Assembly: GCF_000337095.1 (NCBI RefSeq)
Contig: NZ_AOIV01000009.1
Coordinates: 1 to 38,500 of the forward strand
Length of the DNA: 38,500 nucleotides
Direction of reading: 5' to 3'
Source of the DNA: Halogeometricum pallidum JCM 14848
GTDB lineage: Archaea > Halobacteriota > Halobacteria > Halobacteriales > Haloferacaceae
A model generated the notes under the pieces. That model was not told the origin of the DNA. It did no database searches and saw nothing but the letters and a program-made list of their open reading frames with translations. The position numbers and the translations under genes are program-made. Numbering within the stretch: the stretch's first letter is position 1; every line of letters starts with the position of its first letter. Shown here piece after piece: positions 1 to 38,500 of the stretch.

Positions 1-16
1 TGTGTATAAGAGACAG
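1..16 (+). other. Nextera/Tn5 mosaic-end adapter remnant (artefact)
   Basis: The first 16 bases match the 3' part of the Tn5 mosaic-end transposase adapter used in Nextera libraries; only the first three bases of the 19-base end are missing. The opposite orientation of the same sequence sits at the other end of the window. This is library sequence, not chromosome, and it creates a spurious reading frame beginning MYKRQ that runs into the asparaginase gene. Confidence 0.97.
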
Positions 17-178
17 GTCGAGAACTTTCTGCGCGGCCGGGCCGACGTCCGTCCCGATACCGTCGCCGTGGATAATCGGGATTATCGGGTGCTCCGGAAC
101 CGACAGCTCACCGGTCTCCTCGTCGGCGAGCGTGATCTTCTCCCCGTTCTCGGGAACCTCGATCTGATCGTAGCTCAT
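17..178 (-). CDS. icd: Isocitrate dehydrogenase, N-terminal fragment cut by contig end
   Basis: The reverse strand from the ATG at 178 reads 54 codons, opening MSYDQIEVPENGEKITLADE and continuing through PIIPIIHGDGIGTDVGPAA before the adapter. The HGDGIG(T/P)-type segment near residues 37-42 is the nucleotide/substrate-binding N-terminal signature of the isocitrate/isopropylmalate dehydrogenase family, and the acidic leader fits haloarchaeal NADP-dependent isocitrate dehydrogenase (TCA cycle, isocitrate to 2-oxoglutarate). The remaining roughly seven-eighths of the gene lies beyond the window. The truncation is a sequencing artefact and not a biological break. The gene is divergent from the asparaginase gene across a 201-bp gap. 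Assignment rests on recognition of the N-terminus only; isopropylmalate dehydrogenase is less likely because of the 30-residue acidic extension. Confidence 0.88.
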
Positions 179-379
179 GAACGGTTCCTTGTTCCCTCAC
201 CGACCGTAAAGTACTGCCGTTATCGACGAGACGACGGTCCCGGCGGTTCCGTCCGAGGCGCCGCTCTCTCGCGGTTTCTCTCCGTTTCAACCGCTCCGGC
301 GGCGCCTCGAGACGCCCCCTCCGACGCCGCCGCTCCGCGAGTCGGTGCCGTTTTCTCACCCCCCGCCGTCGCCCGTTTC

Positions 380-1267
380 ATGCGAGTTATCGTCCACGGC
401 GGGGCCGGCGGCGTCCCCGAGGAACCGGAGCCGAGACAGCAGACGCTCGACGAAGCGGCCGCGACGGGCGCGTCCCGCGAGACGCCCGTCGACGCCGTCG
501 AGGCGGCCGTCCGCGCCCTCGAATCGGACCCGGCGTTCAACGCCGGCGTCGGCGGGGCCGTCCAGTCCGACGGCCGCGTCCGCACCGACGCGGGTCTGAT
601 GACGAGCGACTTCGAGGCGGGCGCGGCGGCGGGCATGGACGGCGTCGAACACGCCGTCTCCGTCGCCCGGGCGGTGATGGCGGAGACGCCGCACGTCCTC
701 GTCGCGGGCCGACCCGCCGTCGACGTCGCGGAGGATTTCGGTATCGAGACGGGCGTCGACCTGTTCACGGCCGAGACGCGGCGACGGTGGGAGGAGGCGG
801 ACCCACCCGAGGGGTCGCCGCGGGACCACCTCGCGTGGCTCGAATCGAAGTTCGGGGAATCGAGTGCGACGGCGTCGAACGACGCCGACCTCTCGGACCA
901 CGACACCGTCGGCGCCGTCGCCTCCGACGGCCGCGAGTTCGCCGCCGCCACCTCCACCGGAGGACGGTGGTTCGCGCTCGCCGGCCGCGTCGGCGACGTG
1001 CCGCAGATAGGCTCGGGATTTTACGCCGCGCCCGCCGGCGCCGCCTCCGCGACGGGCGCGGGCGAGGACATCGCCAAGGCGACGCTCACCCGGCGCGCCG
1101 TCCGGCACGTCGAGTCCGGCGAGGACGCGCAGACGGCCGCGGAGTTGGCCGTCGGCGAGTTCGAGGAACTCACCGGTTCGGAGGCGGGCGTCATCGTCCT
1201 CGACGAGGAAGGCGTCGGCAGCGCGTTCAACACCGAGGGGATGCAGACGGCCGTCGTCGAGCAGTAG
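380..1267 (+). CDS. Isoaspartyl peptidase / L-asparaginase (Ntn-hydrolase)
   Basis: A 295-residue plant-type (class III) asparaginase-like threonine hydrolase that cleaves beta-aspartyl peptides and/or asparagine in the cytoplasm. It starts MRVIVHGGAG, the usual family opening (HGGAG). The glycine-rich NAGVGGAVQSDG segment (54-65) is present. The autoproteolysis site is HDTVG at 174-178: the precursor would self-cleave before Thr176, which becomes the nucleophile. The substrate-binding motifs TSTGG (191-195) and GRVGD (202-206) follow. Length is normal for the family. The ATG at 380 was chosen because the family motif begins immediately; upstream in-frame sequence derives from noncoding DNA and adapter. 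A TATA-like TTTTCT lies at 351-356. Whether peptide or free asparagine is the main substrate cannot be told from sequence. Confidence 0.92.
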   Translation: MRVIVHGGAGGVPEEPEPRQQTLDEAAATGASRETPVDAVEAAVRALESDPAFNAGVGGAVQSDGRVRTDAGLMTSDFEAGAAAGMDGVEHAVSVARAVMAETPHVLVAGRPAVDVAEDFGIETGVDLFTAETRRRWEEADPPEGSPRDHLAWLESKFGESSATASNDADLSDHDTVGAVASDGREFAAATSTGGRWFALAGRVGDVPQIGSGFYAAPAGAASATGAGEDIAKATLTRRAVRHVESGEDAQTAAELAVGEFEELTGSEAGVIVLDEEGVGSAFNTEGMQTAVVEQ

Positions 1268-1333
1268 GCGGCGCCGCCGTCGAGCGATAGACGGCGCCGG
1301 CGGTAACCCCTCGGCGCTTCCGCGAGCCGCGGA

Positions 1334-1339
1334 CTTTAC
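1334..1339 (+). promoter_or_regulatory. TATA-like element of the short-chain dehydrogenase gene
   Basis: CTTTAC ends 25 bases before the ATG at 1365, the spacing expected for a leaderless haloarchaeal transcript. It supports that ATG as the start. Confidence 0.5.
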
Positions 1340-1364
1340 CGTCGCCGTCACCTACCTCGCGCAC

Positions 1365-2300
1365 ATGACATCTAACTGGACTGTCGAGGATGCGCCCGAC
1401 CAGTCGGGCCGGACGGCGGTCGTGACCGGCGCGAACAGCGGTCTCGGGTACGAGGCGACGCGGATGCTCGCCGAGAGGGGCGCGCACGTCGTGATGGCGG
1501 TCAGGAGTCCCGAACGCGGCCGCGAGGCCGCCAAGGACGTGCTCGAAGCGGTCCCCGACGCCGACCTCACGCTGGCGAAGTTGGACCTCGCGGACCTGGA
1601 GTCGGTCCGCCGGTTCGCCGAGTGGTTCGAGGGGGAGTTCGACGAACTCCACGCCCTCGCCAACAACGCGGGCGTGATGGCGATTCCGCGCCGCGAGACC
1701 GAACAGGGCTTCGAGATGCAGTTCGGCGTCAACCACCTCGGCCACTTCGCCCTGACGGGCCATCTCCTCGACGTCCTCCGCGAGACGGACGGGGAGACGC
1801 GCGTCGTCACGCAGTCCAGCGGCGTCCACGAGAGCGGCGAGATGGACTTCTCGGACCTGATGGGCGAGGACTCCTACGACAAGTGGGGCGCCTACGGGCA
1901 GAGCAAACTGGCGAACCTGCTGTTCGCCTACGAACTCCAGCGACGACTCGAACGCGCCGGCGAGGACGACGTCGTCAGCGTGGGCTGTCACCCGGGCTAC
2001 GCCGCGACGAACCTCCAGCGACGCGGCCCGGAGATGGCGGGGTCGTACCTCCGGCTCCTGGGGATGAGCCTCGCCAACCGCGCCCTCGCACAGAGCGCCG
2101 AGATGGGGGCGCTCCCCCTCGTCTACGCCGCCACCGCCGAGGGCGTCGACGGCGGCGAGTACGTCGGCCCGACGGGCTTCCGGAACATGCGCGGTTACCC
2201 CGGCGAGAACGAGTCGAGCGCCGACTCCCACGACGAGGCGGACGCCCACCGCCTGTGGGAACTGTCCGAGAAGCTGACGAGCGTCGCGTACGGTATCTGA
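1365..2300 (+). CDS. Short-chain dehydrogenase/reductase (retinol dehydrogenase-like)
   Basis: A 311-residue classical/extended-C-terminus SDR, an NAD(P)-dependent cytoplasmic oxidoreductase. The cofactor-binding TGANSGLG motif is at 21-28, NNAG at 100-103, the catalytic Ser near 151-152 and the Y-x3-K pair is Tyr177/Lys181 (YGQSK). The pattern NxGxM plus a long C-terminal part (GCHPGYAATNLQ) resembles the retinol dehydrogenase/WW-oxidoreductase-like subgroup often found in haloarchaea. The natural substrate is unknown. It is followed after 77 bp by the DsbA-like gene with its own TATA element, so the two are probably separate transcripts. Confidence 0.9.
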   Translation: MTSNWTVEDAPDQSGRTAVVTGANSGLGYEATRMLAERGAHVVMAVRSPERGREAAKDVLEAVPDADLTLAKLDLADLESVRRFAEWFEGEFDELHALANNAGVMAIPRRETEQGFEMQFGVNHLGHFALTGHLLDVLRETDGETRVVTQSSGVHESGEMDFSDLMGEDSYDKWGAYGQSKLANLLFAYELQRRLERAGEDDVVSVGCHPGYAATNLQRRGPEMAGSYLRLLGMSLANRALAQSAEMGALPLVYAATAEGVDGGEYVGPTGFRNMRGYPGENESSADSHDEADAHRLWELSEKLTSVAYGI

Positions 2301-2346
2301 GGCGACCGAGAACCGGTCTAGCGGCGAGTCGCGCCCCGGGCGCTCC

Positions 2347-2353
2347 CTTTTAC
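2347..2353 (+). promoter_or_regulatory. TATA-like element of the DsbA-family gene
   Basis: CTTTTAC sits 25-31 bases before the ATG at 2378. This spacing selects that ATG over upstream in-frame codons, which encode arginine-rich noncoding-type sequence. Confidence 0.5.
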
Positions 2354-2377
2354 CCGCGCGACGCCGTACCCCGAGGT

Positions 2378-3013
2378 ATGAGTGACGCCGAATCCGCGGG
2401 TCGGATAACGGTCTACTCGGACTACGTCTGCCCGTTCTGTTATCTCGGTCGCGAGTCGCTTCGACAGTACCAGAAGACGCGCGAGGACGAGTTGGAGATA
2501 GACTGGCACCCGTTCGACCTCCGTTCGGGGAAGCGCAACGCCGACGGCACCATCGACCACTCCGTCGACGACGGCAAGGACGACGACTACTACGAGCAGG
2601 CCAAAGAAAACGTCCGCCGCCTGCAGGAGCAGTACGACGTGGAGATGGACCTCAGTATCGCCACGGACGTCGACTCGCTGCCCGCGCAGGTGGCCTCCTA
2701 CTACGTGAAAGAGCACTACGACTACGAGACGTGGCTGGCGTTCGACGTGGCGATATTCGACGCGCTCTGGACGGACGGCGAGGATATCGGCGAGACGGAC
2801 CTGCTGGTCGAACTCGGCGAGGACGCGGGCGTCGATGGCGAGGAGATACGCTCGGCGCTGGACGACGACAGCCTTCGAGAGGAGGTCCGCGCGAAGTTCA
2901 CCGAAGCGCAGCAGCAGGGAATCACGGGCGTGCCGACGTTCGCGTACGACGGCTACGGCGCGCGCGGCGCGGTGCCGCCGGAACAGTTGGAACGGCTGGT
3001 CGAGGGAGCCTGA
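2378..3013 (+). CDS. DsbA family (FrnE-like) thiol oxidoreductase
   Basis: A 211-residue thioredoxin-fold protein of the DsbA/FrnE group. The active-site CPFC is at 18-21 (YSDYVCPFCYLG), directly after the first beta strand; the helical insertion occupies roughly 60-160, and the cis-proline loop is in GITGVPTFAYDG near 185-196. No signal peptide is visible, so it probably acts in the cytoplasm, as FrnE proteins do, as a disulfide isomerase or glutathione-S-transferase-kappa-like enzyme. The stretch is rich in Asp and Tyr (DDGKDDDYYEQ), typical of haloarchaea. It is convergent with the cation transporter gene, 40 bp separating the stops. Exact thiol substrate is unknown. Confidence 0.9.
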   Translation: MSDAESAGRITVYSDYVCPFCYLGRESLRQYQKTREDELEIDWHPFDLRSGKRNADGTIDHSVDDGKDDDYYEQAKENVRRLQEQYDVEMDLSIATDVDSLPAQVASYYVKEHYDYETWLAFDVAIFDALWTDGEDIGETDLLVELGEDAGVDGEEIRSALDDDSLREEVRAKFTEAQQQGITGVPTFAYDGYGARGAVPPEQLERLVEGA

Positions 3014-3053
3014 ATCCGAACCGGGGCGGTGCGCGTCCGGACGGATCGCTCGG

Positions 3054-4001
3054 CTACGTCTGCGGTTCGAGGTAGGCCTTCCGAATCTGCGGCTCCGCGG
3101 CCGTGAGCTGTCTTTTGATCTCGCTGATGCGGGCGTCGATGCCGTCGGCACCGAGGGTCGAATCGAAGGCCACGTCGGCGGTGACGACGATCTCCTCGGG
3201 GCCGAAGTAGACCGTCCGGAAGTCGACGAGTCGCTCGACGCCCTCCGCGTCGGTCACGATGTCGCGCAGGCGCTGTTCCGCGTCGGCCGGGAGACTCTCG
3301 CCGAGCAGTAGCCGCTTGTTCTGCCACGCCAACGCGACGGCGAATCCCATCAGGAGCAGTCCGATGAGCAACGCGGCGATGCCGTCGTACATCGCGTTCC
3401 CGGTTTTCTCGGTCAGGTAGATGCCAACGATACCGATAGTCGCCCCCGCGAGGGCGATGGAGTCCTCGGTCAGCGCAGTCAGCGTCGTCACGTCGCTGGT
3501 CTTCCGGAACGCCTCGCGGAGCCCGCTCCAGTTGTGCTCGTCTATCTGCACTTTGATGCCGTCGTACGCCTTCTTGAGCGCCCACGACTCGAAGGCGATG
3601 GCGAACAGTAGCACGGCGTAGCTGATCTGCGCCCCGGACAGCGTCAGCTCTATCACCGGAATCGTGGCGTTGGTGACGTGGAAGCTGCCACCGCCGACGA
3701 GGGTCTCATAGCCCTTCCGGGCGCTCTCGATGCCCGCGACGCCGAACAGCAACACCGACACGAGGAACGCATAGAAGAACTGCGCCTTCCCGTAGCCGAA
3801 CGGGTGGTCGCGGTCGGCCCGCCGCTTCGAGTAGCGAAGGCCGAACAGGAGGAATATCTGGTTGCCCGTGTCCGATACCGACTGGTACGTCTCCGACAGC
3901 ATCGCCGCGCTCCCGGTGAGGAGGAATCCGACGAACTTCATGACGGCGATAGAGCCGTTGGCGATGAGGGAGGCGACGACGACCGACTTACTCTCTGCCA
4001 T
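3054..4001 (-). CDS. Cation diffusion facilitator, ZnT9-like
   Basis: A 315-residue CDF-family antiporter that would move divalent metal across the cytoplasmic membrane in exchange for protons. It has about six membrane segments followed by a cytoplasmic domain from roughly residue 230. The loop signature RDHPFGYGKAQFFYAF (65-80) is typical. The metal-site positions are not those of canonical zinc exporters: the first pair is Gln40-x3-Asp44 (YQSVSDTGNQ) rather than His/Asp-x3-Asp, and the segment-five motif is Glu179-Asp180-Ser (TEDSIAL). That EDSIAL and SDTGNQ combination is what I associate with the ZnT9-like branch, so transported ion and even transport ability are uncertain. The start MAESKS at 4001 is backed by a TATA-like element at 4025-4030 and by loss of sense upstream. 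Confidence 0.9.
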   Translation of the reverse strand: MAESKSVVVASLIANGSIAVMKFVGFLLTGSAAMLSETYQSVSDTGNQIFLLFGLRYSKRRADRDHPFGYGKAQFFYAFLVSVLLFGVAGIESARKGYETLVGGGSFHVTNATIPVIELTLSGAQISYAVLLFAIAFESWALKKAYDGIKVQIDEHNWSGLREAFRKTSDVTTLTALTEDSIALAGATIGIVGIYLTEKTGNAMYDGIAALLIGLLLMGFAVALAWQNKRLLLGESLPADAEQRLRDIVTDAEGVERLVDFRTVYFGPEEIVVTADVAFDSTLGADGIDARISEIKRQLTAAEPQIRKAYLEPQT

Positions 4002-4024
4002 TACTGATTGCTGCTGGCGTTGGA

Positions 4025-4030
4025 GTAAAG
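4025..4030 (-). promoter_or_regulatory. TATA-like element of the ZnT9-like transporter gene
   Basis: On the reverse strand CTTTAC lies 24-29 bases ahead of the ATG at 4001, inside the 68-bp gap after the acyl-CoA synthetase gene. It indicates that the transporter has its own promoter although it follows the synthetase in the same direction. Confidence 0.5.
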
Positions 4031-4069
4031 GGCTGCTGGCAGTCGCCGACCCACGTTCGGCCCGTCCCG

Positions 4070-5734
4070 CTACTCCCCCACCTCGTCGCGGAGTTCGGTG
4101 CGACGTATCTTCCCCGTGACCGTCTTCGGCAGTTCGTCGCGGAACGCTATCTCCCGCGGGTACTCGTGCGCCGAGAGCTCCGTCTTCACGCGGTTCTTGA
4201 TGTCTTCTTTCAGCTCCTCGGACGGCTCGGCTCCCTCGCTCAACACGACGTACGCCTTGACGATGTTCCCCCGTTCGGGGTGCGGTTTGGGGACGACGGC
4301 CGCCTCCGCGACGGCCTCGTGTTCGCCGAGGGCGCTCTCGACCTCGAACGGACCGATGCGGTAGCCCGACGAGAGGATGACGTCGTCGCCGCGCCCCTCG
4401 AACCAGATGTAGCCGTCCTCGTCTTTGTACGCGAGGTCCCCCGAGAGATACCACTCGCCGTCGGGGCCGTCGACGAAGCACTCGGCGGTCTGCTCGGGCT
4501 TGTTCCAGTAGCCGGCGAAAAAGCAGGGGAAATCACCCCGTTCGGCTATCTCGCCGGTCTCGCCCGGGTCGAGCACCTCGCCGGTTTCCGGGTCGACGAC
4601 GTCGGCCTCGACGCCGGGGAGCGGCTTCCCCATCGACCCCGGTCGAAGCTCCATCGTCGGGTAGTTGTTGATTATCATGTTGCCCGTCTCCGTCTGGCCG
4701 TACGTGTCGAGGATGGTGACGTCGAGCGTTTCCCTGCCCCACTCGACGACGCCCGCGCTGAGCGGTTCGCCGATGGAGAGGGCGTGCCGCAGGTTGAGGT
4801 CGACGTCTTCCAGAAGTTCGTCCTGCTCGCGGAGCATCCGGTAGGCGGTCGGAACCGAGAACAGCACCGTGACTGGGTGTTCGTCGAGCAGTTCGGCCCA
4901 CCGCTCGGGGTCGAACTCGCCCTCGTAGGCGAACAGCGAGGTGCCCCAGAACCACGCGCCCAGCGTGTTGATGGCGCCGGTCAGCCACCCTAAGTCGCCG
5001 GTGCTCCAGTAGAGGTCGTCGGACTGTAAGTCGACGGCGTACTTCTGGGTCGCCGCGACGCCGGCTATCCAGCGCTGCTTGTGGAGGACGCCCTTCGCCA
5101 GACCGGTCGTCCCCGAGGTGTAGTAGAGAAGGGCGTCGTCCTCGCCGCCGGTCTCGGCGGCGTCGTACGTCTCGCTCGCGTCGTCGAGGGCGGCCCGGAA
5201 GTCAACGTCGCCGTCGGGTACCCCGCCGCCTCGGTCGACGGTGATAACCTGTTCGACCGACGGGGCGTCCGCCACCGCGCCGGCGACGGTGTCGCGGTTG
5301 TCGCTCGTGGTCACGACGGCCGTCGCCTCGCAGTCGTCGAGGCGGTAGGAGATACCGTCGGGGCCGAACCGCTCGTTCACGCTCCCCCAAACGGCCCCGC
5401 GTTTGAGCGTCCCTACCAGTGCGACGTAGTGCTCCGGGATGCGAGGCATGTACGAGAAGACGCGGTCGCCCCGTCCGACGCCCGCTGCTTCGAGCGCGTT
5501 CGCGAATCGGTTCGACCGCTCGGTCAACTCCGCGAACGTCGTCTCGGTGTGCTCGCCGTCCCTGTCGACGTGGGAGAGCGCCACCCTGTCGCCGCCGGTC
5601 GCGTGCCGGTCGGCCACCTCGTGTCCGACGTTCAGTCGCTCGGGTGCGTCCCAGTCGGCCTCGTCGTAGATGTCGTCCCACGAGAACGACTCGCGCGCCG
5701 CCTCGTAGTCGTGCAGATTGTGACGCTGCGCCAT
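4070..5734 (-). CDS. AMP-forming acyl-CoA synthetase (acetate/medium-chain type)
   Basis: A 554-residue member of the adenylate-forming (ANL) superfamily, converting a carboxylate, ATP and CoA to acyl-CoA, AMP and PPi. The P-loop YYTSGTTGLAKGV is at 204-216, the A5 motif YGQTE at 345-349, then YLSGDLAYKDEDGY and the hinge segment GRGDDVILSSGYRIGP, and the C-terminal catalytic lysine is Lys542 in KTVTGKIRR. At 554 residues it lacks the extended N-terminus of canonical acetyl-CoA synthetases (about 650 residues) and resembles the medium-chain group, so acetate is only one candidate substrate. The ATG at 5734 follows a TATA-like element at 5758-5767. Divergent from the UbiB-type gene. Confidence 0.92.
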   Translation of the reverse strand: MAQRHNLHDYEAARESFSWDDIYDEADWDAPERLNVGHEVADRHATGGDRVALSHVDRDGEHTETTFAELTERSNRFANALEAAGVGRGDRVFSYMPRIPEHYVALVGTLKRGAVWGSVNERFGPDGISYRLDDCEATAVVTTSDNRDTVAGAVADAPSVEQVITVDRGGGVPDGDVDFRAALDDASETYDAAETGGEDDALLYYTSGTTGLAKGVLHKQRWIAGVAATQKYAVDLQSDDLYWSTGDLGWLTGAINTLGAWFWGTSLFAYEGEFDPERWAELLDEHPVTVLFSVPTAYRMLREQDELLEDVDLNLRHALSIGEPLSAGVVEWGRETLDVTILDTYGQTETGNMIINNYPTMELRPGSMGKPLPGVEADVVDPETGEVLDPGETGEIAERGDFPCFFAGYWNKPEQTAECFVDGPDGEWYLSGDLAYKDEDGYIWFEGRGDDVILSSGYRIGPFEVESALGEHEAVAEAAVVPKPHPERGNIVKAYVVLSEGAEPSEELKEDIKNRVKTELSAHEYPREIAFRDELPKTVTGKIRRTELRDEVGE

Positions 5735-5757
5735 GTGCGCATTCGACTCGACCGTCC

Positions 5758-5767
5758 CTCATAATCT
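5758..5767 (-). promoter_or_regulatory. TATA-like element of the acyl-CoA synthetase gene
   Basis: Reverse-strand AGATTATGAG is 24-33 bases ahead of the ATG at 5734, in the 130-bp divergent region shared with the UbiB-type gene. Confidence 0.45.
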
Positions 5768-5804
5768 TCTCTGATGATTTGGAGACTGTGCGTTCGTGAA
5801 TAAT

Positions 5805-5816
5805 CCCCCCGGGGGG
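5805..5816. repeat. Perfect C6G6 palindrome in the divergent promoter region
   Basis: Six C followed by six G form a 12-bp perfect palindrome between the two divergent promoters. It lies 10-20 bases upstream of a T-rich element (5826-5835) of the UbiB-type gene. It could be a protein-binding site or a DNA structural element; no function is shown. Confidence 0.5.
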
Positions 5817-5864
5817 CGGGCGACTCCCTTTTTGCCCTCGCGGTCCCGAGTGGGCGTAACTCGA

Positions 5865-7739
5865 ATGTCCGCCTCCGCTCCGGACGACCCGGCCGACTCC
5901 CCTCCGAGCGACGGCCCAGGCGACGCGAGAGCGTCCCGTTCGGCACTCGACGCCGTTCCCGACTCCGACTCCGGTCCCGACCCGGACCGCCCCTCCGGTG
6001 TCCGCGTGGCGCTCCACTCGCTGTGGCGACTGCTCGTCGTCGTCCGCACCTTCCTCCCCCTGTTCGTCGCCATCGCCCGGGACAGGCGGCGCTTCCTCCT
6101 GTTCGGCCGGTCGCGCCGGACCGACGCGGCGACGCGGACGCGCCGGGCGACCGACCTCCGCGACAGTCTCGTCTCCCTCGGGCCGACGTTCGTCAAACTC
6201 GGGCAGGTGCTCTCCACGCGCCCGGACGCCCTGCCGGCCGAGTACGTCGAGGTGCTCTCCACCCTGCAGGACGAGGTGCCGCCGGACGACTGGGAGACGG
6301 TCCGCCCGCGAATCGAGGAGGAACTCGGTCCCGTCGAGGCGACGTTCGACGAGTTCGACCCCGACCCCATCAGCGGCGCGAGTCTCGGGCAGGTGTACAC
6401 CGCCGTCGCCGACGGCGAACGCGTCGCCGTCAAGGTGTTGCGCCCGGGCATCCGCCGCGTTGTGGAGGCGGACCTGCGCGTCGTCGAGCGGTTGGTCCCG
6501 GTGCTCGTCCGCTTCGCACACCCCGGTCAGCGCTTCACCTTCGAGAACCTCGCCGGGGAGTTCGCCGACACCATCCACGAGGAGATGGATTACGCGCACG
6601 AGGCGGCGATGCTCCGCCGGATTCGGCGGAACTTCGAGGACGACCCGAAGATTCGGGTCCCGGTCGCACACGAGGGATTCTCCACGCGGAACGTGCTCAC
6701 GATGGAGTACGTCGAGGGGGTGAAGATAGACCGCGTGCGGGAACTCGAACGGATGGGCGTCGACCGCGAGGCGGTCGCGCGGCGCCTCGAACGCGCGTAC
6801 ATCGAGATGATGCTCGAACACGGCCTGTTCCACGCCGACCCCCACCCCGGAAACCTCGCGGTTCGGTCCGACGGCACCCTCGTCTTCTACGACTTCGGGA
6901 TGACCGGCCGCATCGACTCGGCGACGCGCGAACACATGTACGAGTTCTACGTCGGCGTCGCCACCGACGACATCGACCGGGTGATAGACGCGTTCGTGGC
7001 GATGGGGGCGCTGGACCCGGCGGCCGACCGGGCGCTGATGCGCGAGGCGTTCTCCGTCGCCATCGATAGACTCGGCGGCGGCGACGTCGACCGGTACCGC
7101 GTCCGGCAGTTGGTCTCGGAGTTCCAGGCGACGCTGTACGATTTCCCCCTCCGCCTGCCGCAGGACCTCGCCCTCGTCGTCCGCGTCTCGACGGTGCTCG
7201 AGGGCGTCTGCCGGACGCTCGCCCCCGAGTTCGATTTCATCGAAGAGGTGACCGAGTACGTCGACGAACGCGGGGTGGACGGCGGCGACGAGGAGGACTC
7301 CTCGGTGAGAGAGCGCGTCGCCCGCGAGTACGCCGAGGACGCGGCCGACCAGTTCCGCGCGGCGACGCGGACGCTCCTGACGGTGCCGCCGAAACTGAGC
7401 CGCGTGCTCGGATTGGTCGAACGGGAGAACGTGCAGGTGAACGTCGTCCTCGCGGGGTCGGAGGCGTTCGAGTCGTTCGCGAAGAAGGTCGTCGCCGGCG
7501 TCCTCCTCGCGGGCAACCTCCTCGCCGTCTCCCTCCTGTTCGCCCTCGAAAACGGGGTGACCGCCGGCGTCGCCGCCCTCGGCGTGCCGCCCCTGCTGGT
7601 GCTCTGCTACGCGGCGTTCCGGCGCGAACGCGGCGTCCGCGTCCGGGGGAACCCGCAGTTCACGAGACAGGGGATGCGCGCCCGGCGCGACGAAAGCGGG
7701 GGCGGAAGCCCGAGCGCCCCGGGCGAAAACGGAGACTGA
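5865..7739 (+). CDS. ABC1/UbiB/AarF family atypical kinase
   Basis: A 624-residue atypical protein-kinase-like protein. The family-specific KxGQ motif is FVKLGQ (109-114), the A-rich nucleotide loop is replaced by ISGASLGQVYTA (169-180), the ion-pair lysine is Lys190 in VAVKVLRPG, and the catalytic and metal motifs are HADPHPGN and YDFGMTG. Two hydrophobic segments close the C-terminus, so it should be membrane-anchored. Bacterial and mitochondrial relatives support quinone (ubiquinone) synthesis; haloarchaea use menaquinone, so a role in isoprenoid quinone or lipid homeostasis is inference. ATG 5865 is preferred to upstream in-frame codons because these overlap the promoter and GC palindrome. 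The protein begins with about 45 disordered acidic/Ser residues. Confidence 0.92.
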   Translation: MSASAPDDPADSPPSDGPGDARASRSALDAVPDSDSGPDPDRPSGVRVALHSLWRLLVVVRTFLPLFVAIARDRRRFLLFGRSRRTDAATRTRRATDLRDSLVSLGPTFVKLGQVLSTRPDALPAEYVEVLSTLQDEVPPDDWETVRPRIEEELGPVEATFDEFDPDPISGASLGQVYTAVADGERVAVKVLRPGIRRVVEADLRVVERLVPVLVRFAHPGQRFTFENLAGEFADTIHEEMDYAHEAAMLRRIRRNFEDDPKIRVPVAHEGFSTRNVLTMEYVEGVKIDRVRELERMGVDREAVARRLERAYIEMMLEHGLFHADPHPGNLAVRSDGTLVFYDFGMTGRIDSATREHMYEFYVGVATDDIDRVIDAFVAMGALDPAADRALMREAFSVAIDRLGGGDVDRYRVRQLVSEFQATLYDFPLRLPQDLALVVRVSTVLEGVCRTLAPEFDFIEEVTEYVDERGVDGGDEEDSSVRERVAREYAEDAADQFRAATRTLLTVPPKLSRVLGLVERENVQVNVVLAGSEAFESFAKKVVAGVLLAGNLLAVSLLFALENGVTAGVAALGVPPLLVLCYAAFRRERGVRVRGNPQFTRQGMRARRDESGGGSPSAPGENGD

Positions 7740-7753
7740 ACGGGGTGAGCGGT

Positions 7754-8158
7754 CTACTCGGCGCCCGCGGCGGCCGTTCCAGTCGGCTCCTCGTCCTCCT
7801 CGACCGCGGCGGGGTCCTCGCCCGCCGGCGGCGAGGCCAACCACTCGTCGGCCCAGTCGCTTATCTCGTCGAAGACGGGGCAGAGCGACCGACCCTTCGA
7901 GGTGAGCGAGTAGTACGTCGCCACCGGGGCGTCCTCCTCCAGTCGCCGGGAGACGAACCCGAGTTCCTGCAGGTCGTCGAGGACGCGCGACAACGTCCGC
8001 GAACTCGACCCGGTGGAGCGCTTCAGTTCGTTGAACCGCTTCTCGCCGTCCTGTAGGTCGTGCAGGACGATGAGCCGCCACTGCGAGCCGATCTGTTGAA
8101 TCGAGTCGATGACGCCGCACGCTTCCTCGCTGTATATCTCTTCGTCTTCCGGGGGCAT
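7754..8158 (-). CDS. HxlR-type winged-helix transcriptional regulator
   Basis: A 134-residue HxlR/DUF24-family repressor or activator. After about ten acidic residues comes the core: CGVIDSIQQIGSQWRLIVLHDL, RFNELKRSTGSSSRTLSRVLDDLQELGFVSR (recognition helix and following strand) and the wing with YYSLTSKGRSL. One Cys (Cys14) precedes the helix-turn-helix at the place where redox-sensing HxlR proteins such as YodB/HypR carry theirs; a second Cys is in the LCPVF segment. A poorly structured Glu/Ala tail follows residue 110. It is divergent from the ring-cleaving dioxygenase gene across 109 bp containing two palindromes, so it most likely controls that pair and itself. The ATG at 8158 is favoured; a GTG three codons upstream is also possible. 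It ends 14 bp from the UbiB-type stop, convergently. Confidence 0.9.
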   Translation of the reverse strand: MPPEDEEIYSEEACGVIDSIQQIGSQWRLIVLHDLQDGEKRFNELKRSTGSSSRTLSRVLDDLQELGFVSRRLEEDAPVATYYSLTSKGRSLCPVFDEISDWADEWLASPPAGEDPAAVEEDEEPTGTAAAGAE

Positions 8159-8177
8159 CGATGTCACCTGGTAGCTC

Positions 8178-8195
8178 GTACGTCCGGGAACGTAC
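8178..8195. promoter_or_regulatory. Candidate operator: GTACGT-N6-ACGTAC inverted repeat
   Basis: Perfect 6-bp arms (8178-8183 and 8190-8195) flank a 6-bp spacer in the divergent region between the HxlR gene and the dioxygenase gene, next to a TATA-like CATATG (8195-8200). Dyad symmetry here fits a dimeric winged-helix regulator. Binding is inferred from position only. Confidence 0.5.
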
Positions 8196-8212
8196 ATATG
8201 GTTTCGGTTCCG

Positions 8213-8221
8213 TACTAAGTA
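8213..8221. promoter_or_regulatory. Second candidate operator: TACT-A-AGTA palindrome
   Basis: A 9-bp odd palindrome, TACTAAGTA, about 47-55 bases ahead of the dioxygenase ATG. From memory, Bacillus YodB, also an HxlR-family regulator, recognises a TACT...AGTA dyad with a longer spacer, so the half-sites are suggestive. It may equally be the TATA region of the dioxygenase gene. Confidence 0.4.
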
Positions 8222-8267
8222 ACAGAGTGAAACTGGCGACGGGCCAGCGTGCGACACCACGAATACC

Positions 8268-9224
8268 ATGAACACCACAGGCATCCACCACGTCACGGCC
8301 GTCGCGGGCGACCCAGCCGAGAACGTGCGGTTCTACGCCGACGTGCTCGGCCTCCGACTCGTCAAGCGCACCGTGAACTTCGACGACACGCGCACCTACC
8401 ACCTCTACTTCGGCGACGGGACGGGGTCGCCCGGCACCGCGATGACGTTCTTCCCGTTCGGCGAGGGCCGACCCGGGCGCCCCGGCCGCGGGCAGGCCGT
8501 CGCCACGGCGTTCGTCGTCCCCGAGGGAAGCCTCGACTACTGGCGCGACAGGCTCGAATCGCACGACGTGACCGTCGGCGAGGAGACAGAGCGGTTCGGC
8601 GCGGGCGTCCTCCCCTTCGAGGACCGGGACGGCCAACCGCTCGAACTGGTCGAGGGCGAGACGGACGTGGAACCGTGGGCTGACGGGCCCGTCCCCGAGG
8701 CGCGCGCCGTCCGCGGCTTCCACGGCGTCACGCTCCAGTCGGCGGACCCCGGCGCGACGGGTCGAGTCCTCGAACTCCTCGGGTTCGAGCGAACCGACGA
8801 AGCGGGCGAACGCGTCCGGTACGTCGCCGACGGCGACCGAGCGACGGTCGTCGACCTCCTGACGCGCGAGTCGCCGCGGGGACGACCCGGCGTCGGCACC
8901 GTCCACCACGTCGCCTTCCGCGCGCCCGACGCGGAGACGCAGGCGGAGTGGCGCGAGCGACTGTCCGAGGCGGGCCAGAACGTCACGCCGCGGAAGGACA
9001 GACAGTACTTCCAGTCCATCTACTTCCGCGAACCCGGCGGCGTCCTCTTCGAGGTGGCGACGGACGGCCCCGGGTTCACCGCCGACGAGTCCGTCGAGTC
9101 GCTCGGGTCGGAACTGAAACTCCCGTCGTGGCTCGAGGCGGACCGCGAGGAGATAACGGCGCATCTGCCCCCACTCGACGGCGCCGCCGAGGCCGAAGTC
9201 GGGGCTAGTGAGGTGTCCGACTGA
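8268..9224 (+). CDS. Ring-cleaving dioxygenase-like VOC protein (MhqO/PcpA-like)
   Basis: A 318-residue protein built of two vicinal-oxygen-chelate (glyoxalase/bleomycin-resistance) modules, the architecture of extradiol and hydroquinone ring-cleaving dioxygenases. Module one begins MNTTGIHHVTAVAGD with His8; module two contains GFHGVTLQS (150-158), HHVAF (213-217) and GGVLFEVA (257-264), which supply a 2-His-1-carboxylate type iron site (probably His8 or His214 with Glu262). Length and the GLRLVKRTVNFDD segment match the MhqO/YfiE-type family. The expected activity is oxidative opening of a hydroquinone or catechol-like ring; the substrate is unknown. Its TGA overlaps the ATG of the downstream hydrolase (TGATG), implying translational coupling. 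Confidence 0.88.
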   Translation: MNTTGIHHVTAVAGDPAENVRFYADVLGLRLVKRTVNFDDTRTYHLYFGDGTGSPGTAMTFFPFGEGRPGRPGRGQAVATAFVVPEGSLDYWRDRLESHDVTVGEETERFGAGVLPFEDRDGQPLELVEGETDVEPWADGPVPEARAVRGFHGVTLQSADPGATGRVLELLGFERTDEAGERVRYVADGDRATVVDLLTRESPRGRPGVGTVHHVAFRAPDAETQAEWRERLSEAGQNVTPRKDRQYFQSIYFREPGGVLFEVATDGPGFTADESVESLGSELKLPSWLEADREEITAHLPPLDGAAEAEVGASEVSD

Positions 9225-9877
9225 TGGCCGCGAGCGACGACCCCCACGCGGACCAGCCGATACTGACCGCCGGCGCGGACCCGGAGGCGGCGAGCGTCGC
9301 CGTCGTCCTCGTCCACGGTCGCGGCGCGACGGCGCGCGGGATGCTCCAACTCGCCGACGAGTTCGACCGCGGGGGCGTCCACTACGTCGCCCCGCAGGCG
9401 CAGCGAGGGACGTGGTACCCCAACTCGTTCATGGCCCCCGCGGAGTCGAACGACCCGCACTACGACTCGGCGGTGGCGCACGTCGACCGCGCGGTCGCGC
9501 AGGCGCGCGAGACGACGGGGCTCCCGGACGAGAAACTCGCGTTCGTCGGCTTCTCGCAGGGGGCGTGTCTGCTCTCCTCCTACGTGGCGACCCACCCGGC
9601 GCGCTACGGCGGCCTCGTCCTCCTCTCGGGCGGGTTCGTCGGCCCCGAGGGGACCGACTTCCGCTTCGAGGGCTCGCTCGACGGGACGCCGGTCATGCTC
9701 GGCGTGAGCGACGACGACCCGCACATCCCGCTCTCGCGCGCCGAGGAGACGGTCGCGGAACTCGAACGGATGGGCGCGGACGTGCGCTTCGACGTGTACG
9801 AGGGCAGCGAACACCGCGTCTTCCCCGAGGAGGTCGAGTACGCGCGGGACCTGCTCGACTCGCTCTCGGAGGCGTAG
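9224..9877 (+). CDS. MhqD-like carboxylesterase/phospholipase (alpha/beta hydrolase)
   Basis: A 217-residue alpha/beta hydrolase of the phospholipase/carboxylesterase family. The nucleophile is Ser111 in GFSQGA, the acid is in GVSDDDPHIP (161-169, probably Asp165) and the His is His197 in GSEHRVFP. The oxyanion region is VLVHGRGA (28-35). Bacillus MhqD is a relative encoded next to a ring-cleaving dioxygenase in quinone-stress operons, and here the gene is fused by a start/stop overlap to just such a dioxygenase. I infer a joint role in detoxifying aromatic or quinone electrophiles, the hydrolase acting on the cleavage product or a thiol adduct. No signal peptide is seen; cytoplasmic. Confidence 0.88.
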   Translation: MAASDDPHADQPILTAGADPEAASVAVVLVHGRGATARGMLQLADEFDRGGVHYVAPQAQRGTWYPNSFMAPAESNDPHYDSAVAHVDRAVAQARETTGLPDEKLAFVGFSQGACLLSSYVATHPARYGGLVLLSGGFVGPEGTDFRFEGSLDGTPVMLGVSDDDPHIPLSRAEETVAELERMGADVRFDVYEGSEHRVFPEEVEYARDLLDSLSEA

Positions 9878-9970
9878 TCGGGGGCGACCGGCCCGCGACT
9901 CGACCGACGCGTCGCCGGGACTGTCTCGGACGCTCACGGCTAAGGCGTCCGAGCCGTTACCCATACGCAA

Positions 9971-10627
9971 ATGCTCGTTCTCGGTGACGCTCACGCCGAC
10001 GACCCCGCACGCAGAGACGCCCTCCTCGCCGCGTACCGGGAGGTGGACCCCGACGCCGCCCTCCAGGTCGGCGACTTGTTCCACTACGACCTCCCCGCGC
10101 CGACGTGGTTCGTCGCGGGTAACAACGAGGATTTCGACGTGATAGACGCCCTCCGCCGCGGCGATGCGGCGCTGACGGACGCCGGGCGGCCGCACCTCCT
10201 GGCCAGCACCGCCGCCGACGTCGAGGGCCTCCGGGTGGGCGGCCTCTCGGGCAACTTCGCCCCGACGCAGTACGGCAAGTCGCGCGCGGACCTCGCGGGC
10301 GACCGGCGCCGGCACTTCGTCCGCGCGGAGGTCGAACGCGCGGCGTCGCTGACCGACGTGGACGTCTTCCTCGCGCACCAACCGCCGCGGGGCCTCCTCC
10401 GCGTCGCCGGCGGCCGCGACCCCGGCGTCGGGGCCGTCGACAAGATACTGCGGGCGGTCGAACCGGACCTCCTCCTCGTCGGTCACAACCACCGCCACGC
10501 CGAGGCGACCATCGAGGGCGTCCGCGTCGTCAGCCTCGCGCCGACGTGGGAGGCGTACTACACCCTCGACCCCGCGACGCTCGAACTCGAACGGCACGCC
10601 GTCGAGAGGGACGCGACGGAACCGTAG
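9971..10627 (+). CDS. Small calcineurin-like metallophosphoesterase
   Basis: A 218-residue MJ0936/YfcE-like phosphoesterase. The dinuclear-metal motifs are all present: DAHAD near the N-terminus (MLVLGDAHAD; Ala-Asp in place of the more usual Gly after His), GDLFHYD, GNNEDFD, AHQPP and VGHNHRHAE near 169-177. It should hydrolyse phosphodiesters or phosphomonoesters with Mn2+ or similar in the cytoplasm; the physiological substrate cannot be predicted. It is convergent with the polyphosphate kinase gene (83-bp gap) and stands alone after a 93-bp spacer. Confidence 0.87.
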   Translation: MLVLGDAHADDPARRDALLAAYREVDPDAALQVGDLFHYDLPAPTWFVAGNNEDFDVIDALRRGDAALTDAGRPHLLASTAADVEGLRVGGLSGNFAPTQYGKSRADLAGDRRRHFVRAEVERAASLTDVDVFLAHQPPRGLLRVAGGRDPGVGAVDKILRAVEPDLLLVGHNHRHAEATIEGVRVVSLAPTWEAYYTLDPATLELERHAVERDATEP

Positions 10628-10710
10628 CGGGTCGACGGACGCGCGGACGGGGGTCCGAATCTGCGTGTCCGCACCGCTGCTCCGCGCGCGTTCGGCGCGC
10701 CGTATCGAGG

Positions 10711-12954
10711 TTACTGGCGACTGCTCTCGCCGTCGAGGAGCGATTCGCGCGTCGCGTCGCCGCGCGCCAGCGACATCAGGGCGTCGTGAGCGACGAACTC
10801 GTCCTCGCCGTCGGCGGGTCGGCGCCGCTCGTACCCGCCCGCCGAGTCCATCACCCAGCGCTTGCGGTTGTCGGCAGAGAGGACTCGCAGGACGGCGTCG
10901 AGTTCCCGCCTGAGTTCCGGGTCCTCGACGGGCGCGACGGCCTCGACCCGACGGTCGAGGTTGCGCGTCATCCAGTCGGCGGAGCCGACGTAGTAGTCGG
11001 ACGCTCCCGCGTTGTGAAAGTAGAAGACGCGGGAGTGTTCGAGGAAGCGACCCACGACGCTGGAGACGGAGACGGTCTCCGAGAGGTCTTCGACGCCGGG
11101 GCGGAGGCGGCAGACGCCGCGCACGAAGAGGTCGACGTCGACGCCGGCCCGCGACGCCGCGTACAGTTCCCGGACCATCGCCGGGTCCTCCAGCGCGTTC
11201 ATCTTGGCGACGATTCGGGCTTCGCGGCCCGCGCGGGCGTGGTCGGCCTCGCGGCGCACGAGGCGGACGAAGGCGTCCCGGAGGTTCTCGGGGGCGACGA
11301 GGAGTTTCTCGTAGTCGGTGTGCCGGGCGTGCCCGGTGAAGACGTTGAACAGTTTCACCAGGTCGCGGCCGACGGTCCTGTCGGCGGTGAGGAGGCCGAG
11401 GTCGGTGTACGTCTTCGCCGTCTCCGAGTGGTAGTTGCCGGTGGCGACGTGCGAGTAGAGGCGGACGGCGTCGGGTTCCTCGCGGACGACGAGCGCCGTC
11501 TTCGCGTGCGTCTTCAGTCCCTCGGTGCCGTAGGCGACGTGGACGCCCTCTTCTTCGAGGCGTCTCACCCAGCGGAGGTTGTTCTCCTCGTCGAACCGCG
11601 CTTGCAGTTCGACCACCACCGCCACCTGCTTGCCGCGGGCCGCGGCGTCGATGAGCGCCCGGATGACGCCCGAATCGGGCGCGGTGCGGTAGATGGTCGC
11701 CTTGATGGCGAGCACGTCCGGGTCGCTCGCGGCCGCCGAGAGGAACGCCTGCACCGTCCCCGCGAACGAGTGGTAGGGGTGATGGACCAGCAGGTCACCC
11801 GCCCGAACCTCGGCGAACAGCGAAGCGGGGTCGTCGGAGTCGACGTCGGCCAATCGGGGGTGCGGTCGCGGCGTCCACGCGGGCAGTCGCAGGTCCGGGC
11901 GGTCCGCGTCGGCGAGGGCGAAGCAGAACGTCTTGTCGATGGGTCCGGAGCGCTCGTACACCTCGGACTCGGAGACGTCGAGACGTTCGAGCAGCACCTC
12001 GCGGACGAACGGGTGCGCGTCGGCGTCGAGTTCGAGGCGGACGACGGTGGCGAAGCGACGCTGCCGGAGCACGTCTTCGATGGTGTCGATGAGACCCTCC
12101 GCCACCTCCTCGTTCCGTCCGACCTCCGCGTTGCGCGTCACGCGGAACGGCGAGGCGTCGACCACCTCGACGTTCGGGAACAGCAGGTCGAGGTTCGCAC
12201 ACAGCACGTCCTCGAGGAAGACGAAGCGCCGCGCGTCGCCGGACGCGCCGTCGACGTCCGACCGGTCCGGGTCGGCCCCCTCGCCCGTCACGTCGGCCAC
12301 GGGGACGAGTCGGGGTCGGTTCGGCGGCACCTTCACGCGAGAGAATCGCAGGTCGCCGTCCGGTGTGTCCCGGGTGAGCACCGCGACGGAGAGACTGAGA
12401 TTCGAGATGAACGGGAACGACCCCGCGGAGTCGAACGTCAGGGGCGTCAGCGTCGGGAGCACCGACTCCTCGAAGTACGACCGTAGGCCGCGCCGTTCCG
12501 CTTCGCGCAGGTCGCCGTGGTCGAGAATCTCGATGCCCGCGTCGGCGAGGGCGGGGCGGACCGCCTCGCCGAAGCATCGGTCCTGCCGTTCGAACAGGTC
12601 GGACGCCCGCGACAGCACCGCCGACCACTGCTCTTTCGGCGTGCGGCCGTCGGGCGAGGGTGCGGTCACGCCGGCGTCTATCTGCTGTTTGAGACCGCCG
12701 ACGCGCTTCATGAAGAACTCGTCCACGTTGCCCGTGAAGATGGCGAGGAACTTCGCTCGCTCCAACAGGGGGTTCCGGTCGTCGAGGGCCTCGTGGAGGA
12801 CGCGGTGGTGAAAGGAGAGTTCGCCCAGTTCGCGGTTGAGATACCACGCCGGGTCGTCCTCGTCGGCGCCGGCGTCGAACGACGCGGGCGCGTCCGCGGG
12901 GGCGACGGGCGGCGTTCGTGCGGGGGCGTCGGCCTCCCCGTCCTCCGAAGTCAT
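10711..12954 (-). CDS. ppk: Polyphosphate kinase 1
   Basis: A 747-residue PPK1, the ATP-dependent polymerase of inorganic polyphosphate, reversible towards ADP. The N-terminal domain opens with YLNRELGELSFHHRVL (38-53) and FTGNVDEFFMKRVGGLKQQ. The phosphohistidine is His483 in LKTHAKTALV; the second conserved histidine is in FLEHSRVF, and SADWMTRNLDRRVE closes the C-terminal catalytic domain. HVATGNYHSETAKTYTDLGL is also typical. Length is normal (about 690-750). The ATG at 12954 was chosen because the ORF upstream is serine/arginine-rich shadow sequence overlapping the phosphatase gene. It lies 79 bp downstream of the PP2A/ApaH-like phosphatase in the same direction, probably as an operon. 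Confidence 0.94.
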   Translation of the reverse strand: MTSEDGEADAPARTPPVAPADAPASFDAGADEDDPAWYLNRELGELSFHHRVLHEALDDRNPLLERAKFLAIFTGNVDEFFMKRVGGLKQQIDAGVTAPSPDGRTPKEQWSAVLSRASDLFERQDRCFGEAVRPALADAGIEILDHGDLREAERRGLRSYFEESVLPTLTPLTFDSAGSFPFISNLSLSVAVLTRDTPDGDLRFSRVKVPPNRPRLVPVADVTGEGADPDRSDVDGASGDARRFVFLEDVLCANLDLLFPNVEVVDASPFRVTRNAEVGRNEEVAEGLIDTIEDVLRQRRFATVVRLELDADAHPFVREVLLERLDVSESEVYERSGPIDKTFCFALADADRPDLRLPAWTPRPHPRLADVDSDDPASLFAEVRAGDLLVHHPYHSFAGTVQAFLSAAASDPDVLAIKATIYRTAPDSGVIRALIDAAARGKQVAVVVELQARFDEENNLRWVRRLEEEGVHVAYGTEGLKTHAKTALVVREEPDAVRLYSHVATGNYHSETAKTYTDLGLLTADRTVGRDLVKLFNVFTGHARHTDYEKLLVAPENLRDAFVRLVRREADHARAGREARIVAKMNALEDPAMVRELYAASRAGVDVDLFVRGVCRLRPGVEDLSETVSVSSVVGRFLEHSRVFYFHNAGASDYYVGSADWMTRNLDRRVEAVAPVEDPELRRELDAVLRVLSADNRKRWVMDSAGGYERRRPADGEDEFVAHDALMSLARGDATRESLLDGESSRQ

Positions 12955-13033
12955 CGTGTGTGGGAACTGTTCGCGGAGCGACTTCACCGGTTCGCTTCCG
13001 GCGACGACGCCGCCGACGCCTCGACGGACGCGA

Positions 13034-13723
13034 TTACTGCGCGGAGGCGGCGGGTTCGACCCACTTCGATTCGGCTCGCTTCTCGACCGCCTCCTCGGGT
13101 TCGACGACCACGAACTCGTCGTTCCGCCAGTCGTAGGCGGTGAGTTCGTTGCCGTAGACGCACCCGGTGTCGAGGCCGACGGCGTACCGGCGGTCGACGG
13201 GCGCCGAGAGGGGGGTGTGCCCGAAGAAGACGCGCCGTGGGCCGCGGTAGGCCTCCCACCAGTACGCCTTCTCGCCGTCCGCGTCCTCGAACTTCCGGAA
13301 CGTCTCCAGTTCTTTGATGGAGTGCTCCGAGAGCGGTTTCTGCGGGTCGACGCCGCCGTGGACGACGAACGCATCCTCCCAGGAGATGGCGACCGGGAGG
13401 TTCCGAATCCACTCCATCTGCTCTTCGGTGAGTTCGTCGAGGCGTTTGTCGCCGCGGATGAGTTTCTCCTCGTTGTTGCCGCGGACGGTCAGCATGTTGG
13501 GCGCGTTCCGGACGAGGGAGACGACGCCCTCGCTGTCGGGGCCCTTCCGAACCAGGTCGCCGACGAACACGACGAGGTCGTCGTCGGTGACGCCGAGTTC
13601 GTCGAGCAACTGCTCTAACTCCTCGTGACAGCCGTGTACGTCGCCGACGACGTAGATCCCCTCCCAGTCGTCCGCGTCGACTCGCCGGTGGGGCACGTCC
13701 GCGCCGAACTCGGGTGCACTCAT
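13034..13723 (-). CDS. PP2A/ApaH-like metallophosphatase
   Basis: A 229-residue phosphatase of the bacterial-type Ser/Thr phosphatase / diadenosine-tetraphosphatase group. The order of motifs is complete: VVGDVHGCHEE (26-36), GDLVRKGPDS (55-64), RGNNEEKL (81-88), HGGVDP, FFGHTPLS and LDTGCVYGN. These distinguish it from the smaller phosphoesterase at 9971. Substrates in this family include phosphoproteins, Ap4A and capped or polyphosphorylated nucleotides; the adjacency to polyphosphate kinase suggests a phosphate or nucleotide-alarm role (inference). The start at 13723 follows a strong TATA-like element at 13751-13757 and a GGGGAG tract just ahead of the ATG. Divergent from methionine aminopeptidase. 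Confidence 0.9.
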   Translation of the reverse strand: MSAPEFGADVPHRRVDADDWEGIYVVGDVHGCHEELEQLLDELGVTDDDLVVFVGDLVRKGPDSEGVVSLVRNAPNMLTVRGNNEEKLIRGDKRLDELTEEQMEWIRNLPVAISWEDAFVVHGGVDPQKPLSEHSIKELETFRKFEDADGEKAYWWEAYRGPRRVFFGHTPLSAPVDRRYAVGLDTGCVYGNELTAYDWRNDEFVVVEPEEAVEKRAESKWVEPAASAQ

Positions 13724-13750
13724 ATCTCCCCGTCGGGAGGGGACGCGTGC

Positions 13751-13757
13751 TTATAAA
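13751..13757 (-). promoter_or_regulatory. TATA box of the phosphatase-polyphosphate kinase operon
   Basis: Reverse-strand TTTATAA lies 28-34 bases ahead of the ATG at 13723. It is one of the best TATA matches in the window and the polyphosphate kinase gene downstream shows no comparable element, which supports co-transcription. Confidence 0.6.
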
Positions 13758-13917
13758 CAGTTGCTCGGATTCCCTCCGCGGCCTGCGTAGTCGCGGCCCC
13801 GGAGCGCGGCGGGTCGAACGGACGGTTTGGCGGGGGTTCGTTCCTCCGTCTCGGACGCGTTCGGGGGACGGAAGCGGGGTCCGCAACCTCTTTGGGACGC
13901 TCGCGCCAAGCACGGCC

Positions 13918-14808
13918 ATGAGCATCGGACCCCTCGACGAGGAGACGGCCGAGAAGTACCGAGAGGCCGGCAGCGTCCTCAGAGAGGTTCTCGACGAGAC
14001 GGCCGAGATGGTCGAACCGGGCGCGACGCACCTCGAAGTCGCAGAGCACGCCGAAGAGCGCATCTACGAACTCGCCGACGGCTGTGCGTTCCCCGTCAAC
14101 ATCAGCGTCGACGAGGAGGCGTCGCACGCCTCCCCCGCCCGCGACGACGACACCGAGTTCGGCGAGGAGATGGTCTGTCTGGACTGCGGCGTTCATATCG
14201 ACGGCTACATCGCCGACGCCGCGGTGACGGTCGACCTCTCGGGCAACGAGGAACTGGTCGAGGCGGCCGAAGAAGCGCTCGACGCCGCCCTCGACGCCGT
14301 CGGCCCCGGCGTCCAGACCGGCGAAATCGGCGCGGAGATAGAGGACGTCATCCGCGGCTACGGCTACACGCCGGTGCTGAACCTCTCCGGGCACGGCGTC
14401 GAACAGTGGGACGCCCACACGGGTCCGAACATCCCCAACCGCGGGACCGAACGGGGCGTCGAACTCGAAGTCGGCGACGTGGTGGCCATCGAACCGTTCG
14501 CGACGACGGGGTCCGGAAAGGTCTCCGAGGGGTCCAAAGAGGAGATTTACAGCCTCGAACGCGACCGGTCGGTCAGGGACCGCTCGGCGCGGCAGGTCTT
14601 AGAGCAGGTGAACGAGGAGTACAAGACGCTCCCGTTCGCCTCGCGGTGGATCGACTCGCCGCGTTCGGACATCGCCATCCAGCGGCTGAAACAGCAGGGC
14701 GTCCTCCACGGCTACCCCGTCCTGAAGGAGGACGACGGCGAACTCGTGAGCCAGGCCGAACACACCGTCATCGTCACCGAAGACGGCTGCGAGATCATCA
14801 CCGAGTAG
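13918..14808 (+). CDS. map: Methionine aminopeptidase, type II
   Basis: A 296-residue archaeal methionine aminopeptidase that removes the initiator Met from nascent proteins. The five metal ligands line up as Asp89 (CLDCG), Asp100 (GYIAD), His159 (LSGHG), Glu192 (AIEPF) and Glu281 (QAEHT), nearly the numbering known for Pyrococcus enzyme. The type II helical insertion lies between His159 and the last Glu (roughly 200-265). ATG 13918 is chosen because MSIGPLDEETAEKYREAG is the usual haloarchaeal N-terminus; upstream in-frame sequence is arginine-rich and overlaps the divergent promoter. A Cys next to the metal-binding Asp89 replaces the more common hydrophobic residue. Confidence 0.95.
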   Translation: MSIGPLDEETAEKYREAGSVLREVLDETAEMVEPGATHLEVAEHAEERIYELADGCAFPVNISVDEEASHASPARDDDTEFGEEMVCLDCGVHIDGYIADAAVTVDLSGNEELVEAAEEALDAALDAVGPGVQTGEIGAEIEDVIRGYGYTPVLNLSGHGVEQWDAHTGPNIPNRGTERGVELEVGDVVAIEPFATTGSGKVSEGSKEEIYSLERDRSVRDRSARQVLEQVNEEYKTLPFASRWIDSPRSDIAIQRLKQQGVLHGYPVLKEDDGELVSQAEHTVIVTEDGCEIITE

Positions 14809-14845
14809 CCGCGCCCGACTTCGAACCGGCCGCCGGTTCCGCCGC

Positions 14846-14853
14846 CACTAAAT
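14846..14853 (+). promoter_or_regulatory. TATA-like element of the HIT gene
   Basis: CACTAAAT is 23-30 bases ahead of the ATG at 14876, consistent with a leaderless transcript separate from the aminopeptidase gene. Confidence 0.4.
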
Positions 14854-14875
14854 CCGACTCGCGCGAGGGCGGCGT

Positions 14876-15463
14876 ATGGACCAGATATTCGCGCCGTGGC
14901 GCATCGATTGGGTCGAACGCGACGACGACGATGGCGACGGCGGCGACGACGGCTGTCCGTTCTGCGCGCTTCCCAAGGCGGACGACGACCGCGAGAGCCG
15001 CGTCGTCGCGCGGACCGACCACTCGTTCGTCCTGCTGAACAACTACCCGTACAACCCCGGCCACGCGATGGTCATCCCCTACCGCCACACGGGGTCGTGG
15101 GGCGATCTGACCGACGCGGAACTCCTCGACCACGCGAAACTGAAGGCGCGGACGCTGGACGCACTCGACGCCGCCCTCGACCCCGACGCGGCCAACGCCG
15201 GCGAGAACCTCGGCGGCGGCCCGTCAGGCGGGTCCATCGACGACCACCTCCACACGCACGTCGTGCCCCGGTGGGGCGGCGACACGAACTTCATGCCCGT
15301 CATCGGGGACACGAAGGTCATCGTCGAGGCACTCGACGACACGTACGACCGACTCCGGGAGGCGTTCGCCGAGCAGTCGGGGGCCGACGTCGACGGCGAG
15401 AACGACGCCGTCTTCGTGGAGTTTGATTCCCCGACGGAGTACGACGACGACCGGAGCGACTGA
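14876..15463 (+). CDS. HIT family nucleotide-binding hydrolase/phosphorylase
   Basis: A 195-residue histidine-triad protein. The catalytic triad HLHTHVV (124-130) is preceded by the GGGPSGGSIDDH loop, as in the Ap4A phosphorylase-like HIT branch, and followed by PRWGGDTNFMP. CPFC (27-30) supplies half of a structural zinc site with His71 (YRHTGSWGDL) nearby. An Asp-rich insert (16-26) and acidic C-tail are halophilic features. Likely substrates are dinucleoside polyphosphates or AMP conjugates. It is 67 bp downstream of methionine aminopeptidase with its own TATA-like element. Confidence 0.92.
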   Translation: MDQIFAPWRIDWVERDDDDGDGGDDGCPFCALPKADDDRESRVVARTDHSFVLLNNYPYNPGHAMVIPYRHTGSWGDLTDAELLDHAKLKARTLDALDAALDPDAANAGENLGGGPSGGSIDDHLHTHVVPRWGGDTNFMPVIGDTKVIVEALDDTYDRLREAFAEQSGADVDGENDAVFVEFDSPTEYDDDRSD

Positions 15464-15591
15464 GCGTCGAGGCGGCGGTCCGCCGAGCGACGGGCCGCGG
15501 GACGACCGGACGTCGACCGACTCGAGCCGTCGGACCGCCGGACCGCTCGGCGGTCGGAAACGTCATGCACCTGCCTCCGCAACTCCCGGTG

Positions 15592-16527
15592 ATGAGCGGA
15601 GACCGGCGACAAGTCGTCCGACGGGTGGGACTCGTCGTCCTCGTGGTGAACGTCGTGCTGGCCCTCGCCAAGGGCGGCGTCTGGTGGGCGACGGGGAGCA
15701 TCGCCGTCGGGTCCGAGGCGGTCAACAGCGTGGCCGACACCGCCTACAGCGTCATCGTCCTCGCCGGCCTCTACCTGACGACGCAACCGCCCGACTTCCA
15801 GCACCCGCACGGCCACGAGCGCATCGAACCGTTCGTCTCCCTGTTCGTCGCCGTCGGCGTGTTCGCCGCCGGCGCGGGCGTCCTCTGGAACGCCACCACC
15901 ACCGTCCTGGACGGCACGTACGGCGGCGCGACCGGAGGGCTTCTCAGCGTCGGCGTCCTCGTCGCCTCCGGCGGCGTGAAGTACGGCCTCTATCGCTACT
16001 GCCGGCGCGTCGGCGAGACCCATCACTCCCCGGCCATCGTGGCGACGGCGCTGGACAACCGCAACGACATCCTCACGGCCACCGCCGCCCTCGCCGGCGT
16101 CGTCGGCGCGAGCGTCGGCGTCCCCGTCCTCGAACCCGTCGCCGCGGGCGTCGTCTCCCTCGGCATCATCTACACCGGCTACGAAATCGTTCGCGACAAC
16201 GTGAACTACCTGGTCGGCGCGGCCCCCGACGACGAACTGACCGCCGAGATTCTGGGCCGCGCCCTCGAACACCCGCGCGTCGAGGGGGCGCACGACGTGG
16301 TCGCCCACTACGTCGGCCCCGAGGTTGACGTGAGCCTCCACATCGAGGTGGAGGGCGACATGACGCTGTTCGAGGCGCACGACATCGAATCGCAGGTGGT
16401 GGCAGCCATCCGCGAGATTCCGGAGGTGGACGACGTGTTCGTCCACGTCGACCCGAAGGAACTCGGCGAGTGGAAGGAGGACGAACGGGCGACGCGACTG
16501 TTCGAGGGGCGGCCCGGGAAGAAGTAA
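15592..16527 (+). CDS. Cation diffusion facilitator with Mn-type (N-D-D-D) metal site
   Basis: A 311-residue CDF antiporter with six predicted membrane segments (roughly 12-35, 40-62, 80-100, 112-132, 150-172, 176-192) and a cytoplasmic ferredoxin-like metal domain (about 208-290, HDVVAHYVGPEVDVSLHIEV). The loop PHGHERIEPF is the usual family motif. The transport-site residues are Asn45-x3-Asp49 and Asp155-x3-Asp159. Zinc exporters have His in the second pair; an Asn/Asp-Asp-Asp-Asp set is the pattern reported for Mn(II) exporters such as pneumococcal MntE. I therefore predict manganese export. An ATG at 15565 is in frame, but MSGDRRQVVRR at 15592 gives the family-like short N-terminus. Confidence 0.9.
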   Translation: MSGDRRQVVRRVGLVVLVVNVVLALAKGGVWWATGSIAVGSEAVNSVADTAYSVIVLAGLYLTTQPPDFQHPHGHERIEPFVSLFVAVGVFAAGAGVLWNATTTVLDGTYGGATGGLLSVGVLVASGGVKYGLYRYCRRVGETHHSPAIVATALDNRNDILTATAALAGVVGASVGVPVLEPVAAGVVSLGIIYTGYEIVRDNVNYLVGAAPDDELTAEILGRALEHPRVEGAHDVVAHYVGPEVDVSLHIEVEGDMTLFEAHDIESQVVAAIREIPEVDDVFVHVDPKELGEWKEDERATRLFEGRPGKK

Positions 16528-16555
16528 CGCGGCGGACCCGGATTCGAACTCGAAC

Positions 16556-17227
16556 TCAGACCTTCCCCGCGAGGAGGAGGCGAATCCACCCGAGCAACGG
16601 CACCCGCACCTGCGCCTTCGCGCGGACCCACTCCGACCGCACCGGCGGCGCGATACCGTTCGCCTGGTCGTACTCGTCGTTGTTGTCGCCTTTGGTGATG
16701 TAGCCCGCGTTCGGCGCGGGGCAGTTCGTCAACTCCGTGCAGTCGTCGACGCCGGGGCCCACGAACTCCGGGTTCGCCCTGTCGTACCAGTTCTCCCCCT
16801 CCTCGACGTGGAATCGGACCCGGTGGATGATGGGCGAGTCGAGTCCTCGGCGGGCGGGCGGCATGTAGACGACGACGTCGCCGCCCTCGGCGAACCGAGT
16901 GTAGCCGTCCGCCCCCGCCCGCGTGACTATGCCGTTCTCGTCGGCGGCGGCGGCGACGTAGCGGTTCACGTCCGAGACGACGACCATGTCGCCGGTGTCG
17001 ATGTGCGGTTCCATGCTCGCGCTCTCGACGGCGACCATCGGCGGCCAGATGCCCGTGAGGGCGAACAGCAGGGCGCCGACGAGGACGACGGCGCCGAGCG
17101 TCTGGAGCACGTCGCGGACGTACCGCGAAGGGCGAGGGCGGGGGCTAGGCCGGGAGCGGGCGCCGGGAGGGGGGCCGGATTCGGAGTCGAAGTTGCGGTC
17201 CGAATCGGGGCCGGAGTCGTCGGCCAT
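16556..17227 (-). CDS. Signal peptidase I, archaeal Sec11 type
   Basis: A 223-residue S26 signal peptidase that removes signal peptides from secreted proteins at the outer face of the membrane. About 35 disordered acidic/Pro/Arg residues are followed by one membrane helix (roughly 39-62), then the nucleophile Ser71 in ESASMEPHIDTGD. The general base position is His135 (SPIIHRV), as in archaeal and eukaryotic ER enzymes, in place of the bacterial Lys. GDNND (180-184) supplies the conserved Asp. A C-terminal hydrophobic stretch (LLGWIRLLLA) may be a second membrane contact. The start MADDSG at 17227 has a TATA-like GCTTTTGCT at about 17251-17260. Confidence 0.93.
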   Translation of the reverse strand: MADDSGPDSDRNFDSESGPPPGARSRPSPRPRPSRYVRDVLQTLGAVVLVGALLFALTGIWPPMVAVESASMEPHIDTGDMVVVSDVNRYVAAAADENGIVTRAGADGYTRFAEGGDVVVYMPPARRGLDSPIIHRVRFHVEEGENWYDRANPEFVGPGVDDCTELTNCPAPNAGYITKGDNNDEYDQANGIAPPVRSEWVRAKAQVRVPLLGWIRLLLAGKV

Positions 17228-17404
17228 CGACCGAACGTGGGCGAACGACGAGCAAAAGCGCGGCGGTTCCGCGGATTCCCCGTCGGATGGCGACCGCCCT
17301 CCGAGATTTGCTCGCGTCCCGGCAGCGAGGTTGTACCGGATATACAGTCCGGACAGCGGGTGGCGGTCCACCGGTCTTTTGTGACAACGGCGCGAACGGA
17401 TCCC

Positions 17405-18340
17405 GTGCACGCAGACGAGATTCACCCGCAGGCGAGAGAGGCGATGGCGGCGCAGTCCGACCTCTCTCGGCTCAGGCGTCTCGGCCCGAAACCGCTGCGG
17501 TTGCTGGCGCGGGCGGCGAACTGGTGGCAGAACCGGGACCCGCCCGCCGTGGGCGGCGTCGAGGACCGGACGATACCCGGCCCGGCGGGGAAGATTCCGG
17601 TCCGCGTCTACCGTCCGCGCGGCGACGGCCCGTCCCCGACGGTGGTGTTCTTCCACGGCGGCGGCTTCGTCCTCGGCAGTCTGGGAAGCCACGACATCCT
17701 CTGTCGGCGACTGGTTCGAGAGAGCGACTGCGCCGTGGTGTCCGTCGACTACCGCCTCGCGCCCGAGCACCCGTTCCCCGCCGCCGTCGAGGACGCCTAC
17801 GCGGCGACCGAGTGGGCGGCCGAGAACCCCGACTTCCTCGGCTCCGACCGCGGGTTAGCGGTCGTCGGCGACAGCGCCGGGGGGACGCTGGCGGCCGTCG
17901 TCTCGTTGATGGCCGCCGACCGGGGCGGTCCGGATATCGACCACCAGGCGCTCGTCTACCCCGCCGTGGGCGCCGACGAACGACACGAATCCGTCGAGCG
18001 ACACGCCGGGACCGTGCTGTCGAAGGCGGACCTGACGTGGTTCCGCGACTGTTACTTCGAGAGCGACATCGACGAGCGGAATCCGTACGCCGACCCGATG
18101 CACGCCCGCGACTGCTCGGGCGTCGCGCCGGCGACGGTGGTCACCGCCGGCTTCGACCCGTTGCGCGACGGCGGGACGGCCTACGCCGAGCGACTGGTGA
18201 GCGAGGGCGTCCCCGTCCGTTATGAGAACTACGAGGACATGGTCCACGGATTCGCCACGATGTACGAGGTGGACCGCTCGCGCGAACTCGTCGCGGACCT
18301 GGCCGCCGACCTGCGCGGGGCGTTCGCACCGAGAGAGTAA
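17405..18340 (+). CDS. Alpha/beta hydrolase, HSL-family esterase
   Basis: A 311-residue hormone-sensitive-lipase-family carboxylesterase. The oxyanion HGGG motif is at 84-87 (VFFHGGGFVLG), the nucleophile Ser157 in GDSAGG, and the rest of the triad is Asp251 (GFDPLRD) and His281 (VHGFATM). YRLAPEHPFPAA (117-128) is another family mark. The gene lacks a convincing ATG: a GTG at 17405 yields VHADEIHPQAREAM, which aligns with the usual HPQ opening of the cap region, whereas ATG 17444 would remove it; GTG 17381 is also possible. No signal peptide; cytoplasmic. Convergent with the histidine kinase, 19 bp between stops. The ester substrate is unknown. Confidence 0.9.
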   Translation: MHADEIHPQAREAMAAQSDLSRLRRLGPKPLRLLARAANWWQNRDPPAVGGVEDRTIPGPAGKIPVRVYRPRGDGPSPTVVFFHGGGFVLGSLGSHDILCRRLVRESDCAVVSVDYRLAPEHPFPAAVEDAYAATEWAAENPDFLGSDRGLAVVGDSAGGTLAAVVSLMAADRGGPDIDHQALVYPAVGADERHESVERHAGTVLSKADLTWFRDCYFESDIDERNPYADPMHARDCSGVAPATVVTAGFDPLRDGGTAYAERLVSEGVPVRYENYEDMVHGFATMYEVDRSRELVADLAADLRGAFAPRE

Positions 18341-18359
18341 GTCGGCGTCTCCGACCCGT

Positions 18360-19394
18360 TCACGGCCGTCCGACGCCCGAGAACTCGAAACGAGCGCCGC
18401 CGGTCTCGCTCTCGGCCGCCGCGTGTGCCCAGTCGTGTACTTCCGCGACGCGTCGCACTATCGAGAGTCCGAACCCCGTGCCGCGTCCGCCCGTCGAATA
18501 CCCGCCCTCGAACACCCGCTCTCGGTCCACCGGCGGGATTCCGCGGCCGTCGTCCTCGACGTAGAACCCCGACCCGTCGGCCGAGGCGCCGATGCGGACC
18601 GTCGTCACTTCCGGGCCCCCGTGCTCCGCCGCGTTCCGAACGAGGTTTTCGAGGAGGCTGCGGAGGCGTTCGGCGTTCGCCGTTACCGTCAGGTCGCCCT
18701 CGACGACGACCCGAACCGTCCCGTCGTCGACCGTCGAGGCGGCCTTCCGGGCGACCGAGCCGAGGTCGACCGGTTCGAACCGCACCTCGGCGTCGCCGGT
18801 CCGAGAGAGCGCCAACACCTCCCGAATCAGCTGCTCCATGCGCTCTGTGGCTCGTTCTATCGCGTCGAAATGCCTCCGCTCGCCCGTCTCGCGCGCGAGG
18901 GCGACGTGCCCCTGTACGATGTTCAGGGGGTTGCGCAGGTCGTGGCTGACGACGCTGGCGAAGTCTTCGAGACGCTCGTTGGTCACCCGGAGTTCGTCCA
19001 CCCTCTCCTGCATGTTCGTGTAGTAGTGTCCGATGAGCGCGGTGAACGTCGCAATCGCGGCTATCGCGTTCGCGTTCACGACGAGGAGGTCGACCGACGA
19101 CCGGAGGTTCGCGGACGAGAGGAGGAGGAAGAACCACTCGTTCAGCAGAATCCCGACGGCGATCCCCGAGAGCACCCAGAGCGCGAAGGCGCCGTTGTAC
19201 CGCGACTCCTGGCGTCGCCGCGCGACCGCGACGAATCCAGCGCCCGCCGTCAGCGGGAGCCACATCGCGGCGGCCGCGTCGACCGGACTCTCGGCACCGA
19301 GAACGTGCGCGGCCGTCGCTCCCCACAGCCCGAGTCCGACGAGCGCGGGGGTCCACCCCGCGACCGTCTCCCAGCGGAAGCGCCGGCCGGTCAT
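18360..19394 (-). CDS. Orphan membrane sensor histidine kinase
   Basis: A 344-residue histidine kinase. Four hydrophobic segments (about 12-32, 42-57, 68-94, 102-122) form a membrane sensor unit without a recognisable extracellular domain, similar to the MASE-like or 'halobacterial four-helix' N-termini. The dimerisation helix has the H box ASVVSHDLRNPLNIV with phospho-accepting His151. The ATPase domain follows with the N box LLENLVRNAAEHGG, G1 DDGRGIPP and G2 GRGTGFGLSIV. There is no receiver domain and no response regulator gene next to it, so its partner must lie elsewhere. A TATA-like GCTTATC is at 19419-19425, and an AT-rich tract lies closer to the ATG. Confidence 0.9.
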   Translation of the reverse strand: MTGRRFRWETVAGWTPALVGLGLWGATAAHVLGAESPVDAAAAMWLPLTAGAGFVAVARRRQESRYNGAFALWVLSGIAVGILLNEWFFLLLSSANLRSSVDLLVVNANAIAAIATFTALIGHYYTNMQERVDELRVTNERLEDFASVVSHDLRNPLNIVQGHVALARETGERRHFDAIERATERMEQLIREVLALSRTGDAEVRFEPVDLGSVARKAASTVDDGTVRVVVEGDLTVTANAERLRSLLENLVRNAAEHGGPEVTTVRIGASADGSGFYVEDDGRGIPPVDRERVFEGGYSTGGRGTGFGLSIVRRVAEVHDWAHAAAESETGGARFEFSGVGRP

Positions 19395-19418
19395 ACTGAC
19401 AGATATATTAAATGGGCA

Positions 19419-19425
19419 GATAAGC
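19419..19425 (-). promoter_or_regulatory. TATA-like element of the histidine kinase gene
   Basis: Reverse-strand GCTTATC is 25-31 bases ahead of the ATG at 19394. A second AT-rich stretch (19402-19413) is only 8-19 bases from the ATG, too near for a leaderless start but possibly an activator-independent alternative. Confidence 0.4.
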
Positions 19426-19493
19426 TCATCGGTGAGTATGTGGGCGAAGTTGATACGTTCTCCGGGCCGGCCGCCGGACGCGCTTCGAGGACG

Positions 19494-20765
19494 CTACGGT
19501 TCCGGTGCCGCGCGGACGGGGTCGCCGAACGCGTACACCGTCTGGTGGCTCGTCACCTCGACGTCGAGGAAGTCGCCGGGTTCGACGCCGCGTTCGGAGG
19601 CGTTCCGCACGATTATCTGCCGGTAGGCCTCGTCGCGGCACTTCACCGAGTCGCCGGTGCCCTCCTCGACGGCCATCACGCGGTGCGTCTCCCCGACCAT
19701 CGCCTCGTACGCCTCGGCGACGACGTCCATCTTCAACTCCGACATCGCCTTCGAGCGCTCCTTTTTCACCGTCCCGCCGAGGCCCTTCATCTCGGCGGCG
19801 TCGGTGCCGGGGCGCTTCGAGAAGCGCGTGACGTTCACCTTCTCGGGGCGCACCTCCCGAAAGAGGGCCATGCTCTGCTCGTGGTCGGCCTCCGTCTCGG
19901 AGGGGAAGCCGACGATGAAGTCCGTCGAGAGCGTCCAGTAGTCCAACTCCCGGTCGAACGTCTCGACGACTTCGAGGAACTTCGCCACGCGATGCTGGCG
20001 GCGCATCTCCTCTAAGACCGCGTCCGACCCCGACTGAACGGGGAGGTGGATGAAGTTGTACAGTTTCTCGTGGCGGTCGAACACGTCGGCCAGTTCCTCG
20101 TGGATGCCGTGAATCCCCCCGGGATTGGCCATCCCGAGGCGGACGCGGAAGTCGCCGTCTATCTCCGAGCAGATGCGCTCCAGCAGTTCGGGAAGCTTCC
20201 TATCGCCCTCGTCCCAGCCGTAGACGCCGGTGTCCTGCCCGGTGATGCGGATTTCCTTCGCGCCCGCGTGGACGAGTGCTCGGGCCTTCTCGACGTTCTC
20301 CTCCACCGAGGGGGAGTCGACGCGGCCGGTGGCGAACTTCGTGATGCAGTACGAGCAGTTCGACATGCAACCCCGAGCGATGGGCAGGATTCCGACGACG
20401 CCGTCGAGGACGGGTTCGGTGCCCGGTCCCGGCGTGGGGCACTCGCCGTTCGTGACGGCCGAGGGGACGTCGTCCCAGTGGAGTATCTGGGCGTCCACCT
20501 CCTCCTCGCGGAACTCCTCGCCCTGCGCGAGCGCCATGCAGCCCGTGATGATGAGGTCGGCCGTCTCCGATTCCAGCTCTTTGGCCCGGCGGAGCATGTT
20601 GCGCTCCGTCTTCTCGACGACCGTACAGGTGTTCATGATGGCGACGTCGGCTTCCTCGGGACCCTCGACGCGGTAGTGGCCGGCATCGCGGAGCGCGCTC
20701 TCGATGGCTCGGCTCTCGCCGCGGTTGGAGGTGCAGCCGTACGTCTCGATGTGGTATCGGGCCAT
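19494..20765 (-). CDS. tRNA t6A37 methylthiotransferase (CDKAL1/e-MtaB type)
   Basis: A 423-residue radical-SAM enzyme that converts t6A37 to 2-methylthio-t6A37 in ANN-decoding tRNAs. The N-terminal MTTase domain has the three auxiliary [4Fe-4S] cysteines, Cys11 (YGCTSN), Cys47 (NTCTV) and Cys76 (TGCMA). The radical-SAM cluster is Cys133-x3-Cys137-x2-Cys140 (ARGCMSNCSYC). The C-terminus from about 365 is a TRAM RNA-binding domain (VGETHRVMAVEEGTGDSV...). The early CTSN and RGC motif spacing is that of the archaeal/eukaryotic group. ATG 20765 is preferred over the in-frame ATG at 20798, which falls inside the TATA-like CTTTTGG element (20793-20800). Confidence 0.94.
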   Translation of the reverse strand: MARYHIETYGCTSNRGESRAIESALRDAGHYRVEGPEEADVAIMNTCTVVEKTERNMLRRAKELESETADLIITGCMALAQGEEFREEEVDAQILHWDDVPSAVTNGECPTPGPGTEPVLDGVVGILPIARGCMSNCSYCITKFATGRVDSPSVEENVEKARALVHAGAKEIRITGQDTGVYGWDEGDRKLPELLERICSEIDGDFRVRLGMANPGGIHGIHEELADVFDRHEKLYNFIHLPVQSGSDAVLEEMRRQHRVAKFLEVVETFDRELDYWTLSTDFIVGFPSETEADHEQSMALFREVRPEKVNVTRFSKRPGTDAAEMKGLGGTVKKERSKAMSELKMDVVAEAYEAMVGETHRVMAVEEGTGDSVKCRDEAYRQIIVRNASERGVEPGDFLDVEVTSHQTVYAFGDPVRAAPEP

Positions 20766-20792
20766 TCGGTCGTTCTGAGGTCTCTCCCGCGC

Positions 20793-20800
20793 GGCCAAAA
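20793..20800 (-). promoter_or_regulatory. TATA-like element deciding the methylthiotransferase start
   Basis: Reverse-strand CCTTTTGG-type element (TTTTGGCC region) 28-35 bases before ATG 20765. It overlaps the alternative ATG at 20798 and so argues against the longer reading. Confidence 0.4.
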
Positions 20801-20864
20801 GGTCGACGGTTGGGGACGACTCGGACGGAAACGCTCATGACATACGGACGTCACAACGAGACGA

Positions 20865-22103
20865 ATGCCCTCTACCACGTCCAGACGGCGGTTTCTCGCG
20901 GCGGTCGGCGCGACGGTGACGGCGTCGCTCGCGGGCTGTTTCGACTCCGCGGCGGAACTCGACGGCGACCTCGGGGACGGCGCCCCCGTCCCGGACGACG
21001 CGACGACCGACTGGCCGTACCCGGGGTTCGACCCGCAGGGAACGGCGTACAACCCGAACCCCGTCGGCCCCGCGGAACGACCCGAGGTACGGTGGTCCGT
21101 CGAGGGCGAGTGGCCCAGCGGCCGAATCGCAGTCGTCGGCGACACCGCCTACGTCCCCACGGCCGACGCCCTCCTCGCACTCGACACGGCCTCGGGCGAG
21201 GAGCGCTGGCGCGTCGGCGAACGGGAGGACACCGACGAGAACTACGGGTCGCCCCGATTCACCTCGCCGGCCGTAATCGACGGCACCGTCTACGCCGGCA
21301 CGTCTGACCGCCGCGGCCTCCTCGCTCTCGACGCCGACTCCGGCGAGGAGCGCTGGCGGTGGAATCCGGGCGGACCCGACGCCGACGTGCGCGCGCCGCC
21401 GGTGCCGACCTACGAGGCGGAGGAGATAGCCGTCGGAAACGACGAGGGCCTCGTCGCCCTGTTGGACCCCGCCACCGGCGAGGAGCGCTGGCGGTTCGAG
21501 GTGTTCGGCGCGGTGTCGAGGCTCGCGCACGCGTTCACCACGCTGGTCGTCGGAACGACCGGCGGCGAGGTGTACAGCCTCTACGACGGCCGCGGTCTCT
21601 GGCGGCGGAAGGTCGGCGGCGCCGTGGAGTCGCTCGTCGCCGACGAGTCGGGCGACGCGTTCACGGGGACGTTCGGCGGCGGCGTCTACCGTCTCGCAGG
21701 CGGTCTGCACGCCGGTCGGACGCGGTGGCGGGCCGCGGACGCGGCGAGCATCCAACTGGCATTCGCCGACGGTATCGTGGTCGGCGGCGACGCCGCGCGG
21801 GCGACCGGTCTCCGCGACCGGACGGGCGACCGGCGCTGGGAAGTCGACGGGAGTTTCGGCGCACCGCCCGCGGCGTCGGGGTCCGTCGGCTACCTCGCGG
21901 GCGATGATGTCGTCGCCGTAAACCTCGACGGCGGGTTCGGACTCGGCGACGCCCGGTTCGGCGCGACGCGGTGGCGGTTCCCCGTGGACGGCTACGTCGA
22001 CAGCGGGGTCACCGTCGCCGACGACGCCGTGTTCTTCGCGACGAAGGGCGGCAAGAGCGAGAGCGGTGAGGGCGCCGAGTCGCGTATCTACGCGTTGGAG
22101 TGA
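20865..22103 (+). CDS. Tat-exported lipoprotein with PQQ-like beta-propeller repeats
   Basis: A 412-residue extracellular protein. The N-terminus has a twin-arginine motif (SRRRF, 6-10), a short hydrophobic region and a lipobox SLAGC with Cys25, as in haloarchaeal Tat lipoproteins. The mature part consists of PQQ-binding-like repeats, each with the A-L-D-x3-G-E-x-R-W blade signature: LLALDTASGEERWRV, LLALDADSGEERWRW, LVALLDPATGEERWRF and degenerate later blades (GLWRRKVGG, GDRRWEVDG, ATRWRFPVDG). Such propellers act as outer-surface scaffolds or, rarely, as quinoprotein enzymes; the enzyme's metal and PQQ residues are not evident here, so a structural or binding role is more likely. Convergent with deoC, 12 bp between stops. 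Confidence 0.9.
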   Translation: MPSTTSRRRFLAAVGATVTASLAGCFDSAAELDGDLGDGAPVPDDATTDWPYPGFDPQGTAYNPNPVGPAERPEVRWSVEGEWPSGRIAVVGDTAYVPTADALLALDTASGEERWRVGEREDTDENYGSPRFTSPAVIDGTVYAGTSDRRGLLALDADSGEERWRWNPGGPDADVRAPPVPTYEAEEIAVGNDEGLVALLDPATGEERWRFEVFGAVSRLAHAFTTLVVGTTGGEVYSLYDGRGLWRRKVGGAVESLVADESGDAFTGTFGGGVYRLAGGLHAGRTRWRAADAASIQLAFADGIVVGGDAARATGLRDRTGDRRWEVDGSFGAPPAASGSVGYLAGDDVVAVNLDGGFGLGDARFGATRWRFPVDGYVDSGVTVADDAVFFATKGGKSESGEGAESRIYALE

Positions 22104-22115
22104 CCTCCCGCAGCC

Positions 22116-22751
22116 TTACTCCGGGAACCCCGAGACGATGTCGACGCCCGAGGACGCCCCGATGCGCTCGGCGCCGGCGTCGAACATCGCCGTCGCCTCC
22201 TCGTAGGAGCCGACGCCGCCGCTGGCCTTCACGGGCAGGTACTCCGCCATCAGTTCCACGTCCTCGACCGTCGCACCGCCCGCTGCGAACCCCGTCGAGG
22301 TCTTCACGAAGTCGGCGTCCGCCTCGACGGCCGCCTCGCAGGCGCGGCGCTTCTCGCCGTCCGAGAGGAGGGCCGTCTCGATGATGACCTTCACCGGAAT
22401 CGGGACGGCGGCGACGACTTCCGCGATGTCCTCCTCGACGGCGTCGTCCTCGCCGGCCTTCAGGCGGCCGACGTTGATCACCACATCCAGTTCGTCGGCG
22501 TCGTTCTCCCAGGCGTCGACGGCCTCCTCGCGCTTGGCGGCCGTCGAGTGCTGGCCGTGCGGGAATCCGACGACGGTGGCTATCGTCACGTCCGGCCCGT
22601 ACCCGCGCGCCTCGGCGACGTAGCACGGCGGAATGCAGGCGTTCATGCCGTACTCGGCCGCCTCGTCTACGACACGCTCCACGTCCGAGGGCGTCGTCTC
22701 CGGCCCGAGGACGGTGTGGTCGATGCGCGCGGCGAACTCCGTGCGGTTCAT
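22116..22751 (-). CDS. deoC: Deoxyribose-phosphate aldolase
   Basis: A 211-residue class I aldolase splitting 2-deoxyribose-5-phosphate into glyceraldehyde-3-phosphate and acetaldehyde, the last step of deoxynucleoside catabolism. The Schiff-base lysine is Lys150 in DFVKTSTGF; the relay Lys175 (LPVKASGGV) and Asp89 (ELDVVINVG) are in place, along with [10 protein letters not shown] at the N-terminus and GFPHG (62-66). Length is normal. TATA-like element at 22775-22782. Its distance from the nucleoside phosphorylase (3.8 kb) shows no operon, but function connects them. Confidence 0.95.
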
Positions 22752-22774
22752 GCGGGAGAAAGACGGCGACCGCG

Positions 22775-22782
22775 CCTAAAAG
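22775..22782 (-). promoter_or_regulatory. TATA-like element of deoC
   Basis: Reverse-strand CTTTTAGG is 24-31 bases before the ATG at 22751, the same core (CTTTTAG) as before the membrane-protein gene at 24686. Confidence 0.5.
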
Positions 22783-22887
22783 CGACTCGGACGGGCGGAC
22801 GCGCCGACCGAGTTGCGGGTCCGCCGGCTCGAATCCCCGCAGGCGGCTTTCGTAAGGCTTTCACGGCCGCCAAGCGCGCAACGGAGC

Positions 22888-23706
22888 ATGGCGATACTTC
22901 CCGAAGGGTTCTCGGTGCCGCCGCTCCCGTACCTCGCCGCCCTCCTCGTCGCCGTCGGCGTCGTCGCCGCCGCGGCGGTCCGCCGCCGACCCGCGGTCAC
23001 CCCCCGTCGCGTCCTCGCGTTCGTCCCGTGGATGGTGTTCGGGTCGGCCGCGCACGTCCTCTACGTCGTCGACGCTCTCCCGCCACTCCTCCGCCCGCTC
23101 GGCGGGACGGCGGCCGTCTACCTCGCCGTCGGCGCCCTCGGCGTCGGGACGTTCGTCGCCGCGGACGCGCGGGCCGGGGACGCCGTCGCCCTCGTCCTGG
23201 CGGGCCTCGGGAGCCTCCTCGTCGCCGTCACCGTCGCCGACGCCCTGTTCGTCGGCGCGGTCAGGGGGACGCTCGCCCCCCTCGTTCCGGCCGTCGGTCT
23301 CGTCGCCGCCGCCGTCGTCGCCGCCGCCGCGTGGGCCGTCCTCATCCGCGCCTACCCGGCGGCGCGCCTCACGGGCGCGGTGGGGTTCCTCGCCGTCTTC
23401 GGCCACGCCCTCGACGCCGTCTCCACCGCCGTCGGCGTCGACCTGCTGGGTTTCGGCGAGCGGACGCCGCTCTCTCGCGCCATCATCGAGTTCGCCGCGA
23501 CGCTTCCCACCGAACCCTACCTGGGGACGGTCTGGCTGTTCGTCCTCGTGAAACTCGTCATCGCCTCGGGCATCGTCGCCCTGTTCGTCGACTACGTGCG
23601 CGAGGACCCGGCGGAGGGCTACGCGCTCCTCGGCTTCGTCGCCGCCGTCGGCCTCGGTCCCGGGGCCCACAACCTGCTCCTCTTCACGGTGCTCGGCGGG
23701 GCGTAG
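22888..23706 (+). CDS. DUF63 family archaeal membrane protein
   Basis: A 272-residue integral membrane protein with about seven or eight hydrophobic helices; Ala/Val-rich helices alternate with short Arg/Asp loops. Segments recognisable from the archaeal DUF63 family include AFVPWMVFGSAAHVLY (near 44-60), FGHALDAVSTAVGVD (near 171-186) and the C-terminal GLGPGAHNLLLF. The conserved His and Asp residues in the membrane (AAHVLY, GHALDA, GPGAHN) hint at a metal or catalytic site, but no function is known to me. The ATG at 22888 gives a hydrophobic start after a short amphipathic leader; upstream codons overlap the gap with deoC. Divergent from deoC, single gene. Confidence 0.85.
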   Translation: MAILPEGFSVPPLPYLAALLVAVGVVAAAAVRRRPAVTPRRVLAFVPWMVFGSAAHVLYVVDALPPLLRPLGGTAAVYLAVGALGVGTFVAADARAGDAVALVLAGLGSLLVAVTVADALFVGAVRGTLAPLVPAVGLVAAAVVAAAAWAVLIRAYPAARLTGAVGFLAVFGHALDAVSTAVGVDLLGFGERTPLSRAIIEFAATLPTEPYLGTVWLFVLVKLVIASGIVALFVDYVREDPAEGYALLGFVAAVGLGPGAHNLLLFTVLGGA

Positions 23707-23743
23707 CGGGCCGCCGGAGGGCGGCACCGTCCCGACTGTCCTC

Positions 23744-23750
23744 TATTTAA
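23744..23750 (+). promoter_or_regulatory. TATA box of the PfkB kinase gene
   Basis: TATTTAA is 25-31 bases before the ATG at 23775, a near-consensus archaeal TATA element and strong support for the start. Confidence 0.6.
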
Positions 23751-23774
23751 CGGTCGATTACCAACGGCTATCCC

Positions 23775-24644
23775 ATGCCCCGCGTCGTCTGCGCTGGCCA
23801 CGTCAACTGGGACGTGACGCTCCGCGTCGACTCCCTGCCCGACCCCGACGGCGAGGCCGCCGTCGAGTCCCGCGTCGCCGCCGCCGGCGGTAGCGCCGCC
23901 AACGTCGCCGGCGGCCTCGCCGACCTCGGCGTCGACTGCTCGCTCCTCGGGAGCGTCGGCGGCGACGAGTACGGCCGCGCCGCCCGCGCCGAGTCGTCCG
24001 AACGAGGGGTCGACTGCGACGCCCTCGTCACCGTCCCCGACGACGAGACGACGCGCAAGTACGTCGTCGTCGACCCGTCCGGCGAGGTGATGGTGCTCGG
24101 CTGTCCGGGCGCGAACGAGGCGTTCGAGGCCGCGGACCTCCCCGAGGGCGTCCTCCGCGACGCCGACCACCTCCACCTGACCGGCCAGCGGCCCGAGACG
24201 GCGGCTCAACTCGCCGAACGGGCCTCGGAGGCCGGCGTGCCGGTGAGCTTCGACCCCGGGCGACGCGTCGGCGAACGCGCCTACGAGGCGACGCTCTCGA
24301 CGGTCGACTACCTGTTCTTGAACGACCGCGAGGCCGCCCTCGCCTTTCCCTTCGACGCGTCCGATTCCGACGGGCGAACGCTCGTCCTCAAGCGCGGGCC
24401 GGACGGCGCGGAGGTCCGCACGGGCGGCGAACGCATCGCACACCCCGGCTACCCCGTCGACGCCGTCGACACGACGGGCGCTGGCGACGCCTTCGCCGCG
24501 GGCTTTCTCGCCGGCGCGGTCGCGGGCGAGAGTCACGAACGGGCGTTGGCCGTCGCTAACGCCTGCGGCGCACTGGCCGCCCGGGTCCCGGGCGCGCGGA
24601 CCGACCTCTCGCGGGCGGCGGTCGACGCTCTCCTCGGCGCGTGA
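23775..24644 (+). CDS. PfkB-family sugar/nucleoside kinase
   Basis: A 289-residue ribokinase-fold kinase. It opens CAGHVNWDVTLRVDSLP, has the substrate-loop glycines GGSAANVAGGLADLG (38-52), and the anion-hole signature DTTGAGDAFAAGF (232-244) with catalytic Asp238. The class includes ribokinase, adenosine/cytidine kinase and, in haloarchaea, ADP-dependent ribose-1-phosphate kinase. Because the window also has a nucleoside phosphorylase (which releases ribose-1-phosphate) and deoC, ribose-1-phosphate or a nucleoside is a reasonable substrate guess, but the sequence alone does not decide it. Normal family length, no signal. Confidence 0.9.
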   Translation: MPRVVCAGHVNWDVTLRVDSLPDPDGEAAVESRVAAAGGSAANVAGGLADLGVDCSLLGSVGGDEYGRAARAESSERGVDCDALVTVPDDETTRKYVVVDPSGEVMVLGCPGANEAFEAADLPEGVLRDADHLHLTGQRPETAAQLAERASEAGVPVSFDPGRRVGERAYEATLSTVDYLFLNDREAALAFPFDASDSDGRTLVLKRGPDGAEVRTGGERIAHPGYPVDAVDTTGAGDAFAAGFLAGAVAGESHERALAVANACGALAARVPGARTDLSRAAVDALLGA

Positions 24645-24655
24645 GCGCCAGTCCG

Positions 24656-24662
24656 CTTTTAG
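24656..24662 (+). promoter_or_regulatory. TATA-like element of the 170-residue membrane-protein gene
   Basis: CTTTTAG is 24-30 bases before the ATG at 24686 and begins only 12 bases after the PfkB stop; it excludes longer in-frame starts. Confidence 0.5.
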
Positions 24663-24685
24663 CCCCCCACGTTCTATCTCGGCCG

Positions 24686-25198
24686 ATGCCGACACCACCG
24701 CCCGGTCCGGCCGTCGCCGGAGTGCTCGGAGAGGCGCTCACGTTCGTCGGATTGAGCGCCGTCTCGGGCTTCGTCGCCGCCGTCGCCATGACCGTGCCGA
24801 TGGCGACGCAGGAGGACGGCTACACGCCGGCGTACATCGCGGCGGCGACGCTCCGCCGAACGACACCGGAGGAGGTGTCGACCGTCGTCGCCCGTCTCGT
24901 CCACTACGGCGCGGGCGTCGTCTCGGGCGTTCTCTACGCCGCGGCGTACGCGGCGCTCTCGCCGCTGCTCCCCTCCACCGCGTCCGCGGGGTCGCTGGAC
25001 GCGCTTCCGCACGCCCTGGCGACGGCGGCCGTCGTCGGGTTCGTCTACGTCTTCTTCGCGCACTTCGTCCTGCCGCGGGCGGGGACGGGCGTCCACGAGG
25101 AGCGCTCGACGGCCGTCCGCGGGCAGTGGCTCCGGTCGTCGCTGGTGTTCGGCGCGACGCTCGTCGTCGTACTGCCGCTGGTGACGTGGGGACTGTAG
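24686..25198 (+). CDS. Uncharacterised four-helix membrane protein
   Basis: A 170-residue protein that I do not recognise as a named family. Four hydrophobic segments are visible: about 18-38 (FVGLSAVSGFVAAVAMTVPM), 70-92 (LVHYGAGVVSGVLYAAAYAALS), 111-133 (ATAAVVGFVYVFFAHFVLP) and 150-168. Potentially important polar residues inside or next to helices are His73 and Tyr74 (ARLVHYGAG), His127 (FAHFVLP), and GTGVHEERS at the loop. The segment MATQEDGYTPAYIAAATLRRTTPEEVS between helices one and two is polar and likely external or cytosolic. It may form a small transporter or structural protein; no function is claimed. Confidence 0.7.
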   Translation: MPTPPPGPAVAGVLGEALTFVGLSAVSGFVAAVAMTVPMATQEDGYTPAYIAAATLRRTTPEEVSTVVARLVHYGAGVVSGVLYAAAYAALSPLLPSTASAGSLDALPHALATAAVVGFVYVFFAHFVLPRAGTGVHEERSTAVRGQWLRSSLVFGATLVVVLPLVTWGL

Positions 25199-25253
25199 CT
25201 CCGAGAACCCCCCGAGCGACCGAAAACAACCGGTTCGGCTCGACCGACCGTGG

Positions 25254-25565
25254 TCAGCCCGCGGGTCGCTCGCCGAACCGCGTCCGGTCGGCGCACGGCG
25301 ACGCGGCGTCGGACCTGAGCGGCGGATAGCGGACCAGCAGTTCCGCGGCCGACCCGTCCGCGACCCACCCGTCGCCCGCCGTTCCCGGTTGCAACCACCC
25401 CAGAGCCGACATCTCCCGACAGGCGGCGTCGACTTCGCGCGCATTCGGATCCGTGCGGCACGCGAGGTGTTCGACTTCGATCCGTCCGCGCCGGCGGAGT
25501 GTTCCGAGGATGTGCCCCCACAACCTCGCTCGCTTCTCAACGTTTGTGGCCTTTCGGTCCCCCAT
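25254..25565 (-). CDS. Small winged-helix-like protein (hypothetical)
   Basis: A 103-residue basic protein. Residues 12-75 read like a winged helix: RARLWGHILGTLRRRGRIEVEHLA, then a helix-turn-helix CRTDPNAREVDAACREMSALGW and a wing GTAGDGWVADG. The C-terminal 25 residues are Arg/Pro/Ser-rich without structure. A TATA-like GTTATCTATC element at 25588-25597 stands 23-32 bases ahead of its ATG, which favours a real gene despite its small size. It is convergent with the membrane-protein gene (55 bp). A DNA-binding role is inferred only from predicted fold and charge; its basic composition is unlike most neighbours. Confidence 0.6.
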   Translation of the reverse strand: MGDRKATNVEKRARLWGHILGTLRRRGRIEVEHLACRTDPNAREVDAACREMSALGWLQPGTAGDGWVADGSAAELLVRYPPLRSDAASPCADRTRFGERPAG

Positions 25566-25587
25566 TCCGTCCGACTCTCCGCGGGAG

Positions 25588-25597
25588 GATAGATAAC
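25588..25597 (-). promoter_or_regulatory. TATA-like element of the winged-helix gene
   Basis: Reverse-strand GTTATCTATC, 23-32 bases before the ATG at 25565, in an otherwise GC-rich gap. Confidence 0.5.
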
Positions 25598-25667
25598 TGC
25601 AGCGCCCCGGTTTTCACGGCTGAAACTGCCAGTGACGGGGAGCTGAAAAGAACCCGGCGGACGCCGC

Positions 25668-26144
25668 TCAGTCGTCGGTCGGCGCGTTCGACCCGACCGG
25701 TCGCGTTTCCGCCCTGCCGTCGGTCGAGGGGCGACGACGAAGCGACGACCGGACGAGGACGAACGCGGCGGCGACGGCGGCCGACCCGGCGAAGTTACAC
25801 ACCACGTCGAGCGCGGTGTCCGCCGCGCCGCCGGCGATGAAGACGTACGTCGGCGTCGCGTACTCCAGCAGTTCCCACGCGCCCGAACAGAGGGCGACGA
25901 GGAGGACGACGGCGGACGCGCGTCGTCCCGAGAGTAGAAGCCAGGCCGTGATGGCCCCGCCCGCGAGGGTGTGGGTGAGGAGGTCCCACCACCACACCGA
26001 CTCGTAGAGGGGGAGGAAACCGAGGACGGCGACGAACGCCGTCGAGACGGCGAGCATGCGGCGATTCGCGGCGTTCTCGACCGCGAACCGCCACCCGGGT
26101 CCGCCGTGAGAGTTCGCTCGCTCGGTGAGTGTACTGAGAGACAT
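25668..26144 (-). CDS. DUF2238/YjdF-like membrane protein
   Basis: A 158-residue membrane protein with about four helices. The conserved pattern is Asp54-x3-His58 (WDLLTH), Glu91-x2-Glu94 (AWELLEY), then Asp109-x3-Asp113-x3-Asn117 (DTALDVVCN), all at membrane interfaces; this D..H/E..E/D..D..N layout is shared with the YjdF/DUF2238 group. The function of that family is unknown to me; charged residues within helices suggest metal binding or catalysis. A disordered polar tail follows residue 133. ATG 26144 (MSLSTLTER) is selected; upstream ATG codons in the same frame give Arg/Ser-rich non-protein-like sequence. It is divergent from the nucleoside phosphorylase across a 444-bp gap. Confidence 0.65.
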   Translation of the reverse strand: MSLSTLTERANSHGGPGWRFAVENAANRRMLAVSTAFVAVLGFLPLYESVWWWDLLTHTLAGGAITAWLLLSGRRASAVVLLVALCSGAWELLEYATPTYVFIAGGAADTALDVVCNFAGSAAVAAAFVLVRSSLRRRPSTDGRAETRPVGSNAPTDD

Positions 26145-26588
26145 GTATGGGGGAATGTGCACCGCCGAGGCGTCCGCCGGAGACGCGTCGCGCCGAGAGC
26201 GGGTGGTTTGCGAACCGTCGAGACGGAGCGAAGGGGGGAATGCTCGCGTCACAGCGAATCGACTTGCCCGCTCGGCGGCGCCCGCGCGTCGCCGGCGGCC
26301 GCGCCGTTCGCCCGAGTGGGTACGCGAGGACGGGCGGGGGGATGTGCCCGTCCGGCGAAGGGGGGATGGAACGTCCCGGGCGAAGCGGTGTTCGGCGGCC
26401 GTCCTACCAGAGACCGGAGACGGGCTTAGTTATCGGTCGAATATCTGGACTGTCGCCGTGGTTAAACGGTCTGAACCATCGGTTAGGCGGCGTCGAACGG
26501 GGTGCGAAGCGGAGAGGAGCTCGGTGCGCTGCCCGCACGGGTGCGGTCGGACCGCGTCGTTTTTCAGGGCGTCCTGCGACTCTCGCGT
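26145..26588. other. 444-bp gap without a convincing gene
   Basis: This is the longest gene-free stretch. Frames on both strands are Arg/Gly/Pro-rich or shadows and I find no protein. An AT-richer island at 26427-26483 contains an imperfect dyad: TGGTT (26459-26463) and AACCA (26474-26478) extend to a near-complementary CCGTGGTT / AACCATCGG pair, 10-base loop. A T-rich element GTTTTTC (26559-26565) just ahead of the phosphorylase ATG is its probable promoter. The island could hold an operator or a small RNA promoter; neither is demonstrated. Confidence 0.6.
26559..26565 (+). promoter_or_regulatory. TATA-like element of the nucleoside phosphorylase gene
   Basis: GTTTTTC is 24-30 bases before the ATG at 26589, indicating a leaderless transcript and excluding the longer in-frame reading from 26502. 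Confidence 0.45.
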
Positions 26589-27317
26589 ATGGCCAAACAG
26601 CCCCACTTGCTCGTCGAGGAGGGCGACGTCGAGGACGTCGCGCTCATCCCCGGCGACCCGGGCCGCGTCGACCGCATCGCCGCGCAGTGCGAGGACGTCG
26701 AGGAGGTCGCACAGAACCGCGAGTACAAGGTCGTCAACGCGACCTACGAGGGAACGCCCCTCACCATCTGCTCGACCGGCATCGGCTGTCCCTCCGCGGC
26801 CATCGCCGTCGAGGAACTCGCGCGCGTCGGCGTGGAGACGTTCGTCCGCGTCGGCACCATCGGCGCGCTTCAAGAGCACGTCGAGATAGGCGACATGATC
26901 GTCGCGACGGGCGCGGCGAAGGAGGAGGGAACCTCGAAGCGCTACGAGTCGGCCGTCATCCCCGCGGTGCCGGATTACGACGTGCTGACCGGCCTCGTCG
27001 ACTCGGCGGAGGCGAACGGCGAGGAGGTGCACGTCGGTCCCATCGTCTCCGACGACGCCTTCTACAACGAGTCCGACGACTTCGTCGAGGCGTGGAACGA
27101 GGCGGGCCTCCTCGCCGTCGAGATGGAGGCGGCCACCGTGTTCTCGCTGGCCCGCCGCAAGGGCCTCCGCGCGGGCGCTATCTGCACCGTCGACGGCAAC
27201 CTCGTGAAGGGCACCCAGAAGGGCGCGGACTCCGAGGAGGAACTGCCCGAGAAGGCGAAGGACAACGTCGAACGGGCCATCGCGCTCACGTTGGACGCGG
27301 TCACCGACCTCGCGTAG
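26589..27317 (+). CDS. udp: Nucleoside phosphorylase, uridine phosphorylase type
   Basis: A 242-residue NP-I family enzyme performing phosphorolysis of a nucleoside to base plus ribose-1-phosphate. The phosphate-binding GDPGR is at 22-26, RVGTIGA at 87-93, and the ribose-binding signature VEMEAATVF at 177-185. CSTGIGCPSAAIAVEEL (61-77) is the usual second loop. Most similar by eye to uridine phosphorylases, but haloarchaeal members of this subgroup may prefer guanosine or other nucleosides. It is followed by an HPP-UspA gene after only 2 bp, indicating co-transcription. Together with the PfkB kinase and deoC it fits nucleoside salvage/catabolism. Confidence 0.93.
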   Translation: MAKQPHLLVEEGDVEDVALIPGDPGRVDRIAAQCEDVEEVAQNREYKVVNATYEGTPLTICSTGIGCPSAAIAVEELARVGVETFVRVGTIGALQEHVEIGDMIVATGAAKEEGTSKRYESAVIPAVPDYDVLTGLVDSAEANGEEVHVGPIVSDDAFYNESDDFVEAWNEAGLLAVEMEAATVFSLARRKGLRAGAICTVDGNLVKGTQKGADSEEELPEKAKDNVERAIALTLDAVTDLA

Positions 27318-27319
27318 GG

Positions 27320-28786
27320 ATGTCTCGGCTCCGCCGGTACGCGTCGCACCTCGCAGCGCGTCTCAGTACGCTCAGCGCGCGTGTTCGGCGGCTCGAGCGC
27401 CGAGAGCTCTCCGAGTTCCGGCGGTGGCTGGAGAACACGAACAATCTCCTGCATCTCTCCATTCTCCTGTTCGTCCCGCTTCTCATCGGGTTCGTCACGT
27501 TCCTCACCGGTCGGCTCCAGACGCTGTCGTACCTGCTGTTCCCGCCGCTGGCGTCTGGGACGTACACGCTGTTCTCCGACCCCGAGGGGCAGTACTCCAG
27601 TCCGACCAGGTTCGTCGGGAGCCTCAGCATCGGCGCGATGTGCGGACTCGCCGCCCTGTGGTTCACCGTGACGGTGTACGGGGAGGCGCAGTCGGCCGTG
27701 CCGCACCCCGAGAGCGCCGCGCTGGCGGTGTTTCTCACCGGCGTCGTCACGTGGGCCTTGGATCTCGAAGCACCGTCGGCGTTCTCGACGGCGCTGTTGA
27801 CGCTCGTCTCCAGACCCGATACGTCGCTCTCGCAGACGGCGGGAGGTATCGCGTACGTCGTCAACATCTTCCTCGCATCGGTCATCATCGCGGGCGCGTT
27901 CGTCGTCTGGCGCGGACAACTGTACGAACAGCGCGCGCGCTACCTCTACGAGACGGTCCGCGGCGACGACCACGTGCTCGTTCCCATGCGCGGCGAGCAC
28001 GCCTCGCGAACCGCCCTGTTCGGCGCGCGCCTCGCCGCCGCGCACGACGCCGGAAAGGTGGTGCTGCTCGGTCTCGTCGAGGAATCAGACCGGCAACTCG
28101 TCGAGGTCGAGGGGAACGACATCGCCACGACCGAGGGCGCCAACGAGGAACTCACCGACGGAGCCGACGAGACGGTCTCGAAACTGGAGTCGTGCGCCGC
28201 CGACATCCGAACCCGCGTCGGCGTCCCCTGCGAGGTGGTCGTCGCCGCGGGCGACTCGGTTCCCACGACGCTCGACGCCGCCCGCAACGCCAACTGCGAC
28301 CTCGTGGTGACGCCGTACGAGGAGGACCGAGGGCTGCTCTCGGACTACGTGCGCGGCATCTTCCGCGGGCCGACCGACGCCGTGGCGTTCCGTTCGGTCG
28401 GCGAGACGCGCCGCTGGCGGCGCGTCCTCGTCCTCGTCTCCCGACCCGGCGACACCGCCCACGCGATGATAGACTTCGCCACCCGACTCGCGGGACGGAA
28501 CGGGGTCGTCAGCGTCACCACCTGCATCTCCAACGAGGTGGAGCGTCGGCGGGCGGAGTCGCGGCTGGCGAACTTCGCCGAGACGGCCGACGGCCCCATC
28601 GAGACGCGCGTCTCGCGGGCGGGCGTGGAATCGTTCATCGCCGCGAACGCGGGGTCGTACGACCTGCTGGTCCTCGGGTCCAGCCAGGACCGCTCGGCCG
28701 CCTCGCGGTTCGTCGCGCCGCCGACGTTCGAGCGACTCCACGAGGTGGAGTGCGACGTGGCCGTCTTCGACCGCGGTGACCCCTGA
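27320..28786 (+). CDS. HPP-type membrane domain fused to two UspA domains
   Basis: A 488-residue protein in three parts. Residues 1-200 carry a basic cytosolic start and about five helices (LLHLSILLFVPLLIGFVTF..., LSYLLFPPLASGTYTLF, GAMCGLAALWFTVTVY, LAVFLTGVVTWALDL, YVVNIFLASVIIAGAFVVW), with the PPLASGTYTLFSDP turn resembling HPP-family membrane proteins. Residues 210-345 and 360-488 are two universal-stress-protein domains (VLVPMRGEHASRTALFGARLAAAHDAG...; RVLVLVSRPGDTAHAMIDFATRLAG...; DLLVLGSSQDRSA), the latter with a nucleotide-loop-like GSS. The ATG starts 2 bp after the phosphorylase stop. It may sense nucleotide or stress state at the membrane (inference). Tandem stop TGA-TAG. Confidence 0.88.
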   Translation: MSRLRRYASHLAARLSTLSARVRRLERRELSEFRRWLENTNNLLHLSILLFVPLLIGFVTFLTGRLQTLSYLLFPPLASGTYTLFSDPEGQYSSPTRFVGSLSIGAMCGLAALWFTVTVYGEAQSAVPHPESAALAVFLTGVVTWALDLEAPSAFSTALLTLVSRPDTSLSQTAGGIAYVVNIFLASVIIAGAFVVWRGQLYEQRARYLYETVRGDDHVLVPMRGEHASRTALFGARLAAAHDAGKVVLLGLVEESDRQLVEVEGNDIATTEGANEELTDGADETVSKLESCAADIRTRVGVPCEVVVAAGDSVPTTLDAARNANCDLVVTPYEEDRGLLSDYVRGIFRGPTDAVAFRSVGETRRWRRVLVLVSRPGDTAHAMIDFATRLAGRNGVVSVTTCISNEVERRRAESRLANFAETADGPIETRVSRAGVESFIAANAGSYDLLVLGSSQDRSAASRFVAPPTFERLHEVECDVAVFDRGDP

Positions 28787-28830
28787 TAGGGAGTATCGTA
28801 GCCGGCCGGAGGCACCGAGGTCCCCAACAG

Positions 28831-28914
28831 ACCGTGGTCGACGAGTCAGACGAACCCGGAGCTATGGAATTCTACGAAAATTCCTCTGAACTGTCGGGGT
28901 CCCGCGACCACGGT
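28831..28914. repeat. Nested inverted repeats in a convergent intergenic region
   Basis: Between the HPP-UspA stop and the K+ channel stop, ACCGTGGTCG (28831-28840) is the exact reverse complement of CGACCACGGT (28905-28914). Inside it a second hairpin has arms GGAATT (28866-28871) and AATTCC (28879-28884). An imperfect pair TCCCCAACAG / CTGTCGGGG also pairs outside. The whole could fold into one structured transcript; a two-way transcription terminator or a small RNA are both possible. No poly-U tract follows. Confidence 0.6.
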
Positions 28915-28919
28915 GCGGT

Positions 28920-30179
28920 TCAGTTTCCGTCCGTGCGCTCTTCGGGCTTACCGTTCTCACCGCTCGCTTCGCGTTCCTCGTCGTCGATGGCCTCCTGCAC
29001 CGCCTCGCCCGCCCGCGAGGGGTCTTCGGTCATCAGCCGTCGCTCCAGTTCCTCGACGCCCTCGCCGCCGAGCGCCGACTCCGCGAGGAAGTGCGCGCCC
29101 AGCGTCGCCGGACTGATGACGGTGTCCGCGCCGGCGCGTTTCAGCTTGTTCACGTTCTCGCGCTGACTGGCGGCGGCGACGATGGTCACGTCCGGATTGA
29201 GCTGTCGCGCCGTCAGGATGCCGAGGGCGTCCTCGGCGTCGTTGTTCGTGGCGACGACGACGGCGCGCGCGGACTCGACGCGTCCGCGGTGTTGGGAGTC
29301 CTCGTCGCTGGGGTCGGCCGTGAGGACGGTGTAGCCGCGTTCGGTGAGCCGCCGGGTCCGCTCCTCGTCGTCGGTGAGGATGAGGACGTCCGCCTTCGCG
29401 GTGAGTTCTTCGAGTATCGGTTCCGTCAGGTCCCCGTAGCCGAGCACGAGGACGTGGTTTTCGAGGAGGTCGAGTTGTTCTTCTGTCATGCGTCCGAGTG
29501 CTCTGGAGAGTCTGGCTTCGATGAGCGGGGTGAAGACGACGCCGAGGACGACGGCGAACGAGGAGACGGTGACGAGGACGACCGAGAGGGTGAACAGTTC
29601 GCCGACGGCCGTCGAGGGGGTGATGTCGCCGTAGCCGACGGTGCTGCCCGTCACGAGCGAGAAGTAGAACGCGTCGAGGAGGTTGTTGACGCCCTCGAAG
29701 TGCGGGTCCCGGAGGGCGAACGCGCCGACGGTTCCGTACGCCTGCGCCCCCGCGAGGGCCGCCATCGCGGCTATCTGCGTCGTCGTCAGTTCCAACTCCC
29801 GGTCGTACACGCCGAGATTCAACCCGACGACGACGAACGCCACCGCCGAGAGGCCGATGAGCGGGAACGACAACTGCGTCGACTGGAGCGCCCCCTGCGC
29901 GGCGGTGATGGGGAACAGCAGCATCGTCGCGTACCACGCCGTGCGCAGTCGGCGGCGGAGGCCGAAGGCGGTGACGAGGAGGACGAACCCGGTGAGCGTC
30001 CCCGTGAACGCCGCCACCTGCTGGACGTAGCCGGGGAAGGTGACGCCGAACAGGACGAAGTCGGCCGCGTCGGTGCTGACGCCGATGTTGGCGATGCCCG
30101 TGACGACCGAGAGAACACCGACGAGCAGCGTCAACAGCATCGACGCGCGGGCGCCCACCCACTCCCGTTCGAGCCTCAT
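28920..30179 (-). CDS. K+ channel with RCK (TrkA-N) domain
   Basis: A 419-residue ion channel. Five hydrophobic segments (about 12-32, 52-75, 80-98, 104-124, 134-155) precede the pore unit: a pore helix and selectivity filter STVGYGDITP, then an inner helix (GELFTLSVVLVTVSSFAVVLG). From about 232 an RCK/TrkA_N Rossmann domain follows (NHVLVLGYGDLTEPIL, with GYGDLT as a degenerate GxGxxG; acidic ILTDDEE after strand two). The acidic tail from about 385 is disordered. It would conduct K+ and be gated by ligand binding to RCK. No RCK_C/TrkA_C part is obvious; two separate TrkA_C-like proteins are encoded 0.5-3 kb away. Start ATG 30179 has a TATA-like element at 30201-30210. Confidence 0.92.
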   Translation of the reverse strand: MRLEREWVGARASMLLTLLVGVLSVVTGIANIGVSTDAADFVLFGVTFPGYVQQVAAFTGTLTGFVLLVTAFGLRRRLRTAWYATMLLFPITAAQGALQSTQLSFPLIGLSAVAFVVVGLNLGVYDRELELTTTQIAAMAALAGAQAYGTVGAFALRDPHFEGVNNLLDAFYFSLVTGSTVGYGDITPSTAVGELFTLSVVLVTVSSFAVVLGVVFTPLIEARLSRALGRMTEEQLDLLENHVLVLGYGDLTEPILEELTAKADVLILTDDEERTRRLTERGYTVLTADPSDEDSQHRGRVESARAVVVATNNDAEDALGILTARQLNPDVTIVAAASQRENVNKLKRAGADTVISPATLGAHFLAESALGGEGVEELERRLMTEDPSRAGEAVQEAIDDEEREASGENGKPEERTDGN

Positions 30180-30200
30180 ACCTCTCCGATGGCGACTTCG

Positions 30201-30210
30201 CTACTTAACG
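30201..30210 (-). promoter_or_regulatory. TATA-like element of the K+ channel gene
   Basis: Reverse-strand CGTTAAGTAG lies 22-31 bases ahead of the ATG at 30179, in the 75-bp gap after the cupin gene. Confidence 0.45.
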
Positions 30211-30254
30211 GACGCGACCGATCGACCGACCGCCCCGCCTCGCGGTTCGGGCGC

Positions 30255-30641
30255 TCAGAGGTCGCGCACGTCTGCGGTCATCTCCCCGTCCGCCGCGTCG
30301 CCGGTGTTCTCGGTCCCCGAGGGCTCGAACAGCAGGACGTTCGCCCCCGCCTCCGAGACGGGCCGATGTTCGACGCCGCGGGGGACGACGGCGAGTTCGC
30401 CCGCGTCGAGCGTCACGTCCGCCTCTCCGCGGAGTTCGAGCGTCACCGACCCCTCGACGACGAGGAACAGTTCGTCCGCGTCGGGGTGGCCGTGCCAGAC
30501 GAAGGCGTCCTCCATCTTCGCCAGTTTCACGGCCTGTCCGTTCAGTTCCGCGGCGAGACGCGGCGACCACGTCTCCTCGAAGGAGGCGAAGGCGTCCGCG
30601 AGGTTCACCGGACGGACCGCCGAATCGGTCGAATCAGTCAT
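30255..30641 (-). CDS. Cupin-domain protein
   Basis: A 128-residue single-domain cupin. The two conserved motifs are HGHPDADELFLVVEGSVTLEL (motif 1, with two His and one Glu as metal ligands) and VVPRGVEHRPVSE (motif 2, His). Such mannose-6-phosphate isomerase-like proteins bind a metal and small molecules; enzyme activity cannot be predicted. A disordered acidic C-tail follows residue 110. ATG 30641 (MTDSTDSAVR) is chosen over a longer in-frame ORF that runs into the divergent TrkA_C promoter. It shares a 62-bp divergent region with the TrkA_C gene and lies upstream of the K+ channel on the same strand. Confidence 0.88.
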   Translation of the reverse strand: MTDSTDSAVRPVNLADAFASFEETWSPRLAAELNGQAVKLAKMEDAFVWHGHPDADELFLVVEGSVTLELRGEADVTLDAGELAVVPRGVEHRPVSEAGANVLLFEPSGTENTGDAADGEMTADVRDL

Positions 30642-30664
30642 CGACGATACTTGCGGCCGCACGG

Positions 30665-30680
30665 CGATAAGCGTAAATCG
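30665..30680. promoter_or_regulatory. Shared divergent promoter, cupin and TrkA_C genes
   Basis: GATAAGCGTAAATC-type AT-rich core in a 62-bp gap. One end (CTTATC, reverse) lies about 25-31 bases before the cupin ATG at 30641, the other (CGTAAATC, forward) about 24-32 bases before the TrkA_C ATG at 30704, so the two TATA elements overlap or abut and initiation may be mutually exclusive. Confidence 0.5.
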
Positions 30681-30703
30681 TTCCCGCCGAGAGGAACGTT
30701 CAG

Positions 30704-32020
30704 ATGGCATCCCTCCCGGTCGAACTGCTCTACGGTCTCTACCTCGGTGCGCTGGCGGGGTTCGTCCCCGCGCTCGTGGCGTGGGCGCTCGGGTTCGCCT
30801 TCCGGTACTTCACGGGTATCACGATACCCGGACTGGCCGTCGCCGGTCTCGGCGTCGCCATCGCCGGTCTGAGCGGCGGCATCCTCGCCCTCGCCGACCC
30901 CGAGGTCACGCTCTCGCAGAACCAGGTGCGACTGTCCGTCGCGCTCATCATCGTCCTGATGGCGACGTTCTACGCGCACGGCCTCGGCGACAGGATGGGC
31001 GCGAACCTCCCGCGGAAGCTCTCTCTGCGCGAACTCACCGCGCGGACGCTCTCCTCGGACGTGGTCGAACTCGTCGGCGGGCGCGGGCAGGTGCGCGTAA
31101 GCGTCGTCGGCGAGGTATCCGACGTCGAGGGCTACCAGCCGCTGTCCACGTCGGTCCGCGAGGAGATGCGGGCCAGCGAGTGGACGTTCCCGGCGGACGT
31201 GCCGCTGGTCGAACTAGAGACGCGCGTCGAGGACCGCCTCCGGACCGAGTTCGACCTCGCGGAGGTCGAGGTGACGCTGGACGAACGCGCGCGGGCGTCC
31301 GTCGCGGCGGCTCCCGGAATGAGCGGCCTCTCGAAGCGCCTCGAACCCGGGGAGCGGGCCGTCTCCACCACCGCGCTGGTTCCCACCGGCACCGCCCGCG
31401 GCGACGATGTGACGGTGCTCGCGGGCGGGGAGTCGTTCCCTGCCACGGTCCTCGGCATCGTCGACGACGCCGAGACGAAGAAATCGGACGGCGCGCCGGC
31501 GTCCGCGACGGACGGGGGGACGGACCTGCGGTCCGACGGCGGAACGATTCGCTCCGACGGCGGTGAGCGAATCCGCGATTCGCGGGCCTCATCAGCGCTC
31601 CGCTCAGATGGCGGCGTCGAAGTCGTTCCCACGGAGACGGTCCCCACGGCGGCCGGCGGCGAGGCGCGCGTGACGCTCGCGGTCCGGCGCCAGCACGCCT
31701 CGAAGGTGCTCTCGACCGACCGCGTGGCGCTTCTCGTCCGGTCGCGCGGCGTCCGCAGCGAGTTCGAACTGGTGACGCTGCTCCGACGCGCGGGCAAGCG
31801 GTTCCGACGGCTCTCGGCGCGCGAGGGCGGCGTCCTCGACGGCGTGACGCTCGGCGAGGCGACCGTCCGCGACCGGTACGCCGTCGTCGTCCTCGGCGTC
31901 CGCCACGAGGGCAAGTGGACTATCGCGCCGCGCGGCACACAACGGGTGGACGCCGGCGACGATTTGGTGGTCGTCGGCGCCTACCCCGACCTCGCCGCGT
32001 TCGCCGAGGTGGCGGCGTGA
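30704..32020 (+). CDS. Membrane protein with C-terminal TrkA_C (RCK_C) domain, first of a pair
   Basis: A 438-residue protein. Three membrane helices (about 7-33, 38-63, 74-94) are followed by a long soluble part: an RCK/Usp-like region (112-255), a linker of low complexity (about 257-308) with three RSDGG units, and a TrkA_C-like domain at about 365-438 (GVLDGVTLGEATVRDRYAVVVLGV...GDDLVVVGAYPDLAAF). There is no pore filter and no Rossmann GxGxxG, so it is not itself a K+ channel or NAD-binding TrkA. In bacteria TrkA_C domains bind cyclic di-AMP and similar ligands; a role in K+ homeostasis sensing is inferred. Its stop overlaps the next start. Confidence 0.82.
   Translation: MASLPVELLYGLYLGALAGFVPALVAWALGFAFRYFTGITIPGLAVAGLGVAIAGLSGGILALADPEVTLSQNQVRLSVALIIVLMATFYAHGLGDRMGANLPRKLSLRELTARTLSSDVVELVGGRGQVRVSVVGEVSDVEGYQPLSTSVREEMRASEWTFPADVPLVELETRVEDRLRTEFDLAEVEVTLDERARASVAAAPGMSGLSKRLEPGERAVSTTALVPTGTARGDDVTVLAGGESFPATVLGIVDDAETKKSDGAPASATDGGTDLRSDGGTIRSDGGERIRDSRASSALRSDGGVEVVPTETVPTAAGGEARVTLAVRRQHASKVLSTDRVALLVRSRGVRSEFELVTLLRRAGKRFRRLSAREGGVLDGVTLGEATVRDRYAVVVLGVRHEGKWTIAPRGTQRVDAGDDLVVVGAYPDLAAFAEVAA
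31529..31613 (+). repeat. Imperfect direct and inverted repeats in the TrkA_C linker
   Basis: Three 14-base direct repeats (31529-31542, 31550-31563, 31600-31613), of the form CGNTCCGACGGCGG with the third degenerate, code for RSDGG. They are interleaved with inverted copies of GATTCGC: forward at 31546-31552, reverse at 31567-31573, forward at 31577-31583; the first pair forms a perfect 9-base dyad (31546-31554 / 31565-31573). The reading frame stays open throughout. Confidence 0.7.
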
Positions 32021-33258
32021 CCCCCGCGTTCCAACTCGACGCCGTGCTCCGGTCCGTCTCCGTCCTCCTCGACGACGTCGCCCTCATCGCCGGTATCGCG
32101 GTGGGGTCGGCGGCCGTCGCCGCGGCGGCGGCAATCGTCTACCGGTGGTACACCAGAGAGCAGGTCCCGCAGTGGCTGGCCTCCCTCTTCGGCGGGACGC
32201 CCGCGGCGGTGTACATCAGCGGCATCGGCCTCCTCGACACGATAACCGACCCGACGCGGGCGGCGGACGTGTTCGCTCCCTCGACGATGCTGTTGAACTC
32301 GACCGTCCTCGTCGCCGCCGTCGCCGTCTCGCCGGTCGGGCGGGCGGTCGGAGACCGGTTCGCGACCGACGTGTTCGCCTTCGCCGGCACGAGCGCCGTC
32401 GACGCCGAGGTGGGCCGCATCGTCCGGACCGTCGGGCGCGTCGCGGCGGTCGAACTCCCCGAGGAGGCCGACGACATCGGCGACATCGACGGCTACGACT
32501 CCGTCCCCCGCGCCCGCAAGGAGGCGATGGCGGGCAAGCGCCTCCTGTTCCCGCGGCGACTGACCGACGCGGAACTCACCGACCGACTCGTCACGCGCAT
32601 CAAGGAGGACTACGGCATCGGACACGTCGACGTGGAGTTGGACGACGACGGCGACGTGTCCTTTCTCGCCCTCGGCCGTCGAGTCGCCGGGTTAGGGCCG
32701 ACGATGCCCCCCGGCGTCGCCGCCGTCGCCGTCCGCGCGGACCCGGGTGCGGGGGCCTCGGCGGGCGACGCCGTGCAACTGTGGCGGGCGAGCGAGGACG
32801 GCGACCCCGAACGCGTCGTCGGCGCGGAACTCCGGGCGACGGCGGGGGACGTGGCCACCGTCATCCTCGACGAGTCGGACGCCGAGCGACTGGACCGCGA
32901 CGAGGAGTACCGCCTCCTCACGCTTCCCTCGGACCCCGGCGCGGAGCACGAGTTCACCTCGCTGCTCAGGGGCGCCGACGAGACGATGGAGACGGTGACA
33001 ATCGAGGCTGGCAGCGACCTCGTCGGCGCGACGCTCGGAAACCTGGACGCCACCGTCGTCGCCGTCCGCACCGCCGCGGGGTCCATCGACGCTATCCCGG
33101 CACGGGCGCGCGAACTCGACGCCGACGACGTGCTCTTTCTCGTCGCCCGACCGGAGACGATTCGCCGCGTCTCGCGGTTCGCTACCGCGACGGAGACGGA
33201 CGACGACTCCGACGGGACCTCGGCGTCGGTCGCTTCCGACTCCGCGGGCGACGACTGA
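32017..33258 (+). CDS. Second membrane protein with C-terminal TrkA_C-like domain
   Basis: A 413-residue protein with the same overall plan as its upstream neighbour: about three membrane helices (15-41, 50-75, 83-103), a soluble region, then a TrkA_C-like module at about 325-395 (TIEAGSDLVGATLGNLDATVVAVR ... DADDVLFLVARPETIRRVSRF) and a Thr/Ser/Asp-rich tail. No ion-selectivity filter and no Rossmann motif are seen. It begins with GTG at 32017, which overlaps the preceding TGA (GTGA), showing translational coupling and probably a common complex. The middle part (190-320) repeats the theme of LRATAGDVATVILDESDAERLDR, a putative ligand pocket. Function inferred as K+ or c-di-AMP linked; not established. 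Confidence 0.8.
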   Translation: MTPAFQLDAVLRSVSVLLDDVALIAGIAVGSAAVAAAAAIVYRWYTREQVPQWLASLFGGTPAAVYISGIGLLDTITDPTRAADVFAPSTMLLNSTVLVAAVAVSPVGRAVGDRFATDVFAFAGTSAVDAEVGRIVRTVGRVAAVELPEEADDIGDIDGYDSVPRARKEAMAGKRLLFPRRLTDAELTDRLVTRIKEDYGIGHVDVELDDDGDVSFLALGRRVAGLGPTMPPGVAAVAVRADPGAGASAGDAVQLWRASEDGDPERVVGAELRATAGDVATVILDESDAERLDRDEEYRLLTLPSDPGAEHEFTSLLRGADETMETVTIEAGSDLVGATLGNLDATVVAVRTAAGSIDAIPARARELDADDVLFLVARPETIRRVSRFATATETDDDSDGTSASVASDSAGDD

Positions 33259-33311
33259 ACGGACCGTCGGCTGTCGCAATACTCATGCCGCGCGGGCGGG
33301 CATACCGACAC

Positions 33312-33581
33312 ATGACGACCGTACGGTGGCGCCTGTTCGCGGACCTCGCGGAAGTCGCCGGCGACCGAAAGACGACGGTCACCGTCGCCGACGACGCGAC
33401 GGTCGAAGACGCCCTCGACGCCCTGTTGGACGGCCGCGATAGCCTCCGCGTCCGCGTCTTCGACGATGGGACGCTCGCCGAGCACGTCAACCTCCTTTGC
33501 AACGGCGAGGAGGCGTCGCTCTCCGATGCGGTCTCCGAGAACGACGAACTCGCGCTGTTTCCGCCGGTCAGCGGCGGCTGA
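33312..33581 (+). CDS. samp1: Ubiquitin-like small archaeal modifier protein SAMP1
   Basis: An 89-residue beta-grasp MoaD/ThiS-family protein ending in the diglycine tail PPVSGG. It starts MTTVRWRLFADLAEVAGDR and has DDATVEDALDAL, NLLCNGEEASLSDAV and NDELALFPPVSGG, very close to Haloferax SAMP1, which is conjugated to lysines after activation by the E1-like UbaA and also donates sulfur in molybdopterin synthesis. One Cys (NLLCN) is unusual for the family. ATG 33312 is selected; an alternative overlapping reading frame upstream is arginine-rich. Conjugation partners are not encoded in this window. Separated by 53 bp from the TrkA_C gene. Confidence 0.93.
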   Translation: MTTVRWRLFADLAEVAGDRKTTVTVADDATVEDALDALLDGRDSLRVRVFDDGTLAEHVNLLCNGEEASLSDAVSENDELALFPPVSGG

Positions 33582-33689
33582 GGCGCCTCCGATCGGCGCT
33601 TAGACGGCGCGGAAGAAACCCGAGTACGTGTACGGAAGCGGCGCGAAAACGACGTGGACCGCGTCGGTCTGTCCGTGGCCGCGGTGCCG

Positions 33690-34529
33690 TTACTCGCTCG
33701 GGCGCGGGCGGGCGACGAACAGCGTCTCGACGAGGCTGAATGGGTCGTACACCGACTGGTGGCACTGGCAGTAGACGTCGTTCTCCGCGTTGAACTTCTC
33801 GGAGCCCTCGGTCTTGTACTTCGGGACGCAGCAAAAGTGGGTGCACTTGTCCAGCCACGCGACGAAGCCCTCCTGCGTGGACGCTTTCACCCACGGGTCG
33901 TCCTTGGCCATCTCCATGATTTCCTCCGAGCGGATGACCTGAATCGGGATGGTGTCTTCTGCGTCCTCGGACCGCCAGCGACCGGTCGCCGGCTTGCCAA
34001 GGCCGGGGTCGCCGACGCCGTTCGACCAACTCTGGTAGTCCGAGAAGTCGTCGACGTGGAGTCGGTCGCCCTCCGAGTAGGCGTCGGACTGCCAGGTGTA
34101 GCCGGGGGCGCCCCCGGAGATGAAGTAGTTGTCCGACTCGTACGAGGGGTCGATGCCGCCGTAGGACTCGACGCCGCAGTACTGGAACCACTCCGAGGTG
34201 TACGTCACGCCGGAGCCGTTGTAGTTCTCCGTCTCCGCGATCTGAATCTGGACGCCGTTCTCCTCGACGGTTTTGACCTCGGGCCAGACGCCCTTGAGGT
34301 AGCCCTCGCTGTCGATTTCGACGGGAATCTGCGGCATGCCGCGCGGCGCGGGGCCGTCGATATTCTCGATGGCCATCGCCGCGGTCGACCCGCCGCCGCT
34401 CCCACTCGACATCGTTGCTGTGTTGACGGCGGCCGCGGTGGTCGCGCCGACGCCGGCGAGTGCCGCGCCCCCCACGACACCCTTGACGAACCGGCGGCGA
34501 CCCGAGTCGTCCGGGTACTTATCGCTCAT
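33690..34529 (-). CDS. Tat-exported Rieske [2Fe-2S] protein (PetA-like)
   Basis: A 279-residue electron-transfer subunit. The Tat signal has GRRRFVKGV (10-18) and a hydrophobic segment to about residue 35. The Rieske cluster motifs are CTHFCC (Cys229, His231, and disulfide-type Cys234, with an additional Cys233) and CQCHQS (Cys254, Cys256, His257); 22 residues separate His231 from Cys254, more than the usual 15-17. A long insertion (about 80-200, rich in Tyr/Gly/Ser/Asp) precedes the cluster. No cytochrome b gene is adjacent, in contrast to petAB operons. It is convergent with SAMP1 and divergent from ppc. Start ATG 34529 has TTTTTAC at 34551-34557. Confidence 0.9.
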   Translation of the reverse strand: MSDKYPDDSGRRRFVKGVVGGAALAGVGATTAAAVNTATMSSGSGGGSTAAMAIENIDGPAPRGMPQIPVEIDSEGYLKGVWPEVKTVEENGVQIQIAETENYNGSGVTYTSEWFQYCGVESYGGIDPSYESDNYFISGGAPGYTWQSDAYSEGDRLHVDDFSDYQSWSNGVGDPGLGKPATGRWRSEDAEDTIPIQVIRSEEIMEMAKDDPWVKASTQEGFVAWLDKCTHFCCVPKYKTEGSEKFNAENDVYCQCHQSVYDPFSLVETLFVARPRPSE

Positions 34530-34550
34530 ACCGAAACCTTCGGCCCGCCA

Positions 34551-34557
34551 GTAAAAA
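34551..34557 (-). promoter_or_regulatory. TATA-like element of the Rieske gene
   Basis: Reverse-strand TTTTTAC is 22-28 bases before the ATG at 34529. Confidence 0.45.
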
Positions 34558-34750
34558 GCATGACGAAACCCCCCTTCGTTCCCGCGCGAGTGGTCCGTCC
34601 CTCGAACGCTCAGCGGCACCGCACGCGTCCGGGGAGGGGAGGCGCGGGAGAAACTATTTTCCGCGCGCGAACGTCACCGTCCGGTGTTACTCGGCAGACG
34701 ACGAGAGCGCTCACGACGATTGACTCGGTCGCGGGCAATTTTTTCTATCG

Positions 34751-34789
34751 ACTCGGGGTCTTTTACTCGGGGATGGGCATACCCTGAGT
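34751..34789 (+). promoter_or_regulatory. PEP carboxylase promoter with repeated ACTCGGGG
   Basis: TTTTACT (34761-34767) stands 24-30 bases before the ATG at 34791 and is a probable TATA element. ACTCGGGG occurs at 34751-34758 and 34765-34772, 14 bases apart, and a partly complementary CCCTGAGT is at 34782-34789, overlapping the presumed start site. The arrangement looks like regulator half-sites around the TATA element. Confidence 0.5.
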
Positions 34790-34790
34790 C

Positions 34791-37484
34791 ATGGAGTTAC
34801 ATGCCAGAGACGTCAGACAGGACGTCCGGGAACTCGGGGCACTTCTCGGCGACGTCTTGGAAGAACAGTCGTCGACGGAGTCGTTCCGGACGGTCGAGGA
34901 CATCCGGACGGCCGCCATCGACTATCGCAAGGGCGATTCGGAGTCGCGCGAGCGGTTGAGCCAGGTTCTCGGCGACCTCTCGCCGGCCGGCGAGAGCGTC
35001 GTCGCCCGCGCGTTCACCACCTACTTCGAGCTCATCAACCTCGCGGAGGAGCGCGAACGCGTCCGCACCATCCGGGAGGCGTCTCAGGAGAACGACCTCG
35101 AAGACGGACTCGTCGCCACCGTGGAGTCGTTCGCGGACGGCGACGCGGACCCCGAGACGGTCCAGCGCGTGCTCGACGACGTGCTCATCGAACCGACGTT
35201 CACCGCCCACCCGACGGAGGCGCGTCGGAAGACGGTGAAAGCGAAGCTCCGTTCCATCGCCGCGCGCATCGAGGACATGGACGAGCGACGCCTCACCGAC
35301 CGCGAACGACAGCAGTTGTGGCGGAAGATAGACTCCGAGGTGACGAGCCTCTGGCAGACCTCGCAGGTCCGCGGCCGCCGTCCCGAACCGCAGGACGAGG
35401 CCCGCAACGTCCAGTGGTATCTCGAGAACATCCTCTTCGACGTGGTCGGCGAGGTGTACGCCGAGTTCGAGGACGTGCTGGCCGACGAGTACCCCGAGGT
35501 CGACGTACCGAAACTGTTCGAGTTCCGCTCGTGGGCCGGGTCCGACCGCGACGGCAACCCCTTCGTCACGCCCGAGGTGACCGAGGACACGCTCGAGCGC
35601 CAGCGCTCGGTCGTCCTCGGGAAGTACAGCGACGCGCTCAAGCGCCTCTCGGGCGTTCTCAGTCAGGACGGCGAGCGGATCGACGCGGGCGCGGAGTTCG
35701 AGCGCTCGCTGGTCGCCGACCGGGAGCGACTGCCCGTCGTCGCCGACGAGACGGAGGAGCGCTACCCCGACGAGCCGTACCGACAGAAGCTCAAACTGAT
35801 GCGCGAGCGCATCCGTCGCATCGAGGACGTCCGTCCCGACGGCTACGCGAACCACCACGAACTGCTCGAGGACCTGCGGGTCATCGACCAGAGCCTCCGG
35901 AACAACGGCGCCGGGGTCGTCGCCGACGAGTATCTGAGTCCGCTGATGCGGCAGGTGGACACGTTCGGCTTCACGCTGGCGAGTCTTGACCTGCGCGACC
36001 ACCAGGAGAACCACACCGAGGCGGTCCACGAGGCGCTCTCCCAGCAGGGCATCGACTACTACGGCCGCGACGAGGAGGACCGCGCCGAGGTGCTGACCGA
36101 GGCCATCCTGCAGGAGGAACCGCTGCTCGACTTCGACGACACCGAGGGGATCTCCGACACCGCCGAACGCGTGCTGACCCGCTTCGAGAAGCTCGGCGAG
36201 TGGCAGAAGGAGTACGGCGTCGGCGCCATCGACACCTACTGTATCTCGATGACCGAGGAGCCGAGCCACGTGCTCGAAGTCCTTTTCCTGGCCGACCAGG
36301 CGGGCGTCGTCTCCCTGCCGGACCACTGCGGTCTCGACGTGGTGCCCCTCCTGGAGACCGAATCGGCGCTGAACGGCGCCCGTCGCATCATGGGGACGCT
36401 GTTCGAGAACGAGGCGTACGAGAAGGTGCTCGCCGCGCGCAACGGCGTCCAGGAGATCATGCTCGGCTACTCCGACTCGAACAAGGAGAACGGCTACCTC
36501 GCCGCCAACTGGGACCTGTACAAGAACCAGCGCCGCCTCGCGGACATCTGCGAGGACTTCGACGTGACGATGCGCCTGTTCCACGGCCGCGGCGGGTCCA
36601 TCTCCCGCGGCGGCGGCCCGATGAACGAGGCGATGCTGGCGCTCCCGAACGAGACGGTGACCGGACAGATCAAGTTCACCGAACAGGGCGAGGCCATCGC
36701 CGAGAAGTACGCCAACCCGCGCATCGCGGAGCGCAACCTCGAACAGATGCTGAACGCGCAGGTCCGCGCGAGACACGAGGCCATCAGGGAGCCCGAAGAG
36801 CACGTCCCCGACGAGTGGGCCGACGCGATGGACGCGATGGCGACGACGGCGCGGGCGGAGTACCGCGACCTGCTCGAATCGGAGGGCTTCGTCTCCTACT
36901 TCGGGCAGGCGACGCCCATCGGCGTCATCGAAGACCTCAATCTCGGCTCTCGCCCCGCCTCCCGGTCGGGCGAACGCACCGTCGAGGACCTCCGCGCCAT
37001 CCCGTGGGTGTTCTCGTGGACCCAGTCGCGCTGTATCATCACCGGTTGGTACGCCCTCGGAACGGGCATTCAGACGTACCTCGACGAGGGGGGCGACGTG
37101 GACACGCTCCGCGAGATGTACGAGGAGTGGCCGTTCTTCCGGACGACGCTCGACAACGCGTCGCTCGCCCTCGCCCGGACGGACTTCGACATCGCCCAGC
37201 ACTACGCGGACCTCGCCGACGCGGAACTCCGCGAGCGGTTCTTCCCCCGCCTGCAGGACGAGTACGAGACGGCCCGCGGCATCGTCCTCGACGTGAGCGG
37301 CCGGGAGTCGCTCTTGAAGCGGCAGTGGTTGGACGAGAGCCTCCGCCGCCGCAACCCGTACGTCGACCCGCTGAACCTGCTGCAGACGCACCTGCTTTCG
37401 CAGACGCACCGGACCGAAGACGAAGAGCGGACGCTCCGTCTGACGGTGAAAGGCGTGGCCGCCGGGATGAAAAACACCGGATAA
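34791..37484 (+). CDS. ppc: Phosphoenolpyruvate carboxylase, bacterial type
   Basis: An 897-residue full-length PEPC (bacterial enzymes run 880-960), not the short archaeal PepcA. It converts PEP and bicarbonate to oxaloacetate, feeding the TCA cycle alongside the nearby (cut) isocitrate dehydrogenase. The catalytic His140 is in FTAHPTEARRKT, followed by GSDRDGNPFVTPEV, the LGYSDSNKENGYLAANW segment with catalytic lysine, FHGRGGSISRGGGP (PEP-binding glycine loop) and the C-terminal GMKNTG. The start at 34791 is supported by the TATA-like element. The gene is monocistronic; the zinc-ribbon gene behind it is convergent (45 bp). Confidence 0.96.
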   Translation: MELHARDVRQDVRELGALLGDVLEEQSSTESFRTVEDIRTAAIDYRKGDSESRERLSQVLGDLSPAGESVVARAFTTYFELINLAEERERVRTIREASQENDLEDGLVATVESFADGDADPETVQRVLDDVLIEPTFTAHPTEARRKTVKAKLRSIAARIEDMDERRLTDRERQQLWRKIDSEVTSLWQTSQVRGRRPEPQDEARNVQWYLENILFDVVGEVYAEFEDVLADEYPEVDVPKLFEFRSWAGSDRDGNPFVTPEVTEDTLERQRSVVLGKYSDALKRLSGVLSQDGERIDAGAEFERSLVADRERLPVVADETEERYPDEPYRQKLKLMRERIRRIEDVRPDGYANHHELLEDLRVIDQSLRNNGAGVVADEYLSPLMRQVDTFGFTLASLDLRDHQENHTEAVHEALSQQGIDYYGRDEEDRAEVLTEAILQEEPLLDFDDTEGISDTAERVLTRFEKLGEWQKEYGVGAIDTYCISMTEEPSHVLEVLFLADQAGVVSLPDHCGLDVVPLLETESALNGARRIMGTLFENEAYEKVLAARNGVQEIMLGYSDSNKENGYLAANWDLYKNQRRLADICEDFDVTMRLFHGRGGSISRGGGPMNEAMLALPNETVTGQIKFTEQGEAIAEKYANPRIAERNLEQMLNAQVRARHEAIREPEEHVPDEWADAMDAMATTARAEYRDLLESEGFVSYFGQATPIGVIEDLNLGSRPASRSGERTVEDLRAIPWVFSWTQSRCIITGWYALGTGIQTYLDEGGDVDTLREMYEEWPFFRTTLDNASLALARTDFDIAQHYADLADAELRERFFPRLQDEYETARGIVLDVSGRESLLKRQWLDESLRRRNPYVDPLNLLQTHLLSQTHRTEDEERTLRLTVKGVAAGMKNTG

Positions 37485-37529
37485 GACGCGTCGCTCGACG
37501 CCGCGTCCGTCGGTCCGACCCGCCGACGC

Positions 37530-37697
37530 CTACGGCGCTCTGATGTCGTACTGCGAACCGCACTTGGGGCACGTGTTCCGCGTCGCTCGGTACTCCGACT
37601 TCAACCGCCGGCGCACGCCCCCCGCGCGGACGCCTGTCGGATGCGTTGCTTCTACTTGTTGTCCGCAGTGCGGACACGCCACTACCGACATCTCCAT
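37530..37697 (-). CDS. 55-residue zinc-ribbon microprotein
   Basis: A small ORF not obvious from length alone: MEMSVVACPHCGQQVEATHP, an Arg-rich middle (RAGGVRRRLKSEYRATRNT) and CPKCGSQYDIRAP. Two CPxCG knuckles (8-12 and 43-47) would bind one Zn2+. It follows a near-consensus TATA element TTTACAAATAA (37717-37727) 20-30 bases upstream, so it should be expressed without a leader. Haloarchaea encode many such zinc-finger microproteins, some affecting biofilm or stress behaviour; function here is unknown. A second ATG (37691) would remove two residues. Confidence 0.82.
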   Translation of the reverse strand: MEMSVVACPHCGQQVEATHPTGVRAGGVRRRLKSEYRATRNTCPKCGSQYDIRAP

Positions 37698-37716
37698 ACT
37701 ACATGGTCGACGACGA

Positions 37717-37727
37717 TTATTTGTAAA
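37717..37727 (-). promoter_or_regulatory. TATA box of the zinc-ribbon gene
   Basis: Reverse-strand TTTACAAATAA, 20-30 bases before the ATG at 37697. Close to the archaeal consensus and one of the strongest matches in the window. Confidence 0.6.
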
Positions 37728-37793
37728 TCTTACTCCCCTATTCGGACTTGTTAGGGCCTGAGAAGGTCATTAACTGCGGATATGATGGTCGGT

Positions 37794-37817
37794 CAGAAAA
37801 CCCGCGTCGGCGCCGAC
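37794..37817 (-). terminator. Possible terminator of the aldo/keto reductase gene
   Basis: On the reverse strand, just after the reductase stop, the 12-base perfect palindrome GTCGGCGCCGAC (37806-37817) is followed by GCGGGTTTTCTG. A stem plus a short T run is terminator-like, although the T tract is only four bases. Confidence 0.35.
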
Positions 37818-37843
37818 CGCACCGAGGTCGCGCCGGGCGGACC

Positions 37844-38482
37844 TCAGCCGTCGTTCCACGGCGCCTCGTCGAAGTCGACGATGCGCGTGCGCTCTTCGAT
37901 ACCGTCTATCTTCTCGACGTCCTCCTCGTCCAGTTCGAGGTCGAGGGCCTCGAAGTTCTCCTTGATGTGGTCCGACGACGCCGCCTTCGGGATGGCCGTG
38001 ACGTTCTCCTTGGCCATCAGCCACGCCAGCGACACCTGCGCGGGCGTCGCGTCGTGCTTCTCGGCGACGTCCCGAATCTCCTCGACGTCGCTGACCTGAC
38101 CGCGCGCGATGGGGCAGTACGCGACGAGTCGGTGGTCGTGTTCGACGGCGAGTTCGTGCAGTTCCTCCTGCGGGAGCATCGGGTGCATTTCGACCTGATG
38201 GGCGTACAGCGGTGCGTCGAGTTTTTCGATGGCCTCCTCTATCTGGTCGGGTCGGAAGTTGCTGAGGCCGACTCGGTCGACGAGGCCGTCGTCGACGAGT
38301 TCGTCGAGGGCGGGGAGCGTCTCCTCGGGGTCGTACGTGTTGAGCGGCCAGTGGACGTACAGCAGGTCGATGCTGTCGGCGTCCAGTTTCTCCGCGCTCT
38401 CCTCGGTCGTCGAAATCACGTCGTCGTACGCGAGGTTGTCCGTGTCGAGTTTCGTCGCCACGAACACGTCGCTCTCGTCGAC
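37844..38482 (-). CDS. Aldo/keto reductase, N-terminus lost at contig end
   Basis: The visible 212 residues are the C-terminal three-quarters of a NADP-dependent aldo/keto reductase TIM barrel: VFVATKLDTDNLAY (barrel strand two, with the catalytic-site Lys), LLYVHWPLNTYDP (the YVHWP motif supplies the active-site His), GLSNF, AHQVEMHPML, LVAYCPIARG, SLAWLMAKENVTAIPKA (cofactor-binding Lys) and the terminal acidic tail DEAPWNDG. The first 60-odd residues, including the Asp/Tyr of the catalytic tetrad, lie beyond the window. The leading MYKRQ in any automatic translation comes from the adapter (38483-38497). The physiological carbonyl substrate is unknown. Confidence 0.92.
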   Translation of the reverse strand, partial: VDESDVFVATKLDTDNLAYDDVISTTEESAEKLDADSIDLLYVHWPLNTYDPEETLPALDELVDDGLVDRVGLSNFRPDQIEEAIEKLDAPLYAHQVEMHPMLPQEELHELAVEHDHRLVAYCPIARGQVSDVEEIRDVAEKHDATPAQVSLAWLMAKENVTAIPKAASSDHIKENFEALDLELDEEDVEKIDGIEERTRIVDFDEAPWNDG

Positions 38483-38500
38483 CTGTCTCTTATACACATC
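38483..38500 (-). other. Nextera/Tn5 mosaic-end adapter remnant (artefact)
   Basis: CTGTCTCTTATACACATC is the reverse complement of the Tn5 mosaic end. It truncates the aldo/keto reductase gene and appends five false residues (MYKRQ) when translated. Confidence 0.97.

What the first reader, a model, noticed from the sequence alone, without database searches (positions are those of the whole stretch)
7754..9877. Quinone/aromatic-stress-like locus: HxlR regulator, ring-cleaving dioxygenase, MhqD-like hydrolase
In Bacillus, MhqO (dioxygenase) and MhqD (hydrolase) are induced by quinones, and HxlR/DUF24 regulators (CatR, YodB) sense such electrophiles. Here an HxlR gene is divergent from an overlapping dioxygenase-hydrolase pair in an archaeon, with a Cys ahead of the helix-turn-helix. 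The UbiB-type kinase next door (convergent) is quinone-linked in other organisms. This may be an archaeal electrophile-detoxification unit.
Basis: partly seen in the sequence, partly recalled or inferred. Interest (0 to 1): 0.55.

Follow-up and report, generated by a model that had tools for sequence, protein, structure and literature searches.

The report
Haloarchaeal thiol-switch quinone-detoxification locus
This salt-loving archaeon carries a small gene unit in which a cysteine-bearing switch protein probably turns on two enzymes that break down toxic hydroquinone-type compounds; nearly all its relatives carry the same switch, usually beside similar detoxification genes, although such switches were thought hard to find in archaea.

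Summary
The three genes are real: an HxlR/DUF24 regulator (7754-8158, minus), divergent from an MhqO-family ring-cleaving dioxygenase (8268-9224) that overlaps an Abhydrolase_2 hydrolase (9224-9877). The regulator's orthologue occurs in 137 of 145 Halobacteria genomes. Cys14 is invariant in 136 of 136 aligned copies, and 118 of 136 have a second cysteine at one of three C-terminal positions. In 91 of 136 genomes (34 of 53 genera) genes of the bacterial quinone/oxidant-response kind lie within 3.5 kb: DoxX, VOC dioxygenase, this hydrolase, flavin reductase, MsrB. A conserved palindromic promoter element precedes the regulator in 103 of 136; the window's copy is at 8184-8223. Haloferax mediterranei has HxlR, VOC, dioxygenase, hydrolase and DoxX together with the same element. 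Deinococcus fuses the dioxygenase and hydrolase. Best explanation: a YodB/QsrR-like thiol switch represses itself and the enzyme pair, and electrophiles such as quinones relieve it. Not supported: the UbiB neighbour (2 of 216 loci) and orthology of the hydrolase with MhqD. No induction, binding or enzyme data exist for this locus. New variant of a known kind.

The parts
7754..8158 (-). HxlR/DUF24 (YodB/HypR/QsrR-like) regulator, 134 aa, with Cys14 and Cys93
   Evidence: PF01638 E 1.2e-21; best PDB YodB 5hs7 E 1.8e-13 and HypR (YybR) 4a5m E 4.5e-13, whose N-terminal Cys falls on Cys14; Cys14 in 136 of 136 orthologues
8184..8223 (-). Conserved HxlR promoter element: GTTACTTAGTACGGAACCGAAACC followed by a TATA-like CATATG; the relatives' consensus is GTTACCTGGTTCG-N4-CGAACC followed by a TATA-like box
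   Evidence: Matrix score 40.8; >12 in 103 of 136 upstream regions, best of 680 shuffles 8.9; dyad GTTC-N6-GAAC in 62 of 136 against 0.2 expected; letters checked. The matrix was trained on these regions, the window's included
8163..8175 (-). Second palindrome-like site GCTACCAGGTGAC just before the HxlR start codon
   Evidence: Best match to GTNACCNGGTNAC 17 nt before the start (9 of 10); >=7 of 10 at exactly that place in 59 of 136 genomes, median at other places 1
8268..9224 (+). MhqO/PcpA-family ring-cleaving dioxygenase, 318 aa; predicted metal ligands His8, His214, Glu262
   Evidence: 3oaj MhqO E 7.8e-86; 4huz PcpA E 2.2e-51, ligand columns aligned
9224..9877 (+). Abhydrolase_2 carboxylesterase-like hydrolase, 217 aa; predicted triad Ser111, Asp165, His197; translationally coupled (TGATG) to the dioxygenase
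   Evidence: PF02230 E 5.8e-18; 4h0c E 1e-44; fused to the dioxygenase in Deinococcus ficus

Best explanation
The HxlR protein is an archaeal YodB/QsrR-type thiol switch. As a reduced dimer it binds the palindromic element between the two divergent start codons (8184-8223), which overlaps the place where TFB/TBP would sit on its own promoter, and so limits its own expression and that of the divergent dioxygenase-hydrolase operon. Quinones or other thiol-reactive electrophiles modify Cys14, by alkylation or by a disulfide to a C-terminal cysteine (Cys93 here) of the dimer partner. The regulator then leaves the DNA. The Fe(II) dioxygenase opens the reduced (hydroquinone or thiol-adduct) ring, and the coupled hydrolase cleaves the ring-opened product. 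Shown here: gene identities, conservation of the cysteines, promoter element and neighbourhood, and conserved active-site residues. Inferred: repression as the sign of control, the identity of the binding protein, the inducer, and the substrate.
For: Cys14 in 136 of 136 orthologues, aligned with the N-terminal Cys of HypR. A C-terminal Cys at 93, 101 or 110 in 118 of 136, exactly one in 104, against a mean of 63 (maximum 83) in 2000 column shuffles; these lie in the region of helix a5, and helices a1 and a5 form the dimerization domain of this fold (PMC7835342 passage). Neighbours of the YodB/CatR/MhqR kind within 3.5 kb in 91 of 136 genomes and 34 of 53 genera, directly divergent in 86 of 136 and 31 of 53. 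DoxX near HxlR in 59 of 136 against about 1% expected from 287 DoxX genes in 59 genomes (my sum). Promoter element in 103 of 136. H. mediterranei pHME505: a 73%-identical HxlR divergent from VOC, dioxygenase, hydrolase and DoxX, with GTTCG-N4-CGAAC in between. Dioxygenase aligns with MhqO and at every PcpA ligand. Deinococcus fusion of both enzymes beside a MarR regulator, WrbA quinone reductase and maleylacetate reductase. The own genome shows no close maleylacetate reductase (best 30%), which favours detoxification over growth on aromatics.
Against: No induction, binding or enzyme result exists for this locus. The regulator is more widespread (137 of 145) than the P0001-type dioxygenase (108 of 145), and 45 of 136 loci lack all six neighbour families, as do 11 of 12 named Haloferax loci. 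In 18 of 18 fetched dioxygenase loci that are not beside HxlR the element scores below 0, so a wider regulon is not supported; and of 14 that are beside or near HxlR only 5 score high within 300 bases of the dioxygenase start. The window's own half-sites are imperfect. 18 of 136 orthologues have no C-terminal Cys at the three positions, so a two-Cys disulfide cannot be universal. Family members can also be activators (HypR, HxlR; PMC6943732, PMC7835342, passages).
Confidence: 0.6

Rival explanations
1. Same unit, but the regulator senses oxidants (HOCl, H2O2, disulfide stress) in general; the dioxygenase and hydrolase are one branch of an oxidant regulon, and quinones are not the natural signal.
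For: MsrB lies within 3.5 kb of HxlR in 8 of 136 genomes (one genus) and is divergent from it in Halobacterium salinarum DSM 3754 (L254). A ring-cleaving dioxygenase of H. volcanii, HVO_RS03935, rises under H2O2 (log2 0.98 RNA, 1.44 ribosome occupancy; table passage of PMC12482152). HypR was modified at Cys14 and responds to HOCl (PMC6943732 passage).
Against: The commonest partners (DoxX, VOC dioxygenase, hydrolase, flavin reductase) resemble quinone/catechol genes rather than peroxide genes. I could not show that HVO_RS03935 is the orthologue.
Confidence: 0.22
2. Aromatic catabolism: the dioxygenase and hydrolase serve growth on hydroquinone-type or plant-derived aromatics, and HxlR is a substrate-responsive regulator.
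For: Pseudarthrobacter chlorophenolicus and Deinococcus ficus carry relatives beside maleylacetate reductase.
Against: No catabolic genes flank the unit; best match to maleylacetate reductase in the own genome is 30% over part of the protein. The regulator is nearly universal in the class, unlike a catabolic pathway.
Confidence: 0.1
3. Formaldehyde/aldehyde sensor of the B. subtilis HxlR type, which works through a Cys-Lys crosslink at Cys+2.
For: Same Pfam family and an N-terminal Cys at the same place.
Against: HxlR needs Cys11 and Lys13 (PMC7835342 passages); the residue at Cys+2 here is V, I, T or L in 136 of 136 and never Lys. No hxlAB genes were seen nearby.
Confidence: 0.03
4. HxlR regulates only itself, and the divergent enzymes are constitutive or controlled elsewhere; the co-location is a byproduct of gene shuffling.
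For: The promoter element is kept as often when no detoxification gene is near (36 of 45) as when one is (67 of 91); absent upstream of 18 of 18 unlinked dioxygenases.
Against: Different detoxification families recur in the same divergent place in 31 of 53 genera.
Confidence: 0.15

Closest known systems
YodB / CatR / QsrR (MarR/DUF24) regulons of B. subtilis and S. aureus, including catDE
   Same: DUF24/HxlR regulator with an N-terminal redox Cys; a C-terminal Cys as in YodB; control (here inferred) of VOC ring-cleaving dioxygenases and, in relatives, DoxX and flavin enzymes (that CatD is a DoxX protein is recalled)
   Different: Archaeal TATA/BRE promoter; operator GTTACCTGGTTCG-N4-CGAACC; the window's enzyme pair is of the MhqO plus hydrolase kind rather than CatE; no azoreductase or nitroreductase seen at the locus
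MhqR regulon (mhqRED, mhqNOP, mhqED)
   Same: Dioxygenase plus Abhydrolase_2 hydrolase pair; dioxygenase closest to MhqO
   Different: Regulator is HxlR-type, not MarR-type MhqR; hydrolase only 19% identical over 109 aa to an MhqD-like protein
PcpA/LinE hydroquinone 1,2-dioxygenase pathways
   Same: All three metal ligands and the neighbouring His, Thr, Arg and Tyr positions align
   Different: No maleylacetate reductase nearby; substrate unknown
OxsR (TrmB), MsvR and SurR (ArsR), the archaeal thiol-switch regulators
   Same: Winged-helix protein with a redox cysteine in archaea
   Different: Different families; here DUF24/HxlR, linked to ring-cleavage enzymes

Membership tests
MarR/DUF24 (HxlR) regulators | HxlR winged-helix domain above the curated cut-off | tested here: met
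   PF01638 76.8 bits, cut-off 20.8
YodB/QsrR/HypR thiol-switch subgroup | Conserved N-terminal Cys in helix a1 | tested here: met
   Cys14 in 136 of 136; aligned with the HypR Cys
YodB/QsrR/HypR thiol-switch subgroup | Second, C-terminal Cys for an intersubunit disulfide (YodB type) | tested here: inconclusive
   Present at 93, 101 or 110 in 118 of 136; missing in 18
YodB/QsrR/HypR thiol-switch subgroup | DNA binding changed by quinone or oxidant through that Cys | not testable with these tools
   Needs gel shift with wild type and C14S
B. subtilis HxlR (formaldehyde) | Lys at Cys+2 | tested here: not met
   V/I/T/L in 136 of 136
MhqO/PcpA ring-cleaving dioxygenases | Two-module VOC protein with His-His-Glu metal site | tested here: met
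   His8, His214, Glu262 align with His11, His227, Glu276 of 4huz; that these are the PcpA ligands is recalled
MhqD hydrolases | Orthology with MhqD of mhqRED/mhqED | tested here: not met
   19% over 109 aa, E 6e-4, to the hydrolase of a Staphylococcus mhqRED-like plasmid operon; B. subtilis MhqD itself was not on hand
MhqR regulon | MarR-type MhqR regulator | tested here: not met
   Regulator is PF01638; the MarR_2 Pfam match is below its cut-off
catDE-type operon | DoxX plus VOC dioxygenase next to a DUF24 regulator | tested here: not met
   No DoxX in the window's unit; but DoxX lies within 3.5 kb of the orthologue in 59 of 136 genomes

The most novel reading that the evidence does not exclude
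A YodB/QsrR-type thiol switch is part of the near-core genome of the class Halobacteria. It acts through a palindromic operator overlapping the archaeal BRE/TATA region and controls an interchangeable set of ring-cleavage and redox enzymes (DoxX, VOC dioxygenases, a dedicated hydrolase, flavin reductase, MsrB). Its resolving cysteine moves among three C-terminal positions while Cys14 stays fixed. It would be the first known quinone-responsive regulatory system of archaea.
Probability: 0.45. Interest if true: 0.75.

Novelty: new variant of a known kind. Interest (0 to 1): 0.58.

Why it matters
[quoted passage not shown] Here an orthologous family with the diagnostic cysteine is found in 137 of 145 Halobacteria genomes, mostly beside quinone- or oxidant-type enzymes. 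That makes a concrete, quickly testable claim in genetically tractable organisms (Haloferax mediterranei carries the complete island) about how aerobic, quinone-using archaea cope with electrophiles. It also assigns a probable role to several families usually left as 'VOC family protein', 'DoxX family protein' or 'dienelactone hydrolase family protein'.

Tried and rejected
Wider regulon by motif: the element was not found upstream of the two dioxygenase paralogues of the own genome (C20, C37) or of the 16 other fetched dioxygenases that are not beside HxlR, 18 of 18 in all. A degenerate form of the pattern in the own genome gave 236 matches against 4 for the reversed pattern; most look like ordinary coding words (GTCACCGAGTACG...), so I judged the search uninformative.

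UbiB/ABC1 kinase as part of the unit: rejected, found next to the regulator only here and in Halogeometricum limi, 2 of 216 loci.

MhqD orthology of the hydrolase: rejected at the level tested. Formaldehyde-type sensing: rejected. First gene calling from base composition missed the hydrolase because of a longer spurious ORF and was redone. My HMM labels VOC1 and Diox2 were built from one linked cluster and do not separate cleanly, so I also give pooled and BLAST-based counts. Neighbour HMMs were trained on the same loci in which they were then counted; Pfam confirmed one representative of each of the five main clusters (DoxX, VOC, flavin reductase, hydrolase, MsrB), and a sixth cluster representative had no Pfam match.

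Literature: nine of ten searches used; no listed paper describes an HxlR/DUF24 quinone regulator in haloarchaea, but the library holds open-licence papers only, and I saw listings, abstract openings and passages, not whole texts. Structure prediction was not run.

Full report
Observation. The three genes are at the stated places. HxlR starts at 8158, which leaves 109 bases between the divergent start codons. The dioxygenase stop and hydrolase start share one base. Pfam gives HxlR (PF01638), two Glyoxalase/VOC stretches (PF00903) and Abhydrolase_2 (PF02230). The NCBIfam matches of these three are all far below their cut-offs, so none is a named equivalog. Best solved relatives are YodB and HypR for the regulator, B. 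subtilis MhqO for the dioxygenase and an esterase, 4h0c, for the hydrolase.

Enzymes. Against PcpA (4huz) the dioxygenase aligns at all three metal-ligand positions (His8/His11, His214/His227, Glu262/Glu276) and at His7, Thr10, His213, Arg245 and Tyr252, which I recall as second-sphere residues of PcpA. This points to p-hydroquinone-type rather than catechol-type substrates, as an inference. The hydrolase keeps GFSQG (Ser111), Asp165 and His197. The pair belongs together: of the 150 dioxygenase places listed, 63 have a listed hydrolase within 1 kb, in 57 genomes if the same strand is required (both lists were cut at about 150 rows). In Deinococcus ficus both are one 557-aa protein (48% and 44% identity to the two window proteins), next to a MarR regulator, WrbA and maleylacetate reductase. 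A Staphylococcus epidermidis plasmid has MarR, dioxygenase, VOC and hydrolase in a row, but its hydrolase is only remotely related, its first dioxygenase 38% identical. Pseudarthrobacter chlorophenolicus has a relative of the pair (dioxygenase 34%) between a FAD monooxygenase and maleylacetate reductase.

The own genome has two dioxygenase paralogues: C20 (55%), followed by a hydrolase paralogue (40%), and C37 (51%), without one. The regulator's next relatives there are only 35% and 33% identical.

Regulator across the class. Of 145 Halobacteria genomes, 142 have a match at E 1e-12, of which 137 are at 6e-34 or better and the other five (G001, G002, G007, G014, G093) are weak and probably not orthologous; 3 have none. 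In a phylum-wide sample of 196, matches outside the class are much weaker (best E 1.9e-21, against 3.3e-53 or better in the 27 matching class genomes). Loci of 136 of the 137 were fetched. Cys14 is invariant in all 136. Further cysteines sit at 93 (64), 101 (32) or 110 (36); 104 of 136 have exactly one of these, 18 none, 14 two. Column shuffles give a mean of 63 with exactly one, maximum 83 of 2000, but they ignore relatedness. The Lys needed by B. subtilis HxlR for formaldehyde sensing is absent in 136 of 136.

Neighbourhood. Clustering of predicted proteins in the 136 loci showed DoxX, a single-domain VOC protein, a flavin reductase and the hydrolase as recurrent divergent neighbours (Pfam check of representatives). 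HMM counts within 3.5 kb: DoxX 59 genomes/21 genera, VOC1 32/9, Diox2 19/12 (pooled VOC 50 genomes), hydrolase 16/7, flavin reductase 28/11, MsrB 8/1; any of them 91 of 136 genomes and 34 of 53 genera; directly divergent within 500 bp 86 of 136 and 31 of 53. For scale, 59 genomes hold 287 DoxX genes (my sum), so about 1% of random positions would have one within 3.5 kb. In 80 named loci, 60 have at least one of these families. The exact three-gene order is in 8 of 136 and 17 of 80, the latter including Halogeometricum limi, six Halobellus and two Halorussus loci; HxlR with the hydrolase first is in 8 of 136 and 10 of 80. Against this, 45 of 136 loci have none of the families, and 11 of 12 named Haloferax loci are bare. 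Haloferax mediterranei, which was not among those 12, is different: on pHME505 an HxlR with 73% identity stands divergent from VOC, dioxygenase, hydrolase and DoxX, and its intergenic DNA carries GTTACTTAGTTCG-TACC-CGAACC before a TATA-like box.

Promoter element. Upstream regions of the 136 regulators are enriched for a GTTC-N6-GAAC dyad (62 against 0.2 expected from shuffles; not all copies lie at the same place). A matrix built from them places GTTACCTGGTTCG-N4-CGAACC directly before a TATA-like box in 103 of 136; the best of 680 shuffles scored 8.9 against a threshold of 12. The window scores 40.8 with imperfect half-sites. A second palindrome-like site lies 17 nt before the start codon. 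The element is kept whether or not detoxification genes are near (67 of 91, 36 of 45), as an autoregulated promoter would be. It was not found before 18 of 18 unlinked dioxygenases, and only 5 of 14 linked ones score high in the same scan; it could not be used genome-wide. What binds it is inferred.

Mechanism and rivals. The most likely reading is a DUF24 thiol switch that represses itself and the divergent enzymes until an electrophile modifies Cys14. In bacteria YodB and CatR respond through Cys6 and Cys7, QsrR by alkylation of Cys5 (PMC6798810 and PMC6943732, passages), and S. aureus mhqRED and B. subtilis catDE are induced by methylhydroquinone and catechol (PMC6798810, PMC6212828, passages). 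A general oxidant signal is the main rival: MsrB neighbours, and a ring-cleaving dioxygenase of H. volcanii induced by H2O2 (PMC12482152, table passage; its orthology to this gene was not established). A catabolic role is less likely because no close maleylacetate reductase was found in the own genome.

Novelty. [quoted passage not shown] The parts are of known families; the archaeal setting, the class-wide spread, the operator and the HxlR plus MhqO-type plus hydrolase combination are new as far as these searches show. I file it as a new variant of a known kind.

Noticed in passing
L334:1972-3645 (Deinococcus ficus pDFI1): The dioxygenase and hydrolase are fused into one 557-aa protein annotated only as 'VOC family protein', beside a MarR regulator, WrbA and maleylacetate reductase; two other Deinococcus plasmids (D. 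wulumuqiensis, D. deserti) show the same label under the hydrolase match.
   Followed up: partly
L337:1876-5366 (Haloferax mediterranei pHME505): Complete island: HxlR, VOC, dioxygenase, hydrolase, DoxX; a good laboratory target.
   Followed up: yes
L254 (Halobacterium salinarum DSM 3754): The HxlR orthologue is divergent from an MsrB-like gene; three other Halobacterium loci (L247, L248, L258) have the hydrolase followed by MsrB.
   Followed up: partly
HxlR positions 93, 101, 110 in 136 orthologues: The C-terminal cysteine occupies one of three alternative positions and is mostly single; a possible case of a resolving cysteine that moves while the sensing cysteine stays fixed.
   Followed up: partly
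G017:C1:2794517-2794837 and G022:C1:571118-571417: Extra HxlR paralogues (54% and 61% identity) also have a DoxX gene about 0.9 kb away in the divergent direction.
   Followed up: no
window 9971-10627: A metallophosphoesterase-like gene follows the hydrolase; a similar gene follows it in G122 (cluster 124), so it may travel with the unit in near relatives.
   Followed up: no
window 5796-7739: UbiB/ABC1-type kinase convergent with HxlR; linked only in this genome and Halogeometricum limi.
   Followed up: yes
PMC13104607 table (passage): DoxX family protein Hlac_0953 is listed with a value of 12.6 in a Fe(III)-reduction proteome table; whether it is the DoxX beside HxlR was not checked.
   Followed up: no
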